Assembly: GCA_021324615.1 (NCBI GenBank)
Contig: JAJPIT010000031.1
Location: 1-64,000 of the forward strand
Length of the DNA stretch: 64,000 nt
Origin: Terriglobia bacterium
Lineage (GTDB): Bacteria > Acidobacteriota > Terriglobia > Bryobacterales > Bryobacteraceae
Direction of reading: 5' to 3'
The notes beneath the pieces were generated by a model. The model had not been told where the DNA came from. It saw only the letters and a program-made list of their open reading frames with translations, and did no database searches. How positions within the stretch are numbered: position 1 is the stretch's first letter; every line of letters starts with the position of its first letter. A program made the translations under genes and the position numbers. Below, piece by piece: positions 1-64,000 of the stretch.

Positions 1-101
1 CAGTTCCGGGTAGGTCGCTGGAGCCGGCGAGCAATCGCCGGCCAAGAGGAATGATCGCCGCTCGCAAGAGTACAGAAACCGGCTTATAGTCCGGCAAGCC
101 T
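1..101 (+). ncRNA. rnpB: RNase P RNA, 3' part (5' end outside window)
   Basis: This is the 3' portion of the RNase P ribozyme, which removes 5' leaders from pre-tRNAs. Conserved parts are readable in order: GGGTAGG at 8-14, a perfect 8-bp helix at 23-30/35-42 capped by a GCAA tetraloop, GAGGAATGAT at 46-55, then the conserved ACAGAA at 72-77 followed by CCGGCTTATAG. The order and spacing match the 3' end of bacterial M1 RNA from memory. GGCTT (81-85) can pair with AAGCC (96-100) followed by five T (101-105), which probably serves as the terminator, so the mature 3' end lies around 95-101. The 5' two thirds are missing because the window starts inside the gene. Confidence 0.92.
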
Positions 102-213
102 TTTTCACCCGCGGCGGCGTCTCGCTCCTGGATGTCTCCGGGGAGCATCGGCGAGGCCCGGCGAGTCCTTCTTATTTCCCCCCGCGGCGATCGGATATCA
201 TGGTTGCACACCC

Positions 214-2904
214 ATGCGACTGCTCTCTTTTCTCCTCCTCGCGGCTACCGCTTTCTCCCAGCCCATGGACGACGAGTTCGCCAGGCTCGTCAAGGAATGG
301 ACCACGCGGCCCGAATTCATCAGCCCGCTGGTCGATCATCTTCCGAAATCCTCGACTGTCCCCTCGCCCAAGGACGTTCTCGGCTACTACGCCGGGGCGC
401 CGAAAAAGCTGACCTATTATGCCGATCTGCTGAAGTACTACCACGCCCTCGCCGCCAAATCCCCGCGCGTCAAGGTGATCAATATCGGCAAGACCGACGA
501 GGGGCGCGAATGCGTGATCGTGTTCGTCGGCTCGGAAGAGTCCATCCGGAATCTCGACGCCGAGCGCCAAGCCCTGGCTCAGCTCGCCGATCCGCGCAAC
601 ATCACCGACGCGCAGGCGCGCGAGATTATCGCCAAGGCCAAGCCGATCTATCACCTCATGGGCGGCCTGCACAGCGCCGAGACCGGCCCCAGCGAGATGC
701 TGATGGAGCTGGCCTACCGCCTGGCCACCGAAGATACGCCGCTGATCCGGAAGATCCGCGATAACGTGATCGTGAGCATCACCCCCGCCGCCGAACCCGA
801 CGGCCGCGATCGTTATCTCGACTGGTATTACAAGTACAAAATCAACGACACCGGCGAGGATGATCAGGCGCCCGGACCTCCCTACTGGGGCAAGTACATC
901 TTCCACGACAACAATCGCGACATCAATTATTCGCAGATGACCATGCGAACGCTGCTCGACTGGTACCTGCAATGGCACCCGCCGATTATGCATGAGCTGC
1001 ACGAATCGGAGCCGTTCATGTATACCTTCAGCGGCCAGGCGCCGCAAAACCCGACCCTCGATCCGATTCTTTACGGGGAGCTGCCCTGGTTTTCGAATTT
1101 CGAAATGGAGCAGATGACCAAATACGGAATGCCCGGCGTGTGGACGCACGCCTTTGTCGATATGTGGTCGCCCGGATATTTGGGTTTCATGTCCTCCAAT
1201 CACAACGGCATGCTGCGGATGTATGAGACCTTCGGCAACGGCGGCGCCAACACCATGCACCGCCACATCGATGGACCGGACGGCGGCGGGCGCGGCGGCC
1301 GCGGCGGCGGTATGACCACACGCGAATGGTACCGCCCGCTTCCGCCCTATAAAGAAACCGACTGGAGCCAGCGCGACAACACCAACTACGAAGAAACCGG
1401 AGTGCTGACCGCACTCGAGTTAACCTCGGCTTTTCCCGATATCATCCTGGAAAACTTCTATAAAAAGAGCAGAAATTCGATTGAAGACGGCAAGAAGGGT
1501 CCAGTGCATGGTTATGTGATTCCGGCCAACCAGCCGGACATGACCCGCGTGGCGACCATCGTGAATATTCTGCGCCTGCAAGGCATCGAAGTCGGCCGCT
1601 CCTCCGGAGAAGTGAAGATCAAGGAAGGGACTTTCCCCGCCGGATCGTTCGTGATCAAGCGCGACCAACCCTACGGGCGGCTCGCCAAAATTCTTCTGGA
1701 AAAGCAAAATTTCCCCGATCCGAGCTTGACCACCTACGACGACACGGCCTGGACCATGGGGCTGATGTCGCACGCCAAAGTGATCGAAAGCCAGGACCCG
1801 GCGATTCTGAATGTTCCCGCTCCGCTGATCGATAAATTCGAGCCGCGCGGAACGGTCAGCGGCTCGGGCGCCTACTACGCGGTGCTCGATCACGGATCGA
1901 ATAACCTGGTCACGCTGCGCTACCGCATCAAAGATGTGGCCGTTCGCGCCAACGAGCAGGCGTTCAAGAACGGCGATCAGGAGATTCCGGCGGGATCGTT
2001 CATTCTTCCGGCAAGCGCGATGGACCGCGCGCGGGGCGCGATCGAGTCGCTCGGATTGACGGCGGTCGCGCTGAACGCCGCGCCGGCGGTGCCGATGCAT
2101 AATGTCGATCCGCCGCGCCTGGCGGTCTATTCCACCTGGGGCAGCACGCAGGAAGTGGGTTGGGTGCGCTATGCCTTCGATCATTACGAGATCCCCTACG
2201 ATCTGATCTTCAAGGAACGGGTCCGCCAGGGCAATCTGCGCGGCTCCTACGACGTGATCGTGGTGCCCAATCAGGGCCGCGGCGCCAAGGGACTGGTCTA
2301 CGATATCGAAGCGCCGAAGAACCGCCCGCCGCTGGCCTATACGAAATCGGAGCAGTTCAAGAATCTCGGCATGTACGGATCATCCGAGGACATCAGCGGC
2401 GGCATGGGGCTGGAAGGCGTCGTCGAGTTCCGCAAGTTCGTCGATGCCGGCGGAATTATGGTGACGCTGGGCACGGCCAGCGCGTTCCCCGCCGAGTTCG
2501 GCATCACGCGCGACGTGGAAGCGTCGCGCACTTCGCCGCAGTTCTACGCGCCTGGTCCGATCGTCGAGGCGGAAATTTTACATTCATCCAATCCGATCTT
2601 CTACGGCTATTCCGACAAGACCGTTCCGGTCCGCTGGGCGAACGGTCCGCTGTTGCAGGTTCCGCAGAAGGACCGCGAGCAGGAGGTTCTCATGCGCTTC
2701 CCCGGAGGCGAGGCGAGCGTCCTGAGCGGATTGATGCGCGGCGCCAACGAAATCCGCAACCGTCCCGCGGTGCTGGAGGTGCCGGTGGGCCAGGGTACGG
2801 TGGTGATGTTCGCGACGAATCCGTGTTACCGGTGGCAGAATTTCGGCGAATTCGGGATGCTTTTTAACACCGTGATGCACTACAACGCCCTAAAAGGGCG
2901 CTAG
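214..2904 (+). CDS. Secreted M14-family zinc carboxypeptidase
   Basis: A secreted peptidase of the M14 (carboxypeptidase A-like) family, 896 residues. A short signal peptide (residues 1-16, ending AFSQ) is followed by the catalytic domain at about 60-360. The zinc-binding HxxE is in GGLHSAETGPSE (His153, Glu156); an EPDGRDR segment (194-200), NNRDIN (233-238) and a His-rich MHELHESEP stretch (260-267) supply the other expected active-site elements. Residues 360-380 are a Gly/Arg-rich linker (GGGRGGRGGG), and the remaining 500 residues include a glutamine-amidotransferase-like region often found in such large acidobacterial M14 proteins. A possible -10 (TATCAT, 196-201) precedes the ATG, and no strong ribosome binding site is visible. 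It probably acts in the periplasm or outside the cell on peptides; the substrate is unknown. Confidence 0.88.
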   Translation: MRLLSFLLLAATAFSQPMDDEFARLVKEWTTRPEFISPLVDHLPKSSTVPSPKDVLGYYAGAPKKLTYYADLLKYYHALAAKSPRVKVINIGKTDEGRECVIVFVGSEESIRNLDAERQALAQLADPRNITDAQAREIIAKAKPIYHLMGGLHSAETGPSEMLMELAYRLATEDTPLIRKIRDNVIVSITPAAEPDGRDRYLDWYYKYKINDTGEDDQAPGPPYWGKYIFHDNNRDINYSQMTMRTLLDWYLQWHPPIMHELHESEPFMYTFSGQAPQNPTLDPILYGELPWFSNFEMEQMTKYGMPGVWTHAFVDMWSPGYLGFMSSNHNGMLRMYETFGNGGANTMHRHIDGPDGGGRGGRGGGMTTREWYRPLPPYKETDWSQRDNTNYEETGVLTALELTSAFPDIILENFYKKSRNSIEDGKKGPVHGYVIPANQPDMTRVATIVNILRLQGIEVGRSSGEVKIKEGTFPAGSFVIKRDQPYGRLAKILLEKQNFPDPSLTTYDDTAWTMGLMSHAKVIESQDPAILNVPAPLIDKFEPRGTVSGSGAYYAVLDHGSNNLVTLRYRIKDVAVRANEQAFKNGDQEIPAGSFILPASAMDRARGAIESLGLTAVALNAAPAVPMHNVDPPRLAVYSTWGSTQEVGWVRYAFDHYEIPYDLIFKERVRQGNLRGSYDVIVVPNQGRGAKGLVYDIEAPKNRPPLAYTKSEQFKNLGMYGSSEDISGGMGLEGVVEFRKFVDAGGIMVTLGTASAFPAEFGITRDVEASRTSPQFYAPGPIVEAEILHSSNPIFYGYSDKTVPVRWANGPLLQVPQKDREQEVLMRFPGGEASVLSGLMRGANEIRNRPAVLEVPVGQGTVVMFATNPCYRWQNFGEFGMLFNTVMHYNALKGR
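2886..2900. terminator. Short hairpin at the convergent gene ends
   Basis: A perfect 6-bp inverted repeat (CGCCCT / AGGGCG) with an AAA loop lies exactly where the peptidase and cupin reading frames overlap tail to tail, so it sits in both 3' ends. There is no T run on either side, so calling it a bidirectional terminator is an inference from position only. Confidence 0.35.
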
Positions 2905-3417
2905 GAGGCCGCTCTCCGGGGGCGTTCGGTCGCCGGAAGCGAGCGACCTCGCCACCTTTTTGCATACCTTCGCCGCCAGCCCCAGCGGCGGCCATAGCGT
3001 CTCGCGCACCATTGCGATCTTGCGGATGCGATCTTCGATGCTCCAGATACACCTGGCGCCGCGCGGAAAAAAGACGACCTCGCCCGGCCCGAACCGCCGT
3101 TCCAGGCCGCGCTCATCGGTGATCCTGGCCGAGCCTGAAACCACCACCAGCATCTCGTCGCGCGTGTAGCGCCAGCGAAATCGGCCGGCGCTGCATTCCC
3201 ACACCACCAGGATCGATAACCAGTCGCGGCTTCGCGCCAGGATCCGGGAGCACGCACGCGGCGCTCCGCTCAGAATCCATTCGCGGCGGATGGGATCAGG
3301 ATTCAGCTCCACGGCGGCCGGATCGGCGATCAAAACGGTCTCGGGCACGGCGCTGTGCAACAGTTTCCACGCGCCTGCGCTCCGGACGTCCGGGAGCGGG
3401 CCGTCTTTTGAGGTCAC
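2890..3417 (-). CDS. Cupin-domain protein
   Basis: A 175-residue protein with one cupin barrel at about residues 60-140. The stretch FRWRYTRDEMLVVVSGSARIT followed by FGPGEVVFFPRGARCIWSIE reads as the two conserved cupin motifs of the cupin_3 (EutQ/DUF861) type, and the C-terminal KIAMVRE strand fits that family. No signal peptide is seen, so it is probably cytosolic. The start is GTG at 3417 with a GGAG about nine bases upstream. The last 15 bases overlap the convergent peptidase gene. Members of this family bind metals or small acids, but the sequence does not say which, so no substrate is proposed. Confidence 0.75.
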   Translation of the reverse strand: MTSKDGPLPDVRSAGAWKLLHSAVPETVLIADPAAVELNPDPIRREWILSGAPRACSRILARSRDWLSILVVWECSAGRFRWRYTRDEMLVVVSGSARITDERGLERRFGPGEVVFFPRGARCIWSIEDRIRKIAMVRETLWPPLGLAAKVCKKVARSLASGDRTPPESGLLAPF

Positions 3418-3729
3418 GGGCGATCTCCGGAAAGGAAATGTTGGAAATCAATCTTTAGGGTTACAGGCATGGGCGCGGATTCCGCGGCAGGCATGTTTCC
3501 ATTGGCTTAGACCCCGCCGCCCGGCGTGCGTTACAAAACCCCCGGGAACGTAATGATCCGTAAGCGATGGCCGCTGCGCGGCGCCGGACCAGCTAAACCC
3601 TTAGAGCAAAGCGGCTTGGGATGGCCGCTGGGGGGAGAATTTGTGACCGTGACGTTTTGCCCGGCTGTAAACTTTTTTGGACCTGTTCGGCCCCAACGGC
3701 CCGCCGCCACAGACTTTAAAATTGTCGTT
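3418..3729. other. 312-bp intergenic region
   Basis: It separates two divergently transcribed genes and holds their promoters. On the plus strand TAAAAT (3717-3722) lies seven bases before the ATG at 3730, which suggests a leaderless transcript. No credible small gene, riboswitch or structured RNA was recognised. An in-frame upstream extension of the plus-strand gene to about 3526 exists, but it lacks a signal-peptide-like start and is not believed. Confidence 0.5.
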
Positions 3730-6708
3730 ATGGAACTGCGCAGCGTTGCGTCGCGTCTTCCACTGCTCTTTTTTTTCGCTTTGAGTAGCCTCACCCGCGC
3801 GGACACCGCCGCGTTTGATTTGACCGGTCCGCCGGTGGACGTAAGGGTGAAACGGGGCGACAAAACTCTGCCCATCTCGGAAGTTCCGAATCTGCAACCC
3901 GGCGACCGGCTGTGGATCCATCCCGCGCTGCCCAGCAATCAGTCCGTCCGCTACCTGCTGATCGCCGCCTTTCTGCGGGGCGCCACCAACCCTCCCCCGG
4001 AGGATTGGTTTGTTCGCGCCGAGACCTGGAATCGCAAGGTCCGCCAGGAAGGTATTTTCGTGGTTGTGCCGCCGGGCGCCGAGCAGGCGGTGATCTTTCT
4101 GGCTCCGGAAACCACCGGGGATTTCAGCACCTTGCGTTCGGCCGTGCGCGGCAGGCCCGGATCGTTTGTCCGCGCCATCCAGGATCTGGAGCAGGCCAGT
4201 CTGGACCGCTCGCGCCTGGACGCCTATCTCTCGGCGATGTATCAGACCGCGGAAGCCGATCCGGCGGCGGTGCACGAGCGAAGCGTGCTGCTGGCGCGCA
4301 GCCTGAGCATCCGGCTGGACGAGGACTGTTTCAAGAAACCGGTCGATCAGCAGGCGGGATGCCTGACGCAGCGCAGCGAAAATCTGGTGATGAACGACGG
4401 GCACAGCCAGTCCCTGGTGGGCGCTCTCACGCAGGGTCCGGCATCCGACCTGATCGGCCAGATCGCCACGACGCCGAAGATGGGGAGCGGATATTACAGC
4501 CCTTACGTGGGCGCCATCATCGATATGGGCCGAATCCTGGACAGCCTGCACACGGCGCAGTATCAATATATTCCCGCGCTGGGGCTGCCCCGGCAGGATC
4601 AGTTGCAACTGAAGCTGAACAGTCCTCCGTCGTTTCACAATCCCAAATCGGTGATTGTCATCGCGCTGCCGGCGGTTAATGGCGCGAAACCGCCTCCGCT
4701 GCGCGCCGCCGATCCCATGCAAGTCTACTGCCTGCAAAGCAATCCGCTGGTGCTGCAAGCCGCGGGCGCGCCGCTGGCCTTCTCCACCGCTTTGCTGCAC
4801 GATATGACGCTGCATATCGAAGCGAAGGGAGCGCCTCCGCTCGACCTGCCGGCCCGGGCCGACGCCCTTCGCGGCGGCTACGTCATCGACACCAGGCTGC
4901 TGGCTAAGGCGGTCCCCGATGCGAACCCGCTTGAAGGAGTTCTTCGCGGCTATTGGGGATTTGACTCGTTTACCGGACCCTCGTTCAAACTTCAGTGGGC
5001 CCACCCGGTGAAGTGGAGCATCCCGCCGGCGGAAGCCGCCTCCCTGGTGGCGGGCCGGGAGCACACGTTTCATCTTCATGGCGACGCGGCGGCGTGTGTC
5101 GATCAGGTCAGCACGAGATCGGGCGGCGGCGATCCTTCCAAGGCGGTCTGGAAGATGACGAAACCGGATGAGGTGGAGGTGAAGATCGCGGCCGGCAGCG
5201 CCAGACCGGGAAAACTCGAGCTGCTGGTGCGGCAAACCGGCCTTCCCCATCCGGACCAAGTGGAGGCCACCCTGTACGCGGAGACGGGCCATCTGGACCG
5301 GTTCGAAATTATCCCCGGAGTGGCGGCGGCCAAGCTCCGCGGCTCCCGCCTGGAAGAAGTGGCCAGCGTCGAAGTGAACGGGGTTCGGTTCACTCCAGCG
5401 GCGCCGCCGCGGGACGGCGAGGTGCTGTTGAGCGCGGAGCGCGCCAATGCCACCGAGTCCTTCAAGCCGGAGAGCAAGACCAGCGGCTACGCCGTCCTCA
5501 AGGACGGCCGGAAGCTGGAAGTTCCGGCGATCATCGAAGCTCCCCGCCCGAGCGTGGTTCTGCTCGGAAAACGCGTGGATCTCGGCGCGGAATCGGCGGC
5601 TTCGGCCATTCATTTGGCCAATCCGGACGAGCTTCCCCTGGACGGCCATCTCTGGTTTTCCTTAAAAAGCCGTTCTCCGGAGGTTTTCCCGCGCGAGGAA
5701 ATGATCGAGATCGCCGCCGCCGATGATTCGATTCACGCGACCCTGACGATCGCCAATGGCGGCCTTACGCTCCAGGACGCCAGCACGGTGCTGGCCGAGC
5801 TCGCCCCGGCCAAGGCCTTCGGCGGCTCGGCTTTCGGCCCGCTTCGCTTTCGCGCCGTGGATGCGCGCGGCGTGGCGGGAGACTGGCAGCCGCTGGCGAC
5901 CCTGGTACGGGTGCCGCTGCTCAAAGAACTGCGCTGCCCGGAGGATCCGGCGCAGCCCTGCGCCTTGAGCGGGACCAATTTATTCCTGATCGATTCCATC
6001 GCCGCCGATCCGCAGTTCACCGCCGCGGTTTCGGTGCCGGAGGGATTTGTCGATTCCGTTCTCCAGGTGCCGCATCCGGCCGGATCGACCCTCTACCTGA
6101 AGCTGCGCGACGATCCCCAGGACGTCAACACGGCGACGGTGGCGCCCGCGCCGGACAAGCTCGCGTTTTTAACTCCGTCGCGGCCGCGGCGGCTCAAAAG
6201 ACGATCCGGCGAGCTCGCTTCGGAAAAATTCGAGGCTCGCGGCGGCGTCGTTTTCAAAGGAGCCGTTTCCCTCGATGGAGATGCCGCCGCGGTAGTTCAC
6301 TTCCTTAAGAATGCGGAAAAAGCGCGCGTACATGGGATCCTCGCTTGCCTGGCGCGGCCAGCGCCGTCCTTGGGGATTGGCGAAATGCATATGCACGATG
6401 TGCCCGGCGGCGGCGCGCAGAATTTCCGGATCTTCGTTTTCGGCGCGCAGATGATAATAATCGATGATCATCTGGACGCGCGGATGATTCACTTCGCGCA
6501 CCAGGCGCAGCGCCTCCGCGCCGGTGTTGATGATGTTGCTTTCCTGTTTGCGCAGGGGCTCGATGGCGAGGGTCATCTGTTTCGACCGCGCGATATCGCC
6601 CGCGCGATTCAAAAACATCTTCATCTGCCGCCACGCCTCGTCGCGGGAAAATCCGTCCGGCACGTTGCGCGAGCTGGCGCTGCCCCACACAGCGATCTCC
6701 GCGCCTAA
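3730..6708 (+). CDS. Secreted protein of unknown function, probable frameshift near its 3' end
   Basis: I do not recognise this family. The ATG at 3730 begins a clear signal peptide (residues 1-24, LPLLFFFALSSLTRA), followed by roughly 790 residues of mixed beta-rich sequence with phrases such as GDRLWIHP and YLLIAAFLRG, so the product is probably periplasmic or outer-surface. As written, the frame stays open to 6708 and runs 540 bases into the convergent isomerase gene; those last 180 residues look like antisense translation. Removing one T from the five-T run at 6166-6170 would create a TAA immediately after residues DKLAF, so that both convergent genes end on the same TTAA. I therefore take about 3730-6172 (813 residues) as the real gene. 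A TAAAAT lies seven bases before the ATG. Confidence 0.7.
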   Translation: MELRSVASRLPLLFFFALSSLTRADTAAFDLTGPPVDVRVKRGDKTLPISEVPNLQPGDRLWIHPALPSNQSVRYLLIAAFLRGATNPPPEDWFVRAETWNRKVRQEGIFVVVPPGAEQAVIFLAPETTGDFSTLRSAVRGRPGSFVRAIQDLEQASLDRSRLDAYLSAMYQTAEADPAAVHERSVLLARSLSIRLDEDCFKKPVDQQAGCLTQRSENLVMNDGHSQSLVGALTQGPASDLIGQIATTPKMGSGYYSPYVGAIIDMGRILDSLHTAQYQYIPALGLPRQDQLQLKLNSPPSFHNPKSVIVIALPAVNGAKPPPLRAADPMQVYCLQSNPLVLQAAGAPLAFSTALLHDMTLHIEAKGAPPLDLPARADALRGGYVIDTRLLAKAVPDANPLEGVLRGYWGFDSFTGPSFKLQWAHPVKWSIPPAEAASLVAGREHTFHLHGDAAACVDQVSTRSGGGDPSKAVWKMTKPDEVEVKIAAGSARPGKLELLVRQTGLPHPDQVEATLYAETGHLDRFEIIPGVAAAKLRGSRLEEVASVEVNGVRFTPAAPPRDGEVLLSAERANATESFKPESKTSGYAVLKDGRKLEVPAIIEAPRPSVVLLGKRVDLGAESAASAIHLANPDELPLDGHLWFSLKSRSPEVFPREEMIEIAAADDSIHATLTIANGGLTLQDASTVLAELAPAKAFGGSAFGPLRFRAVDARGVAGDWQPLATLVRVPLLKELRCPEDPAQPCALSGTNLFLIDSIAADPQFTAAVSVPEGFVDSVLQVPHPAGSTLYLKLRDDPQDVNTATVAPAPDKLAFLTPSRPRRLKRRSGELASEKFEARGGVVFKGAVSLDGDAAAVVHFLKNAEKARVHGILACLARPAPSLGIGEMHMHDVPGGGAQNFRIFVFGAQMIIIDDHLDARMIHFAHQAQRLRAGVDDVAFLFAQGLDGEGHLFRPRDIARAIQKHLHLPPRLVAGKSVRHVARAGAAPHSDLRA

Positions 6709-7050
6709 TTCCCGGCAGCGCTCCAGCGTCGTCTCCAGATACCGGCAGGCCGCCTCCAGATCCGCCTCAGGCCCGACCACGTGCCCGGACCGGATCAAAC
6801 TGTTCAGGCTGCGGCAGCGAATCTTCGATGCGAGCACGCGGTCGCGAAACGCCGCGAAATCGGTTTCGCTCATGGCGGCGACCGCCGCCGCGCCCGGCTC
6901 ATAGTAATCGAATCCGGACTGCGCGGCTTTCTCGAAGTTCAGGGGGGATCCGCAAACGCCGATCTGCACCGGGCGGTTGCCGGCCCGGGCGGCCGCCGCC
7001 GCACCCCCCAGCGCAGCCAGCGCCGCGCGCCGCGAAACGTTCCTCCGCAT
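6169..7050 (-). CDS. Tat-exported xylose isomerase-like TIM-barrel protein
   Basis: A sugar phosphate isomerase/epimerase-like protein (AP_endonuc_2 / xylose isomerase-like TIM barrel), 293 residues. The ATG at 7050 was chosen because it opens a twin-arginine-type signal (SRRAALAALGGAAAAARA), implying export of a folded, probably metal-containing protein. Likely metal and substrate residues are spread as in the family: Glu in LAIEPLRKQESN, Asp/His in IIDYYHL, His in HMHFANPQGRR, and Glu in SIEGNGS. The substrate cannot be read from sequence. Its stop codon falls on the TTAA where the convergent unknown gene should also end. It is the last minus-strand gene of a run that also contains bluB upstream; 88 bp separate the two. 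Confidence 0.8.
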   Translation of the reverse strand: MRRNVSRRAALAALGGAAAAARAGNRPVQIGVCGSPLNFEKAAQSGFDYYEPGAAAVAAMSETDFAAFRDRVLASKIRCRSLNSLIRSGHVVGPEADLEAACRYLETTLERCRELGAEIAVWGSASSRNVPDGFSRDEAWRQMKMFLNRAGDIARSKQMTLAIEPLRKQESNIINTGAEALRLVREVNHPRVQMIIDYYHLRAENEDPEILRAAAGHIVHMHFANPQGRRWPRQASEDPMYARFFRILKEVNYRGGISIEGNGSFENDAAASLEFFRSELAGSSFEPPRPRRS

Positions 7051-7138
7051 GTTTTGAGAGTACCGCAGCCGCAGAGGCGTGGCCGCGCCCGGAGCCAAGC
7101 GAAGTGAAGTGAAGATGCGAGCCCGCCGGCGCCGGCGG

Positions 7139-7834
7139 TCAGCCCCGGCCGGCCTCGGCCAGCGCGGCGCCGCGCCGTTCGTCGCGCCCGCCCCACCGTT
7201 CGAAATGAATCAAGCCGGCGAGCCGCTCGCGCCGCTCCCATCCGGCGGTTTCCAGCTCCGGCCGGGCGGGAAACTCCGAAACATATCCGGCGCACAGGTA
7301 CGCCACCGGGATCCGCCCCGGGGGAATGCCGAGAATTTCGCGCAAGCGGTCCAGATCGAGGATGCTGACCCAGCCCACGCCGAGCGACTCGGCGCGCGCC
7401 GCCAGCCATAAATTTTGGACCGCGCAGGCAGTGGAGTAAAGATCGGCCGCCGGATCGCTCTGCCGCCCCAATCCCGATCCGCGCTCGCGCTGGCGGTCGC
7501 AGGTCACGCACAGATTCAGGGGAGCCTCGAGGATCCCCTCCAGCTTCAGGCGGTCATAGAGCGCGCGCTGCTCGCCGCGATATTTTTCCGCCGCCTGCCG
7601 GTTGGCTTGGAGGAAGCAATCGTGCACCGCCCGCCGCACCTCGATGCCGCGGATCACGATGAAATCCCAGGGCTGCATGAAGCCGACCGAGGGAGCGTGA
7701 TGCGCCGCGTCCAGAATGCGCCCCAGCACCGCGTCGGGAACCGGATCGGGCAGGAAATGGGACCGGATATCGCGCCGCTCGTAGATGGCGCGATAGACGG
7801 CGCGGCGCTCGGCGTCGGAAAAATCGTGATGCAT
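7139..7834 (-). CDS. bluB: 5,6-dimethylbenzimidazole synthase (BluB)
   Basis: BluB is a flavin-destroying nitroreductase-fold enzyme that converts reduced FMN and oxygen into 5,6-dimethylbenzimidazole, the lower ligand of vitamin B12. The 231-residue product begins FSDAERRAVYRAIYERRDIR and contains PSVGFMQPWDF and the Tyr-Ser-Thr-Ala segment DLYSTACAVQNLWLAAR with GVGWVSIL, all typical of BluB and not of generic nitroreductases. The ATG at 7834 is preceded by AGGAAG about twelve bases upstream; an earlier in-frame start at 7903 would overlap the divergent peptidase gene. No other cobalamin genes are nearby and no cobalamin riboswitch was seen upstream, so it looks constitutively expressed and unlinked. 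The C-terminal 25 residues are Arg/Glu-rich and poorly conserved-looking. Confidence 0.9.
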   Translation of the reverse strand: MHHDFSDAERRAVYRAIYERRDIRSHFLPDPVPDAVLGRILDAAHHAPSVGFMQPWDFIVIRGIEVRRAVHDCFLQANRQAAEKYRGEQRALYDRLKLEGILEAPLNLCVTCDRQRERGSGLGRQSDPAADLYSTACAVQNLWLAARAESLGVGWVSILDLDRLREILGIPPGRIPVAYLCAGYVSEFPARPELETAGWERRERLAGLIHFERWGGRDERRGAALAEAGRG

Positions 7835-7902
7835 TCGTCCCGGTCCGCTTCCTGGATAGCACGCCGACGATTGGCCGGTCAACGTGATACGATGTACACA
7901 CA

Positions 7903-10449
7903 ATGTCGTCGAAATCTGCCGTTTTCGTTGCTTTTTGCGCCGTATTTTGCGTTTTCGCGCAGGAGGAGCCGCCGCAGGCCGGCGGCGGGCGCGGCGCGGC
8001 CGGAGGCGCCGGCGGGGGAGCTTTAGCGGCGCCCAATCCGCAAGCCTTCGACCGGGTGATCCCCAAGGACGCGAAAGCGAAAAAGGGCCTGTTCACCGTC
8101 TATCAGGTGGGCGAGCGCTACTACTACGAGATTCCCAAGGCCGAGCTCGGCAAGCAATATTTGTGGAATACGCAGATCGCCAAGACCACGCTCGGGGCCG
8201 GCTATGGCGGCAGCGAACTGACCAATCGCGTGGTTGCCTGGGAGCAGCGCGGCAATCGCGTCTATCTCCGCGACATCAATTTCGGCATCACCGCGCGTCC
8301 CGACTCGCCGATCGCGGAAGCGGTGAAGGACGCCAACAACGACACCATTATTCTGGCCTTCAATGTCGCCGCCTATCATGACGGCAATCCGGTCATCGAG
8401 GTCAGCCGCCTGTTCACCACCGACGTGGCCGAGTTCAGCGCGCGCCAGCGGCTGGGCGCGACGGCGTTCGACGCCTCGCGCTCCTACATCGATCACATCT
8501 CCGCCTTTCCGGAAAACATCGAGGTGGATGCGGCGGCGACCTACACGCGCAACAACAACGCGCCGGCGGCGGCGGGCGGGCGCGGCGGCGGCCTGGGCGT
8601 GTCGCCGATGCGCGGCTCCAGCGCGACCGTGGTGCTGCACCACAGTATGGTGCGGCTGCCGGAGCATCCGATGATGCCGCGGCTGTTCGACGCCCGGGTC
8701 GGCTATTTCACCACCCAGCAGCTCGATTACACCGCCGACGATTACCGCGCCAAACAGGTGCGCTACATCGCGCGCTGGCGCCTGGAAAAGAAAGATCCCA
8801 ACGCCGAAATTTCCGAGCCGGTGAAGCCCATCGTTTATTACATTGATTCGGCCACGCCCAAAAAATGGGTGCCGTGGCTGAAGAAAGGCGTGGAGGATTG
8901 GAACGAGGCCTTTGCCGCCGCGGGATTCCGGAACGCCATCATCGCCAAGGATGCTCCGACGCCGCAGGAGGATCCGGACTGGAGCCCGGAGGACGTGCGC
9001 CACAGCGTCATCCGCTGGCTGCCTTCGACGGTGGAAAACGCCAGCGGCCCGCACATCTCCGATCCGCGCACGGGCGAAATTCTGAACGCGGACATTCAGT
9101 TCTACCACAACGTGATGAATCTGGCGCGGGACTGGTATTTCGTGCAGGTGGGCCCGCTTGATCCGCGCGCGCAAAGACTCCCGCTGCCGGACGATCTGAT
9201 GGGCCGGCTGCTGGAATACGTGGTCGCGCACGAAGTCGGCCACACGCTGGGTTTCCAGCACAACATGAAAGCCAGCTCGATGTATCCGGCCGATAAAGTC
9301 CGCGACCGGGATTGGGTTCACAAGATGGGCCACACCCCGTCGATCATGGATTACTCGCGGTTCAACTACGTGGCCCAGCCGGAGGATCACATCGATGTCG
9401 CCGATCTGATCCCGCGCATCGGCCCCTACGATATCTGGGCCACCAAGTGGGGCTACATGCCGATTCCCGGCGCGAAGACGCCCAATGACGAGCGGCCCGT
9501 GCTGGATAAGATGGCGCGCGAGCAGGACTCGACGCCGTGGTACCGTTTTTCGACCGCCGACTCGGAGGGCTCCGATCCGGGCGAAGAGACCGAAGCGGTG
9601 GGCGACGCCGACGCGGTCAAATCCACGGCGATGGGGTTGAAGAATCTCCAGCGCGTGGAGAAAATGCTGATGCCGGCCACGGCCTGGAAGGAAGGCGAAA
9701 CCTACGAGGATCTGGACGAGCTGTACGGCCGCATGATCAGCCAGTGGCAACTGGAGATGAATCATGTGGCGCAGATCGTCGGCGGCTTTAACAGCCAGGA
9801 AAAGATGGTGGGACAGGAGGGGCGCATCTTCACCCTGATTCCCAGGGCGCGCCAGCAGGAAGCCGTGAAATTTCTGATCGACAACGCCTTCGCCACGCCG
9901 CTGTGGATGGTCGATCCGGAAATTCTCCGCCGCATCGAGCCGGCCGGCGTGCTCGCGCGGATCCGCGATGCGCAGGCTTCGGTGTTGAACACCCTGTTCA
10001 ACGATCAGCGTTTCGCGCGCCTGATCGAGCAACAGACCATCGACGGATCGGCGGCCTACCCGGCGGCCGAGTTCCTGGCGGCGGTCCGCGAAGGGGTGTG
10101 GAAGGAACTGGAGTCGCCGCGGGTGAAGATCGACGCCTACCGCCGCAATCTGCAAAACGCCTACCTGGAGATCGTGAACACCAAGCTGAACGGAGCGCCG
10201 GCGGCGGGCCGCGGAGGCAACGGCGGGCGCGGCGGGCGTCCGCCGGAGAGGAGCGACGACGAAAAGCCGTTTTTCCGCGCCGAGCTGCGCGCGCTGAATT
10301 CCGCCATCGCCGCGGCGATTCCCAAGGCCGCCGATCACGATACGCGCGCGCATCTGGAAGGCGCGCGGGATCAGATCGCCAGGATCCTCGATCCGAAATT
10401 CCTGCCGCCGGCGCCGGCGGTCGCGGCGGGCGGGCGCGGGGGCCAGTAA
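7903..10449 (+). CDS. Secreted zinc metalloprotease (DUF5117/DUF4953 type)
   Basis: An 848-residue secreted zincin. A signal peptide (1-20) is followed by a Gly/Ala-rich linker, then the DUF5118 and DUF5117 N-terminal modules (about 45-290), and the DUF4953 catalytic part. The zinc site is HEVGHTLGFQHN starting at His443, the extended HExxHxxGxxH form of the metzincin clan, with a following Met-turn-like SIMDYSRF. A Gly-rich segment (GRGGNGGRGGR) and a C-terminal GGRGG tail flank the last helical region. The family is widespread in Bacteroidota and Acidobacteriota as presumed extracellular proteases; specificity is unknown. The gene is divergent from bluB across 68 bp and ends 11 bp from the convergent larE gene. 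Confidence 0.9.
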   Translation: MSSKSAVFVAFCAVFCVFAQEEPPQAGGGRGAAGGAGGGALAAPNPQAFDRVIPKDAKAKKGLFTVYQVGERYYYEIPKAELGKQYLWNTQIAKTTLGAGYGGSELTNRVVAWEQRGNRVYLRDINFGITARPDSPIAEAVKDANNDTIILAFNVAAYHDGNPVIEVSRLFTTDVAEFSARQRLGATAFDASRSYIDHISAFPENIEVDAAATYTRNNNAPAAAGGRGGGLGVSPMRGSSATVVLHHSMVRLPEHPMMPRLFDARVGYFTTQQLDYTADDYRAKQVRYIARWRLEKKDPNAEISEPVKPIVYYIDSATPKKWVPWLKKGVEDWNEAFAAAGFRNAIIAKDAPTPQEDPDWSPEDVRHSVIRWLPSTVENASGPHISDPRTGEILNADIQFYHNVMNLARDWYFVQVGPLDPRAQRLPLPDDLMGRLLEYVVAHEVGHTLGFQHNMKASSMYPADKVRDRDWVHKMGHTPSIMDYSRFNYVAQPEDHIDVADLIPRIGPYDIWATKWGYMPIPGAKTPNDERPVLDKMAREQDSTPWYRFSTADSEGSDPGEETEAVGDADAVKSTAMGLKNLQRVEKMLMPATAWKEGETYEDLDELYGRMISQWQLEMNHVAQIVGGFNSQEKMVGQEGRIFTLIPRARQQEAVKFLIDNAFATPLWMVDPEILRRIEPAGVLARIRDAQASVLNTLFNDQRFARLIEQQTIDGSAAYPAAEFLAAVREGVWKELESPRVKIDAYRRNLQNAYLEIVNTKLNGAPAAGRGGNGGRGGRPPERSDDEKPFFRAELRALNSAIAAAIPKAADHDTRAHLEGARDQIARILDPKFLPPAPAVAAGGRGGQ

Positions 10450-10460
10450 GAATCTGCGCG

Positions 10461-11270
10461 TTACGACAGGACCGCGTTGAGCGATCCCTGGCGGTAGCCC
10501 TCGAGATCGAGCGTTACGTAATGAAAACCGAGCGCCTTAAAAATGGCCGTGAATTTCCGCGCCATTTCCAGACTCAGTGCGCGGCCGAGCTCCTCCGGCG
10601 CGATCTCGATGCGCACCACCTCGCCGTGAAAGCGCACGCGGAACTGCCGGAACCCGAGCGCGCGGAGGGCGTCCTCGCCGCGGTCGACCGTTTTCACGTT
10701 CTGGATCGTCACGGGCGTGCCATAGGGAATCCGCGAGCTCAGACAGGCCGATGCCGGCCGGTCCCAGGTTTCCAGACCGGCGCGCCGCGATAGTTCGCGG
10801 ATCTCCGCCTTGGCCAGCCCGGCCTCGACCAGCGGCGCCTTTACCTGATGGAGCTTTGCCGCGCGCTGCCCCGGCCGGTAATCGCCCAAATCGTCGACGT
10901 TCACGCCGTAGATCACGTGCGCGATGCCGCGGGCGCGGGCGAGCTCGTCAAGACGGGTGAACAGTTCGTCCTTGCAGTAAAAACAGCGGTCGCGGTCGTT
11001 CTTGACGTAATCGGGATTTTCGAACTCGCGCGTGGCGATGTACTCGTGCCGGATGCCGTGGGCTTTCGCGAACTCCCCGGCGTCGCGCCGGTGCGATTCG
11101 GCCAGCGAGGCCGAGTCCGCGGTGACGGCCAGCGCGGCCTGGTCCAAGGTTTGCTTGGCCGCCCAGGCCAGATAGGCGGAGTCCGCGCCGCCGGAATAGG
11201 CGACGATCACCGAGCCCATGGCGCGCAGGTCCGAAAACAGCTGGTCCTGCTTGGCCTGGAGCGCATCCAT
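10461..11270 (-). CDS. larE: ATP-dependent sacrificial sulfur transferase LarE
   Basis: LarE is a PP-loop enzyme that adenylates the nickel-pincer precursor and donates sulfur from its own cysteine, which becomes dehydroalanine. The 269-residue product has the PP-loop VAYSGGADSAYLA at the N-terminus, the substrate segment YCKDELFTRL, and CLSSRIPYG, where the sacrificial Cys of the well-studied LarE is located. The ATG at 11270 was chosen because the upstream extension lies in the intergenic gap after thiC. It follows thiC by 26 bp on the same strand and is probably co-transcribed. No larB, larC or larA is visible in this window, so the cofactor pathway must be completed elsewhere, or the protein serves another sulfur-insertion role. 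Confidence 0.9.
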   Translation of the reverse strand: MDALQAKQDQLFSDLRAMGSVIVAYSGGADSAYLAWAAKQTLDQAALAVTADSASLAESHRRDAGEFAKAHGIRHEYIATREFENPDYVKNDRDRCFYCKDELFTRLDELARARGIAHVIYGVNVDDLGDYRPGQRAAKLHQVKAPLVEAGLAKAEIRELSRRAGLETWDRPASACLSSRIPYGTPVTIQNVKTVDRGEDALRALGFRQFRVRFHGEVVRIEIAPEELGRALSLEMARKFTAIFKALGFHYVTLDLEGYRQGSLNAVLS

Positions 11271-11296
11271 AACTCCAGTATAAGTTCGGCGGCCGG

Positions 11297-12690
<1,394 letters not shown>

Positions 12691-12822
12691 CTAGCGCCTG
12701 CCTTGCGGGGTGGGATTGCCCGGGCGGGCGCGGGTTAAGCTGGGAGCGGGGGGCGGGCCGGGCGGCGGGTCGGGCTGCTACGCATCCCGGGATCTTTTCT
12801 CCCAAAAACGGTAAGGAGCGGC

Positions 12823-12851
12823 TTGCGGGCCCTGTTCAAGTTCTGTATTAT
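12823..12851 (+). promoter_or_regulatory. Sigma-70 promoter of the sensor kinase
   Basis: TTGCGG (12823-12828) and TATTAT (12846-12851) are separated by exactly 17 bases. It would start transcription near 12858 and give a leader of about 70 bases ahead of the kinase ATG at 12929. Confidence 0.55.
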
Positions 12852-12928
12852 CAACCAAAAGGGTCGATGGGGGGTTGGTCTTCAACTTGCTCTCGTCCTG
12901 GATGGGTTTGTGTCTCGCGGCTAAGACC

Positions 12929-15900
12929 ATGAGGGAGTTGAAGCAGCAACTCGTCAGCGCCCTGGCGGTGATTCTCACCGTGGCGGCGGTGATTGCGGCG
13001 GGACTGAACTTTCAACAGCAGAGCCGGGTTCACCTGACCGACGACGGCGTGAGCTGGGTGGACCGCCCCGCCCCGGACGGCCAAAGCACCCGCGTGGTCG
13101 CCGTGCACGTCGCCCCGGGCAGCCCCGGAGAAAAAGCCGGCATTCATCCGGGAGACGTTCTGGTTTCCATCGAAGGAGTGAAGATCGAGCACGCCTCCGA
13201 CGCCACCGAAGTGCTGACCCGGCTGGGAGCCTGGCAAAAGGCCGAATATCAGATCCTGCACGGCGGCGTGCAGGTTCCCGCCAATGTCATCACCGCGGAA
13301 GCCGAGCGGGACTCCACGCTTTTTTACCTTTACGCCGACGGCGCGGTGTATCTGGCCATCGGCCTGTTCGTGTATTTCCGCCGCAGCGGCGCGCCGCGCG
13401 CCTTCCATTTTTTCCTGCTGTGCCTGGCGAGCTTCGTGATGAGCACGTTCCATTACACCGGCAAGCTCAACGCCTTCGACCAGGCGATCTACCTGGGCAA
13501 CGTGGTGGCGGGTTATCTGGCGCCGATGCTGTTTCTGCATTTCTGCTTCGTCTTTCCCGAACCGCAGAAATGGATCCGGCGGCGCGGCGCGGCGCTGCTG
13601 ATCTATCTGCCCGGTCTGGCGCTGCTCGGCGGGCATCTGGGGTTCGCCACCGGCTGGCTCACCACGCAGGCGCCGCTGCTGGAGCTGCGCTGGCTGCTGG
13701 ACCGGGTCTGGATGATCTTCCTGAGCGCCAGCTACGCGTCCGGCGGAATCGTCCTGGCCTTCCAGATGCGGCGCGCCGAAGACCCCATCGTCCGCCGGCA
13801 GCTCACCTGGCTGCGCAACGGCGCGCTCATCGGCATTCTGCCGTTCACGATTCTCTACGTCGTTCCGTACGCGTTCGGAGTCGCGCCGAACCACGCCATG
13901 AACCTGGCGGTTCTTTCTCTTCCGATGATCCCGCTGACGTGGGCCTATGCCATCCTGCGCTACCGGCTCATGGACGTGGACGTGATTTTCCAGCAGGGCT
14001 ACGTGTATACGCTGGCGACACTGGCCGTGCTCGGGATCCTCTACGGAATGATTTTCGCGGCCAAGAGCGCGGGGGATCTGAGCGGCACGGCGATGGTGGC
14101 GATCATCCTCATCGCGGCGTTCGTCTTTCAGCCCATCCGCAACTGGATTCAGGAGCAGCTCGACCGGTATTACTTCTACAGGGACCGCTACGACTACCGG
14201 CGCACGCTGATCGAGTTCGCGCGCGAGCTGGGCTCGCCCACCGATCTGGAGGCGATGCTGGAAAGCGTCGCCGACCGCCTGATCCGCACGCTGAGCATCC
14301 GTCATGTGGCGTTTTTCGTCTGGGATGAAGCAGAGGCGTCGTTCCGGCTGGAGCTGGCCAGCAATCGCCGCGGCCGGCAAACGGAAAATATTCCTTACGG
14401 CCTCGATCTGAGCTTTCTGCGGCCCAGTCCCGGCAAGCCGTACCTGTTCTTTGAGCGCACCCGCCATTCGCTGGACGTGGTCTCGCACGAAATGCCGGCT
14501 TCGGTGCGCCGCTCCATCGCGGAACTGGATCTGACCTACTATCTGCCTTGCTCGGCGCGGGGGCGCACCATCGCCTATCTTGGAGTGAGCCGGACCGAGG
14601 CCGGCGATTTCCTGTCGAGCGACGACGTCGAGCTGCTGGTCACGCTTTCGGGCTATGTCGGCATCGCCATCGACAACGCGATGCTGTACCGCTCGCTCAA
14701 GCACCAGGTCGCCGAATACGAGCGCCTCAAGGAGTTTTCGGAAAATATCGTCGAATCGATCAACGTCGGCATCCTGGCGGCGGACCTGAACGACTGCGTG
14801 GAAAGCTGGAACTCGCAGATCGAAAAGCTCACCGGCATTCCGCGCCAGGAGGCCATCGGGCGGCCGCTGGCCGAGCTTTTCCCGCCGGATCTTTGCCAGC
14901 AACTGGAAGCCGTGCGCGGCGAGCAGGAGATCCACAACATCTACAAATTTGTTCTGAAAAACGCCACGCTCAACATCGCCGTCGCGCCGCTGGTGTCGCG
15001 CGAAGGGCGCCGCATCGGCCGGCTGATTATCTTTGACGACGTCACCGACCGCGCCGAGCTGGAAAAGCGCCTGGTTCAGGCCGACAAGCTCAGTTCCATC
15101 GGCCTGCTGGCGGCGGGCGTGGCGCATGAAGTGAACACGCCGCTGGCGGTCATCTCGACGTATTCGCAGATGCTGGCCAAGCAGATTTCGGGCGACGCCG
15201 ACAAGGCTCCGCTGCTGGAAAAGATCGCGCGGCAGACCTTCCGCGCCAGCGAAATCGTAAACTCCCTGCTCAATTTTTCGCGCACCTCGCCCACCGAGTT
15301 TGTCAGCGTGGACCTGAACAAGGTGATTCGCGAGACGCTCACGCTGCTCGAACATCAACTGGCCAAAGCCGGCCTGGAGGTGAAGACGTCGTTTGAGGAG
15401 ACGCTGCCGCGCATCAAGGGAAATCCCGGAAAATTGCAGCAGGTCTTTCTGAATCTGTTTCTGAACGCCCGCGACGCGATGGAGTCCGGCGGAACGCTGG
15501 CGGTGCGCACGGCGGCCGAAGGCGATCGGGTCCGCGCCAGCGTCGCCGACTCCGGGGCGGGCATCGCTCCGGAAAATCTCGCCCGCATCTTCGATCCGTT
15601 CTTCACCACCAAAGGCGCGCGCAAGGGCACCGGACTGGGCCTTTCGGTCAGCTACGGCATCGTGCGCGAGCACGGAGGCGACATCAAGGTCGAAAGCACG
15701 CTCGGCGCGGGCACGCGATTTGAGCTTTCCTTTCCCCAGGCCGCGCGCAAGGCCGAAGCCGCGCCGGAGCCCGAATCGGCGGCGCAGCCGGGAGAAACCG
15801 CCGCCCCGGCTGCCGCGTCCGTTCCGGTGGTGCACTCTCCGGCTTCCCGCCCGGCTGCCGCTTCCGTTCCGGCCCCCGCATCTGTTCCGGCACCCCTATC

Positions 15901-15958
15901 TCCTTCCTCTCCCGCCTCCGTGCAGGTTCTTGCGCGATCCGACAGAATAGGGAGTTGA
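12929..15958 (+). CDS. Membrane sensor histidine kinase with PDZ, 7TM, GAF and PAS domains
   Basis: A 1009-residue hybrid-input sensor kinase. In order: an N-terminal membrane anchor (about 8-25), a PDZ domain (about 35-100, [20 protein letters not shown]), a multi-helix membrane block (about 115-330), a GAF domain (about 415-580), a PAS domain (about 600-700), a HisKA dimerisation helix with phospho-acceptor His near 732 ([11 protein letters not shown]), and a HATPase domain ([19 protein letters not shown]). A Pro/Ala-rich tail of about 65 residues with repeated ASVPAP units ends the protein. Its TGA overlaps the ATG of the following NtrC-type regulator, so the two form a translationally coupled pair. 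Possible earlier starts exist at 12875 (TTG) and 12902 (ATG). The extracytoplasmic PDZ suggests sensing of envelope peptides; this is inference. Confidence 0.9.
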
Positions 15959-17412
15959 TGGCTGCCGCCGCCGATCTCACTCCGGATGCTCCGGGCCGCC
16001 GCGCCCGCGGGCGAATTCTGGTCATCGACGACGAGCCCGATATCCGCGAAAGTCTGGAAGCGCTGCTTTCCAGCGAAGGCTATCAGGTCGATCTGGCCAG
16101 CAACGCCGCCGAGGGCCACAAGCGGCTGGAACACTCCTCCTACGATCTGGTTCTTCTCGACCTGATGATGCCGGACAAAAGCGGCATGGAGGTGCTCGAG
16201 GAGATCCGCGCCCGCGACGCCGACACTCCGGTCTTCATGATCACCGCTTACGGTTCGGTGGAGGTGGCGGTAGAAGCGCTCAAGCGCGGCGCCAGCGACT
16301 ATTTTTCCAAGCCCTGGGACAACGAAAAACTGCTGATCGAGATCGACCGCATGATCTCGAAACGGCGGCTGGAGCGGGAAAACGTCGAGCTCAAGCGCGC
16401 CTTGAAGCAGCGCTACAGCTTCCCCAACATCGTCGGAAAGAGCGAGCGGATGCTGAAAATTCTCGACCTGGTCGCCCAGGTCGCCGCCAGCCGCGCCACC
16501 ATCCTGATCACCGGCGAAACCGGCACCGGCAAGGAGCTGATCGCCAACGCCATCCACGCGCATTCGGCGCGCGCCGAGCACGCTTTTGTTCCGGTCCACT
16601 CCGGATCGGTGCCGCCGGACCTGCTTGAATCCGCGCTGTTCGGCCACGTCAAGGGAGCCTTCACCGGGGCCGTCGCCGCGCGCAAGGGCTATTTTGAGAT
16701 CGCCAATCACGGCACCATTTTTTTCGATGAAATCGGCACCATCTCGCTGGAGACGCAGACCAAGCTGCTCCGCGTAATCCAGGAGCGGGAGTTTATGCCG
16801 CTGGGCTCGACCGAGACCGTGCGCGTCGACGTCCGCATCGTCGCCGCCACCAACGCCGATCTGAAGCGGCTGGTCGAGGAGGGCAAGTTCCGCGAGGATC
16901 TGTATTACCGGCTGAATGTCATCAACCTGGCGCTGCCGCCTCTGCGCGAGCGCAAGGAGGATATTCCGGCGCTGGTGGAGCACTTTTTCACCAAGTACTG
17001 CCGGGAAAACGAGAAGTTTCTCGATGAGAACGGCCGTTCGCGCCTGAACTTCGAGCCGGAGGCGATGCAGATTCTGATGGATCATCACTGGCCCGGCAAC
17101 GTGCGGGAGCTGGAAAACGTGGTGGAGCGCGCGGTGGTGCTGGCCTCCCAGCCGGTGGTGCCCGTCGATGTGCTGCCCGAGCACCTGCTTGAAGCCAAAG
17201 GCTTACGGATCCGGCGCGATGAAAGCGGCGGCCTCGCCCCCGACGCGTCCCTGTTTGAAATTGTCGCCGAGTTCGAGCGGAAGAAAATTATCGAGCAGTT
17301 GGAGGCCTCCGACTGGAGCCAGACGGCGGCGGCCGAGGCGCTGCACATCCCCTTATCCACGCTGAATCAAAAGATCAAGCGCCTCAACATTGAGATCCGC
17401 AAGAAGTCCTGA
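15958..17412 (+). CDS. NtrC-family sigma-54-dependent response regulator
   Basis: A 484-residue activator with a receiver domain (about 18-135, phospho-acceptor Asp68 in LVLLDLMMP), an AAA+ sigma-54 interaction domain with Walker A GETGTGKE, the GAFTGA loop that contacts sigma-54, and Walker B-like IFFDEIG, and a Fis-type helix-turn-helix at the C-terminus ([25 protein letters not shown]). The ATG overlaps the kinase stop as TGATG, with AGGGAG just upstream, so it should be phosphorylated by that kinase. An alternative TTG start lies one codon earlier. Target promoters would be of the -24/-12 type; I did not find a convincing one in the adjacent intergenic regions. Confidence 0.94.
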
Positions 17413-17466
17413 GCGCGCGCTCCAGCGGCGGGCGGCGCCAGTCAGCAGGGGCATGTTCCGTTCATC

Positions 17467-17486
17467 TTTTTCGGAAATCAGAACAA
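17467..17486. promoter_or_regulatory. Second copy of the TTGTTCTGA palindrome (operator candidate)
   Basis: This 20-bp segment matches the perfect palindrome at 18871-18890 at 16 of 20 positions, with the right arm TCAGAACAA identical and the left arm degenerate (TTTTTCGGA). It lies 71 bp upstream of the small gene at 17557, which neighbours the XRE/S24-like regulator, so it may be a weaker binding site for that regulator. Confidence 0.45.
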
Positions 17487-17556
17487 GCTCGCGCGCGACA
17501 CCCCCCTTTGGCATACCAAAAACCGCGGGCGGAGGCGTAAAATAAGGTAAAACAGG

Positions 17557-18027
17557 ATGCCACGATTCAAGCCCAAGGGCGTTCTGGAGCGAAGTGCGTC
17601 CGGGGATCTGTGGAAAAATACACTGTCGCGTATCCCGACGGTGTATGGCCGGCTGGCATACCTGGCGTCGCTGCGCGACCAGAACTCCGGCCTTTACCGG
17701 CATCACGGGCTGAGCACTCTTTTCGGCCGGGAAGAGAGCAGCAAGGCGCTGCGTGAAAGCCATGCCAGCACCTTTCAGGAATGGCTGAATTTATCGCTGG
17801 CGGAGAAGCATGCCGAGCTGATCGCGTATCTGGAAAACCTGGAAGAATCTCCGGCCTTGGTGCTGGAGCATTGGACCCGCGCCGGCTCCTACAAGCAACT
17901 GCTTCCGGATGGTGCGGGGAAGCCGGAAAGCGAGCTGTTTTCGCGGGAACTGGCGGCGCTGGTCGAGGTCCTCAAGGCCGGCTGGAGCGTGGCGGCGTCA
18001 AGCCCAGGGTCATCGCTACGCGGGTAA
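17557..18027 (+). CDS. Small protein of unknown function
   Basis: A 156-residue soluble protein I do not recognise. It is mostly helical, has no signal peptide or membrane segment, and contains the aromatic-rich segment SGLYRHHGLSTLFG and a middle helix LAEKHAELIAYLENLEES. The ATG is preceded by AAGG eight bases upstream. Its last 56 bases overlap the end of the convergent XRE/S24-like regulator gene, and its upstream region carries a near-copy of the palindrome found upstream of that regulator. That arrangement suggests the two genes form one locus, possibly with this gene under the regulator's control; function cannot be inferred from sequence. Confidence 0.75.
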   Translation: MPRFKPKGVLERSASGDLWKNTLSRIPTVYGRLAYLASLRDQNSGLYRHHGLSTLFGREESSKALRESHASTFQEWLNLSLAEKHAELIAYLENLEESPALVLEHWTRAGSYKQLLPDGAGKPESELFSRELAALVEVLKAGWSVAASSPGSSLRG

Positions 18028-18751
18028 TCTGCCCGATGACTTCAATTTCCGACGGGTAGGCGAACACCTCGGGATCCTCCAACGAGGCCGGATGCGGCTG
18101 CACGGTAAGCTGGCCCTCGCGCAGGCTGCACCAGCCCAAGCGGTAGCCTTCGCGGTCCTCCAGAAAATAGATGGGCCGCTCGAATTCAGTGGACCATCCG
18201 CCGGCGGCGATCCGGCGGCGGGTATCGTCGATGACCACCAGCGAACCGGGCGGGATGAGAGGGAACATGGACCAGTCTTCGGTTCCGATCAGGCCGTAGC
18301 GGAAATTCTTTAAATCAAGATGATTCAACAGCATGAGCGGCAGCTTTCCCCACCGCTGGATCAGCCGGCTCAAATAGACGGTGCGCGAAAGATCCAGGCC
18401 CGGGTCGATCGCCAGAGGCACCTGAACTTCGCCTTCATCGGGACGAAAACTCACCAGATGCGTCCGCGCGTGTTGGATGACATCGGCGTCGGCGGGCAGC
18501 TCGGGGAGGGAGACGCCATACCAGGAAAGGACTTCGTTGAAATCCAGGCGGTAGATGGCGCACAACGAGTACAGCCGGAAGACCGAGGGTATGGTCCCCT
18601 TGTTTTCAATATCGGCAAGCCGGCTGAGGGCAACGATGAACTCGTCGTTGTGATGGCGCGCGGCGATCCGTGCGCTCGCCTCCTCGACATCGCGGAACTT
18701 CAGCCGAAGGCGTTCCCTGACTCGCTTGAGTTTTTGGCCAGCATCCTCCAT
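17972..18751 (-). CDS. XRE-type regulator with S24-like C-terminal domain
   Basis: A 259-residue transcription factor. Residues 1-75 form a helix-turn-helix of the Cro/CI type (LKRVRERLRLKFRDVEEASARIAA, followed by EFIVALSRLADIENKG). The C-terminal part resembles the LexA/CI S24 domain: DWSMFPLIPPGSLVVIDD carries the Ser of the catalytic site, and IEVIGQITRVAM matches the closing strand. The Lys that completes the Ser-Lys dyad is not evident; the region reads EGYRLGWCSL, so self-cleavage is doubtful and the domain may only dimerise or bind a ligand. ATG 18751 was chosen because it begins the HTH. A strong promoter and two palindromes lie upstream, consistent with autoregulation. Confidence 0.82.
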   Translation of the reverse strand: MEDAGQKLKRVRERLRLKFRDVEEASARIAARHHNDEFIVALSRLADIENKGTIPSVFRLYSLCAIYRLDFNEVLSWYGVSLPELPADADVIQHARTHLVSFRPDEGEVQVPLAIDPGLDLSRTVYLSRLIQRWGKLPLMLLNHLDLKNFRYGLIGTEDWSMFPLIPPGSLVVIDDTRRRIAAGGWSTEFERPIYFLEDREGYRLGWCSLREGQLTVQPHPASLEDPEVFAYPSEIEVIGQITRVAMTLGLTPPRSSRP

Positions 18752-18792
18752 GATAGAGGGTCGGAACGCATCCTGTGGTGCGCGGGGATGCA

Positions 18793-18815
18793 AAACGTTC
18801 TCTCCGGGAACGTTT
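18793..18815. promoter_or_regulatory. GTTC-N7-GAAC inverted repeat at the regulator's transcription start
   Basis: A perfect 8-bp inverted repeat, AAACGTTC / GAACGTTT with a 7-base spacer, sits immediately downstream of the regulator's -10 box, about where transcription should begin. A protein bound here would block transcription. It shares GTTC...GAAC half-sites with the palindrome at 18871-18890. Confidence 0.5.
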
Positions 18816-18823
18816 ATGAGTCG

Positions 18824-18852
18824 ATTATAGCGGGGCGAAAGATGCCGGATCA
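18824..18852 (-). promoter_or_regulatory. Promoter of the XRE/S24-like regulator
   Basis: Minus strand: TTGATC (18852-18847), 17-base spacer, TATAAT (18829-18824). This is one of the best sigma-70 matches in the window. It gives a leader of about 65 bases before the ATG at 18751, and that leader contains the 18793-18815 inverted repeat. Confidence 0.65.
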
Positions 18853-18870
18853 AGGTACAATTTCGCCGGT

Positions 18871-18890
18871 CTTGTTCTGATTTCAGAACA
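18871..18890. promoter_or_regulatory. Perfect 20-bp palindrome between regulator and pheA
   Basis: TTGTTCTGA and TCAGAACAA form a perfect 9-bp inverted repeat around a TT spacer. It lies 19 bp upstream of the regulator's -35 box and 23 bp upstream of the putative pheA start, so a bound protein could affect either direction. A related site lies at 17467-17486. Confidence 0.6.
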
Positions 18891-18913
18891 AAATTATCCC
18901 TAAGAGGTGATTT

Positions 18914-19774
18914 CTGGATCAAATCGGAAGGTCCGCGAAGCTCTCCGCCCTCCGGGTGGCTTTTCAAGGCGAGCTCGGCGCCTTCAGCCAGCAGGCGGTG
19001 GCCCAACTGGCCGGGCCGCGCGCGAAGCCGGTTGCGAAACAGCGGTTTGAGGACGTCTTCGGCGCGCTTGCCGCGGGGGAGGTGGACGCGGCGGCGCTGC
19101 CGATTGAAAATACGCTGGCCGGTTCGGTGCACGAAAACTACGATCTGCTGCTCAAATACGACTTCGAGATCACCGCGGAGACGAACGTCCGGATCGTGCA
19201 CCATCTGATCGCTCCGCCGGGCGCGAGTTTCTCCTCGATCCGGCGGGTCTTTTCGCATCCGGTGGCGCTCAATCAGTGCCGGGATTTTTTCGCCCGCCAC
19301 CGACGCCTGGAGCGGGTGCCGTTTTACGACACGGCGGGCAGCGTCAAAATGGTGATGGAGGAGAAGCCGGCCGGCGCCGCGGCCATCGCCTCCGAACTGG
19401 CCGCGAAGCTTTATGGCGCGAAAATCCTAAAGCGTGAAATTGAAGACGACCGGCGGAATTTCACGCGGTTTTTCCTGCTGGAAAAATCGGGCGCGGCGCC
19501 GCGCGGCCGCGGCGGGGAGTGGAAGACTTCGCTGGTGTTTTCGACGCGCAACACGCCGGGATCTTTGTTCCGGGCCCTGGGTGCGCTGGCGCTGCGCGAT
19601 CTGAATCTGGCGAAGATCGAATCCCGCCCCCGGCGCGGCAAACCTTGGGAATACATGTTTTATCTGGACGTTCGCGCGCATCGCGACGAGCCGCGAATGA
19701 AGAACGCGCTGTCGCATCTCGGCGAAGTCGCGGATTTTCTGCGGGTGCTGGGCAGTTACCGGGCCGCGCGCTGA
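18914..19774 (+). CDS. pheA: Prephenate dehydratase (PheA)
   Basis: Prephenate dehydratase converts prephenate to phenylpyruvate, the committed step to phenylalanine. The protein has the catalytic domain with FQGELGAFSQQA, AALPIENTLAGSVHENYDLL and the Thr-Arg-Phe signature NFTRFFLLE, followed by a C-terminal ACT domain for phenylalanine feedback (TPGSLFRALGALALRDLNLAKIESRP). It stands alone, without a chorismate mutase domain. The start is uncertain: GTG at 18956 removes part of the first strand and has no ribosome binding site, whereas a CTG at 18914 is preceded by AGAGGTGA and adds fourteen residues; a stop codon lies two codons before it. I prefer the rare CTG. The last 19 bases overlap the convergent exosortase gene. 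Confidence 0.9.
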   Translation: MDQIGRSAKLSALRVAFQGELGAFSQQAVAQLAGPRAKPVAKQRFEDVFGALAAGEVDAAALPIENTLAGSVHENYDLLLKYDFEITAETNVRIVHHLIAPPGASFSSIRRVFSHPVALNQCRDFFARHRRLERVPFYDTAGSVKMVMEEKPAGAAAIASELAAKLYGAKILKREIEDDRRNFTRFFLLEKSGAAPRGRGGEWKTSLVFSTRNTPGSLFRALGALALRDLNLAKIESRPRRGKPWEYMFYLDVRAHRDEPRMKNALSHLGEVADFLRVLGSYRAAR

Positions 19775-20646
19775 AGGCCGATCTTATAAATCCGGTTGAT
19801 CGTGTTGTGGAGGACCAGCAGCATCGCAAACGCCACCAGGAACACGATCCAGCCCTCCAGGGTGTGATAAAAGCCGTGCGCCAGTTCCGGGCTGACCTCG
19901 TCGCTGAGGATGCCCGTGAGGGTCACGCGCGCCGCGTTGGCCAGAATGGCGATCGGAACCACTCCGATCAGCAGCGCCCACCGCATCCACACCTTTTTGT
20001 CGAAAAAGTAAGAGTACACCAGCGCGAGAAACGACAGGCTGAGCAGGCTGCGGATCCCGCTGCAGGCCTCCGCCACCGATAAGGTCTGGCTGGCCAGGTG
20101 CAGCACGTTGCCGTCGCGCAGCACCGGGATGTTGAGCCAGCCCAGCGCCATTTCCGCCACGGAGCTGGCGAACAGTTGCAGCGGAAACGTCACCTGATTA
20201 TAGATCACCGCCGGAATCGGGATCATAAAGGGCAGCAGCAGCAGCGGAAACGACAGGACGCGCACGGCCGCGGTTCCGCCCAGCACCAGCAGCATTCCGG
20301 CCAGCGTAATCAGGATCGAAGTGCGCTGCAAAAACAGCTCCACTCCGAGGATGCCGATCACGCTTTGCAGCACGCCCCACAGCATGACCGCCACTCCCCA
20401 CCAGGCGGGTTTCCACTCCAGGGCGAGAAGTTCGGCGCGGCGCTGCCAGGCGATGTAGCCCGCCACCAGCGGCACCAGAAAACCGTGGCCCACATCCTCG
20501 TCGGTGGCCCACTGATTCACCAGACCCTTCCAGGTCGGGAAGTAAACGATCACCAGCAGCGCGGTAAACCAGCCGATCGCCGCCCAGGGCACGCCGCGAG
20601 ATTCGGCTGACGGCGGATGCTCCGGTAACGACGTGGTAGCCGCCAT
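19756..20646 (-). CDS. Exosortase/archaeosortase-family transpeptidase
   Basis: A 296-residue integral membrane protein with about eight helices. Exosortases recognise C-terminal sorting tags such as PEP-CTERM and process exported proteins during extracellular polysaccharide or glycoprotein assembly. The three conserved catalytic positions are present: Cys195 in EACSGIRSLL, Arg240 in NAARVTLTG and His261 in GFYHTLEGW. There is no fused EpsI domain. It is the third gene of a minus-strand operon with gmd and fcl, only 4 bases after the fcl stop, so its role is probably linked to a fucose-containing surface polymer. No PEP-CTERM-type tag was recognised on the proteins in this window. Confidence 0.88.
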   Translation of the reverse strand: MAATTSLPEHPPSAESRGVPWAAIGWFTALLVIVYFPTWKGLVNQWATDEDVGHGFLVPLVAGYIAWQRRAELLALEWKPAWWGVAVMLWGVLQSVIGILGVELFLQRTSILITLAGMLLVLGGTAAVRVLSFPLLLLPFMIPIPAVIYNQVTFPLQLFASSVAEMALGWLNIPVLRDGNVLHLASQTLSVAEACSGIRSLLSLSFLALVYSYFFDKKVWMRWALLIGVVPIAILANAARVTLTGILSDEVSPELAHGFYHTLEGWIVFLVAFAMLLVLHNTINRIYKIGLQRAAR

Positions 20647-20650
20647 GGCT

Positions 20651-21595
20651 TTATTTGACCACACTTTCCAGCGCCTGCGATTGAAACCACTGATACGTCC
20701 CGGCGATTCCCTGCCGCAGGGGGATGCGGGCCCGCCAGCCGAGGGAGTGAAGCCGCGAAACGTCCAGCAACTTACGAGGCGTGCCGTCAGGCTTGGAGGG
20801 ATCAAAGCGCAGCTCTCCCTGGAAGCCCACGATGGAGGCGACCAGCCCGGCCAGCTCGCGAATCGTGATATCTTCGCCGGCGCCCACGTTGATCATCTGA
20901 GGATCGTCATAGTGGAGCATCAGATGCAGTGCGGCGTCGGCCAGATCGTCGACGTGCAGAAACTCGCGGCGCGGCGAGCCGGTGCCCCAGATCACCACTT
21001 CTTTATCGCCCGCCACCTTCGCTTCGTGAAATTTTCGAATCAGCGCCGGAAGAACGTGCGAAGTCGCCAGATCGAAGTTGTCTTGCGGGCCGTAGAGATT
21101 GGTGGGCATCAGGCAGATGGCGCGAAATCCATACTGCGCGCGGTAGGCCTGCGCCATTTTGATGCCGGCGATCTTGGCGACGGCGTACCATTCATTGGTC
21201 GGCTCCAGCGGGCCGGTGAGAAGAGCGTCCTCGCGGATCGGCTGGGGAGCGAACTTGGGATAGATGCAGGAGGATCCCAGAAACAGAAATTTTTTCACGC
21301 CGGAGAGGCGCGCGGCTTCGATGGTGTTGGTTTGAATCGCCAGGTTATCGTAAATAAATTCGGCCGGGCGGCTGCTGTTGGCGAGAATGCCGCCGACTTT
21401 GGCGGCGGCGAGAAAGACGTACTCCGGCCGCTCGGCGGCGAAGAAGTCGCGCACCGCGCGCCCGTCGCGCAAATCGAGTTGCGAGCGGTCACGCAGGATC
21501 AGGTGGGAATAACCCGCCGCGGCCAGGCGCCGGCAGATGGCCGAGCCGACCAGCCCGCGGTGTCCGGCCACGAAGATCCGCGAATCCCGTTCCAT
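20651..21595 (-). CDS. fcl: GDP-L-fucose synthase
   Basis: This short-chain dehydrogenase epimerises and reduces GDP-4-keto-6-deoxymannose to GDP-L-fucose, using NADPH. The 314-residue product shows the Rossmann motif GHRGLVGSA near the N-terminus, the family-specific [17 protein letters not shown], the [13 protein letters not shown] segment, and the catalytic YAVAKIAG (YxxxK). Its ATG lies 3 bases after the gmd stop codon and its stop lies 4 bases before the exosortase start, so the three genes form a tight operon. Together with gmd it provides a complete route from GDP-mannose to GDP-L-fucose. Confidence 0.95.
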
Positions 21596-21598
21596 GGA

Positions 21599-22645
21599 TT
21601 AACGATACGACGCCCCGCCCTGGCGCAGCAGGCTGTGGCCCGCCGCCACCAGCGTTTCTTCCTGGCGCGCCAGTTCCAGATCGTGATCAACCATCATCCG
21701 CACCAGCTCCTCGAAGGTGACCCGCGGGCGCCAACCCAGCCGCTCCCGCGCCTTGGACGCGTCGCCCAGCAGCACGTCCACTTCCGTGGGCCGGAAATAG
21801 CGCGGATCCGTTTCGACGCAATTCTTCCAGTTCACGCCGCAATAGTCCGCAGCGGTGTCCAGGAACTCGCGCACCGAGTGCGATTCACCGGTGGCGACCA
21901 CATAATCGTCCGGCGAAGGCTGCTGGAGCATCAGCCACATCGCTTCCACGTAATCGCCTGCGTATCCCCAATCGCGGCGCGCCTCGAGATTGCCGAGATA
22001 AAGCTTTTTCTGAAGACCCAGCTTGATCCGCGCCAGCGCCCGGGTGATCTTTCGGGTCACGAACGTTTCCCCGCGCCGCGGCGATTCGTGGTTGAACAGG
22101 ATGCCGTTGCAGATGAACAGGCCGTAAGCCTCGCGGTAGTTCACCGCGTACCAGTGCGCCGCGCATTTGCTCACCGCATATGGGCTGCGGGGATAAAACC
22201 GCGTGGATTCGTTCTGCGGCGGCGGCGCGGCCCCGAACATTTCCGACGATCCGGCCTGGTACATCCGCGGGGAGCGGCCCTGCCGGGCGTAGTCGCGCAC
22301 CGCTTCGAGGATCCGCAGCGTTCCGGTGGCCACCACATCGGCGGTGTACTCAGCCTGATCGAAGCTGACGCGCACGTGCGACTGCGCGGCGAGGTTATAC
22401 ACCTCATCGGGCTGCGCTCTTTCCAGAATATGGCGGAATCCGGTGCCGTCGGAAACGTCGCCATAATGAAGGAACAGGCCGACGCCGGCCTCGTGCTGAT
22501 CCTTATAGATCGCCTCCAGACGCTCCGTGTTGAACGTCGAGGCGCGGCGGACAATGCCGTGCACCTGATAGCCTTTGGCCAGGAGAAATTCGGCCAGAAA
22601 CGATCCGTCCTGGCCCGTAATGCCGGTAATCAGCGCTCTTTTCAT
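21599..22645 (-). CDS. gmd: GDP-mannose 4,6-dehydratase
   Basis: Gmd removes water from GDP-D-mannose to give GDP-4-keto-6-deoxymannose, the first step to GDP-L-fucose. The 348-residue protein starts [20 protein letters not shown] with the nucleotide-binding GxxGxxG, and contains [12 protein letters not shown], the catalytic AGSSEMFG, and [13 protein letters not shown] (YxxxK), with [18 protein letters not shown] typical of Gmd. ATG 22645 was chosen over an upstream start because it begins the Rossmann strand. It heads the gmd-fcl-exosortase operon and is divergent from the XRE/PBP regulator, with 61 bp between the two start codons. Confidence 0.96.
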
Positions 22646-22673
22646 CGGATATGCTGCGCGGCGGCTTGAGTCA

Positions 22674-22679
22674 ATCATA
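22674..22679 (-). promoter_or_regulatory. -10 box of the gmd operon
   Basis: TATGAT on the minus strand, 28 bases before the gmd ATG; TTCAGT lies 17 bases further upstream as a weak -35. It overlaps the region just upstream of the divergent regulator gene. Confidence 0.4.
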
Positions 22680-22706
22680 GCGCGTCCGGATGCGACACTG
22701 AAAATA

Positions 22707-23828
22707 ATGGAGACACGAACGCGGCTTCAGGAAGTTCGCAAAAAGAGGGCGATCGGCGCGGCGCGGCTCGCCGAACTGGCGCAGGTGAGCCGCCAGACGA
22801 TTTATGCGATCGAGGCCGGCGATTATGTGCCCAACACCGCCCTGGCCCTGCAACTGGCGCGCATTCTGGAGGTGAAGGTCGAAGATCTGTTCGAGCTGGA
22901 GCCCGACGCGCCGCCCCCGCCGCGAATCCTGGAGGCGGAGCTGATCGCCCGCGAGGGCCCCCACCGGCCGGGCCAGCCGGTGCAGTTATGCAAGGTGGGG
23001 CGCCGGCTGGTGGGAATTTCCGCGGCGCCGCAGCCGGCCACGCTTCCGCTCGCCGACGGAGTGATCGCGCAGGCGGCGGGCAAGCACGGGCCGGCCAGAA
23101 TCCAGGTGTTTCAGAATGACGCCGTCGAGGCGAATCGTTTGCTCATCGCCGGCTGCGACCCCGGAATGTCGCTGCTGGCGCAGCATCTGGCAAGGTTTGA
23201 CAACATCGATCTGGTGATTGCGCCAGCCTCCAGCCGCCAGGCGCTCGAATGGTTGAAGCGCGGCCTGGTGCACGTCGCTGGCACCCACCTGCGGGACCGC
23301 GACAGCGGCGAATTCAACACTCCCGCGGTCCGCCGCATGTTCCCCAAGGGCGGAGCGAAGATGGTGACGTTTGCGATCTGGGAACAGGGTCTGCTGATGG
23401 CGCCCGGCAACCCGAAGAAGATTCGCCGCGTCGCGGATCTGAAGCGGAACAACGTGCGAATCGTGAACCGGGAAGAGGGCGCGGGCAGCCGCGAACTGCT
23501 CGACGCGGAACTGGCATCGGCCGGAATCGCCGCCGGCGAGGTCGCCGGCTATGAACAGATCGCGCGAGGCCATCTGGCCGCGGCGGCGGCGGTGAGCGCG
23601 GGACAGGCGGATTGCTGCATCGCAACCCGCGCCGCCGCGCGGGCCTTCGGCCTGGACTTTATCCCGCTGTCGAGCGAACGCTATGATCTGGTGATCGCGC
23701 GCGCCTTCGTCAAAACTCCCGCCGTGGGGGCGCTGCTGGATGCGCTGAACCGGGCCTCGCTCAAGCGAAATTTAGAGACGCTCGCCGGTTACGACACCAG
23801 CCGCACCGGCCAGGTGCTGCTGTCCTGA
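22707..23828 (+). CDS. XRE-family regulator with periplasmic-binding-protein-like domain
   Basis: A 373-residue cytosolic regulator. Residues 1-65 are a Cro/CI helix-turn-helix ([23 protein letters not shown]). The rest, from about residue 120, is a type-2 periplasmic-binding-protein-like domain of the PBP_like kind (PF12727 type) found in regulators linked to molybdate and molybdopterin metabolism, with phrases such as [22 protein letters not shown] and [12 protein letters not shown]. No signal peptide is present, so the binding domain works in the cytoplasm as a ligand sensor. The ATG follows GACACT by nine bases. Its divergent neighbour is gmd; whether it controls that operon is unknown. 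Its stop lies 22 bp from the convergent receptor gene. Confidence 0.85.
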
Positions 23829-23850
23829 CCTGGGCAGAGACGGCGCAAGG

Positions 23851-26800
23851 TCACCAAAGCAGCTTCAACCCGAACTGGATCTGCCGCGAAGTGGTCGATG
23901 TGCTGGTGACCAGCCCGGCGGTGGGGGAGACGCCGGAAGGCGTGAACACCACCGCGTTCGGGGTATTGAAATTGGGATGGTTCAGCAGGTTGAAAAACTC
24001 GGCCCGCAACTGGCTTCTGAGTCTCTCGCCGTGGCGGGTCTCCTTGATCATCGAAAAGTCCCACGCCGCCAGGCCCGGTCCGGGCAGCGTGTCCCGTCCC
24101 AGGTTTCCGTAAAATCCGCTGTTATTCGGCGGAGCTAAAAACGCGGCGGGATTGAACCACTGATTCGGACTACCGAGGATAACCTGGCCGTGAAAATTCG
24201 GATTCACGAAGGGCCGGACGGGATTCTTGGTGTCTCCGTTGTTGGAGGGGTTATAGCTCAGTTGGGGAGTGAAGGGAAATCCACCCTGAAAGGTGAGGAT
24301 GGAGTTGACGGTCCAGCCGCCGGCGAAAAGGTTGCGCCTGGCCCACGGGAACGAGTAACTGGCGTGAAATACGGCGACGTTTCGAACGTCGAAGTTCGCC
24401 AGGCCCCAATCGGATCGGAGATTAAAAGGATTGGAAGCAAGGGCGGGTTCACCGCCGGAAGTGGTCGAGTTCGGCGAATCTCCATCGTCGAGTGTCTTGG
24501 AGCGGGTATACACTCCGCGCACGTTCAGATTCTTGCTGAAGCGGTGATTGAGATCGATCTGAAGCGAATTGTAGCTGCTCACGCCTTCGGAAAAATAGGT
24601 CCAGGTGTTGCCCAGCGAGGGATTCGCCTTGGTCGAAGTAGGGACATAGTAAGTTCCCGCGGGAACCGGCGTGCCGGCGATTCCCGCCGGGAAGTTGTTG
24701 GGGTAGACCGCCGGACAAGGCGAGGCGGGACAGATCACGGGAAATGGCTCATTCGCGTCGATCCCAATGAGTTGGTGATATCCATGAGATCCGACATACC
24801 CGACGGTCAGCAAAGTATTCGCGCTCAGCTCCTGCTCAATGCGGAGTGAGTAGGAAATGAGAGTGGGAGTATAAAGGTCCGGCTGAACTCCGCCGGGGAC
24901 TAACTTCGCCGCGGCGGGAACTACGGATCGATTCAGAGGAAGCTGCGAAACAGGAACATTGGCGACACTGTAAGTCGGATCAAAGGGCGCGTTCTGATCG
25001 GTGCGGTAGCCCAGCGCGTCCTGAAGGTCGTTATAGATGCCGAATCCCAGGCGGATCACGGTGCGCTCGCGGATGGGCTGCCAGGCCAGGCCGGCTCTGG
25101 GCTGGGGAAGAAATTTTGCGCGGTTCACCGTAAAATCGGAGCTGCCGATGCTGGGCTGCGAGGAGATGACGCCGTTCGGATAAGTATAGTTCGCCGCGCG
25201 GCCGTGAGCTTCATTCCATCCGGTAGTGAATTCGCCGCGGAAACCGAGCGAGAGAGTCAGCCGCGGAGTCACTTTGATCGCATCCTGCACGAAACCCGCG
25301 CCAAACAGCGACCGCCAGCCGAGCGGCGTCGAAGCGGGATCATAGAGAAATGTTGCAATGGTGCCTTGCAGCAAAGTTTGCAGGCTGGTGAATGTCGCCT
25401 GTCCATACTGGCTGAGAGCGAGGTTCTCATTCGATTGCAGGCGCTGAAACCAGGCTCCGGCGGTGAGCTGGTGGCGGCCGAAAGTGACCTGGATCTGATC
25501 TTCGTAAGTGAACAGATTGCGCGCCACCGGCAGGTTGCTGCCGTTGTTGCTTCCGGCAAGACTCAACTGCGCGGCGGGATTGGACGCCGAGCTTCCGCCC
25601 ACCACCAGGGCGCCGATTTGAGCGCCGCTCAGAAAACCGGGAAGGCTCGCCGCGGGCGATCCTGGCGTCGGTTCGCCGGTGAAATAATATCCCGCGCGCG
25701 AGTAGCCCAGTCTGGCCGTGTTCACGGCCGATGGAGAGAGGACGCGGGTCTCTTCGAGCGTCGCCACCTGCTCGCGGAGGCTCGCCAGATCCGTGCTGTA
25801 GGAATTGGTGCTGGTGGGCGTGACGTCGGCGCTGTCGTCGATGGTGTAGCTGGCGCTGAGGGAATCCCGCTGGGAGAAAATATGATCCAGCCGCGCGGTG
25901 CCGAAGTCGTCGCGGATGGTTTGCAGCGGGTTATTGAAAACTTCCGCGATGCCTCCGAAATCCGGCGCTCCCGGCGGCGGGGCGGGCCAGGCATTGATCA
26001 GCGGGGAAACGCCGACAAACGCCAGTCCGGACGGCGAACACGACGGGGGCGCGGGGCTGATCAGAGCGCAGGGCAGATATCCGGCCCGGGCGTTGTTGTC
26101 CGGAACCAGATCGACTCCGGTCTGGTGCAGGTGCTGTTCCAGCCCTTCGAAGTTGACGAAGTAGAACGTCCGGTCCTTGCGGAGGGGGCCGCCCAGCGAG
26201 CCGCCGAACTGATTCCGCTCGAATCCCGGAGCGGAGCCGGCGTCGAAGAAGTTGCGCGCGTCAAGGGCGTTGTTGCGCAGGAATTCATACAACGATCCGT
26301 GCAGCACATTGCCGCCGGACTGGGTCACAATCAGCACCTGCGCGCCGGGACGCTTGCCGTATTCGGCGCTGTAGGTGTCGGTGAGCACGTTGAATTCGCG
26401 GACCGCATCCACGCCCAGCAGCTCCTGGCTGGTGCCGCCGGGCTGCATGTTGTTTTCCGCGGCGCCGGTGAACTCCACGCCATTCAACAGGTACAGGTTC
26501 TGCTGCGGCCGGTTGCCGGACACGGCGAAGTTGTTCCCGTTGGTTGAGTTGGAAACACCCACGCCGCCGGTTTTCTCCCAGGTGAAGTTGACCACTCCCG
26601 GATTGAGCGTCAGCAGCTCGTCGTAGCTGCGCCCGTTGAGCGGAAGATCGCGGATCTCCCTTTCGCCCACCAGGCCGGCAACAGGGGCCGCACCCGTGCC
26701 GAGCAGCGGCGCGTCGGCGCTGACCGTCACCTGCTGGTTCGATTCGCCCAGGCTGAGGCGAAGATCGACCGCCGCTTCCTGCCCCACCGCCAGACGCACG

Positions 26801-27060
26801 CCGGTTCGCACCGTTTCGGCAAAACCCTGCTTGCGCGCGCGGATTTCATAGACGCCGGCCGGCAGGGAGCCGGCCTCATACCAGCCCTGGCCGTTGGAAA
26901 CGGTGGCCCGCACCGCGCCCTGATCGAGGTTCACGATGGTGACCGAAGCGCCGGAGACGGCGGCTCCGGAAGGGTCGGTGATGGTTCCCGAGATCACCCC
27001 GAAAACCTGCGCCTGGAGCGAGGCGGCGAAACAAGCAAGCAGTGCCGGACGAAGCGTCAT
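23851..27060 (-). CDS. Oar-like TonB-dependent receptor with carboxypeptidase-regulatory domain
   Basis: A 1069-residue outer-membrane protein. After a signal peptide (1-18), residues 20-105 form a carboxypeptidase-regulatory-like beta domain (GTITDPSGAAVSGASVTIVN), followed by a plug-like region (about 130-230, REIRDLPLNGRSYDELLTLNPG) and a long beta-barrel with repeated aromatic strands, ending FGLKLLW, a typical barrel C-terminus. This is the Oar/SusC-like class greatly expanded in Acidobacteriota; substrates are usually unknown. A clear TonB box was not identified. ATG 27060 follows a TATACT by nine bases. It is convergent with the XRE/PBP gene and lies 47 bases downstream of glgC. Confidence 0.88.
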   Translation of the reverse strand: MTLRPALLACFAASLQAQVFGVISGTITDPSGAAVSGASVTIVNLDQGAVRATVSNGQGWYEAGSLPAGVYEIRARKQGFAETVRTGVRLAVGQEAAVDLRLSLGESNQQVTVSADAPLLGTGAAPVAGLVGEREIRDLPLNGRSYDELLTLNPGVVNFTWEKTGGVGVSNSTNGNNFAVSGNRPQQNLYLLNGVEFTGAAENNMQPGGTSQELLGVDAVREFNVLTDTYSAEYGKRPGAQVLIVTQSGGNVLHGSLYEFLRNNALDARNFFDAGSAPGFERNQFGGSLGGPLRKDRTFYFVNFEGLEQHLHQTGVDLVPDNNARAGYLPCALISPAPPSCSPSGLAFVGVSPLINAWPAPPPGAPDFGGIAEVFNNPLQTIRDDFGTARLDHIFSQRDSLSASYTIDDSADVTPTSTNSYSTDLASLREQVATLEETRVLSPSAVNTARLGYSRAGYYFTGEPTPGSPAASLPGFLSGAQIGALVVGGSSASNPAAQLSLAGSNNGSNLPVARNLFTYEDQIQVTFGRHQLTAGAWFQRLQSNENLALSQYGQATFTSLQTLLQGTIATFLYDPASTPLGWRSLFGAGFVQDAIKVTPRLTLSLGFRGEFTTGWNEAHGRAANYTYPNGVISSQPSIGSSDFTVNRAKFLPQPRAGLAWQPIRERTVIRLGFGIYNDLQDALGYRTDQNAPFDPTYSVANVPVSQLPLNRSVVPAAAKLVPGGVQPDLYTPTLISYSLRIEQELSANTLLTVGYVGSHGYHQLIGIDANEPFPVICPASPCPAVYPNNFPAGIAGTPVPAGTYYVPTSTKANPSLGNTWTYFSEGVSSYNSLQIDLNHRFSKNLNVRGVYTRSKTLDDGDSPNSTTSGGEPALASNPFNLRSDWGLANFDVRNVAVFHASYSFPWARRNLFAGGWTVNSILTFQGGFPFTPQLSYNPSNNGDTKNPVRPFVNPNFHGQVILGSPNQWFNPAAFLAPPNNSGFYGNLGRDTLPGPGLAAWDFSMIKETRHGERLRSQLRAEFFNLLNHPNFNTPNAVVFTPSGVSPTAGLVTSTSTTSRQIQFGLKLLW

Positions 27061-27107
27061 CGTCCGACCAGTATACACGACAATGTCGCCTAACAGAGAC
27101 GAATGGC

Positions 27108-28361
27108 TTACACCAGCACGGAGGCGACTTCCACCAGGGAGCGATGCCCCTCCATCACCACGATGCCGCTTTCGGTGACGTGATAGAGCTGGCGGTCGCG
27201 ATCGAGATCGTAGCCGATCGCGCCATCCTCGGGAATGTGCACGTTCTTGTCGAGGATGGCCCGCCGCACGCGCGCCCGGCGGCCGATATCGACGTTATCG
27301 AACAGAATGGAATCCTCCACCACGGCGCCGGAGTGCACGCGCACGCCGCGCCCCAGAACGGAGTTCCGCACGATGCCGCCAGACAGAATCGTGCCGCCGG
27401 AGACGATGGAGTCAATGGCCATCCCGCGCCGCCCCTGCTCGTCGAAGATGAATTTCGCGGGCGCGTCGGAATAGCTGGCGGTGCGCAGCGGCCATTGGCG
27501 GTTATAAAGGTTCAGAGCCGGCGTCACCGAGCGAAGATCCATATTGGCTTCGAAAAACGAGTCGATGGTTCCCACGTCGCGCCAATAGGGCTGCTGCGTC
27601 AGCGGATCGCCGGGAATGCGGTTGGTCTGAAAATCGTAGGCGAACATCTGCGCACGCCCCACCAGCGACGGCAAAATATCGCGCCCGAAGTCGTGCGAGC
27701 TGTTCTCATTCCGCGCGTCGGCGTGCAGTTCCCGCAGCAGCACGTTGGTGGAAAAAATATAGTTGCCCATGGAGGCGAAAACTTCGCCCGGATTGCCGGG
27801 GATCGAAGGCGCATCGGCCCGCTTTTCGTGAAACGCCAGCACCGAGGCGTCCGGCGCGGTTTCGATCACGCCAAACTCGGATGCATACTGGCGGGGCATG
27901 GGAATCGCCGCGATGGTCGCCTCCGCGCGCTTGTGCATGTGGTATTCGAGCATTTCCCGGATGTTCATCCGGTAAATGTGATCGGCGCCGAAGATGATCA
28001 CGAAATCCGGATCGGCCTGCTCGATGAGATTGATGTTCTGATAGATCGCGTCGGCCGTGCCGCGGTACCAGTCCTCGCCCGGCGAGCGCATCTGCGCCGG
28101 CACCGGAATGATAAAGTGCTGCTTCAGCAGGCTGCTCATTTCCCAGCCGTCGCGCAGATGTTGCAGCAGGCTCTGGCTCTTGAACTGGATCAGCACGTAG
28201 ATCGAGTAGAAGCCGGAGTTGATCAGGTTGCTGAGGACGAAATCGATGATCCGGTAGCGGCCTCCGAAGGGCACCGCCGGCTTGGCCCGTTCCTTGGTCA
28301 ACGGATACAGGCGGGTACCCTTTCCTCCCGCCAGCACAAAGGCAAGCACGCGAACTTGCAT
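27108..28361 (-). CDS. glgC: Glucose-1-phosphate adenylyltransferase
   Basis: GlgC makes ADP-glucose from ATP and glucose-1-phosphate, the regulated step of bacterial glycogen synthesis. The 417-residue protein has the nucleotidyltransferase signature VLAGGKGTRLYPLTKERAKP, the GTADAIYQN and FGADHIYRM active-site stretches, and a C-terminal left-handed beta-helix (VSGGTILSGGIVRNSVLGRGV). Start ATG 28361 has CACAAT seven bases upstream, a possible leaderless promoter. No other glycogen genes are adjacent. It lies 50 bp after the preceding membrane-anchored protein on the same strand. Confidence 0.95.
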   Translation of the reverse strand: MQVRVLAFVLAGGKGTRLYPLTKERAKPAVPFGGRYRIIDFVLSNLINSGFYSIYVLIQFKSQSLLQHLRDGWEMSSLLKQHFIIPVPAQMRSPGEDWYRGTADAIYQNINLIEQADPDFVIIFGADHIYRMNIREMLEYHMHKRAEATIAAIPMPRQYASEFGVIETAPDASVLAFHEKRADAPSIPGNPGEVFASMGNYIFSTNVLLRELHADARNENSSHDFGRDILPSLVGRAQMFAYDFQTNRIPGDPLTQQPYWRDVGTIDSFFEANMDLRSVTPALNLYNRQWPLRTASYSDAPAKFIFDEQGRRGMAIDSIVSGGTILSGGIVRNSVLGRGVRVHSGAVVEDSILFDNVDIGRRARVRRAILDKNVHIPEDGAIGYDLDRDRQLYHVTESGIVVMEGHRSLVEVASVLV

Positions 28362-28411
28362 CGGCCTTATTGTGGCAAAAATCAGGCCCGGCCCGTCAGC
28401 AAGGGCGTTAT

Positions 28412-29341
28412 CTACTGCCCCGCCACGGCCTCGACAAAGCGGCGATCCAGAGGCCAGGCGCCGAGCACGTGATTGTCCCGCTGCTCGAACTTTCCGCCGC
28501 TTAAAACCGAGCTCAAATCGCGCGGGTTGGGCGTCATCTGATCGCGCGCCAGCATCTGATTCAGCAGCTCGGTCGATTTGGTGAGCTGTGCGGCGAGCGA
28601 AGCCGCCTCCGCCGCGGAGTTGCACAGCACTTCCGCGCGTATCCGCAACTGATTCCCGTCCGGGCCGATGCTGAACGTCGCCTTCTGCGCCGCCGCGAGC
28701 GGGCTCAGAAATGCGTGCGTGCCTTCCGGCAGATCCTTGACGTCGGCGAATACAAACGACGGCGCCGAAATCCACACCGGCTCCGGCGGCAGCCGCGGCG
28801 GATTCGACCACTGCTCCGGACCGATCATATTTACCCCGCGTTGTTCGAGGGAGACCGCCAGCGCCAGAACATTCGAGCGAATTGGATAAAACGAGATGTG
28901 CCGGTTTCCATCGCTCGCCGGCATTTCGCAAATTGTGTTGCGGCAGGCGCCGCCCTGCGACTCGGCGTAGGCGTTCAGCTTTTTCCAATCGAAGTGCCCG
29001 CGGACGGCCATGTAGACGCTGCCACGGATAAACGCCGCCGCCACTTCATCCAGATCAGTGCGATAGTCGAAACCGGTCTGGTCCACGAATCGTTTGTAGT
29101 CGGGCTCCTCGGCGGCTTTGGAGCCCGCCAGCAGATCGAGAAGCCCGCTATCCCGCAGCGACGCGACGTTCAAATAAACGTGGATGGCCTGATCCGGCGG
29201 CAGGCATTCGACGAGCGTGGCGGCGGAAAAGCTTCGCTGCTGGATTCGCCATCGCACCACTCCCAGGACCGCGCCGCCGGCGATCAACGCCAGCGCCACC
29301 AGGTGCCAGGGCCTCAGCCGCGCTGTATTTTCCGGGATCAA
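28412..29341 (-). CDS. Membrane-anchored protein of unknown function
   Basis: A 309-residue protein with one N-terminal transmembrane helix (about 11-28, PWHLVALALIAGGAVLGVV) and a large, presumably periplasmic domain. I do not recognise a named family; the domain contains LPPDQAIHVYLNVASLRDSGLLDLLAG and a repeated layout of strands resembling proteins that score stress or load in acidobacterial genomes, but that is only an impression. The start is TTG at 29341, seven bases after the aroF stop codon; TATGAT overlaps that stop and lies six bases before the TTG. Expression could therefore come from a leaderless promoter or from coupling to aroF. Confidence 0.7.
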   Translation of the reverse strand: MIPENTARLRPWHLVALALIAGGAVLGVVRWRIQQRSFSAATLVECLPPDQAIHVYLNVASLRDSGLLDLLAGSKAAEEPDYKRFVDQTGFDYRTDLDEVAAAFIRGSVYMAVRGHFDWKKLNAYAESQGGACRNTICEMPASDGNRHISFYPIRSNVLALAVSLEQRGVNMIGPEQWSNPPRLPPEPVWISAPSFVFADVKDLPEGTHAFLSPLAAAQKATFSIGPDGNQLRIRAEVLCNSAAEAASLAAQLTKSTELLNQMLARDQMTPNPRDLSSVLSGGKFEQRDNHVLGAWPLDRRFVEAVAGQ

Positions 29342-29347
29342 CTGGCT

Positions 29348-29353
29348 ATCATA
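29348..29353 (-). promoter_or_regulatory. -10 box for the gene starting at 29341 (leaderless)
   Basis: TATGAT on the minus strand, overlapping the aroF stop codon and six bases before the TTG start. The same -10-to-start distance is seen at 40699 and 42955. Confidence 0.4.
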
Positions 29354-30410
29354 ACCGACCCGCGGTCACCTCGACGGCGCGCCCTGCCGCCGCGGCCCGC
29401 CGCGCCTTCCACAGCCCGATATACGGCTGAAGATCGCGCATCATGGCCGCGAACTGCCGGGGATCGAGCGACTGCGCTCCATCGCTCATCGCCTTTTCCG
29501 GCGCCGGATGGACTTCCACCAGCAATCCGTCCGCGCCGATCGCGACGCCGGCGCGCGCCACTGCGGGAACCAGGCTGCGCTTTCCGGTGGCGTGGCTCGG
29601 ATCGAGAATCAGCGGCAGATGCGTCAGCTCCTCGAGCGCGGCGATCGCGGCGATATCGCACGTATTCCTGGTCGCCGTCTCGAAGGTGCGGATTCCGCGC
29701 TCGCACAGCATCACCTGCGGATTGCCGTGCGCCACGATGTACTCAGCGCTCATCAGCAATTCCTTGAGGGTGGAGCTCATGCCGCGCTTGAGCAGCACCG
29801 GCCGGCGGCATTTTCCGAGAGCCTTCAAAAGCGCGAAATTTTGCATGTTTCGCGCGCCAATTTGCAAAATATCCGCGTATTCGGCGACCATTTCCACATC
29901 GCCATCGCTCATCACCTCGGTGATGATGCCCAACCCGGTCGCCTTCCGAGCTTTGTCGAGCAGCTTTAATCCTTCGAGCGCCAATCCCTGAAAGTCGTAG
30001 GGCGAGGTTCGCGGCTTGAACGCGCCGCCGCGCAGGAATCTGGCGCCCTCGCGCGCGACAGCTTCCGCCGCCTCCAGAATTTGCCGCTCGCCTTCGACCG
30101 AGCAAGGTCCCGCCATCACGATGAATTCATCTCCGCCGAAGGTCACCCCGCGCACGCGAATTTCCGTCTTTGCCGGCCGGAATTCGCGGCTGACGAACTT
30201 GTAAGGCGCGGAAATCCGAACCGCTTTCTCCACGCCCGGCATCGCCTCCAGCGACTCCAGGCACTGCGTCACATCGCCGATTCCCACCGCTCCGATCACC
30301 ACCCTTTCTTCGCCCTCGATCGAATGAACTTTATAGCCGAACTCTTCAATTCTTCTCCGCACCGCGTCGACCTCCTCCTTTGTCGCATGCAATCTCATCG
30401 AAACGATCAT
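29349..30410 (-). CDS. aroF: DAHP synthase (3-deoxy-7-phosphoheptulonate synthase), KdsA-like type
   Basis: This enzyme condenses phosphoenolpyruvate and erythrose-4-phosphate, the first step of the shikimate pathway to Phe, Tyr and Trp. The 353-residue protein is the type I-beta form: a ferredoxin-like regulatory domain (1-75) followed by the KdsA-related barrel with [48 protein letters not shown] and DPSHATGKR. The N-terminal domain allows allosteric control. The gene is preceded by its own promoter, a leader peptide rich in aromatic residues and an intrinsic terminator ending 11 bases before the ATG, so it is almost certainly controlled by transcription attenuation. The GGGGG at 30417-30421 is the likely ribosome binding site. 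Confidence 0.97.
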
Positions 30411-30421
30411 GGAAGACCCCC

Positions 30422-30454
30422 AAAAAACAAAAAACCCACTCTTTCGAGTGGGTT
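30422..30454 (-). terminator. Attenuator terminator of aroF
   Basis: Minus strand: AACCCACTC (30454-30446), GAAA tetraloop, GAGTGGGTT (30441-30433), then T-rich sequence TTTTTTGTTTTTT. It is a perfect 9-bp intrinsic terminator that ends 11 bases before the aroF start codon, so it cannot be the end of the upstream MFS gene alone: a transcript from the promoter at 30548-30576 must pass it to reach aroF. Confidence 0.92.
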
Positions 30455-30488
30455 GGATTTTATTTAAAAAACGTTCAAGCCCACTCGC
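30445..30488 (-). promoter_or_regulatory. Antiterminator pairing of the aroF leader
   Basis: Segment 2 (CGAGTGGGCTT, 30487-30477) can pair with the terminator's 5' arm (AACCCACTCG, 30454-30445) through ten base pairs with one bulged C, which excludes the terminator. Segment 1 inside the leader peptide (GCCGCTCGC, 30532-30524) can in turn pair with segment 2 (GCGAGTGGGC, 30488-30479) over eight pairs around a small internal loop. This gives the full 1:2, 2:3, 3:4 set of a trp-type attenuator. Segment 2 starts six bases after the leader stop codon, so a ribosome at the stop would cover it. Confidence 0.8.
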
Positions 30489-30493
30489 GCGAT

Positions 30494-30538
30494 TCAGGTG
30501 CTAAAGTAATACGACCAGAATCGGCGAGCGGCAAACAT
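30494..30538 (-). CDS. Aromatic amino acid leader peptide ([14 protein letters not shown])
   Basis: A 14-codon open frame with Phe2, Phe7, Trp8, Tyr10, Tyr11 and Phe12: six aromatic residues of 14, including all three kinds. It lies between the promoter and the antiterminator/terminator of aroF. By analogy with the trp and pheA leaders, ribosome stalling at codons 7-12 when charged aromatic tRNAs are short would leave segment 2 free to form the antiterminator, and transcription would continue into aroF. With ample supply, the ribosome reaches the TGA, masks segment 2 and the terminator forms. No Shine-Dalgarno is visible; the predicted transcript starts only a few bases before the ATG, so translation may be leaderless. 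Confidence 0.82.
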
Positions 30539-30547
30539 GAAACGTTC

Positions 30548-30576
30548 AATATATCATAAAGCCCGCCCTTCTGCAA
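30548..30576 (-). promoter_or_regulatory. aroF promoter
   Basis: Minus strand: TTGCAG (30576-30571), 17-base spacer, TATATT (30553-30548). Transcription should begin near 30541, just upstream of the leader peptide ATG. The promoter lies between the MFS gene stop (30596) and the leader. Confidence 0.65.
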
Positions 30577-30595
30577 AATATGGCGGGGCGCGGAT

Positions 30596-31828
30596 TCAAT
30601 CCACCGGATCGCGGCTCAGTGCGGCCGAGCGAGCGACGGCGGCGTGATCGCCCGGGCGGTAGCGCGCGGCAATGAGAAAACCGGCGAGCACGATGGCGGA
30701 GGCCGTCAGTCCCCAGCCGGTCAGCAGCCCGCGCTGGATCAGAAAGCCGGCGAGCGGCGGTCCGGCGATCTGGCCGATGGACGTCAGCGATTGCGTCAAT
30801 CCCAGCACGACGCCTTGCTCCTGGCGAGGCGCGGCCTGGGTGATCATGCTGGTGAGCGTCGGCCGAACCAGGCTGCCGAGCGCGGAGGCGACCGTCGCGG
30901 CGGCCAGCATCGGGATCGAATCGCAAAAAGCCAGCAGCGCGTAGCTGGTCACGTAGGCTGCGAAGCCGACGCGATGGAGTGTCGCTTCGCCGAACCGCTT
31001 CACCAATTTTCCGAGCGCGGGCCCTTGCAGAAAAATTCCCAGAAAGCCGGCGAACGCCCAGGTGAAGCCGACCTGCTCGGGTCCGAACGCGATGCCGTGC
31101 CAGTACAGCCGCCGCTCGGCGTATAAGGGAAAGCCGGCGGTAAACATGGCGAAGGCCAGGGCGAAGCTCAGAAATTCGTACAGCAGCGGCGCGATTCGCG
31201 GATCGCGGAAGTATCGCGCGTACTCGCCCCATTGCAGCAGCGACAACCGCCGCCCGCCCGGCCCATCGGAAGAAGCGCGGCCGCTGTTCACCGCCGGCAA
31301 TAGAAACGCCGTGGAAAGAATGCTGGTGAAGGACAGCGCCGCCGCGGCGAAGATGGGGTAGTGATAATCGAACTTCGCCAGGTACCCGGAAATTGCGGGC
31401 CCGATCAGGAATCCCATGCCGAAGGCGATGCCGATAATCCCGAAGGATTTCGCCCGGTCCTCGGGACGCGTCACATCGGAGATGTAGGCTTGCGCGAGCG
31501 AAAGATTGCCGGCGGTCGAGCCGTCGATTATGCGCGCCAGAAACACCACCCAGAGCGAGGGCGCGAAGGCCATTACTAAAAATCCGATCAGCGTGCCGCA
31601 CTGGCTCAGCAGCAGCAGCGGCTTTCTGCCGGTATGATCGGACGCGCGGCCGAGCAGCGGGCCGGAGAGGAGCTGGCAGGCCGCGTACACGCCGATCAGC
31701 CAGCCGACCTCGGTCGCCGTCGCGCCCAGCGATTCGGCGTAAAAGGGCAGCAGCGGGATCATGATCGTCAGCCCGAGCACGTCTACGGCGACGATCAGAA
31801 AAATCGCGAGCAGCGGAGAAGAGAGCAA
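30596..31828 (-). CDS. MFS drug exporter, TetA-like
   Basis: A 410-residue, twelve-helix major facilitator of the drug:proton antiporter (TetA/DHA1) type. Motif A is visible in the first cytoplasmic loop as GRASDHTGRKPLLLL, and helix 5 carries the antiporter motif region IGIAFGMGFLIGPAISG. The start appears to be TTG at 31828, three bases after the stop of the carbonic-anhydrase-like gene, without a visible ribosome binding site, so translation is probably coupled to the upstream gene. It ends 20 bp before the aroF promoter. The substrate cannot be deduced; the neighbouring alcohol dehydrogenase might make a related small molecule, but this is speculation. Confidence 0.88.
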   Translation of the reverse strand: MLSSPLLAIFLIVAVDVLGLTIMIPLLPFYAESLGATATEVGWLIGVYAACQLLSGPLLGRASDHTGRKPLLLLSQCGTLIGFLVMAFAPSLWVVFLARIIDGSTAGNLSLAQAYISDVTRPEDRAKSFGIIGIAFGMGFLIGPAISGYLAKFDYHYPIFAAAALSFTSILSTAFLLPAVNSGRASSDGPGGRRLSLLQWGEYARYFRDPRIAPLLYEFLSFALAFAMFTAGFPLYAERRLYWHGIAFGPEQVGFTWAFAGFLGIFLQGPALGKLVKRFGEATLHRVGFAAYVTSYALLAFCDSIPMLAAATVASALGSLVRPTLTSMITQAAPRQEQGVVLGLTQSLTSIGQIAGPPLAGFLIQRGLLTGWGLTASAIVLAGFLIAARYRPGDHAAVARSAALSRDPVD

Positions 31829-31831
31829 TTT

Positions 31832-32296
31832 TTATGATGACACGGACGGCGCCAGCCCGACCTCCCAGACGCCGTCGAAATCGACGTAGTAGGCCTCAAT
31901 TTCGATTCCGGGAAAGGTCTTGGCGAGAAACGCCGCCGCGCGCCGCAATTCCTGCTGGTGATGTTCGGCTTCGCGGGCGCGATCGTTGCCGAAGGCTTCC
32001 AGGCCGCCGTAGGCTCCGCAATCGGAGTGGAGTTTCAGGATCACGCGCCGGGTCTGATGCAGCCGGATCGATTTGCGGATCTGCTCCAGGACGAATTCGC
32101 GCTCGGCTTCGTTTTCGGGCGAAGCCAGGGATTTCGCCCCGCCGGCGATTTTGATCGGGTCGGGGAACTGGACTCCTTTCTGCCGGAGGAACTGCGTGAA
32201 TCCGTCGTTGAAGCGATGATCGAAACACCACACCACAGCGGCGTCGCAGGTGTATCGCTCGCGCGATGCATGGAAGGGAAAGACTATTTTCATCAT
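31832..32296 (-). CDS. Beta-carbonic-anhydrase-like protein
   Basis: A small (154-residue) protein that resembles the beta-carbonic anhydrase fold: an N-terminal [13 protein letters not shown] segment with Cys and Asp, and later [14 protein letters not shown], which gives the HxxC zinc motif. These would supply a Cys-His-Cys zinc site with a nearby Asp. It is shorter than classical enzymes (usually 190-220 residues) and lacks part of the dimer interface, so hydration of carbon dioxide is not assured. The ATG overlaps the alcohol dehydrogenase stop codon (ATGATGA), and its own stop is three bases before the exporter start, so the three are translated as a coupled set. Confidence 0.62.
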
Positions 32297-33297
32297 GAAT
32301 TGGAGACCGTGAGGACGGCCGCGCCGCGGATGGCGTCGTGCTTGAGCGCGTTCAGCGCGGCGTTGGCCTGTTCGAGCGGGAACGTCTGGGTCTGGGTGCG
32401 CACCGGGATCTTGGCGGCCAGCTCCAGGAAATCCTCGCCGTCCTGGCGGGTATTGTTGGCCACGCTGCGGATCACGCGCTCCCAGTAGAGCAGATCGTAG
32501 GGCATTTGCGGGATCGGGCTCATGTGGATTCCGCCCGCCACCACCACGCCGCCGCGGTCGAGGTTGCGCAGCGCGGCGGGAACCAGCTCGCCGGCGGGCG
32601 CGAATAAAATCGCGGCGTCCAGTTTTTCGGGCGATTCGTCCTCGCCGCCGCCCGCCCAGACCGCGCCTAATTCCATGGCCAATTGCTGATGCCGGATGTC
32701 GCGCGTGAAGGCGAGCACGCGGACGCCCCAGTAGCGCGCCACCTGAATCGCGACATGAGCGGCCGCGCCGAAGCCGTACAGCCCCAGCGTTCCGCCGCGC
32801 GCGATGCCGGAGACGCGCAGGCATCGAAATCCGATGATTCCGGCGCACAGCAGCGGCGCCGCGTGCAGATCGGGGAAGCCGTCCGGAATGCGGTAAACAA
32901 ACGCCTCCGGCGCGACGGTGTATTCGGCGTAGCCTCCGTCCACCGTGTGTCCGGTGAAGGCCGCCGCCGGGCAGAGATTCTCTTTTCCCGCGCGGCAGAA
33001 CTTGCAGGTTCCGTCGGCCGAATGAAGCCAGGGCACGCCGACGCGCGCGCCGGGCTCGAAGCGCCGGGCCTGGCCGCCGCAGCGCTCCACCACGCCCACC
33101 ACTTGATGCCCGGGAATCAGCGGCGATTTGAGCGCCGGCAATTCGCCTTCGATCACGTGCAGATCCGTTCGGCAAACGCCGCAGGCGTGAACCTTGATCA
33201 GCACCTCATGGGGGCCTGGTTCCGGCGTGGGGACGTCGATCGGGCGCAGCGGATTTGTTTCGACCGGCGCCCGCGAAGAAAGGACGCACGCCTTCAT
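32293..33297 (-). CDS. Zinc-dependent alcohol dehydrogenase
   Basis: A 334-residue medium-chain alcohol dehydrogenase of the AdhP-like group. The catalytic zinc ligands are recognisable in [14 protein letters not shown] and in [13 protein letters not shown], and the structural zinc loop in [14 protein letters not shown]. The nucleotide-binding domain has [23 protein letters not shown] 33297 has GAGGAG upstream. It follows the LptF-LptG gene by 34 bp and overlaps the next gene by four bases, so it lies inside a long minus-strand transcription unit. The natural substrate is unknown. Confidence 0.92.
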
Positions 33298-33331
33298 TGC
33301 CGCTCCTCGTTTCTTGGTTGCGCGGGCCGCA

Positions 33332-35695
33332 TCAGGTTCGCATCCGCGCTAAAAAATACAATCCGGCGAGCGAGAAGATCACGTCCGGCGACCAGGCCGC
33401 CACGGCCGGCGGCAATTCGTTCAAATTTCCGATCTGCGAAAACAACTGGCCGACGGACCAGTAGGCGATGGCCACGCCGAGGCTCAATCCCACGCCGGCC
33501 ATGGCGCCGCGGTTGCCGGCCAGAAAGGCGAACGGCACGGCCACGATGGCCATGATCAGAGCGAACAGCGGCTGCGAGAACTTTTCGTTCCACTCCACCT
33601 GCAAGGGAATGGTGTTGAATCCGCTCTGCTTCAACTGCGCGATGTAGGTTTTCAGCTCCTGGAAATTCATCTGGCGGGCCTGTTTTTCCTCCTGCAAAAA
33701 CCAGTGCGGATCTTCCTCCAGCTCATGAAAAACGCGCGTGCCGCCGGCGAAGCTGTCGTATCGTTTCGGCGGGCAGGCGACGCAGGAGGCGTCCATGTCG
33801 CGGCTCCATCCGTTTTGAAAAACCCAGGCGGAAAGCGACGGCTCCCACCGCGCGCGCTCCGCCCAGATGTGCCGCTTCAGGCGGAAATATTGCGGATCGA
33901 TCTCATACACGTTGACGTCGAGCATGACGTCGGTGGCGGCATCGAAATACTTGTAATAGAAGACGCGGTCGTGCTTGCCGTAGATCCATTTGTGATCGGG
34001 CCGCAGGTAGGTCTGCGGGGGCTTGCCGCGAATTTCCGCGCGCAGGGCGTCTTGCCGGCGGTCTGCCTCGGGAACCCAGTAATGATCGAAGGCGAACAGC
34101 CCTCCGCTCAAGAAAAATCCGGCGATCAGGACCGGAACCGCCAGGCGGTAGACGCTGATGCCGCAGGCCTTGAACGCGGTGATTTCGTTGTGCTTGGACA
34201 AGACGCCGAAGGCCACCAGCACCGATCCCAGAACGGCCACAGGCGTGAAGTTGTAGATCAGCAGCGGGGTCAGGAAAAAATGATAGCTGAGCACGTGCGA
34301 CATCGGCGGGTGGTTCTTGACGATGTCGCTCAGCAGCTCGAAGAAGGTGAACACGTGAAAGATGAGGACGAAGCTGGCGATCCACAGCAGCAAATAGAAC
34401 AGAAACGTCGTGAGCACGTAGGCGTCCACCACCTGCGGAAGCATGGGGATGCGCCACAGCCAGGCGCGCGGCTCGATGCGGTCCAGCACGCGCTGGCGGG
34501 TGCGGTTCGGCGTCTTGGCCATTCCGCGGAACAGCGCCAGAATGCGTCCCACGAAATCGCGGTCGCCGGGGGTTTCCAGGCGAAGGATCATCGCCGCGGC
34601 GAAAATCGCGAACACCGCGTCGGGAATCCACAGCGCGATCTCCGGCCGCAGCCGTCCGGACCGCGCCAGGCCGATGCAGCCGATCAGGCCGATGTAGTAG
34701 ACAAAGGCGATCACCACCGTCAGCACCACGGCCGAGGATTTGCCCGCGCGCCGGGAGGCGATCCCCAGCGGAACGCCGGCCATCGCCAGCAAAATGCAGG
34801 CCAGCGGCAGCGCCAGCCGCTGATGGAATTCGATGCGATCCGACAGACGCTGGTCGGCGTCGATGGTCCTGTTGTGATAGGCCTCGCGATACAGAGGAAT
34901 CGTATCGATCTCGGTCGAGGGATGTGAATTGCTCACGCCCTGCGCGCGCTGCGCCTCCAGCCCCTGTTCGCCGGTGGGCGCGCCGGAGACGTGATAGTTG
35001 TTTTCCTTATCCGTTTCGTAACTGGTGCCGTTGCGCAGCGCCAGCGTAATCCGGTTCTCCCGCAGATCGGGGACGGCGACGGCGTCGGAGGCGAGCGTGA
35101 CGCGCGGGGTGTCGCCGCGGTCGGCCGTGCCCGGCTTGCGCTGATCGGGCGGCGTGATATCGGCCATAAAGACGCGCTTCAATCGCGAGGCCTGCCCGGC
35201 GGTGATGTCGCTCACATAAAGAATCGTGTTGGGAAACTGCTCCTCGAACACGCGCGGCTCGATATCGGCCGTCAGCTCGTGCTGGATCACCTGGTTTTCG
35301 ACTTTATAAAATTCGCGGATGGACCACGGCGTAAGCCAAAGGGACGCGGCGGCGCAGGCGATCAGGCCCAGGAAACCGAAGAGAAAGATCGGCGGCGCGA
35401 CGCTTCGCCCGGGCACGCCGGCGGCGCGCATGGCGGTGATCTCGCCGTCGGCCGACATGCGGCTCAGCGTGATCAGCGTGCCCACCAGCACGCCCAGCGG
35501 AATGGTCAGCGGCATGGACTGCGGCAGCACCAGCGCGAACAGATACGCCACCGAGGAAAGCGATCCCGTGGATCGCACCATCAGCTCGAACAGCGGGCGC
35601 GTGCGCTGCAAAAACAGCACGAATGTGAATAAAACGGCGCCGAGCGTGGAGGCGACCAGAATGTCGCGGAAGATGGTCCGGCTGAGCAGTCGCAT
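33332..35695 (-). CDS. LptF-LptG fusion, LPS export ABC transporter permease
   Basis: LptF and LptG are normally separate six-helix permeases that, with LptB, extract lipopolysaccharide from the inner membrane. Here one 787-residue protein holds two YjgP/YjgQ permease halves. The first (about 1-365) has TM helices near 12-32, 48-78 and 95-115, a periplasmic loop, and three more helices from 295. The second (about 405-787) repeats this pattern: helices near 425-445, 475-500 and 515-535, a large periplasmic beta domain, then three helices at the end. A short linker ([17 protein letters not shown]) joins them. AAAGGGGAG-like sequence precedes the ATG. It is 43 bp after the zinc-ribbon gene; no other lpt genes are in the window. 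Confidence 0.9.
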
Positions 35696-35738
35696 GACTC
35701 CCCTTCCATGCTACTGGGCTGGCGCGCCGCCCGTGGCG

Positions 35739-36476
35739 CTAACCGACCGAGGCGACGTCCTCGACATTCACCGGCTTGTTGTAGAACAGGAACCGGCCGC
35801 AGCTCTCGCAGGCCAGCAACTGATCGCCGCGTTTTAAATCCTGCATGAATTGCGGCCGGATCACGATCTGGCACGCCGAGCAGCGCCCTTCGACGGCCTC
35901 CGCGATCACCGTCCCGTGCCACTTTTTGCGCACGCGTTCATAGGTGTGCTGCACCGCCGCGGGGAGTTTCGCGTATATTTCCGCGCGTTCGGCGCGGAGC
36001 GTATCAAGCTGAGCTTTATCGGCGGCGGTGCGCTCGCGCGCAGCGTTCTTTTCGCGCTCGACCGCCTGTTTTTCCTCCCGGAGCGCCGCTTCCGCCTTCT
36101 TGACGTTCTGGTCCAGCGGCTCGGATTCGCTCATCAGCTCCAGAATCCGGTCCTCGGCCTTGCGAATTTCCTTCTGCGCGTACTCGATCTCGTTTTGGAA
36201 AGCCCGGTACTGCTCGTTGGTTTTCGCGCCGAGCATCTGATCCCGCAATTTGGAGATCTTCTGCTCCTGCATCTGGATGTCGGCTTCGTGCTTCTTGCGG
36301 TCCTTTTGATTGGCGGCCAGCGCCGCGCGGTCGGCCTCCAGCTTGCGGATGTGCGAATCCAGCGTCTTTTCGATCGCGGCGATGTGTTTGGGGAGCGCGG
36401 CCACTTCCTTTTCAAGAGCCGCAATTTTTTGGTCGAGCGACTGGAGCTGAATCACCAGATGAGTATCTGGGTGCAT
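35739..36476 (-). CDS. Coiled-coil protein with C-terminal C4 zinc ribbon (DUF164 type)
   Basis: A 245-residue protein made of a long antiparallel coiled coil (about 5-180, rich in Glu, Lys and Ala) followed by a zinc ribbon with CSACQ and CESCG (CxxC-CxxC). This is the C4-type zinc ribbon/DUF164 family represented by chlamydial CT398, described as a binder of sigma-54 and secretion components; a nucleic-acid or adaptor role is plausible. ATG 36476 was chosen; a TTG two codons upstream is possible. It is divergent from hemQ across 79 bp and begins the run that continues with the LptF-LptG gene. Confidence 0.85.
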   Translation of the reverse strand: MHPDTHLVIQLQSLDQKIAALEKEVAALPKHIAAIEKTLDSHIRKLEADRAALAANQKDRKKHEADIQMQEQKISKLRDQMLGAKTNEQYRAFQNEIEYAQKEIRKAEDRILELMSESEPLDQNVKKAEAALREEKQAVEREKNAARERTAADKAQLDTLRAERAEIYAKLPAAVQHTYERVRKKWHGTVIAEAVEGRCSACQIVIRPQFMQDLKRGDQLLACESCGRFLFYNKPVNVEDVASVG

Positions 36477-36555
36477 GAGCAATTTCAGTTTAACACGCCC
36501 GCCCGGTCCGGCTTGATTTTCCGCCGTCCCGCCGCGACCCTGTACATTGAGGAAT

Positions 36556-37365
36556 ATGGAAACGAATCTTCCTCCGGCGCCGCTTACGCTGGAAGGCGCC
36601 AGCGTGCTGCATCAGATGTTCCGCCTGAAATGGCCCGCCTGGCGGGCGCTGCCGGCAGCCGGCCGCGCCAAAGTGACCGGGGAAGCCGCCGCCGCCGCCG
36701 CGCGCATGGAAGGCGAGGGGACCGCCGTGTTTTCCCTGCTCGGCCACAAGGGCGATCTGATGCTGGTGCATTTCCGCGCCGATTTTGACGCGCTCGGCGC
36801 CGCCGAACGCTGCCTCTTGCGCCTGGAGCTTTCCGATTTTCTGGAACCAACCACCTCCTATGTCTCCGTGGTGGAGCTGGGACTTTACGATTCGACGGTG
36901 AAGCTCTACCGTTCGCTGTCCGAGCGCGGCATCGCGCCGCACTCCAATGAGTGGAACGCCGAGGTCGAGGAAACTCTGGCGCGGCAGCGCAACGCGATGC
37001 GGCCGCGCCTTTACCCGGAGATGCCCGCGCACAACTACATCTGTTTTTATCCGATGGACCGCCGGCGCGGAGAGCAGAAAAACTGGTATCAGCTCCCTAT
37101 GGCGGAACGCCAGCGCCAGATGCAGGAACACGGCGAAATCGGCCGGCGCTACGCCGGGGCGGTGAAGCAGATCATCACCGGATCCATCGGCTTCGACGAT
37201 TGGGAGTGGGGCGTGGATCTTTTCGCCGACGATCCGCTGGTGTTCAAGCGCCTCATCTACGAGATGCGCTTCGATGAAGTGAGCGCCGTTTACGCGCTGT
37301 TCGGGCCGTTTTATATCGGCCGCCGGATCAAACCCGCCGAACTTGAAAGCATCCTCGCCATCTGA
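36556..37365 (+). CDS. hemQ: Coproheme decarboxylase / chlorite-dismutase family protein (HemQ)
   Basis: HemQ (ChdC) performs the last step of coproporphyrin-dependent heme synthesis, decarboxylating coproheme III to heme b. The 269-residue protein shows the family core: YICFYPMDRRRGEQKNWY with the catalytic Tyr region, RQRQMQEHGEIGRRYAG containing the proximal His region, and the closing IGFDDWEWGVDLF and YEMRFDEVSAVYALFGPF. The ATG has GAGGAAT directly upstream and a TACATT seven bases before it. True chlorite dismutases differ in the distal pocket, and the EWGVDLF/MRFDE phrases favour HemQ. It stands alone and ends 6 bp from the convergent gene. Confidence 0.9.
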   Translation: METNLPPAPLTLEGASVLHQMFRLKWPAWRALPAAGRAKVTGEAAAAAARMEGEGTAVFSLLGHKGDLMLVHFRADFDALGAAERCLLRLELSDFLEPTTSYVSVVELGLYDSTVKLYRSLSERGIAPHSNEWNAEVEETLARQRNAMRPRLYPEMPAHNYICFYPMDRRRGEQKNWYQLPMAERQRQMQEHGEIGRRYAGAVKQIITGSIGFDDWEWGVDLFADDPLVFKRLIYEMRFDEVSAVYALFGPFYIGRRIKPAELESILAI

Positions 37366-37371
37366 CGCCGC

Positions 37372-38016
37372 TCATTTCGCGGCCGGCAGGCGAAACTCGA
37401 GCCCCCGATCCGTATTCAACTTGCGCGAAAACTCGCGATCCACCAACGCCAGCGACACGCGGTTCTGATCGCCATCGGGGGTGATGTAGTCGAGCGTGTC
37501 GCCGTCCACCCAGTAGGCGATCGCCGCGACGATGGAGTGGTCCGTCATTGCGATCAGATAAATCGTCGGTTGATCGTCGCGCGGCGCGCGGGGATCGGGC
37601 GGCGGGGGCGGCAGCGGCGTGTTCGAATAGTCGTGCATCACCGGATTGGCCACCGGCGGCTGAAAACTCTGGTTGAAAATGACCACCGGGGCCTGTCCTG
37701 GCGCGCCGGATCCGCCGCCATCGTCGTAAGAATTGGCGGGCGCCGGCGCGCTGGCCGGATCACCGCCCGCCGCCTGGTTGCAATAGGCCGGATCGCAGTA
37801 ATAAGGAATCCCGTAAAAAACCGGATAAGGAACAATCACCGCCGGGCCGTGCACCGGATGCGACACCGGCGGCGGAGCGAGAAACCTTCCCGTCCGCGGA
37901 GAGCGGAGGCCCGATCGCGGTCCTCTCGCCGGTGCGCCTCCCGTTCCGGCGTGCTGCGCCAGGACGGGCTGAAGAATGGTGCAACCGGCCGCCAGCACGG
38001 CGCAGGCAAGCTTCAT
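37372..38016 (-). CDS. Secreted proline-rich protein of unknown function
   Basis: A 214-residue exported protein. A signal peptide (1-20, ending PVLAQ) leads into a low-complexity region rich in Gly, Pro and Tyr (PVFYGIPYYCDPAYCNQAAGG, later PLPPPPPDPRAPRDDQP), and then a compact C-terminal domain with IYLIAMTDHSIVAAIAYWVDGDTLDYI and NRVSLALVDREFSRKLN. I do not recognise a named family, though similar layouts with a TDHSI...YWV core occur in acidobacterial hypothetical proteins. ATG 38016 has AGGGAGGG eight bases upstream, one of the best ribosome binding sites in the window. Confidence 0.78.
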   Translation of the reverse strand: MKLACAVLAAGCTILQPVLAQHAGTGGAPARGPRSGLRSPRTGRFLAPPPVSHPVHGPAVIVPYPVFYGIPYYCDPAYCNQAAGGDPASAPAPANSYDDGGGSGAPGQAPVVIFNQSFQPPVANPVMHDYSNTPLPPPPPDPRAPRDDQPTIYLIAMTDHSIVAAIAYWVDGDTLDYITPDGDQNRVSLALVDREFSRKLNTDRGLEFRLPAAK

Positions 38017-38094
38017 GGCGACCCTCCCTAGAAACATTCTAGACGTTTCGCTCCGGTGCGGCGTTTCCCGCCGGCGCGCGCCCCCAGGCGGGGC

Positions 38095-38508
38095 TCAAAA
38101 CCGGTACAGCATCAGGTAAACGATCACGCCGGTGACGCTCACATAGAGCCAGATGGGCAGCGTCCAGCGCGCGATCGCGCGGTGGCGCTTGAAATTCCCC
38201 CGCAGCGCGCGGCTTAACGTAATCAACGCCAGCACCGGCACCACCGCGGCCAGCACCGTGTGCGTGAACAGAATGGCCAGATAGACGGCGCGGATCACTC
38301 CCGTGCGGCGGTAATACACTACGCCGGCCAGCGAATGGTAGGTCAGGTAGCCGATCAGGAAAAGAACGGAGACGCCGAACGCCGAAAGCATCACCTTGCG
38401 ATGAGCTTCGACGCGGCCGTTGCGGATCATGGCGAACCCGATGGTCAGCAGCACCGCCGCGATCGCGTTCAGCGCCGCATTGATCGCCGGCAGATCCTGA
38501 ACCGTCAA
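38095..38508 (-). CDS. DUF420 membrane protein
   Basis: A 137-residue protein with four transmembrane helices, matching the DUF420 (YozB-like) family: PAINAALNAIAAVLLTIGF, then RKVMLSAFGVSVLFLIGYL with conserved His-Arg and Tyr-His pairs, and RAIARWTLPIWLYVSVTG. DUF420 genes are commonly found with cytochrome c oxidase and SCO1 genes, as here, and are thought to assist oxidase assembly. The start is TTG at 38508, which overlaps the SCO1 stop as TTGA, so translation is coupled. Confidence 0.88.
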   Translation of the reverse strand: MTVQDLPAINAALNAIAAVLLTIGFAMIRNGRVEAHRKVMLSAFGVSVLFLIGYLTYHSLAGVVYYRRTGVIRAVYLAILFTHTVLAAVVPVLALITLSRALRGNFKRHRAIARWTLPIWLYVSVTGVIVYLMLYRF

Positions 38509-39071
38509 CTGCGCTCCGCCGCCAGACGTTTGGCGTCCGCGATCACCCGCGGGATCGCGTCCGCCTCCGACGTCTCATAGAATCCGCGGATCTTTCCGGA
38601 CCGGTCCACCAGCGCGAAGCGCGTCGAATGCTCCAAGGAGCCGTCGACGTTGCCGAGCAGGAAGGCGTCGCGGCACAAATGCTGCAATGTATCGCGCGAT
38701 CCGGTCAGAAAATACCACACGCCGGGCTTGGCCCCGAACCGGTCCGCGTATTGCGCCAGCACCCCAGGCGTGTCATGCTCCGGATCGACCGTGAAGGAAA
38801 CCAGCCGCACGCCGTCGATGCCGGCCAGCGCGTTTTCCACCTGGTGCATCTGCGAGCTCATGCGGGGGCACGGGCCGGGGCATGTCGTATAAATAAAATC
38901 GGCGATCCAGACCCGCCCGCGCAGCTTTTCCGCGCTCTCAAACCGGGCGCCGGTCTGATCGGTCAGCGTGAAATCGGGAACGCTCGAATAGCTGGGCAGG
39001 CCCGCGCGCGCGGCGCAGCCGGTCAAGATGGCGAAACTACAAACCGGGACGGTCCAAAGCCAGGAGGCCAT
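38505..39071 (-). CDS. SCO1/SenC-family copper chaperone lipoprotein
   Basis: A 188-residue lipoprotein that delivers copper to the CuA site of cytochrome c oxidase. The signal ends with the lipobox LTGC. The copper-binding CxxxC is in YTTCPGPCPRMS and the distal His is in GSLEHSTRFALVD, both required in SCO proteins. ATG 39071 begins the lipoprotein signal and lies inside the end of ctaB (35-bp overlap); the stop overlaps the DUF420 start. The trio ctaB-sco-DUF420 is a compact oxidase assembly operon. Confidence 0.93.
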   Translation of the reverse strand: MASWLWTVPVCSFAILTGCAARAGLPSYSSVPDFTLTDQTGARFESAEKLRGRVWIADFIYTTCPGPCPRMSSQMHQVENALAGIDGVRLVSFTVDPEHDTPGVLAQYADRFGAKPGVWYFLTGSRDTLQHLCRDAFLLGNVDGSLEHSTRFALVDRSGKIRGFYETSEADAIPRVIADAKRLAAERS

Positions 39072-39942
39072 ATAACAACGGAAGATAAACGACGCTGGCC
39101 AGCAAAACCTGACGGGCTCGCGGCCGGGTGCGGTCGAAGGCGGCGCGGGCGCCGGCCAGCGAAAAATAAAAACCCAGAGCCAGCGCGCCCAGCAGATACA
39201 CATTGCCCGCGTCCCCCAAAAATCTGGGCAGCACGCTCACCGGAACCAGCGCCAGCGAAAACAAAACGATCCGCCGCGCGGTCGATGCGCCATCCGGCTC
39301 CACCACCGGCAGCATGCGGATTCCCGCCTTGGCGTAATCCTCGCGATACATCCACGCGATCGCGTAAAAATGGGGGAACTGCCACAAAAACAAAATGCCG
39401 TAAAGGATCCAGGCCAGCGGGCTCAGCGTGCCGGCGGCCGCGGCGAACCCGATCAGCGGCGGCATCGCGCCCGGGATCGCGCCGACCGTGGTCGAATGCG
39501 GCGAGCGTCGCTTCATCGGCGTGTAGGCGAACAGATAACTCACCAGGGTGAACAAACCGAGCAATCCCGCCAGCAGATTCGCGCCGATCCACAGATCCAA
39601 AAATCCGCCGATCGACAGCGCCACGCCGAACCAGAACGCGCGTGATTCGATTACCCGCCCGGAGGGAATCGGCCGGGCTTTGGTGCGCTGCATTTTGGCG
39701 TCGGCTTCGCGCTCATACCACTGATTCAACGCGGCCGTTCCGCTCGCCATCAGCCCCGTGCCGAGCAGGGCGTGAAACAGCGTCCAGAAGCCCGCGAAAG
39801 GGCCCGCGCACAGAAACCCGATCGCCGTACTCATTAAAATAAAAACGGTGATCCGGGGCTTGGTCAGCTCCAGGTAGTCTTTCAGGATCCGGTCCGCGCG
39901 AGCGGACCGGCTCACCTGCGCGACGTGGAAACTGGGCGGCAC
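39037..39942 (-). CDS. ctaB: Protoheme IX farnesyltransferase (heme O synthase)
   Basis: CtaB attaches a farnesyl group to heme b to make heme O for terminal oxidases. It is a polytopic UbiA-family prenyltransferase. The first polyprenyl-binding motif reads NQWYEREADAKMQRTK, the second is YREDYAKAGIRMLP, and the N-terminus carries LELTKPRITVFIL. I chose GTG at 39942 (301 residues) because AAGG precedes it; an ATG at 39990 would overlap the upstream HAD gene by 29 bp. It is followed by the SCO1 gene with an overlap. Confidence 0.93.
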   Translation of the reverse strand: MPPSFHVAQVSRSARADRILKDYLELTKPRITVFILMSTAIGFLCAGPFAGFWTLFHALLGTGLMASGTAALNQWYEREADAKMQRTKARPIPSGRVIESRAFWFGVALSIGGFLDLWIGANLLAGLLGLFTLVSYLFAYTPMKRRSPHSTTVGAIPGAMPPLIGFAAAAGTLSPLAWILYGILFLWQFPHFYAIAWMYREDYAKAGIRMLPVVEPDGASTARRIVLFSLALVPVSVLPRFLGDAGNVYLLGALALGFYFSLAGARAAFDRTRPRARQVLLASVVYLPLLYGLLALDRPGL

Positions 39943-39961
39943 GGACGTAAGCCTTATTCTA

Positions 39962-40588
39962 TCACGACTGCACAATTTGTGGCCTGGCAAGAATCTCGCG
40001 CAGCTCTTGCGCGACCCGATCCGCTCCGGAAACCCGCAAAACGTCGAATCCCGCCGCCTTTGCGCTGGCGACGCCGGCGTCGGAATCTTCGATCACCAGC
40101 GGTCGCCGCGCCGAGAGCAATTCCGCCGCTTTTAAATAAGGATCGGGCGCGGGCTTCAGGTTGGGGACCTCGCGGCCGCAGACGAAGGCCTGAAAGCAGC
40201 CGTGAATTCCCGCGCGCGCGATTGGCGGCTCGACCTCGCTCCGGGAACTGGAGGAAACCACGGCGAGCTTGTATTGTCCCGCCAGCTCCCGTATGCACTC
40301 CAGGGTCTGGGGCAAAAACGGCGGATCGGCCAGCAGCCTTTCGCGGAACATCGGCTGTTTGCGCTGATATTGCGGCCAGACGTCGTCCCAGGGGATCGGC
40401 GGGTCGTGCGCGCTGGCCAGCCGCTCCACCATCTGCCGGTCGGAAACGCCGACGCAGTTCCGCTGGTAATAATCCCAGTCGAGGCGAATCCCGAAGGGAT
40501 GAAGAAGCTCGCGCCAGCAGGCGAAGTGGATCGGCTCGGTATCGGCGAGCACGCCGTCGAAATCGAACAGCAGCGCGTCCCAGCTCAA
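39962..40588 (-). CDS. HAD-superfamily hydrolase (beta-phosphoglucomutase-like)
   Basis: A 208-residue HAD phosphatase with a helical cap (subfamily IA). Motif I is LLFDFDGVLADTEP, motif II VVSSSSRS, motif III the Lys in VPNLKPAPDPYL, and motif IV VIEDSDAGVASAKAAG, the arrangement seen in beta-phosphoglucomutase and related sugar-phosphate phosphatases. The start is TTG at 40588, directly before the motif I strand; no ATG fits. It ends 19 bases before the ctaB GTG and may be co-transcribed with the oxidase assembly genes. The substrate is not predictable. Confidence 0.87.
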   Translation of the reverse strand: MSWDALLFDFDGVLADTEPIHFACWRELLHPFGIRLDWDYYQRNCVGVSDRQMVERLASAHDPPIPWDDVWPQYQRKQPMFRERLLADPPFLPQTLECIRELAGQYKLAVVSSSSRSEVEPPIARAGIHGCFQAFVCGREVPNLKPAPDPYLKAAELLSARRPLVIEDSDAGVASAKAAGFDVLRVSGADRVAQELREILARPQIVQS

Positions 40589-40698
40589 GCGATAAAGCCC
40601 CGGCGAGTCGGCATCTCTTCCCGATTGTCCCACAACGGCCGCCGCCCGCCCCGCTGGAGGACGCCAGGCCTGCCGCATCCACCCGTCCGGACCTCTGC

Positions 40699-40704
40699 TA
40701 TAAT
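40699..40704 (+). promoter_or_regulatory. -10 box of the polysaccharide deacetylase gene
   Basis: Perfect TATAAT followed by six bases (CCGCGG) and the GTG start at 40711, implying a leaderless transcript. Confidence 0.5.
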
Positions 40705-40710
40705 CCGCGG

Positions 40711-41735
40711 GTGCGGTTTGGCGGAAAGCGGGAGCTGCTGTCCGGCGGCCTGTTTTGGAGCGGGGCCTCCTCGCTGCTTGCCCGGCTGCCGCCCGGGGAC
40801 TCATTGCTGGTCCTGAATTACCACCGGATCGGCGACCCGGATGACGATCCTTTCGATCCCGGCGTATTTTCGGCCACCGCCGACGAGTTTCACGAACAGA
40901 TATCGTACCTGAAGCGCCGCCTGTCGGTGGTGACTCTTGAGGAGGCGCAGGGTTCTGCGATGGAACGCTGCGCGAGAAGACCCCCCGATGCCGTGTGTTG
41001 ATCACCTTCGACGACGGCTATCTCGACAACTACCGGGTGGCCTTCCCCATCCTGCGCGGTCAGGGAGTGCAAGGCGTGTTTTTTCTCGTCACCGCTATGG
41101 TGGGGTCTTGCGCGGTGCCCTGGTGGGATCACATCGCGTTTGTGATGAAGACTGCGCGGCGGCGCCGATTTGCCCTGCATTATCCAGCCGATCTGGCCGT
41201 CGATCTGGCGGAGAACGGACTCACGGAGAGTCTTCGAAGCGTGCTGAATCTTTATGCGGCGTCCGGCAACGCAGATCCCGCGCGCTTTCTGCGCGAACTG
41301 GAGGGTGCGGCGGAGGGGGACCCGGTCCCGACCACGCTGCGGCGTTTTCTCGCTTGGGACGAAGCCCGGGAGATGATCGCCGGAGGGATGGCGATTGGGT
41401 CTCATACGCACTCCCACGCCATCTTGAGCCAACTGGCGCCGGAGCAGCAGCGCGACGAATTACAGCGATCCCGCGCGCAACTCCGGGAGCGGCTGGGTGG
41501 CGCGATCGATGCGCTGGCCTATCCCATCGGAGGCAAAACCAGTTTTTCTGAACAAACCCAGGAATTGGCCAAAGAGGCAGGTTACCGCGCGGCATTCTCC
41601 TTTTACGGTGGAACGAATCTGCCGGGAATGACACGGCCCTACGACATCAAGCGCGTCGGCGTCGGAGGCCAAAGCTGGACCCGATTCCGCGTGCAGGCAG
41701 CCGTCTGCCGGCGAACGGGGAAGTACTGGCCTTGA
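40711..41735 (+). pseudogene. Polysaccharide deacetylase (NodB domain), frameshifted
   Basis: Two frames together encode one NodB-type deacetylase. The first frame (GTG 40711) gives the N-terminus with SLLVLNYHRIGDP and stops after LEEAQG at about 40992; the second frame carries the catalytic part from VLITFDDGYLDNY (metal-binding Asp) through GSHTHSHAILSQL (HxxxH) to the end at 41735. The switch is needed around 40945-40955 and corresponds to one missing base. Such enzymes remove acetyl groups from GlcNAc-containing polymers such as chitooligosaccharides or exopolysaccharide. It may be a true pseudogene or a base-calling error; codon usage on both sides looks normal. A convergent GNAT-like gene follows. 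Confidence 0.8.
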
Positions 41736-41800
41736 GTTTCCGGGACCTTATTCTCCAAGCCGGGCCAAACGAGCGCAAGATGCGCAGAACCGCCTTCCGA

Positions 41801-42844
41801 TCAGGCCCAGTACTCGGGTTTACCGCCGTGCAGATACGCGGCGTCGCTATCGATCCTGTGGAGCCGGACCGGCAGGGAAGGAAACTCGATACCCCTGGCG
41901 GGCAGCAAGCGCAGCGGGTAACTCCCCCGCGCGTGAAAGCCGCAGTCGACTAACGCCTGGCGCGTGATCGGGTCGCTTCCGATCGCGACAACTTCGGCCA
42001 CGGCGGGATTCCGCCTGGCCTGCGCCACCGCAAGCTCGATCAGAATTCTCCAGCTCTCCCGATCTTCGCCGCAGCTATAGAAGTCGGCGATGCGGGCCTG
42101 ACCCGGCGCATACGCGAGCAGGAAGTAGCCGCGGGATAAACCATCCTGCGCGACCGAGTAGAGCTCCATCTGCGCCGCGGGACACTTCAGAAAGTGAGCG
42201 ACCATCTCCGCCGTTCGTTCAAAGATGGCGGCTCCCTGCGCCGGGCGGGGCCACGGGATGGCGGCCGAGGCCAACTGTTCCGGCGCGATTCGGCTCGCGG
42301 CCCATCCCCGAGTCCGAGCGGGCGGGGCCTGCCAGGACCACAGCAGGCCTCGGGCCGCCTGCGCTCCCGCGCGCAGGCTGAACTTTTGTCCCTTCAACCG
42401 CCGCAATGGCCTCAGCGGCCGCGCAAACCGCGTGATTTCACCGCATACGGTGAACCCCAGGGCCGGGAGCACTCGTTGAGCGATCTCGCTGCCGCCTGCA
42501 ACGACAACCGCATCCACCATCGTGGCGATTCGCTTCAGAAGAATCACACCGCTCCCCACCGACTGTGGATCGGCTGCCCAGTCGGTAAGGTGGAACATCC
42601 TCAGCCTCCGCCGGGAGTCCAGGCACAACAGCGGGACGGCAATGCCGTGCGCCACAATCCTGTCTTGGCTGGCCAGCAGGTAACCGCGGGAACCGGGCCA
42701 ATCCGGACGCGGCTCCCAGCACTTCCACCGCAAATGGCGGGGATCGACGAGAGGATCTCCGGGAGCCAATTCGAAGATGCGCTGGAGAAACGCCGCGACC
42801 GCCGGCGCATCCTGCGGAGAAGTGTCTCGAAACAGATACTTCAT
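41801..42844 (-). CDS. GNAT-like acyltransferase of unknown substrate
   Basis: A 347-residue protein with an N-terminal acetyltransferase-like half ([20 protein letters not shown], then [20 protein letters not shown]) and a second half that again looks like a GNAT fold ([10 protein letters not shown] and a [17 protein letters not shown] strand-helix). The order resembles acyltransferases found next to polysaccharide and exosortase loci, but no acetyl-CoA P-loop is obvious. It converges on the deacetylase gene and is divergent from ilvE, with perfect TATAAT boxes for both directions in the 122-bp space between. Confidence 0.65.
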
Positions 42845-42919
42845 CGGGAGGATCCGCGGGCAGGGCGGAAAGCGGCGGAGGCTGGCCCGGCGGTTTCACT
42901 CGCCATGCGATTGAGGGAC

Positions 42920-42960
42920 ATTATACTCAACTCCTGCCGGAAACGGCATCAGGCTATAAT
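42920..42960. promoter_or_regulatory. Divergent -10 boxes between the GNAT-like gene and ilvE
   Basis: TATAAT on the minus strand (42925-42920) and TATAAT on the plus strand (42955-42960) point away from each other, 29 bp apart. The plus box is six bases before the ilvE ATG. An imperfect inverted repeat (CCTGCCGG / CGGCATCAGG) lies between them and could be a shared operator. Confidence 0.5.
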
Positions 42961-42966
42961 TCGGTC

Positions 42967-43911
42967 ATGATAAATCCCACCGAAAAGATCTGGCACAACG
43001 GAAAGCTCATCCCCTGGAACGACGCGAAGATCCACGTTTTGGCGCACGTCACCAGCTACGGCAGCTCCGTCTTTGAAGGCGTCCGCTGTTACGCGACCGC
43101 TTCCGGGCCCGCCATCTTCCGCGCCCGCGAGCACGCCCGCCGCCTTCGCGATTCGGCGCGGATTTATCGCATCGAAATTCCCTACTCGATCGAGGAGATC
43201 TGCAACGCCATGGCCGAGGTGGTGCGCGTCAACCGGATGGAGGCCTGCTATATCCGGCCGCTGGTGCTGCGCGGCTACGGCAATCTGGGGGTGATGCCGA
43301 CCCAGGACAATCCCATCGAAACCTACATCGCCTGCTGGACCTGGGGCAAATATCTGGGCGGGGAGTCGCTGGAAAAGGGCGTGGACGCGTGCGTTTCGAG
43401 CTGGACCCGCATGGCTCCCAACACGCTGCCGGCGCTCTCCAAAGCCGGCGGGAATTACATGAACTCGCAGTTGATCCGCATGGAAGCCGCGGTGAACGGA
43501 TACAGCGAAGGCATCGCTCTGGACGCCGCCGGCTACGTGAGCGAAGGCTCCGGCGAAAATCTGTTCCTGGTGCGCGACGGCAAACTGATCACGCCGCCGC
43601 TGGGAGCCAGCGTCCTGCCGGGAATCACGCGCGACACCGTGATCCAGATCGCCCGCTCGCTCGATATCCCGGTGGCCGAGGCGCTGATCCCGCGCGAGGC
43701 GCTGTACATCGCCGACGAACTTTTCTTCTGCGGCACCGCGGTCGAAATCACGCCGATCCGCTCGGTGGACCGCATCGAAATCGGCAACGGCAAGCGCGGC
43801 CCCATCACGGAACGCCTGCAGCGCGAATTTTTCGACATCGTGGAAGGCAAGAAAAGTGATCGCTTCGGCTGGCTGTCGCCGGTGTCGCAGCCGGTGGGCG
43901 CCGCGAAGTAA
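42967..43911 (+). CDS. ilvE: Branched-chain amino acid aminotransferase
   Basis: IlvE performs the last transamination to valine, leucine and isoleucine using PLP. The 314-residue protein is a class IV aminotransferase: [24 protein letters not shown] at the N-terminus, the PLP-binding Lys159 in [15 protein letters not shown], and [13 protein letters not shown] and [14 protein letters not shown] perfect TATAAT six bases before the ATG and no Shine-Dalgarno suggest a leaderless transcript. It is not in an operon with other ilv genes in this window. Confidence 0.95.
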
Positions 43912-44135
43912 CGTTTTCCCGGCTCAATCTTCTGCGGAAACCGGGCTGCGCGGCCACCTCCCCCGAGACTGACTCGCCAACCCGGCGTCCCGCAGAATCT
44001 TGTTGAAACAGTTTTATCAGGGAGACGGCCTCGATGGCCAGAGCAAAACGGTGAATTTCAACAGCTCTTTCCCTCACGGCTTTGCGAACTTAGCGCCCCG
44101 CCGGTGTGGGAATGCTGTGGAAAAACAGAATGCCG

Positions 44136-45296
44136 ATGAAATGTAGCGGCCGCAATGTCTCCACGGGCGAGCCCGTCTTGCTGGAGTTCGATTCCGTGAT
44201 CCAGCACGTCGACCCGCTGCTTCAGGAAGCAGACGAGGCCTGGATCGCCCCCGGCTTCATCGATCTTCAGGTGAACGGTTTCGCCGGCGTCGATTACAAC
44301 GCGCCCGAAGCCGCGCACGAGGAGATCGCGCGCTCCATCGAAGCGATGTTTTCGACCGGCGTCACGCGTTTTTTTCCCACCGTCATCACCGGCGATCCGG
44401 CGCGGATGGCGGCCGCGCTCCGGAACCTGGCCGGTGCTCGGGAGACGCTTGAAAACGGCGCGGCGATGGAGGCGTTTCACGTTGAAGGCCCGCACATCTC
44501 GCCCGAAGACGGGCCGCGCGGCGCGCATCCGCGGCAATGGGTCCGCCCGCCGGACCTGGAGGAATTCCGCCGCTGGCAGGAGGCGGCGCGCGGCCACGTC
44601 CGCCTGGTGACGCTTTCCCCGGAATGGCCGGGGGCGGCGCGCTACATCGATCAGCTTACCAAAGAAGGCGTGGTGGCCAGCATCGGCCATACGGCGGCCT
44701 CGCGCGAGCAGATCGAAGACGCCATCCGCGCCGGCGCGGCTTTGTCCACGCATCTCGGCAACGGGGCGCATGCGGCGCCGGCCAAGTTCAACTACATCTT
44801 CGATCAGCTCGCCGCCGATGCCCTGGCCGCCAGCTTCATCGTGGACGGCATCCATCTGGCCGATAATTTTCTGCGCGTCGCGCTGCGCGCCAAGGGAGTT
44901 GAGCGGAGCATCCTGGTGACGGACGCCGTCATGCCCGCCCTGTGCGAACCCGGCTGTTACCGGCTGGGCGAAGTCGAGGTGGAGTTAAAGGAAGACCGCC
45001 GCGTCGTGCTCCGCGGGGGCGAGCGGCTTGCCGGATCAAGCCTGCGCATGGACCAGGCCATCTCCAACGTGATGCGCATCGCCGGCCTCACGCTTACCGA
45101 AGCGGTGGCCATGGCCACGGTCAATCCCGCCCGCGTCGGCCGCATCGTTTCGCGCCAGCGCGGCCTGCGCGGCGGCGAGCGCGCCGATCTCGCGCGCTTC
45201 CGGCTGGCCGGCGGCAGCATCGAAGTTCTCGAAGTGTACTTCAGCGGCCGCCGCGTGTTCTCTCCGCAGCGGGACTCCACTCGCGCCGGGCTTTAG
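44136..45296 (+). CDS. nagA: N-acetylglucosamine-6-phosphate deacetylase
   Basis: NagA removes acetate from GlcNAc-6-phosphate, feeding amino sugar recycling. The 386-residue amidohydrolase shows IAPGFIDLQVNGFAGVDYN, the metal-binding HVEGPHISPEDGPRGAH, GHTAASREQIED, STHLGNGAHA and the catalytic Asp in SILVTDAVMP. ATG codons at 44112, 44130 and 44136 are all in frame; the sequence before each is similar, and 44136 was chosen because it lies closest to the conserved N-terminal strand. The preceding 224 bp after ilvE holds no other gene. It may act with the nearby deacetylase in amino-sugar polymer turnover. Confidence 0.93.
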   Translation: MKCSGRNVSTGEPVLLEFDSVIQHVDPLLQEADEAWIAPGFIDLQVNGFAGVDYNAPEAAHEEIARSIEAMFSTGVTRFFPTVITGDPARMAAALRNLAGARETLENGAAMEAFHVEGPHISPEDGPRGAHPRQWVRPPDLEEFRRWQEAARGHVRLVTLSPEWPGAARYIDQLTKEGVVASIGHTAASREQIEDAIRAGAALSTHLGNGAHAAPAKFNYIFDQLAADALAASFIVDGIHLADNFLRVALRAKGVERSILVTDAVMPALCEPGCYRLGEVEVELKEDRRVVLRGGERLAGSSLRMDQAISNVMRIAGLTLTEAVAMATVNPARVGRIVSRQRGLRGGERADLARFRLAGGSIEVLEVYFSGRRVFSPQRDSTRAGL

Positions 45297-45338
45297 CCGC
45301 CGGGTCCCCGCCGGTGCGCGGCATCTTTCCAAACGGCG

Positions 45339-46343
45339 TCAGGCCGCCGCGTTCAATTCTTTTTCGAAAAACGCATCCACGCAGTCCAGGATCGCCGCGG
45401 GATCGGAGGCGTGATAGATCTCCGCGCGCAGCCGCGACCCGTTGCGGACCCCGTGCGTGAAATACGTGGCGAACTGCTTCATCTTGCCCGCGGCGTCCGG
45501 CGCGCCGTGCGCGATCAGCATCTCGAAGTAGCGCCGCATCAGCGCATAGCGCTCCTGCTCGCGCGGGATCTCATAGCTGCCGCGGCTCAGATAATCGGCG
45601 ATCTGGCGGAAAATCCAGGGGTTCGACGAAGCCGCGCGGCCGATCATCACCGCGTCGCAGCCGGTCTGCTTCACCATGCGCACGGCATCCTCGGGCGTGA
45701 CGATGTCGCCGTTTCCAATCACCGGGATGTTCACCGCCGCCTTCACCTCGGCGATGCGCGTCCAGTCGGCGCGGCCGCTGTAGCCCTGCTCGCGCGTGCG
45801 CGGATGCAGCGCGATGGCCTGCAACCCGCAGTCCTCGGCGATCCGGGCCATCTTCACCGCCACCAGTTCGCGGTCGTTCCAGCCGGCGCGGAACTTCATG
45901 GTCAGCGGAATCGTGATCGCCGCGCGGACCGAGCGTAAAATCTGCTCCACCCGCGGCAGATCCCGCAGCAGCCCGGAGCCCCCGTTGCAGGTCACCACCT
46001 TCTTGACCGGGCAGCCGAAGTTGATGTCCACCATGTCGAAGCCCAGATCCTGGCAGTAGCGGGCGGCCTCCGCCATCACCACCGGATCGGAGCCGAAAAG
46101 CTGCGCGGAAATCGGATGCTCATCCGGCTCGAAATATAGATAGCGGAACGTCCGCGTGGGCCGGGTGGCGCGCGCGCTGGCGACCACCCCGTGGCTGGAG
46201 GTGAACTCGGTCATGATCAGCCCGCAGCCGCCCTGGGCCCGGATGAGCCGGCGGAAAACGGTATCGGTGACGCCGGCCATGGGAGCGAGAACGGTCGCCG
46301 GCGCAATCCGCACGCCGCCGGCGCGATATTCTGTCGGAAACAT
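45339..46343 (-). CDS. dusB: tRNA-dihydrouridine synthase (DusB type)
   Basis: An FMN enzyme that reduces specific uridines in tRNA to dihydrouridine. The 334-residue protein has the family signature VLAPMAGVTDTVFRRLIR, SAQLFGSDP, DINFGCPVKKVVTCNGGSGLL with the catalytic Cys, and GNGDIVTPEDA with VMIGRAASSNPWIF. The ATG has GAGTGAG directly before it. It ends 42 bp from the convergent nagA and follows the FlgO-domain regulator on the same strand. Confidence 0.95.
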   Translation of the reverse strand: MFPTEYRAGGVRIAPATVLAPMAGVTDTVFRRLIRAQGGCGLIMTEFTSSHGVVASARATRPTRTFRYLYFEPDEHPISAQLFGSDPVVMAEAARYCQDLGFDMVDINFGCPVKKVVTCNGGSGLLRDLPRVEQILRSVRAAITIPLTMKFRAGWNDRELVAVKMARIAEDCGLQAIALHPRTREQGYSGRADWTRIAEVKAAVNIPVIGNGDIVTPEDAVRMVKQTGCDAVMIGRAASSNPWIFRQIADYLSRGSYEIPREQERYALMRRYFEMLIAHGAPDAAGKMKQFATYFTHGVRNGSRLRAEIYHASDPAAILDCVDAFFEKELNAAA

Positions 46344-46373
46344 CTCACTCTATTTTCGCAGATCGGCGCCGCG

Positions 46374-47189
46374 CTACCCGCAGCAATGCAGCTTTTGGCC
46401 GGTGATCTCCGCGATCTGGCGCGCCAGTTGCTCCTGAAGCAGAAAGGTTTCCTCAAACGCCGCGTCAAAGGTCTCCGACCAGAGGTGGAATCCATCGGCG
46501 GCGCTGCTGAGCTGCGCCGTAACGCGGACTCTGTGGTCGGCCACGCGCACGCTGCCTTCCATCACCGCCGCGACGCCGAGATCCTTGGCGATATCGCGCA
46601 CGTCGTGGGGATCTTTATATTGAAACGCCGAGGTGCGCGCCGCCACCTTCAGACCCCCCATTCGCGTCAGCGCATTGATCAGCTCCTCGGTCACGCCTTC
46701 GCAAAACGCCGCGCGGCTTTCGTCGTTGGTCATGTTCACAAAGGGCAGCACCGCGATCGACTTCACGGCGGCCGGACGGGCGCTTTGACGCGTAAAACCG
46801 GGCCGATAAGCGCCGCGCGGCAGCGAGATGACGATCGGGTCGTGCGCGCCCTCGCTTTCGTAATACTCCGCCAGCAGTTTCCGGAGCCGGCGCGCCTCCA
46901 CTCTGACGATCGGATCGATGCGCGAGTCGAAGTCGCATTTATCGAACACCCGCGCGGCGATGTCCCGCGCCGTGGGAGCTCCTCCGTGCTCCAGGGCGTG
47001 TTCGACCAGCAGGCGCAGGAAACGGCTCATCCGTTCGCATCGCCGGAAACGCGCCGAGGACAGAATCTTCTCCAACTGCCGCCGCACCATTGCCGGATGG
47101 GGCGCGGGAGAAGTGATGGAGCGCTCCGTTCTGGCGCGGGTCTTTCTCATCTCCTTTATCTGCATATCGCGTCTCTGCCACTGTCTCAT
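46374..47189 (-). CDS. FlgO/TolB-N-type signalling protein with N-terminal DNA-binding-like domain
   Basis: A roughly 270-residue cytosolic protein with two parts. The N-terminal half (RFRRCERMSRFLRLLVEHALE ... RVEARRLRKLLAEYYESEG) is the domain that precedes TPR and adenylate cyclase-type modules in many acidobacterial regulators. The second half is a FlgO-like domain: KSIAVLPFVNMTND, CEGVTEELINALTRM, GVAAVMEGSVRV and a closing LWSETFD. Usually such proteins continue into tetratricopeptide repeats; this one stops after the FlgO domain. The start is uncertain: ATG at 47189, 47165 or 47150, the last with AAGGAG touching it. The regulated process is unknown. Confidence 0.72.
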   Translation of the reverse strand: MRQWQRRDMQIKEMRKTRARTERSITSPAPHPAMVRRQLEKILSSARFRRCERMSRFLRLLVEHALEHGGAPTARDIAARVFDKCDFDSRIDPIVRVEARRLRKLLAEYYESEGAHDPIVISLPRGAYRPGFTRQSARPAAVKSIAVLPFVNMTNDESRAAFCEGVTEELINALTRMGGLKVAARTSAFQYKDPHDVRDIAKDLGVAAVMEGSVRVADHRVRVTAQLSSAADGFHLWSETFDAAFEETFLLQEQLARQIAEITGQKLHCCG

Positions 47190-47524
47190 CGTGTACCCAC
47201 ACCGTAACAGGCAAGGCGCGTGCCAAAACCGGATTCCGGACGCGATGTGGCTTGATATCAATGATTTGCCGGCATCCCGGAAAAGCGAAGCGTTTCCGGC
47301 TCCCGCTGTAAGAAAGTAAGGCCCCCGGCTCTTACTTCCTTTCGTCCGGCCGGTTCTGCGATTCTTGAGGTGCCCTCAAAAATGTTTTCTGCCGGTTGAA
47401 CTTACCAACACAGATCCGGAAGCCAGCCGCAACAACGTCGTGGCCGCGTTCGCGGGCCGGAGCGCCGTCTGATTTCGCGGCGCATTCCCTTAAGAAATTG
47501 CACCCGACGCGCAGGGAGAGTGGG
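47190..47524. other. 335-bp intergenic region between divergent genes
   Basis: It lies between the FlgO-domain gene and the Rcp1-like regulator. A 10-bp palindrome TTGATATCAA occurs at 47252-47261. A hairpin at 47314-47337 pairs AAGTAAG with CTTACTT, extended by GCC/GGC around a one-base bulge; no T run follows. The regulator's ATG has GGGAGAGTGGG upstream. No small gene or known RNA was recognised. Confidence 0.4.
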
Positions 47525-47950
47525 ATGACGATAGTGGTGATTGACGACAATCCGGGTGACCTTCGCCTGATACGGGAAGCTGTGGCGCGGGCCGACCCCT
47601 CCGTGGACGTCATCTCCTTCACCGACGCGCGCGAGGCCGTCGACGCCCTGTGCGGAAGCCGCGCCACGCTTCAGCCCGGCGCGATTCTATTGGACCTCCG
47701 GCTGGGCGCCGCCGACGGTCTGGAGGTCCTGCGGATCATCCGCTTCGTGCCGCGGCTCTCCGATATTCCGGTGATCGTCTTCACCTCTTCCAATGCCGGC
47801 GCCGACAGACACCGGTCGCAGCTGTTGGGCGCCACCCGCTTTTTGAAAAAACCGCTGAAGGCGGAGGATTACTTTCGCGCCGTGGATGATGTGGTGCGCC
47901 AGATCCGGGGCGGGCCGGCATCGGAACGCGGTCCGGGACCGGAACCGTAG
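47525..47950 (+). CDS. Rcp1-like single-domain response regulator
   Basis: A 141-residue protein consisting of one receiver domain of the type that pairs with cyanobacterial phytochromes (Rcp1). The acidic pocket is VVIDDNPGD, the phospho-acceptor is Asp57 in ILLDLRLG, the Thr/Ser is in VIVFTSS and the Lys is in FLKKPL. It has no output domain, so it signals by protein contact. The ATG has GAGAGTGGG upstream. It precedes a REC-histidine kinase gene by 85 bp, which is probably its partner. Confidence 0.93.
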   Translation: MTIVVIDDNPGDLRLIREAVARADPSVDVISFTDAREAVDALCGSRATLQPGAILLDLRLGAADGLEVLRIIRFVPRLSDIPVIVFTSSNAGADRHRSQLLGATRFLKKPLKAEDYFRAVDDVVRQIRGGPASERGPGPEP

Positions 47951-48035
47951 AGTGGCGGCGGCGCGCTACGCTTCCTCAGAATATAAGTAGCGTTGCCCGC
48001 TCTCTCCGACGAACTCCACTTGGAGAAATTGAGCA

Positions 48036-49238
48036 ATGGCGGATCTACTTCGCGTCCTCATGGTTGAAAATGCGGCTGAAGATGCCCAACTGGTGGCCGG
48101 CGTCCTCCGGCAGGATGGATTCGATCCCCGCATCCACCGCGTCGAGACGGAGGCGCAGATGCGCGAGGCGCTGGAGCGCGACGGCTGGGATGTGATCCTG
48201 CTCGATTACGCGCTGCCGGCTCTTAGCGGCGTCCAGGCATTGAAAGTCTGCCAGGAGTACGGCTGCGGCGCGCCGGTCATCGTCGTCTCCGGCAGCGCGG
48301 GCGAGGAGATCGCAGTGGAGATGATGAGAGCCGGCGCCGACGATTACCTCCTGAAGGGCAAACTGGCGGGACTGCCCGCGGCCGTCCGGCGCGCGGTCTC
48401 CCTCGCGCAGGTCCGCCGCGAGCGGAAGGTCGCGCAGGAGGAGATGCAGCGCCCGGCCGACCACCTCCAGCAGGCCAACGAGGAGCTGCACCAGTTCATG
48501 CATTCGGTAAGCCACGATCTCCAGGAACCGTTGCGCATGATCAGCGTCTACGCCGAGCTGATCCGGCGGAAACTGGAGCGCGTGGACGCGGATCTGGACG
48601 AGTACCTGGGATTCGTCATCCACGGCGCCCAGCGGATGGCCGCGCTGCTGGCCGACCTGCGCGCCTACGTGGACGCGACCAATCTGAGCGCGCCGCCCGG
48701 TGAAGAAGCCGACGCCGAGATGGCCCTGCAAGGCGTCCTGCTCAACTGCTGCTCCGCCATCGACGAAAGCGGGGCGGCTATCGTCCACGACCCCTTGCCC
48801 CGCCTGCCGGTGCGGGAAGCGCATCTGACGCAGATCTTCCAGAATCTGATTTCCAACGCGATCAAGTACCGGAGCGCGGCCGCTCCCATCATCCGCATCT
48901 CCGCGCAGCGCCAAGGGGCGTGGTGGCGTTTCGCCTGTTCCGATAACGGCCTGGGCATTGCGCCCGAATACCGCGAACGTGTCTTCGATTTCTTCAAGCG
49001 ATTTCACGATCCCCGGATTCCGGGCACGGGCATGGGCCTGGCCATCTGCCGCCGCATCGTGCAGCGCTACGGCGGCCAAATCTGGGTGGAATCGGCGCCG
49101 GGAGGTGGATCCACGTTCTGCTTCACCCTTCCCGCCGGACCATCCCGGCCACCGCAATCCGCCGCAGAATGCACTCACCCGGCTGTTGCCGGCCGCGCCG
49201 TCGCGGCAGGCGATCCCTCCCGGGAGGCCGGATCGTGA
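48036..49238 (+). CDS. REC-histidine kinase
   Basis: A 400-residue cytosolic protein with an N-terminal receiver domain (about 5-125, phospho-acceptor Asp57 in VILLDYALP), a coiled linker, a HisKA domain with His160 in HSVSHDLQEPLR, and a HATPase domain (IFQNLISNAIKYR, GLGIAP, GTGMGLAICRR). The kinase core is of the phytochrome-associated type but no PAS, GAF or PHY sensor is present, so it is presumably controlled through its receiver by another kinase or by phosphotransfer with the Rcp1-like protein upstream. The ATG has GGAG fourteen bases before it. The last 40 residues are Pro/Ala/Ser-rich. Confidence 0.92.
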   Translation: MADLLRVLMVENAAEDAQLVAGVLRQDGFDPRIHRVETEAQMREALERDGWDVILLDYALPALSGVQALKVCQEYGCGAPVIVVSGSAGEEIAVEMMRAGADDYLLKGKLAGLPAAVRRAVSLAQVRRERKVAQEEMQRPADHLQQANEELHQFMHSVSHDLQEPLRMISVYAELIRRKLERVDADLDEYLGFVIHGAQRMAALLADLRAYVDATNLSAPPGEEADAEMALQGVLLNCCSAIDESGAAIVHDPLPRLPVREAHLTQIFQNLISNAIKYRSAAAPIIRISAQRQGAWWRFACSDNGLGIAPEYRERVFDFFKRFHDPRIPGTGMGLAICRRIVQRYGGQIWVESAPGGGSTFCFTLPAGPSRPPQSAAECTHPAVAGRAVAAGDPSREAGS

Positions 49239-49263
49239 TCCGCGCGGGCGCCCGCGCGGCGGC

Positions 49264-51129
49264 TCATCCGCCGGCCTGCACGAAGGCCAGCACCTCTTTT
49301 TCGTTCGTCGACCGGCCCGGCAGCTTCGCGATCACGTTCCCGTCCCCGTCGAGGATCGCGTAGTAGGGAATCGCCACAGTCTGGAACTTCTCGTCTTCGA
49401 GCTTCTGGAACTCCTCCGAGGCCTTGTCGGTTCCGTCGGTATAAAGCTCCACCAAGATCAGATTTTTCAGGGCCGCGGCGATCTCCGGACGCGGCCACAT
49501 GTTGGCCTTCATCCAATGGCAGTTGGTGCAGGCGTATCCGGTGAAGGCCACCAGCACCCGCTTATTTTCCCGCTTGGCCTGCGCCAGCGCTTCGTTGTAC
49601 TGGTTCTTCATCCATTTCAGACCGCCCTCGGCCTGCGCGCCGGCGCCATTGGCGGCGGGCGGAATGAACGCATCCAGATCCCCCAGCGGCGCGCCGAACA
49701 TTCCCGGCAGCAGGCTGAAGGCGAAGATCAGAATGGCGCTGGCCGCCAGCAGGCGCGCCACGCCCAGATGCTCGCCCGGCTCGACGCCCTCCAGCCGCAG
49801 CAATCCCAGCAGATAAAGACCGGCCATGGCGGACAGAACAAACCAGGCGGCCAGGAATCGCTCGCGCGTGAGCCAGTTGGTTTGCAGCACCAGATCGACG
49901 TTGCTCAGATACTTCAGCATGAAGGCGAGCACGGCGAAGCCCATCACCACCTTCACCCGCGCCAGCCATCCCCCGCTTTTGGGAAGTTTTTTCAGATACG
50001 ACGGGAAGGCCGCCAGAAAGAAGAACGGCAGCGCCAGGCCGGTAGCGAAGCTCGCCATGCCCAGCACCGGTTGCGCCCCTTTTTGCTGCACCGACGCGAA
50101 CAGAATCGTGCCCAGGAACGGCCCGATGCAGGCGAACGAGGTGAGCGTAAACGTCACGCCCATCAGCAGCGTTCCCAGATATCCGCCGCGGCGCGACGCC
50201 GAATCGAGTTTGGTCAGAAGGCTGGAAGGCAGCGTGATTTCGAACGCGCCGAGCAGGCTCAAGGCGAAAACCCCGAACACCAGCGCGATGAATCCGTTCA
50301 CCCACGGATTCGATCCGAGCTGCACCACGCCGAAAGGCCCGGCGGCCGCCGCGACGCCGAAGCCCAGCGAGCAGAACAGCACCACGATCCCCAGCGAAAA
50401 TACCAGAGCCTGCGCGATCCCGCCGCGCTGGTTCAGGAAAAAGGAAACCGTGATCGGGATCATCGGGAAAACGCACGGCGTAAAGATGGTCGCCACTCCG
50501 AATCCGAACGCGGTCAACAGAAAGGCCCACAAGCTGTCGTTGGTGGCTTGGACCGTTGTTACTTGCCCCGGCGCGGGCGCGCCGGGGCCAACCTGGGTGT
50601 ATCCGGCCGGGACCGTAAAGGCGGCCGGAGCCGGCGCGGCCGGATCCACCGTCAGCGTAAAGGACGCCGTTTTCGTCCGCGGCGGCAGGCACTGCTTGTC
50701 ATCGCAGCTCTGATATCGTACCTGCGCCGTCAGATCCACCGGACCCGGCGCCGCATCTTTTTTCAGCGCGGCGGCGATCCAAAAAACGGCTTCGTTCTGA
50801 AATGTTTCGGTGTCTAAATTGAAATTCGGATCGAATTTCCGCTCCGGCTTGGGCTGGTAAAGTTTGTAGCTCTCCACCGCCGGGCTGTCTTCCAGTTTCG
50901 CCGTGGTGGGAATCGGTCCGCCGGGCGGGGTGGTCAACGAATAGAGATGCCAGCCGGGCTCCAGCTTCGCGGTCAGCCTTAAGGCGACCGTCGCTCCCGC
51001 CGGGGCCCTGGCCGGATCCGCGGAAAGCTGCCACTGCACGGGATCGAGCCGGGCGGCCAAGGCGGAGGAGAACACACCGAGGGCCAGGAGCCCGGCTCCC
51101 GCAATCCGGCGGCTGGCAGTTGTGTTCAT
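49264..51129 (-). CDS. dsbD: Thiol:disulfide interchange protein DsbD
   Basis: DsbD moves reducing power from cytosolic thioredoxin across the inner membrane to periplasmic partners. The 621-residue protein has a signal peptide (1-25), an N-terminal DsbD-gamma-like domain (about 30-170) with CDDKQCLPP, an eight-helix central domain with the redox cysteines in [10 protein letters not shown] and [10 protein letters not shown], and a C-terminal thioredoxin domain with CTNC. All three redox modules are therefore present. The ATG overlaps the plsX stop (ATGA), so it is translated with the rpmF-plsX operon. This is an unusual partner for plsX, which is more often followed by fab genes. Confidence 0.93.
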
Positions 51130-52148
51130 TTCCCGGCAACGCGCGAGGCGGCGGCGCCGTCGAGCTCCGCCGCGATCTTCTCGTTGATTCTGCCTTCGGC
51201 GAACTCGGCCGCCACCCGGATGGCGTTCTTGATCGCGTTGGCGTTGGAACGGCCGTGGCAGATAATGTTCACGCCCTTGACTCCCAGCAGCGGCGCTCCG
51301 CCGTACTCAGAGTAATCGACGCGCTTGCGGAAATCCCGGTAGGCGGCGCGCGAAAGAACATAGCCGATTTTTCGCGTTACCGTCTTGGCCAGCGACTCCT
51401 GAAGCATGTTCTTGATCATTTCGACCAGCCCTTCGGAAACCTTCAAGGCCACGTTTCCGATGAACCCGTCGCACACCACCACGTCGACGACTCCAGTATA
51501 AATGTCCCGTCCTTCCACGTTGCCGGTGAAGTTGAGCGGCAGGGCCTTGAGCAGCGGCATGGCCGCGCGGGTCAGTTCGTTGCCTTTATGCTCCTCTTCG
51601 CCGATGGACAGCAGCCCGATTTTGGGACGCGGATTTTTGAAGATAATGCGCGCGTAGATCTCGCCCATGACGGCGAACTGCGCCAGCATCTCCGGCGTCG
51701 AATCCACGTTGGCGCCCACGTCCACCACCACCACCGGTTTTCCCACCAGGGTGGGAAAGGCCGAAGCCAGCGCCGGGCGGTCGACGCCGCGGATCATCCC
51801 CTGCACCATCTTGGCCGTGGCCATGCAGGCGCCGGTGTTTCCCGCCGAGACCACTCCCTGCACTTCGCCATCGCGCTGGAGCCGGCAGGCCACCCGGATC
51901 GAGGAATCCTTCTTCCCGCGGAACGATTTGGCGGCGGAGTCCTCCATGGTCACCACTTCCGAGGCATGATGGATCCGGATGGGGAGGTCCTGCGCGGCGG
52001 GATGCGCGGCCAGTTCCCGTTGCAGCACGTCCTGGCGTCCCACCAGAACCACATTGACGTTGAGCGCCGCCGCCGCGCGGATTGCGCCTTCCACTTCAGA
52101 TTTAGGGGCGTGATCGCCGCCCATGGCGTCGACCGCGATGGTGGTCAT
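51126..52148 (-). CDS. plsX: Phosphate acyltransferase PlsX
   Basis: PlsX makes acyl-phosphate from acyl-ACP for phospholipid synthesis with PlsY. The 340-residue protein begins [21 protein letters not shown], and has [53 protein letters not shown] and [10 protein letters not shown], all typical. It follows rpmF by 14 bp and its stop overlaps dsbD. The yceD-rpmF-plsX order is conserved in many bacteria. Confidence 0.97.
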
Positions 52149-52162
52149 GACGGCAGAACCGG

Positions 52163-52345
52163 CTACTCTTCGGCGACTTCGATCACCTCTCGGCCTTTGT
52201 ATTTTCCGCAGTGGGGACAGACGCGATGAGGCAGCTTGGGCTCATGGCAGTTGGGGCACTCGGCCAGGATCGAGCGGCGCAGGGCGTCATGGGTGCGCCG
52301 CGCCGCGGTCCGGCGCTTGGAATGACGTCGTTTTGGATTGGGCAT
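52163..52345 (-). CDS. rpmF: 50S ribosomal protein L32
   Basis: A 60-residue ribosomal protein with the L32 start [17 protein letters not shown] and a zinc ribbon, [18 protein letters not shown], which keeps both CxxC pairs. The ATG has AGGAG nine bases upstream. It lies between the YceD-like gene (35 bp) and plsX (14 bp). Confidence 0.97.
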
Positions 52346-52380
52346 GAAAACTCCTGTTGGGAGCGGGAAGCGGCAAGTGC

Positions 52381-52938
52381 TCAGCGGGATCTGCGCCCGC
52401 TGCCCACTCCCGGCGACTCTCTCCCCAAATTCTTCAGCGCCTCCCAGCGGTCATCAACAGCCTCCGCCTGGCAGCCGCATTCTTTCTGATTCCGATTCTG
52501 CCCGCAGACCGGGCAAATTCCCTTGCAAAACTCGCTACAGATGCGCTGCATCGGCAGCGCCAGCAGGACGTACTCGCGAAGGACATCCTCCAAAGCGATT
52601 CCGTCGCCTTCGTAAAATCCCATCTCCAGCTCGCTCTGGTCGATGGCCACTTCTTCTCCGTAACTTTCGGCGACCGGGCGGTAATACAACTCAAAACCCG
52701 AATCGATCGGGAAATCCGCGCTTTCCAGGCAGCGGTCGCACTCGGCCTGCATGTGGACCGAAACATGGCCCTTCACCCGAATTTCGCCCAGCGCGCCGGC
52801 GACTAGCTCCACCGTTCCGGCGGCCCGCAGATCGCCGGCCTGCCGGAGTTTCGCGTCCAAATACTCAATCTTGCCGGCGGGATAATCCACGTCGAACCGG
52901 CCGGCGCGAACCTCCAGATCCCGAACGTGAAAAAACAT
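52381..52938 (-). CDS. YceD/DUF177-family protein
   Basis: A 185-residue protein of the DUF177 (YceD) family, linked to 23S rRNA accumulation in plants and bacteria. The core DYPAGKIEYL, GHVSVHMQAECDRCLE and a C-terminal zinc-binding-like CSEFCKGICPVCGQNRNQKEC match the family. ATG 52938 has AGGGTGGG five bases upstream. It starts the yceD-rpmF-plsX-dsbD operon; a TATACT at 53022-53017 on the minus strand is the probable -10. Confidence 0.9.
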   Translation of the reverse strand: MFFHVRDLEVRAGRFDVDYPAGKIEYLDAKLRQAGDLRAAGTVELVAGALGEIRVKGHVSVHMQAECDRCLESADFPIDSGFELYYRPVAESYGEEVAIDQSELEMGFYEGDGIALEDVLREYVLLALPMQRICSEFCKGICPVCGQNRNQKECGCQAEAVDDRWEALKNLGRESPGVGSGRRSR

Positions 52939-53016
52939 AACCCACCCTGCGGATTCGGCCTGAAAACGCGCCGTTTTCGCCCGCCTGGAGAAATCTCCGA
53001 CCGCGCTTAAAAAATC

Positions 53017-53022
53017 AGTATA
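53017..53022 (-). promoter_or_regulatory. -10 box of the yceD-rpmF-plsX operon
   Basis: TATACT on the minus strand, 78 bases before the YceD ATG. No strong -35 is seen. The leader carries GGGCG/CGCC-rich self-complementary sequence that might fold, but no known ribosomal-protein leader was recognised. Confidence 0.4.
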
Positions 53023-53115
53023 ACAACTTCAGAATGCGGAATCTACGGCGCAAATCCACGGTTTCCGGGCGGTTTCCGCCGTCCCCGGCGGGCCGGGCGG
53101 GGTTACTCTGAAGGG

Positions 53116-54480
53116 GTGACTTTTCCGGTGAAGACGGCGGTGGCCGAACCCGGCCGCGGCGAAATCCGCGCCATGTTGCGGCTGGCCGCGCCGCTGGTTT
53201 TGGCCGAGATCGGCTGGATGATGATGGGCGTGGTCGATACCATGATGGTCGGCCGGGTCGGCGCGGACGCAATGGGCGCGGTCAGCATCGGCAACTCGCT
53301 TTTCTATAACGTCTGCATCTTCGCCGGAGGATTGCTGTTCGGCCTGGACACGCTGGTCTCGCGCGCCTTCGGCTCGCGGGACCCCCAGGAGTGCCGGAGA
53401 TGGGCGATTCAGGGATTGTGGCTGGCGCTGCTGCTGATCCTGCCGGTGATGGCGGTGGTGGCGGCGATGATTCCGCTGCTGGGGCGCATGGCGATCGACC
53501 GCGGGGTCCTGGCGGATACTCGGCCTTACATGCGGGCGGTCAATTGGAGCACCCCGCCGCTGTTGATCTTCTTCGCCCTGCGCCGCTACCTGCAAAGCCT
53601 GCACCTGGTGCGGCCGGTCCTGTTCTCGCTGGTCACCGCGAATCTGGTGAACATTTTCGGCAACTGGATCTTCGTGTTCGGCAATCTTGGCGCGCCGAAG
53701 TTGGGCGCGGCCGGCTCGGGATGGTCCACCTGCATTTCCCGCGTGTATATGATGGCGGTGCTGGCCTACGCCGCCTGGCGCCACGATCCGCTGCTGTTCC
53801 GGCGCGGGTGGCGTCCGGATCTGAAGCGCATTCGCGCGCTGGTGGATCTCGGCCTGCCGGCGGCGGCGCAGATGGGCTTTGAAATCGCCGTATTTTCCGC
53901 GGTGACGGTGCTGATCGGCCGGCTGAACGCCACCGCTCTGGCCGGCCATCAGATCGCGCTGGCGACGATCAGCACCACGTTCATGGCGCCGCTGGGAATC
54001 AGCGCGGCGGCGGCGGTCCGCGTGGGCACGGCGATCGGGCAGGGCGATCCGCCCTCGGCGGCGCGCGCCGGATGGACGGCGCTGGCGATGGGCGGCGGGG
54101 TGATGGCGTGCTCGGCGCTGGCGCTGCTGCTGGCGCCGCGGCAGATCGCGGAGCTGTTCACTCCGGAAGCCCCGATCATCGCCTCCGGAGTGCCGCTGCT
54201 GCGCATCGCGGCCTTTTTCCAGTTGTTCGACGGCTTGCAGGTGGTGGCCACCGGAGCGCTGCGCGGGGCCGGCGACACACGCACTCCAATGATCTGCCAC
54301 TTCGCCGGTTATTGGGTGATCGGGCTGCCGCTTGGCGCAGTGCTGGCGTATCATTTCCAGCTCGGCGCGCCGGGACTTTGGATCGGATTGTCCACCGCGC
54401 TGATTCTGATCGGCAGCGTGCTGGTCCTGCTCTGGCAAAGAACCGTCCGCAAGTTGGTCCCGTCGCCAACCGGAGCTTGA
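53116..54480 (+). CDS. MATE-family efflux transporter
   Basis: A 454-residue, twelve-helix multidrug and toxin extrusion transporter. The N-terminal half starts EIRAMLRLAAPLVLAEIGWMMMGVVDTMMVG, a typical MATE opening, and the second half repeats the layout from about residue 235 (LVDLGLPAAAQMGFEIAVFS). The start is GTG at 53116; TACTCT six bases upstream again suggests a leaderless mRNA, although GAAGGG could also serve as a ribosome binding site. Substrate unknown. Confidence 0.92.
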   Translation: MTFPVKTAVAEPGRGEIRAMLRLAAPLVLAEIGWMMMGVVDTMMVGRVGADAMGAVSIGNSLFYNVCIFAGGLLFGLDTLVSRAFGSRDPQECRRWAIQGLWLALLLILPVMAVVAAMIPLLGRMAIDRGVLADTRPYMRAVNWSTPPLLIFFALRRYLQSLHLVRPVLFSLVTANLVNIFGNWIFVFGNLGAPKLGAAGSGWSTCISRVYMMAVLAYAAWRHDPLLFRRGWRPDLKRIRALVDLGLPAAAQMGFEIAVFSAVTVLIGRLNATALAGHQIALATISTTFMAPLGISAAAAVRVGTAIGQGDPPSAARAGWTALAMGGGVMACSALALLLAPRQIAELFTPEAPIIASGVPLLRIAAFFQLFDGLQVVATGALRGAGDTRTPMICHFAGYWVIGLPLGAVLAYHFQLGAPGLWIGLSTALILIGSVLVLLWQRTVRKLVPSPTGA

Positions 54481-54545
54481 GCCGCCAAAGCCGGGGTGCG
54501 AAGCCGGCGCCCGCGGCGTAAGCCGTTTTGCGACAATCGGAGGGC

Positions 54546-54815
54546 GTGGCCTGCCTCCTGCTGATTTTGATCTTCGCGTTCCCGCGCGTTGCGCTGGCGC
54601 TGCTGTTTTTCTTCTCGAATTACTTGCAGCACGCCTATCACGGGATCCTTATCCCGATCCTGGGTTTTATTTTCCTGCCGCTGACGACGCTGTGCTACGC
54701 CTGGCTGGTCAACTCCGGGATGCCGATCGCAGGGGTGAACGCTTTTCTGCTCATTGTGGCGGTCATTATCGACGTGGGCGGCCACGGCGGCGCATATTCG
54801 CGAAGACGAGGCTGA
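54546..54815 (+). CDS. Small membrane protein of unknown function
   Basis: An 89-residue protein with three hydrophobic helices (VACLLLILIFAFPRVALALLF, then HGILIPILGFIFLPLTTLCYAWL, then NAFLLIVAVIIDVGG). I do not recognise a named family, though similar short proteins are common in acidobacterial genomes. GTG 54546 has GGAGGG directly upstream. It lies between the MATE gene and a TonB-dependent receptor, all on the plus strand. Confidence 0.75.
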   Translation: MACLLLILIFAFPRVALALLFFFSNYLQHAYHGILIPILGFIFLPLTTLCYAWLVNSGMPIAGVNAFLLIVAVIIDVGGHGGAYSRRRG

Positions 54816-54866
54816 CCCGGCGCGCCGGCGTATTACTTTTCGAAACATCGTGCTATCGTGGGGTTC

Positions 54867-57800
54867 ATGGCGCGCGATTTGCGAGGCGCGGACCGCTTTG
54901 CCGGGCTCCTGGTATTGGCGTGCGGGTGGGCGTGGGCTTTTGCGGGAGGCAGCGTTTCCGGCCTGATCCGGGATATCCAGGGCGCCCCCATCGCCGGGGC
55001 GCGGCTCACGCTGGTCAACCTCGCACTGCACTCCGAGTATCAGGCCGTTTCCGACGCGCAGGGATTTTATTCCTTCCCCGCCGTTCCGCCCGGCCGCTAC
55101 GAGCTGAACGCGCAAAGCGCCGGGTTTCAGCCGCAAAAGAAATCCAATCTCATCGTGGAGGTCGATTCCGCCATCACGCTGGACTTCACTTTGGAGATCC
55201 AGACCCGGCTGGAATCCGTGACCGTGCGCGAGACCGAAGCCAACGTTCAAACCGAGGTCGACACCGTGGCGACGCATCTGGGCGAGACGGTTTCCGAGGC
55301 GCAGATGGAGGCGCTGCCGCTCAACGGCCGCAGTTATACGGATTTGCTGGCGATTCAGCCGGGCGTCAGTCCGGTGAGCACGTTGACGCCGACCTCCGTG
55401 ATCATGGCGGGAGTCACCGGCACCATCAATCCCTCGGGCGATCTCAATCCTGGCGATGTCTCGATTGACGGGCAGCGCGAGTCTTCCAACGGGTTCATCG
55501 TGAACGGCGTGGACGTGCAGGAGCACATGAACGGCGGAACATCGGTGATCCCCAACCTCGACTCCATTCAGGAATTCCGCGTGCTGACCAACAACTTCGA
55601 TCCGGAGTACGGCAACTACAACGGCGGCATCGTCGACGTGGTCACCAAATCGGGCAGCAACGCGTTGCACGGCGATCTGTTCGAGTTTCTGCGCAACACC
55701 GATCTCGACAGCCGCAACTTTTTCGATGCCAGCCGCGGCGCCTATCAGCAAAATCAGTTCGGCGGCACCGCCGGCGGGCCGATCCTGAAGAACAAAGTTT
55801 TTTTCTTCCTGGATGATCAGGGCACACGCACCCGGCAGGGGATCGAATCCTCGGCCGTGACCGTTCCCTCGCTGGCCGAGCGGGGCGGGGACTTTAGCGA
55901 CGCCGCAAAGACGCTTACAGGAACGGTCAGCGGTCCAAACATCGCCAGCCTGCTCACCAGCGAGCTCGGCTACGGCGTTGCCGTGGGGGAGCGCTACGAT
56001 TCGCCCGATTGCACCAGCACGCAGCAGTGTGTTTTTCCGAATGCGGCGATCCCGCCGCGCGCCTGGTCGGCGCCGGCCCGCCATTTGCTCAACTACATTC
56101 CAGCGCCGAACCTGGGATCGAATCAGTTCACCACGTCCGCTTTTCCGGAGACGGTGCGCGACGACAAGGCCGGAAGCCGCCTGGATGCGAACACCCGCTG
56201 GGGCCAGTTCTCCGGATATTACTTCATCGATAATTACACGCTGGATAATCCGTACCCGGCGCAGCAGGGCGGGGCGACGATTCCGGGATTCGACGCATTG
56301 ACGATCGGCGAGGCGCAGGAGTGGTCGCTGGGCCAGACGCGGATGCTCGGCGCGGCCGGGGTGAACGAGCTGCGCGCGGGTTTTTTGCGGAACGCCAACA
56401 ATATCGGCCAGCCGCATGGCGGCGCCGGAGTGCCGCTCGCCGCGCAGGGCTTTGTGACCGGCCCGGGGACGCCGGGCATCGTGGTTCAGGCGCCGCAGTT
56501 TGAAGGCGTCGAAAACATCGTCTTCCCCTCGTTCGTGATGGGCGTTCCGGTCACCAATCTTCATCAGTGGAACAACACGCTTTACTTGAGCGACACGTTT
56601 TCCCGGGTGCTGGGCGCGCATACATTGAAATTCGGCGCGCAATTCCACAACGATCAGGTGAACGAAGATCCCAACGCGACGTTTAACGGGACCTTCAGCA
56701 TTGAAGGCACGGAGACCGGCAACGCGTTCGCCGACTTTCTGCTCGGTTTTCCCAGCAATTTTACGCAGACCAGCGGCCGCCGCTTTTATCTTCGCGACCG
56801 GTACGCGGGCGCCTTTGCGCAGGATAGCTGGCGGGCGGGCGCGCATCTGACGCTGAATTTCGGACTGCGCTGGGATTTTATCCGCCCGTGGTCGGAAAAG
56901 TACAACGACATCCAGACCATCATTCCAGGCGAGCAGTCCGTGCTGTTTCCGAACGCGCCGCCCGGTCTGGTGGCTCCGGGCGATCCGGGCGTTCCCGCTA
57001 CGCTGGCGCCGGCGCGAAGCGACAATTTCGCGCCTCGCATCGGCTTGGCGTACTCGCCAAACTTCAAGAACAGCCTGGCGCGGAAAATTTTCGGCGATGG
57101 CGAAAAGAGCAGTATTCGCGCCAGCTACGGCATTTTTTACACCGCTTTCGCCGGATTGAGCGCGGGAATCGATTACGGGGTGCCTCCGTTCGGCTACAAC
57201 TATCTGAGTCCGGCGCCGCCGCTTTTGGCGGCGCCGTTCATCAACGCCGCGAGCGGCACGGAAAACACCGATCCGTTTCCGCTGACATTTCCGCCGGCCA
57301 ATGTTTCGGCGTCGAATCCGTATCGCGGATTCGATTTCGCGGCGGCGACTCCGATCTCGGCCGCTCCGTTCTTTTGGCATCAGAACCGCGTCCCCTACAC
57401 CGAGAACTTCATGTTTTCGATCCAGCGGCAGATCTCCGGGCGGGCACTGCTGACGGTGAGCTACGCGGGCAATCAGGGGCATCATTTGCTGGTGCTGATT
57501 CCGGTCAACACGGGTGATCCGGCGCTGTGCCTGGCGCTCAGCAAACCGGCCGCCGTCGCCTCCGGCAGCGCGACTTGCGGGCCGTTCGGCGAAGACGCCA
57601 CCTATGTGACAGCCGCGGGCAAGGTCATCGATGGCACGCGCTCCGGCCTGGGGCCGGACTACGGAATGAATACGGAGCAGAAGACGGTCGGAAATTCCAA
57701 CTACAACGCGCTCGAAGTGAATCTGCGCTACACCTTGGGCAGCCGCGCGGCGGTGCTGGCCGGATATACCTATTCAAAGTCGATCGACGATGCGTCAAAC

Positions 57801-58412
57801 CTGGGTGAGGACGTGAATCCGTTTCAGATGCGGCTGTCGCGCGCGATCTCTTCCTGGGACATGACCCACAACTTCGTGGCGAGCTACATCTGGAATCTTC
57901 CGTTTGAGAGGATGTTCGGGTCCAATCGCTTCACGCGGGGATGGAGCGTTTCCGGCACCACGCGATTGGGCACCGGTCTGCCGGTGACGCTTTACGATAA
58001 CTCCGACCGGTCCCTGCTGGGAACGCTCGGCAATGGCGTCAATAATCAGTTGCTCGACGCGCCGCAGGTGGTGCCCGGGCCGCTGCTGCTCCACACCGAC
58101 CCGCGCGACGGCCGTCCGGTATTCAACACCGCGGTGCTGGTGCCGGAGACTCTGGGGCAGCTTGGCGATGCGGGCCGGCGGATCTTTCACGGTCCGGGAT
58201 TTGAGAACTTCGACGTGCAGTTGAGCAGGACGATTGCGCTCGGCGAATCGCGTTTTCTCGATCTGCGGGTGGAGGTGTTCAACGTATTCAATCACGCGCA
58301 GTTTTACGGCGCGGCCGCGGTGGACGGCGAAGTCAACGATCCGAATTTTGGGCGCGTGGTCAGCGCGGCGGCTCCCCGGCTGTTGCAGGTTGCGGCGAAA
58401 TTCCGCTTCTAG
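54867..58412 (+). CDS. Oar-like TonB-dependent receptor (second copy)
   Basis: An 1181-residue outer-membrane receptor of the same class as the one at 23851-27060 but clearly divergent. Signal peptide (about 1-30), carboxypeptidase-regulatory domain (32-115, GSVSGLIRDIQGAPIAGARL), plug-like part with EALPLNGRSYTDLLAIQPGV, a long beta-barrel with many aromatic strands, and a final LLQVAAKFRF. TATCGT lies seven bases before the ATG. It is followed by the MBL-fold hydrolase gene; a shared role in uptake and hydrolysis of a substrate is possible but unproven. Confidence 0.88.
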   Translation: MARDLRGADRFAGLLVLACGWAWAFAGGSVSGLIRDIQGAPIAGARLTLVNLALHSEYQAVSDAQGFYSFPAVPPGRYELNAQSAGFQPQKKSNLIVEVDSAITLDFTLEIQTRLESVTVRETEANVQTEVDTVATHLGETVSEAQMEALPLNGRSYTDLLAIQPGVSPVSTLTPTSVIMAGVTGTINPSGDLNPGDVSIDGQRESSNGFIVNGVDVQEHMNGGTSVIPNLDSIQEFRVLTNNFDPEYGNYNGGIVDVVTKSGSNALHGDLFEFLRNTDLDSRNFFDASRGAYQQNQFGGTAGGPILKNKVFFFLDDQGTRTRQGIESSAVTVPSLAERGGDFSDAAKTLTGTVSGPNIASLLTSELGYGVAVGERYDSPDCTSTQQCVFPNAAIPPRAWSAPARHLLNYIPAPNLGSNQFTTSAFPETVRDDKAGSRLDANTRWGQFSGYYFIDNYTLDNPYPAQQGGATIPGFDALTIGEAQEWSLGQTRMLGAAGVNELRAGFLRNANNIGQPHGGAGVPLAAQGFVTGPGTPGIVVQAPQFEGVENIVFPSFVMGVPVTNLHQWNNTLYLSDTFSRVLGAHTLKFGAQFHNDQVNEDPNATFNGTFSIEGTETGNAFADFLLGFPSNFTQTSGRRFYLRDRYAGAFAQDSWRAGAHLTLNFGLRWDFIRPWSEKYNDIQTIIPGEQSVLFPNAPPGLVAPGDPGVPATLAPARSDNFAPRIGLAYSPNFKNSLARKIFGDGEKSSIRASYGIFYTAFAGLSAGIDYGVPPFGYNYLSPAPPLLAAPFINAASGTENTDPFPLTFPPANVSASNPYRGFDFAAATPISAAPFFWHQNRVPYTENFMFSIQRQISGRALLTVSYAGNQGHHLLVLIPVNTGDPALCLALSKPAAVASGSATCGPFGEDATYVTAAGKVIDGTRSGLGPDYGMNTEQKTVGNSNYNALEVNLRYTLGSRAAVLAGYTYSKSIDDASNLGEDVNPFQMRLSRAISSWDMTHNFVASYIWNLPFERMFGSNRFTRGWSVSGTTRLGTGLPVTLYDNSDRSLLGTLGNGVNNQLLDAPQVVPGPLLLHTDPRDGRPVFNTAVLVPETLGQLGDAGRRIFHGPGFENFDVQLSRTIALGESRFLDLRVEVFNVFNHAQFYGAAAVDGEVNDPNFGRVVSAAAPRLLQVAAKFRF

Positions 58413-58531
58413 ATCGCGCGGATCGCAAACGGGTTCCTCCGCGATGCGCTTCCAGTTCTAATATGGGAAAGCCGCGACTCGCTATACTACGGCTCGGAAG
58501 AGATTTTCGCCATTCGAGTTGAACTGAATCC

Positions 58532-59359
58532 ATGAGATTGCTCCGATTCCTGATTCCGGCCGTGGCGCTGGCCGGAACGCTCGCCGCGCAGGCGCCCAAT
58601 TACGAGATTTACGCGATCAAGTACGCCACGCTGAAGCAGTTTCCGCTCAGCGGATTGGTCGAAGGCGAAAGCCGGAACACCAGGCTCGATATCGGGATGT
58701 ATATTTTCCTGATCAAGGGCGGAGGAAAAAACATTTTGTTTGACTGCGGTTTTTACCGGCCGCAGTTCCTGCGGCAGTGGAAGCCGGCCGATTACGAGAT
58801 TCCCTCGGCCGCGGTGGAGCGCATGGGTCTCAAGGCCGCCGACATCAGCGACGTGATCATCAGCCATATCCATTGGGACCACGCCGACGGATTCGATCTG
58901 TTTCCCAACGCGAAAATCTGGATCCAGAAGGAAGAGGTCGAGTATTACGCGGGTGAGGCGTTCAACGGCAAAAAGAGGTCGGCGGCCGATCCCGATGACA
59001 TCGTCGGCATCGTGCGGATGAACACGGAGGGCCGCGTCGGTCTGGTCCCCGGCGACGCGCAGGAATTTCTGCCCGGCATCACCGCGTATATCGGCGGCAA
59101 GCACACCTACCAATCGCAGTTCATCACGGTGAAGACCGCGGCCGGCAACGTCGTCCTGGCGAGCGATAACGTCTACATGTACATGAATCTTGAAAAGCAC
59201 AAGCCGATCGCGCAATCGCTCGATAAGGAATCGAATCTGCGCGCGCAGGATCGCATGAAGGACCTGGCCGCGAATCCGAAGCTGATCGTGCCCGGCCACG
59301 ATCCTGCCATCATGAAGAATTTTCCGGAAGTGGCGCCGGGGGTGGTCAAGATCCCGTAG
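58532..59359 (+). CDS. Secreted metallo-beta-lactamase-fold hydrolase (lactonase-like)
   Basis: A 275-residue exported hydrolase. A signal peptide (1-20, ending LAAQA) is followed by an MBL domain with the zinc motif SHIHWDHADG (HxHxDH), the Asp-containing VLASDNVYMY and a final VPGHDPAIM His. The layout is closest to the N-acyl homoserine lactonase (AiiA-like) subfamily, so it may hydrolyse lactones, but many esters are used by relatives. A TATACT (58483-58488) lies upstream. It follows the second TonB receptor by 119 bp. Confidence 0.88.
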   Translation: MRLLRFLIPAVALAGTLAAQAPNYEIYAIKYATLKQFPLSGLVEGESRNTRLDIGMYIFLIKGGGKNILFDCGFYRPQFLRQWKPADYEIPSAAVERMGLKAADISDVIISHIHWDHADGFDLFPNAKIWIQKEEVEYYAGEAFNGKKRSAADPDDIVGIVRMNTEGRVGLVPGDAQEFLPGITAYIGGKHTYQSQFITVKTAAGNVVLASDNVYMYMNLEKHKPIAQSLDKESNLRAQDRMKDLAANPKLIVPGHDPAIMKNFPEVAPGVVKIP

Positions 59360-59416
59360 TTCCTCGGCTCACCGGCACGGCCGCCGCTCCGGGATAATGG
59401 TTCGGGAGGACCTTTC

Positions 59417-59809
59417 ATGAGCCGGATCTTTACTTGGAGCGTTCTGCTTGGCGTGCTGGCCTGGAGCGCTGCCGCGCAGGATTGGTATCACCAGCGCGAC
59501 GAGCGTTTCCGCGGAGAGCGCTGGCGATCCCACCTGTTCGCCGAAGTACGAACCGATCTGGATCACGTCTGGACCGGCCGCGCGGCCGACCGGGAACGCG
59601 AGCGCCTGGCGAGGACCGAGCGGGAACTCAGCCAGCTTCAGGCCGATCTGGATCATGGCCGCTGGGACAACGGCATCCTGAACGATGTGATCGACTCCAT
59701 TCAGAAATCGTCGAACGACGAGCGCCTGGCGCCGCGCGACCGGGAAATTCTGGCCGACGATCTGCGCCGCCTGCACGAATTTCAGGAACAGCATAATCGC
59801 AAACATTGA
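59417..59809 (+). CDS. Small exported protein of unknown function
   Basis: A 130-residue protein with a signal peptide (1-21, ending AAAQD) and a charged, helical mature part with heptad-like spacing (RERERLARTERELSQLQADLD), probably a periplasmic coiled coil. No family recognised. ATG 59417 has GGGAGGA six bases upstream, with a GATAAT (59393-59398) as likely -10, so its leader is very short. Confidence 0.75.
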   Translation: MSRIFTWSVLLGVLAWSAAAQDWYHQRDERFRGERWRSHLFAEVRTDLDHVWTGRAADRERERLARTERELSQLQADLDHGRWDNGILNDVIDSIQKSSNDERLAPRDREILADDLRRLHEFQEQHNRKH

Positions 59810-59867
59810 CCGCCTCCGGAGCCGCGGGCCGGCGGGCCGGCGCGAACACGCTACACTGAAACTTTCT

Positions 59868-60482
59868 ATGCATCTTGTTCCCACGCACGATGAAGTGGTC
59901 GACCTGCTGCGCCGAACCGGCGGACTGCGCGAAGGGCATTTCCAGTACGTCAACGGGCTGCACGCCAACGAGTATCTGCAAGTGGCGTTGACCATGCGCT
60001 ACTACGAGGCGGCCAAGATCCTCAGCGTCGGGCTCAGCCGGCAGTTGCGCGCCAATTCGGAAATTCGCGCGATGATTCCCGAACTCTCCATCGTCGCGCC
60101 GGCGACCGGAGGGTTGCCGGTGGCCTACGGCGTCTGCGAGGCGCTGCGCGCTCATCAGGTCTATTGGGCGGAGCGCGAAAACGCCAACGAGCCGCAGCGA
60201 TTCCGGCAATACCTGGAAGTGAAAAAAGGCGAGAAGGTGCTGCTGGTGGACGATATTCTGCGAACCGGGCAGAAGCTGACGGAGCTGAAGAAACTGGTGG
60301 AGGACCGCGGCGGAGAAGTGGTCGGGCTGGCGGTGGTGATTTATCAGCCCAATCCGACCACGCCGAGCTTCGATCCGCTGCCGTTTTATTATCTGGCCAA
60401 GCTGGACGCGACCTATTACAAAGACGCCGCGTCGTGCGATCTGTGCAAGGCCGGCGTGGCCGTCGAAAAGGTGTGGCTCTGA
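59868..60482 (+). CDS. pyrE: Orotate phosphoribosyltransferase-like protein
   Basis: A 204-residue type I phosphoribosyltransferase. The PRPP-binding motif is VLLVDDILRTG, and the substrate part reads PATGGLPVAYGVCEAL and HFQYVNGLHANEYLQ, as in orotate phosphoribosyltransferase, which makes OMP in pyrimidine synthesis. A C-terminal CDLCKAG replaces the usual CPLC element of some OPRTs. No other pyr genes are nearby, so a role in purine or nicotinate salvage cannot be excluded. TACACT lies ten bases before the ATG. Confidence 0.8.
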   Translation: MHLVPTHDEVVDLLRRTGGLREGHFQYVNGLHANEYLQVALTMRYYEAAKILSVGLSRQLRANSEIRAMIPELSIVAPATGGLPVAYGVCEALRAHQVYWAERENANEPQRFRQYLEVKKGEKVLLVDDILRTGQKLTELKKLVEDRGGEVVGLAVVIYQPNPTTPSFDPLPFYYLAKLDATYYKDAASCDLCKAGVAVEKVWL

Positions 60483-60560
60483 GCCGGCGGGTCACCGCCG
60501 CAGGCAGGCGATAATTCACGCGCGTTCCGGATCTTACGCGCCGGGCCGGGGGTTGCGGGA

Positions 60561-61418
60561 ATGCCCGGGCCCTATGCTCGTCGCGTCATGTGGACGGACG
60601 ATCTTGCGACGCTGGGATATTTGGCGCGGGGCGGCGATCCGGCGCGGGCCCTGATGCGGTTCGAGCGGCGCGCGCTGAGCCCGTATCGAAAAACAGTTTC
60701 CGGCGAATCTGTTCTGGAGACGCCGGTCTACGCCGGACCGGCCGATGGAGTGGCGCACCCGGAGGCGCTCGAGGAAATCGCGCGGTGGCTGAAGATGGGC
60801 TATCGCGCGCCGCTCGGATATTTCACGCTGGCCGAAATCGGCGACTGCGGGCGGTTGCGCCAGGACGTGGCGGCGACGTGGCTGGAGCTGATGCCGAAAA
60901 TCGAGTCGCTGGGCGGATCGATCGGCGGGCCGTACGGCGACACCAAGCGCCCGTTGATGAAAACCATCTCGGCCGGCGCGAGCAAATTCAGCTTCCACAT
61001 CTGCGGCCGCGCCATCGATTTGAATCAGGCCAATCGCAGCTATTTCCCCTCGCGCGAAACACAGGGCGCGCGGACGCTGTGGCGGATCTGGTGCCGCTGC
61101 GCCGACCAATCCGGCGCGCAGGGCTCGCGGGTGGACGGCGTGGAATACTACGATTTCGTGGCGCACAGCGAGGCGCCGCTGCCACCCGGCTACTATTTCG
61201 ATCTGACCGCCGCGATCGAGCAGTCCGGCTTGTTCGAGCGCATTCCCGCGCAAGAGGGCTGGCAGCGCCAGTATCGGGCCAGCGAGTGGTGGCATTTCCA
61301 GTGGGTTCCGGACAAGCAGAAGACCTTCCAGGACGAGTGCGAGCTGATCGGCATCGGCGAGGAGCAACTGCGCCAGGCAGGATATTCGGAAGCGGATCTG
61401 GACCATCCGCCGGGCTAA
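60561..61418 (+). CDS. M15/LAS-like peptidase of unknown specificity
   Basis: A 285-residue protein with the two zinc motifs of the LAS (M15, VanY-type) peptidases: KFSFHICGRAIDLN (SxHxxGxAxD) and ASEWWHFQWVP (ExxHxxW). These normally cleave D-Ala-D-Ala or other peptidoglycan stem peptides. There is no obvious signal peptide from ATG 60561, nor from the alternative ATG 60588, so export is uncertain; if it is cytosolic, it may act in cell wall recycling. It overlaps nothing and is 8 bp from the following sulfatase-fold gene. Confidence 0.8.
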   Translation: MPGPYARRVMWTDDLATLGYLARGGDPARALMRFERRALSPYRKTVSGESVLETPVYAGPADGVAHPEALEEIARWLKMGYRAPLGYFTLAEIGDCGRLRQDVAATWLELMPKIESLGGSIGGPYGDTKRPLMKTISAGASKFSFHICGRAIDLNQANRSYFPSRETQGARTLWRIWCRCADQSGAQGSRVDGVEYYDFVAHSEAPLPPGYYFDLTAAIEQSGLFERIPAQEGWQRQYRASEWWHFQWVPDKQKTFQDECELIGIGEEQLRQAGYSEADLDHPPG

Positions 61419-61426
61419 GATAAGGT

Positions 61427-62494
61427 TTGATCCACCGACGGGCGTTCCTTCTGACTCCGCTGGCGCTGCGGGCGGCCGGACGCCGGCCGAACGTCGTGCT
61501 CATCGTGGCGCGCGGCTGGCGCGGAGTTTCGGCCCCCTGGTCGAATGACCCCAATCTGCACGCGCCGAATCTCAGCAAATTCGCCGGCGGCGCCATGGTG
61601 TTTCTCCGGGCGTATTCGGCGTCGCCGAGCCCGGGTCCCGGCCGGGCGGCGATCCTCACCGGAAGATTCCCGCATGTGAATGGAGCAATTCGCGACGGCG
61701 CGGCCCTGGCCAAGGGCGAGGTGACGCTGGGCCAGGCGCTGGCCGCCGCAGGCTACCAGGCGGTCCAGGGAATCGAGGCGCTGGGGAAGGCGCGGCCCCC
61801 GTTCTATGCCGATCTTTTGCTGGATGCCCCGGGCGCTCCCGGAGGCGCCTACGCCACCCCGGTTCAGATCCGGCAGAACGTTCCGGCGGAGTTTAAAAAC
61901 GCGCGGGAAAGTTTGGCGGCGTATTATGGACGCCTGGCCGGGCTGGATGCCCAACTGGGGAAGGCCTTGGCGGCGGCGCCGGAGGACGCGCTGGTGGTGT
62001 TCACTTCCGACAGCGGAGCGCAAATCGGCTCGCAGGGGATCGCGGGAAACGACCTGCCCTTTGAGGAATCGGCGCGGGTGCCGCTGGCGATCCGGTTTCC
62101 GGGCGTCATCGCCGCCGGCGCCAGCGACGCGCTGGTGTCCGGCGTGGATCTGGCGCCCACCATCCTGGCGCTGTGCGGGGAAACGCCGTACGAGGGCATG
62201 CAGGGCAGCGATCTTTCCGCCTTGGCGCGTGGCGGATACGGCCAGCGGCGGGAATGGGTGTTCGCCGAAGGCAAGATCGGAACGCCCGACGAATGGCGGA
62301 TGCTGGTTCAGGGGCTGGATAAGATCACCGTGGACGCCCGCGGCGAGGTGCTGGGGTTATACAACCTGGCGGCCGATCCGTATGAGAGGATCAATCGCGC
62401 GCAGGATCCCACGCAGCAGTTGAAGCTCGATGAGCTCTCGGCGGCGATGCGCGCGGCGCGTTCGCAGTTGCTCGATTTCCGGCGGCGGTACTGA
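61427..62494 (+). CDS. Sulfatase-fold protein without catalytic residues (probable pseudoenzyme)
   Basis: A 355-residue member of the alkaline phosphatase/sulfatase superfamily by its overall plan: RRPNVVLIV at the start, the nucleophile-loop region at 63-80, VVFTSDSG near 210 and a C-terminal YNLAADPYE. The key residues are changed. The metal-binding Asp pair after VLIV is Arg29-Gly30, the formylglycine Cys of the CxPxR motif is Pro69 (the following Arg73 is kept), and the DH of the TSDHG motif is DS. It should therefore be inactive as a sulfatase. The N-terminus (HRRAFLLTPLALRA) looks like a Tat signal. Start is TTG at 61427. Confidence 0.78.
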   Translation: MIHRRAFLLTPLALRAAGRRPNVVLIVARGWRGVSAPWSNDPNLHAPNLSKFAGGAMVFLRAYSASPSPGPGRAAILTGRFPHVNGAIRDGAALAKGEVTLGQALAAAGYQAVQGIEALGKARPPFYADLLLDAPGAPGGAYATPVQIRQNVPAEFKNARESLAAYYGRLAGLDAQLGKALAAAPEDALVVFTSDSGAQIGSQGIAGNDLPFEESARVPLAIRFPGVIAAGASDALVSGVDLAPTILALCGETPYEGMQGSDLSALARGGYGQRREWVFAEGKIGTPDEWRMLVQGLDKITVDARGEVLGLYNLAADPYERINRAQDPTQQLKLDELSAAMRAARSQLLDFRRRY

Positions 62495-62546
62495 AGCCGG
62501 CGGACTTTTTCCGGGCCCGCCGCGGGAGGAGTCCCGCCCGGGCGCC

Positions 62547-63803
62547 TTATCCCTTGGCGAAATACAAGGACGCGGCGCGCTCCAGCTCGGATTTGGTCAT
62601 CACCGGGGCGCGGCCCTCGTAGCGGCCGATGGCCAGCAGGATGGTGCAAATGTCGGCGGGATAACAGGCGCGCAGCTCGGTCCGGCCTTCGCGCAGGCAC
62701 AGCTTGCGGAGATATTCGGCGCTGTCCGGCTCGGCCTGGAGATTGCGGGCCTGCACCACGCGGGCGAAGATGGCGTCGAAACTGGCGGCGTCCACGGCCT
62801 CGACGTATATCTTGTTGTGGATGCGCCGCAGGAACGCTTCGTCGGCCAGATCCGCGGGTTCCAGGTTGGTGGAAAACACCACCATCAGCTCGAAGGGGAT
62901 CTGGAACTTGACGCCGTAGCGCAGGGTCAGATAGTCGACGCGCCGGTCGAGCGGGACGATCCAGCGGTTGAGCAGATCGCGGGGCGACATCAACTGGCGG
63001 CCGAAGTCGTCGATGATCAGAATGCCGTTGTTGGCCTTCATCTGCAAGGGCGCGGCGTAGATGCCGGAAGCTTCGTCCAGACGCAGTTCGAGCATGCTTG
63101 GAATCAGCTCGCCGCCGACCACGATGCAGGGCCGCTTGCAGGTGACCCAGCGCGGATCCAGATCGGGCTCTTCGCTGTCGATGATCTGGTGCACCACCGG
63201 GTCGTACAGGCTGATCACCTGGTTATCGACTTCCACGGCATAGGGAATCAGCACGGCGTCCTGATAGACGCGCAGCATCCGTTCGGCCAGGCTGGTTTTG
63301 CCGTTGCCGGTCGGGCCGTAAATGAAGATGGAGTTCTGCGAGATGATGGCCGGGCCGAGCTGATCCAGCATGCGGTCGGTCACCACCAGATCGGCGAAGG
63401 CCTGCCGCAGAGTTTTGCGGTCCACGTGCACTTTCGCGGCCTGCGCCTTGGTCGCCGCGTGGTATTCCTTGAGGGACACCGGGCAGGCGCCGGCGTATTG
63501 GGAAACCTGGAATCGCTCGCCCGCCAGTTGTTTTCCGCTCATCGACAAAGTGAAGTTGTAGTCGTTGCCGTTCATTCCCTTGATTTCGACCAGCTGCTGG
63601 GAGCGCATATGGCGAAAGACGGCGTCGACGATCGGGATGGACAGGCGAAGCGAACGGCTCAGACCGGCCAGGGTGCAGTGGCCTTCGATCAGCATTCGCC
63701 GGAGCACCAGATCCAGCACGAGCGACTCGGAAATGCCTAACTCGTTGAACGTCTGCGGAATCGCCGGATTGAACCGAGCCCGCACGGGCGCGAAGGTGGT
63801 CAT
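62547..63803 (-). CDS. AAA-type ATPase of unknown function
   Basis: A 418-residue ATPase conserved in acidobacteria and some Deltaproteobacteria-like groups. Walker A is IYGPTGNGKTSLAERML, Walker B is NNGILIIDDFGRQ, sensor 1 is VVFSTNLEP, and an arginine-finger-like DEAFLRRIHNK follows. The first 120 residues contain a winged-helix-like part (LVLRRMLIEGHCTLAGLSRSL) of uncertain role. ATG 63803 has GGGAGG ten bases upstream. No partner gene is obvious here; it is convergent with the sulfatase-fold gene and divergent from the partial gene at the right edge. Confidence 0.85.
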   Translation of the reverse strand: MTTFAPVRARFNPAIPQTFNELGISESLVLDLVLRRMLIEGHCTLAGLSRSLRLSIPIVDAVFRHMRSQQLVEIKGMNGNDYNFTLSMSGKQLAGERFQVSQYAGACPVSLKEYHAATKAQAAKVHVDRKTLRQAFADLVVTDRMLDQLGPAIISQNSIFIYGPTGNGKTSLAERMLRVYQDAVLIPYAVEVDNQVISLYDPVVHQIIDSEEPDLDPRWVTCKRPCIVVGGELIPSMLELRLDEASGIYAAPLQMKANNGILIIDDFGRQLMSPRDLLNRWIVPLDRRVDYLTLRYGVKFQIPFELMVVFSTNLEPADLADEAFLRRIHNKIYVEAVDAASFDAIFARVVQARNLQAEPDSAEYLRKLCLREGRTELRACYPADICTILLAIGRYEGRAPVMTKSELERAASLYFAKG

Positions 63804-63878
63804 GGGAAAACCTCCCGTGGAAATATCGTCAGGCGCACGGCAAAACGTTATGCACGGAGCGGAGGCGGCCGGCGTCAT

Positions 63879-64000
63879 ATGGTCATGCTGCGGTGGGCGA
63901 ATTCGCGGCGCGGGATGATTCGGCGCATCGCAGGGGCGGCAACCCCGGTGAAGCTTCTCGGCGTGCTGCTGGTGTGCGCGGCCGGCGCGGCGGGATCCGA
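63879..64000 (+). CDS. Start of an exported protein (truncated by the window edge)
   Basis: An open frame from ATG 63879 (or 63885 or 63915) runs to the window end. The translated part has positively charged N-terminal residues and then LLGVLLVCAAGAAG, which looks like a signal peptide. The rest of the gene lies outside the window. Confidence 0.4.
   Translation, partial: MVMLRWANSRRGMIRRIAGAATPVKLLGVLLVCAAGAAGS

Follow-up and report, generated by a model that had tools for sequence, protein, structure and literature searches.

The locus considered here raises the question of which protein reads a set of palindromes with GTTC/GAAC half-sites around the gene of a predicted regulator, and what that protein controls. 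The window (the whole stretch of 64,000 nucleotides that was analysed) belongs to a genome of 3.94 Mb (G000) whose relatives are Bryobacterales, a large soil order of the Acidobacteriota, and it encodes a regulator of 259 aa (17972..18751, minus strand) and, tail to tail with it, a protein of 156 aa (17557..18027, plus strand). Upstream of the regulator lies a perfect 20-bp palindrome, TTGTTCTGATTTCAGAACAA (core sequence TGTTCYGANNTCRGAACA), which we predict to be the regulator's operator O1; the original prediction described a real element that is conserved at orthologues, but misplaced it, as it occupies 18872..18891 and not 18871-18890. A related copy had been proposed before the 156-aa gene, and a weaker predicted operator is indeed found there (TTTTTCGGAAATCAGAACAA, 17467..17486; like the other palindromes, assigned to neither strand), with 2 mismatches to the pattern and 0 matches expected by chance in 100 dinucleotide shuffles of the window. 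When the palindrome search was extended to the whole genome, as had been advised, only one further match was recovered (G000:C113:38404, with 3 mismatches), before a 64-aa AT-hook-like gene. A third palindrome had been reported near the regulator's start, and the inverted repeat AAACGTTC-N7-GAACGTTT (GTTC-N7-GAAC, 18793..18815) does exist in the regulator leader, directly after the predicted transcription start. However, we rejected its role as a sibling operator, given that its spacing differs from that of the operator and that only L124, the closest relative (93% identical), shares it; it probably does not serve this regulator as an operator. Folding of the leader RNA is not exceptional (z -0.93), and an Rfam search of it found no element.

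We assessed conservation of the operator over regulator orthologues from three surveys: one of 61 close genomes, 34 of which have the regulator; one of GTDB species genomes, which gave 80 loci; and one of 220 genomes of the order, 174 of them with the regulator. It occurs in roughly 80% of the Bryobacterales genomes sampled and is rare outside the class. Lack of conserved palindromes near orthologues had been named as the observation that would count against the prediction, yet a site scoring at least 14 of 16 occurs within 300 bp upstream in 60 of 67 Bryobacterales regulator loci, against a null rate of 0.07% in Markov-shuffled sequences. The operator logo is TGTTCYGAWWTCRGAACA, with near-invariant TGTTC/GAACA arms; relatives from the Terriglobales have a degenerate motif or none. 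Of the orthologues of the 156-aa gene, 33 of 63 have a site scoring at least 13 of 16 in the upstream stretch that was scanned, against a null of about 0.4%, and the TTTTC variant of the upstream half-site found before this gene is itself conserved, in about half of loci. Across the 220 genomes, the perfect site is present in 105 of the 174 with the regulator vs 7 of the 46 without it (p = 3.7e-8; here and below, Fisher tests on motif/regulator co-occurrence ignore shared ancestry), and a reversed control pattern was found in one genome only.

The distant site lies on another contig than the window, upstream of a gene whose 64-aa product (MDILKMLADLRQEREHIEEAIMTLERLAQGRGRRRGRPPAWMTAVKRRGRPPGSKNK...) seems by its sequence to form a coiled coil and then to carry two AT-hook-like GRPP motifs. 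Of the orthologues of this gene, 21 of 22 from genomes with the regulator carry one or two sites vs 1 of 8 from genomes without (p = 3e-5, again ignoring shared ancestry), the single regulator-less exception being in a genome that is 82% complete. Of another 20 genomes, 15 have a perfect site 90-160 bp upstream of the gene. The layout of these promoters is strikingly regular: the end of the first operator is exactly 6 bp from the -35 in 20/20 cases, and a second operator follows 82-87 bp after the first (median 86, about 8 turns), which places the pair at about -51 and about +36, the latter inside the transcribed region. The operators therefore flank the promoter. Twin sites 85-86 bp apart also occur at species-specific promoters (G011:C12, G011:C22, G005:C21 and G025:C142), and a PilZ gene is a further species-specific target bearing a site. 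The 85-bp twin operators of G011:C22 (L205) and G005:C21 (L212) precede members of one small predicted secreted protein family, seen in these two species and without a Pfam match. A second AT-hook paralogue in G000 (C113:5013-5156, 63% identical) has no operator match, and paralogues of this kind recur in the genus. At four loci of regulator-less genomes (L105, L108, L109 and L111, from G019, G013, G020 and G018, respectively), the AT-hook promoters carry GGAAACGTTCC or a close form, a palindrome that sits between -35 and -10, as if a different regulator had taken over control.

At the regulator's own promoter, the predicted -35 (TTGATC, 18848..18853, minus strand) has a TTG that orthologues keep at a constant spacing from the operator, and is followed by a predicted -10 (TATAAT, 18824..18829, minus strand). 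Between the end of the operator and the -10 there are 39-43 bp in 47 loci and 28-30 bp in 8, the two main classes, which differ by one helical turn and the shorter of which matches the AT-hook layout; correspondingly, the operator mostly lies about 6 or about 17 bp from the -35, and relative to the predicted start it is centred around -51 or -62, with -64.5 for the window's own site. Twin sites are absent from this promoter, and regulator leaders show no enrichment for a second operator about 86 bp downstream. Spacing in phase with the helix points to contacts of the bound dimers with one another or with RNA polymerase, and is compatible with either sign of regulation. On the far side of the operator, the divergent neighbour in the window is pheA (prephenate dehydratase, 18956..19774, plus strand), which adjoins the operator directly in the window's clade; in 57 of 80 loci the divergent gene is ubiX, placed between operator and pheA, and in most genomes its start codon is 21-26 bp from the operator. 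We considered pheA as the intended target and rejected it, as it lies at variable distances from the site and in most cases does not adjoin it. The original prediction had included neither the promoter geometry, nor the divergent ubiX, nor the target at the AT-hook-like gene elsewhere in the genome.

As for the protein itself, the regulator is an XRE-type helix-turn-helix protein (about residues 1-80) with a C-terminal domain that adopts, in the structural model, the LexA/CI fold. Pfam detects HTH_31 in 54/60 and HTH_19 in 51/60 family members at E<=0.1 (best 3e-6), with the match in the window's own regulator falling below the Pfam cut-off, while PF00717 matches only 5/60 members (best E 0.0028). 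In the AlphaFold model (pLDDT 80.5, pTM 0.50) the helix-turn-helix is confident and matches DdrO and TP901-1 CI by Foldseek; a sequence search of the PDB gave weak helix-turn-helix matches only (best DdrO, E = 0.26). For the modelled C-terminal domain, LexA, CI and UmuD domains rank top in the PDB (Foldseek prob 0.99-1.00), with 2.0 A over 89 alignment columns to LexA 1jhe. The catalytic Ser that had been credited to the regulator proved not to be conserved, as position 161 holds S in 20, T in 18, F in 17 and other residues in 5 of 60 members; the reported lack of a partner Lys stands, with none at positions 205-208 in any of the 60, a correspondence to LexA set by hand alignment because a profile comparison of the regulator with the LexA of its relatives gave no useful alignment. 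With the Ser not conserved and no Lys at the partner position, we therefore regard the regulator as a LexA/CI-fold pseudo-peptidase. Consequently, the proposal of a non-cleaving LexA/CI relative is supported, and the structure prediction suggested as its check has been carried out, by a modelled fold of the expected kind in a family without the Ser-Lys dyad.

Several known systems share some features with the regulator and differ from it in others. With LexA (Peptidase_S24, PF00717) it shares the C-terminal fold, a palindromic operator and likely dimerisation, but it has an XRE-type helix-turn-helix instead of the LexA winged helix, it has no Ser-Lys dyad, its targets are not SOS genes, and a separate true LexA exists in relatives. 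The CI proteins of lambda, 186 and TP901-1 and the non-canonical LexA of Bacteroidetes are alike in their XRE/Cro-CI type helix-turn-helix, and lambda CI and the Bacteroidetes LexA also in an S24-fold C-terminal domain. S24 members among these proteins keep the Ser-Lys dyad and the cleavage site (PMC8565304). Here, in contrast, both catalytic residues are lost, the operator differs, and the regulator is a chromosomal core gene with a 156-aa partner. DdrO of Deinococcus has an XRE helix-turn-helix and a palindromic, autoregulated operator, features matched here (autoregulation as a proposal), although the C-terminal domains are unrelated by the present evidence and no IrrE-type protease partner was seen here.

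From the operator conservation, co-occurrence, promoter geometry, fold, dyad loss and partner co-inheritance that we computed, we infer, with good though incomplete confidence, an autoregulating dimeric XRE/LexA-CI-fold factor that has lost its peptidase and governs a narrow core regulon, with a probable loop at the AT-hook promoter. The regulator would bind as a dimer to TTGTTCYGANNTCRGAACAA and control its own promoter from a position with its centre at about -61.5 to -64.5 or one turn closer; its core regulon would comprise this promoter, the convergent 156-aa gene with its weak site, the distant AT-hook-like gene and, in genomes that have it there, the divergent ubiX. With its 18-20 bp target at its own, its partner's and the AT-hook genes, the system therefore looks like an undescribed core control circuit; full-text literature searches turned up no previous account of this regulon, and a conserved core regulon in Bryobacterales was apparently not previously described. 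At the AT-hook promoter, two flanking dimers would most likely be bridged via their CI-like domains into a small repression loop, repression being favoured at this gene because the second operator is inside the transcribed region. Lambda CI binds cooperatively and loops DNA, and at gal two GalR operators flank the promoter, upstream of -35 and in the transcribed region, about 114 bp apart. The AT-hook promoter is flanked in the same manner, but GalR is an unrelated protein, the spacing here is 86 bp, and the loop is proposed. Because the Ser-Lys dyad is gone, induction should not use self-cleavage; a signal may act without it, perhaps through the 156-aa protein. In a more tentative extension, which we hold to be rather doubtful, the pseudo-peptidase would act with its 156-aa partner as a switch that responds to a ligand or to the partner and not to DNA damage, and that adjusts the amount of the nucleoid-type AT-hook protein via the fixed 86-bp loop, as a core Bryobacterales-specific circuit of chromosome organisation. 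The regulator would provide a natural example of a LexA/CI fold retained, apparently for assembly on DNA, after protease loss, with a sharply defined operator and few targets, and it offers a testable role for two proteins without family assignment.

The sign of regulation is where an alternative has the most room, since an operator placed at -61.5 next to a good -10 suits an activator as well as a repressor. We give a modest chance to a class I-like activator, which would contact RNA polymerase from -61.5/-51.5 at its own and the AT-hook promoters and would repress the divergent ubiX over its leader. The discrete site-promoter distances, one helical turn apart, the location of the site upstream of the -35 in clear cases, and its closeness to the ubiX start codon would all fit such an activator, but the second AT-hook operator at about +36 and the near-perfect TATAAT at regulator promoters would not, and several regulator-less AT-hook promoters have their other palindrome in the spacer, as a repressor site would be.

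The regulator is the probable reader of the palindrome, but some other factor, such as the sigma-54 response regulator encoded nearby or a further XRE protein, might own the site, with the regulator merely one target. A few genomes do have sites with no regulator detected, in that AT-hook sites are kept in G005, G106, G154 and G215 (71-92% complete) and perfect sites in G152 (98% complete) and G222 (96%). The window does encode a sensor kinase (PDZ, 7TM, GAF and PAS domains) beside a sigma-54 response regulator at 12875-17412. We nevertheless regard another owner as unlikely, as sites vanish where the regulator is lost and the kinase and response regulator share that position beside it in only 1 of 80 related loci (L124), whereas the site itself persists.

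The 156-aa partner has a confident, all-helical model (pLDDT 89) with no fold relatives in the PDB below E 0.5, and no Pfam, NCBIfam or PADLOC family and no convincing PHROG match were found for it. Its reading frame overlaps the 3' end of the regulator's by 56 bp, as first noted, and the suggestion that the two genes form one unit agrees with their inheritance: apart from truncated or diverged cases, the 32 of 61 genomes with the 156-aa family are those with the regulator, 2 genomes have the regulator without it, and the genes are gained and lost together (p = 3e-15, a value inflated by adjacency). The pair is duplicated with both genes kept together in G060, spread apart by an insertion at L129 and L141, and retained on separate contigs in G004. 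The 156-aa protein is the obvious candidate to act as a co-factor or to feed in a signal. A co-inherited two-gene module with operators on both sides, whose smaller protein has no known family, could also be a toxin-antitoxin or defence pair with shared autoregulation; however, we think this very unlikely given the lack of PADLOC and convincing PHROG matches, a tail-to-tail order that is unusual for such pairs, and the near-universal, mostly single-copy presence of the pair at a fixed place in the order.

Finally, while GTTC/GAAC half-sites in a palindromic layout recall the LexA boxes of other phyla, an SOS box is highly improbable, already largely refuted and rejected here, as relatives encode a separate canonical LexA with its Ser-Lys motif intact and the 250 bp in front of lexA contain a GTTC...GAAC site in 0 of the 12 genes examined. 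A PF00717 search of G000 itself gave no canonical LexA and one weaker, different match (C100:30898); the sister genome G010 has a canonical LexA, and its absence from G000 is either an assembly gap or a true loss. Elsewhere in the window, an exosortase EpsH gene (19756-20805) converges on pheA and has two predicted GDP-sugar genes close by, and a gene at about 22700-23828 (plus strand) encodes an N-terminal helix-turn-helix with a C-terminal domain that by eye resembles substrate-binding proteins.

Follow-up and report, generated by a model that had tools for sequence, protein, structure and literature searches.

A predicted ribosome-mediated attenuator with an aromatic-rich leader peptide in front of aroF in Bryobacteraceae

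In the trp and pheA leaders of E. coli a leader peptide and four RNA segments, which form the stems 1:2, 2:3 and 3:4, carry the logic of transcription attenuation. Attenuators in front of DAHP synthase genes have been described or proposed in other bacteria. In the actinobacterium C. glutamicum the leader peptide aroR with its aromatic codons (Phe-Tyr-Phe) lies before the DAHP synthase gene aroF, and the parts of the sources cited here report ribosome-mediated attenuation, on which Phe limitation acts and Tyr availability does not (PMC11802643, PMC4046766). For Acholeplasma, the excerpt on which we draw presents the aroF motif uORFC-13-1 as a computational candidate attenuator, made up of an upstream ORF that includes one or more Phe codons, a ribosome binding site for this ORF and an intrinsic terminator (PMC8632094). 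Furthermore, the title of Morbach 2000, as cited in PMC4046766, states that the leader peptide of C. glutamicum ilvBNC is formed without a ribosome binding site. With regard to the phylum treated here, a passage of a 2010 paper on its authors' earlier survey describes the attenuators predicted in phyla like Acidobacteria as almost all lacking an associated function (PMC2965389). A published attenuator of the aroF kind in Acidobacteriota was not found in the open-access literature, in line with the first-pass annotation of the locus described below, which knew of no account for an acidobacterial DAHP synthase.

The window is the whole stretch of DNA that was analysed, 64,000 nucleotides from a Terriglobia bacterium of the family Bryobacteraceae (contig JAJPIT010000031.1, positions 1 to 64,000). 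On its minus strand the following features surround the start of aroF:

30596-31828, minus strand: MFS transporter gene, the upstream neighbour (identity read from the translation)
30571..30576, minus strand: predicted -35 hexamer TTGCAG, with a 17-base spacer to the -10 hexamer (sequence read and script check)
30548..30553, minus strand: predicted -10 hexamer TATATT, 9 bases 5' of the leader ATG (sequence read)
30494..30538, minus strand: leader peptide gene of 14 codons and a TGA stop, with its ATG at 30538 (sequence and conservation)
30518..30531, minus strand: segment 1, CCGCTCG and CGATTC, within the leader gene (fold and codon-order test)
30476..30495, minus strand: segment 2, GAATCG..CGAGTGGGCTTG, whose partner is segment 1 or segment 3
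30445..30456, minus strand: segment 3, CCAACCCACTCG, shared by antiterminator (as 3' arm) and terminator (as 5' arm)
30433..30441, minus strand: segment 4, GAGTGGGTT, 3' arm of the terminator, after the GAAA loop
30422..30434, minus strand: two T6 runs 3' of the hairpin (sequence read)
29349..30410, minus strand: aroF, DAHP synthase gene, the product of which begins with a ferredoxin-like domain (Pfam matches)

The aroF gene matches the Pfam families DAHP_synth_1 (E 5.4e-79) and DAHP_snth_FXD (E 9.2e-18), and its product is of type I-beta. Aromatic residues fill six of the 14 positions of the leader peptide (2, 7, 8, 10, 11 and 12), the codons being of the Phe, Trp and Tyr kinds. Six bases past the leader stop CGAGTGGG begins; the predicted terminator, AACCCACTC-GAAA-GAGTGGGTT, spans 30454-30433, and the T6 runs end at 30422, with the aroF ATG following 11 bases on at 30410. 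An antiterminator can form by pairing of CGAGTGGGcTTG with CAACCCACTCG, leaving one bulge, and in stem 1:2, which spans the stop codon, CCGCTCG and CGATTC of the leader pair with GAATCG and CGAGTGG. The unconstrained fold consists of 1:2 plus 3:4 (-60.6 kcal/mol, z -4.5), and none of 200 shuffles folds as well. Promoter, leader, segments, terminator and spacings had been described in the first-pass annotation, and they agree base by base with the sequence and with a script check; the same holds for the aromatic share of the leader, the bulged pairing of segment 2 with the 5' arm of the terminator and the pairing of a part of the leader with segment 2.

By its anatomy the locus looks like a trp-type ribosome-mediated attenuator, and we assign a probability of about 0.93 to the reading that a ribosome translating the leader controls aroF by transcription attenuation. 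The likeness to the E. coli trp and pheA leaders, which the annotation had named as the principle, lies in the four-segment logic with a leader peptide, and it is borne out by anatomy, conservation and double-sided stem changes; the acidobacterial leader differs in that it codes for three aromatic amino acids and starts without a Shine-Dalgarno sequence. From C. glutamicum aroR, to which it is likened by description only, it differs in its phylum and in the leader, the median acidobacterial leader having six aromatic codons, mostly with Trp. The Acholeplasma motif likewise belongs to another phylum and, in contrast, has a ribosome binding site, while the ilvBNC leader, also from another phylum, concerns branched-chain amino acids. 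Since attenuators of DAHP synthase genes are known or proposed, and a leader that lacks a ribosome binding site has been reported before, the aroF attenuator joins a known principle.

The MFS gene shares the strand of the element and has its 3' end shortly before it, as would suit a hairpin that merely terminates this gene, beside a short ORF present by chance. Yet a promoter-like sequence of the sigma-70 kind (TTGCAG-17-TATATT) is situated between the MFS gene and the hairpin, and neither blastn nor tblastn gave a match to the MFS gene in 20 genus loci, although the positive control L001 was found. The leader region aligns in 15 of these 20 loci, and aromatic-rich leaders recur in 48 of the 60 genera of the family that were sampled. 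The attenuator thus belongs to aroF, because the MFS gene is absent where the leader region is aligned; the reading as a terminator of the MFS gene was rejected, leader and hairpin being kept where the upstream gene is missing, and we regard it as exceedingly improbable.

Among relatives, the attenuator is widespread. The aroF protein has a match at E 1e-100 or better in all 23 genomes of the genus, and a close orthologue (77% identity or more) in 21 of them, the match in the other two reaching ~53% only. The leader is present in 20 of the 21 genomes that hold the close orthologue, the exception being L098. The family was sampled with 150 genomes, 122 of which have aroF at E 1e-130 or better; 113 of these 122 upstream regions were fetched, and after removal of two that are cut by contig ends (L138, L169), 111 could be evaluated. 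As judged by reading of the sequences, 87 of the 111 carry an aromatic-rich leader, 21 are without one and three are degenerate. Elsewhere in the order, the one locus read from family f2 carries the leader, and the layout occurs in six of the 15 loci fetched from family f3, all six from genera other than g78; at the f3 loci L224 and L225 it is present but weak. In g78 itself the leader is absent from all nine loci fetched (L227-L235), two more g78 genomes with the gene having been left out. Five g78 loci (L227, L229, L230, L231 and L233) have, by eye, another upstream sequence in common. The distant relatives L008 and L013 are read as divergent forms of the attenuator, and in L014 the segments GGCGGGC / GCCCGCC / GGCGGGC replace GAGTGGG / CCCACTC / GAGTGGG, next to an aromatic-rich frame whose start codon is unassigned.

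The quantitative comparisons draw on 158 upstream sequences in all, including four duplicates (L005, L006, L007 and L012, equal to L116, L145, L153 and L154). Eight leader rows in which the segment-3/4 pattern failed were dropped (L087, L130, L148, L162, L193, L216, L237 and L238), leaving 111 leader rows for the analysis of starts and -10 boxes; this set is different from the 111 evaluable family rows. Eleven of the 111 leader rows have no recognised segment-2 core, which leaves 100, and four of these have no codon shuffle, which leaves 96.

Aromatic residues (F, W or Y) account for 615 of the 1814 leader residues in the 100 rows that have a recognised core. Typical peptides are MALSYASSFSFRFWPFA, MNRSFASSYRFWFRYFTG and MRFVASNSFRFWFWYGT; the leaders remain aromatic though their residues change among relatives. 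For the stems, 47 rows picked for diversity were aligned and compared with 500 shuffles, which ignore relatedness. The 2:3 helix of 11 pairs, which shares segment 3, is paired in 89.9% of cells (0/500 shuffles as high); it shows double-sided changes in six of its 11 pairs (20/500 as high) and in 16 cells (0/500), together with 13 further pair types, a number that is not unusual (96/500 as high). When the helix is slid by one column, pairing falls to 46% or less. Against the same shuffles, 3:4 is paired in 98.1% of cells (0/500 as high) and has double-sided changes in four of nine pairs (23/500 as high), amounting to 21 cells (0/500). In some rows all three segments have, by eye, changed together: GAGCGG-CCCGCTC-GAGCGGG is found in L165, L173 and L185, and GGGTGG-CCCACCC-GGGTGGG in L196, L208 and L213. 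Stem 1:2, whose 5' arm lies in coding sequence, is favoured as well: 95 of 100 leaders pair with at least four of the six bases of the segment-2 core, and the real codon order gives a better fold than shuffles of the same codons for 88 of the 96 rows (median z -1.8), a preference seen in 39 of 42 genera represented by one row each. The first-pass annotation had named, as what would refute it, a lack of the leader peptide and of compensatory stem changes among close relatives; the comparison came out in its favour, with the leader kept in nearly all genomes of the genus and double-sided changes in 2:3 and 3:4.

Strong sequence conservation marks segments 2, 3 and 4, perhaps beyond the needs of pairing, a pattern that would favour a leader RNA which binds a protein or ligand (as a riboswitch, a T-box or the target of an RNA-binding protein) and thereby runs the terminator, the ORF being incidental. 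However, segments 2 and 3 each have two pairing partners, which alone would slow change, and the leader continues to code for aromatic residues, with its codons ordered in favour of 1:2. Moreover, all Rfam families stay below threshold, both in the window and at the attenuators of 20 related loci. The scan of the window gave no match at the gathering cut-off; Trp_leader (RF00513) scored 20.2 bits against a cut-off of 41 (E 0.058), and a T-box was found neither at the cut-off nor among 20 weak matches. The scan of the 20 related loci returned one tRNA and nothing else at cut-off. Known riboswitch, T-box and leader families of Rfam were rejected, as none reaches its cut-off, and a binding RNA with an incidental ORF is in our judgement very improbable.

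The ribosome-mediated reading calls for a translated leader, and the layout of the leader start is peculiar. At a threshold of at least 5.7 bits, 87 of the 111 leader rows have a -10 box that ends 7-11 nt 5' of the leader start, as has one of 288 other ATGs in the same sequences, leader starts having been picked partly by their -10 score. Where a single in-frame ATG is present, the box is found in 71 of 87 rows and a Shine-Dalgarno-like tetramer in six; if the most upstream in-frame ATG is always taken, the figures are 74 and 12 of 110. Before the ATG of aroF a -10 box at that spacing occurs in none of the 111 leader rows. Shine-Dalgarno-like tetramers precede seven of the 111 leaders compared to 106 of the 111 aroF starts. 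The leader mRNA is therefore probably leaderless, because the -10 box adjoins the ATG and Shine-Dalgarno-like sequences are rare, and its transcript would start some 0-5 nt 5' of the leader AUG. The annotation's surmise that the leader may be translated without a Shine-Dalgarno sequence is thus sharpened to a conserved layout. In the figures that we cite from a genome survey, leaderless genes average 13.3% in three acidobacterial genomes (PMC3160421). The aroF leader offers a case in which ribosome and polymerase would start to be coupled on an mRNA that has hardly any 5' leader.

From these elements we infer the following mode of action. RNA polymerase would start a few bases 5' of the leader AUG, and a ribosome would load there, with hardly any RNA 5' of the AUG. 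As long as charged Phe-, Tyr- and Trp-tRNA are in ample supply, the ribosome would reach the stop codon and cover segment 2, so that 3:4 forms and transcription ends. If charged aromatic tRNAs are scarce, the ribosome would stall at aromatic codons over segment 1; segment 2 could then pair with segment 3 while segment 4 has yet to be synthesised, and transcription would run on into aroF. Without any translation, 1:2 and 3:4 would form and lead to termination.

The distances fit a trp-type switch, since 14 nt or more separate 607 of the 615 aromatic codons from the segment-2 core 3' of them, while the leader stop is less than 14 nt from the core in 94 of the 100 rows. The stalled state was modelled on a transcript that ends just past segment 3, with the RNA blocked to 11-15 nt beyond an aromatic codon in the A site. 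Under these assumptions 2:3 forms for 557-563 of the 615 aromatic codons; on the same transcript free of ribosomes, the count is 35-36 rows out of 100. A ribosome placed at the stop codon leaves 2:3 formed in 50-54 of these rows if its footprint is taken as 11 nt, in 42-43 at 13 nt and in 11-12 at 15 nt; depending on this assumption, the model has 2:3 blocked in as few as 46 or as many as 89 of the 100. Once segment 4 is present and the fold is at equilibrium, the terminator is best in 96 rows out of 100 if no ribosome is present and in 94-98 if one sits at the stop; with the ribosome stalled, 3:4 remains best in 72-80. The equilibrium test of the stalled state accordingly leaves the switch unsupported in the 100 rows, whereas the co-transcriptional version supports it. 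Because the terminator wins at equilibrium even when the ribosome is stalled, the switch must be kinetic. A kinetic order of events is needed in classical attenuation, too. In the models used here, the need for this order and the footprint-dependent stop state are the main weakness of the computational case.

Which amino acids count is a separate matter. The attenuator might sense just one or two of them, most likely Phe, the remaining aromatic codons being neutral. Phe is the commonest, making up 19.4% of non-initial leader residues in the 100 rows versus 9.9% for Tyr and 6.6% for Trp, and 18 of the 100 leaders are without at least one of the three; on the other hand, all three occur together in 82, and almost every aromatic codon sits where a stall would leave segment 2 free. 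A precedent for a neutral codon is provided by C. glutamicum, where, according to the portion of the source cited, the aroF leader includes a Tyr codon and Tyr supply is without effect (PMC11802643). A narrower sensor of this kind is a serious possibility, although we rate it somewhat below even odds. For the ribosome-mediated attenuator in general, what is distinctive on the sequence evidence is the combination of three aromatic amino acids in most leaders, a predicted leaderless layout, and a wide occurrence in the family and beyond it in the order. For Acidobacteriota this is a well-supported attenuator of wide occurrence, whose regulatory reading is clear, whose signal is predicted and which is easy to test.

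Rows in which the attenuator is present, degenerate or lost provide a natural series for the study of changing gene control. Where the leader is missing in the family (21 rows), the ATG of aroF is preceded at 5-11 nt by a -10 box (at least 4.9 bits) in 10 cases, compared with none of the 111 leader rows; in those 10 rows aroF itself would be leaderless, because the box adjoins its ATG. In L098, L132 and L194 the terminator comes, by eye, right behind a promoter-like box, as would result from a deletion of the leader. A further element, TACACC-N7-RGTGGTG with small variations, was found in 22 aroF upstream regions, 15 without and seven with the leader (examples are L140, L142, L149, L160, L163, L189 and L201, at -80 to -110 from aroF). 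It looks like a putative binding site of a regulator protein. Its end is 67-71 nt from the start codon concerned in 11 regions, 78-82 nt in seven and at another distance in four, counting to the leader ATG if a leader is present and else to the ATG of aroF. Searched genome-wide, the box is not enriched, with 26 matches in 12 genomes versus 44 for the reversed control, and the aroF site is among the matches in 11 of the 12. No regulon was drawn, since the matches fall below the control and include the aroF site in nearly every genome.

We consider it an even bet that leader-peptide attenuation, often leaderless, is a general control of amino acid synthesis in Acidobacteriota, which would include the aroF leaders with their three amino acids, Trp-rich trpE leaders, Phe-rich pheA leaders and poly-Cys leaders of sulfur and peroxiredoxin genes, with an aroF module that can be deleted to leave a leaderless aroF, often beside the operator-like box. 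A covariance model (R1) used to search the phylum had matches in 78 of 396 genomes, three of them from the genus; outside the genus the matches mostly cover the terminator alone (model positions 117 onward). Eight loci and 20 stretches around R1 matches outside the order were read by eye, gene names being read from translations except for trpE, which was identified by family search. In most of the other stretches read around R1 matches no leader was seen, and many hold a plain terminator or nothing.

Leaders containing Trp, along with terminators, precede trpE in L285 and L315, and Trp frames without an assigned start were noted in L302, L324 and L329; the trpE family match lies directly downstream in L285, L302, L315 and L329. 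A scan of 30 trpE loci yielded a Trp ORF with a terminator-like hairpin in seven, several of which are doubtful. Short Trp-containing frames with terminators before trpE were also seen in L353 and L362, from other acidobacterial families. In the genus, five of 20 trpE and five of 22 pheA upstream regions were read by eye over short stretches, and no leader was seen in these. The window itself holds a prephenate dehydratase (pheA) domain on the plus strand at 18956-19489, before which no leader was seen by eye.

In L300, from another family of the same class, a Phe-rich leader, MNQRTGFTFSPYFYFFPCGERA, and a terminator precede a pheA-like gene, and in L294 an aromatic-rich frame with an unassigned start lies before an aroF-like gene. 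Cys-rich leaders (e.g., MTTISNTFSFRCCCCCNVTGVRG) with terminators form a further group: the next gene is peroxiredoxin-like in L291 and L320, a PAPS-reductase-like gene follows the leader and terminator in L321, and L312 and L319 are further cases of Cys-containing leaders.
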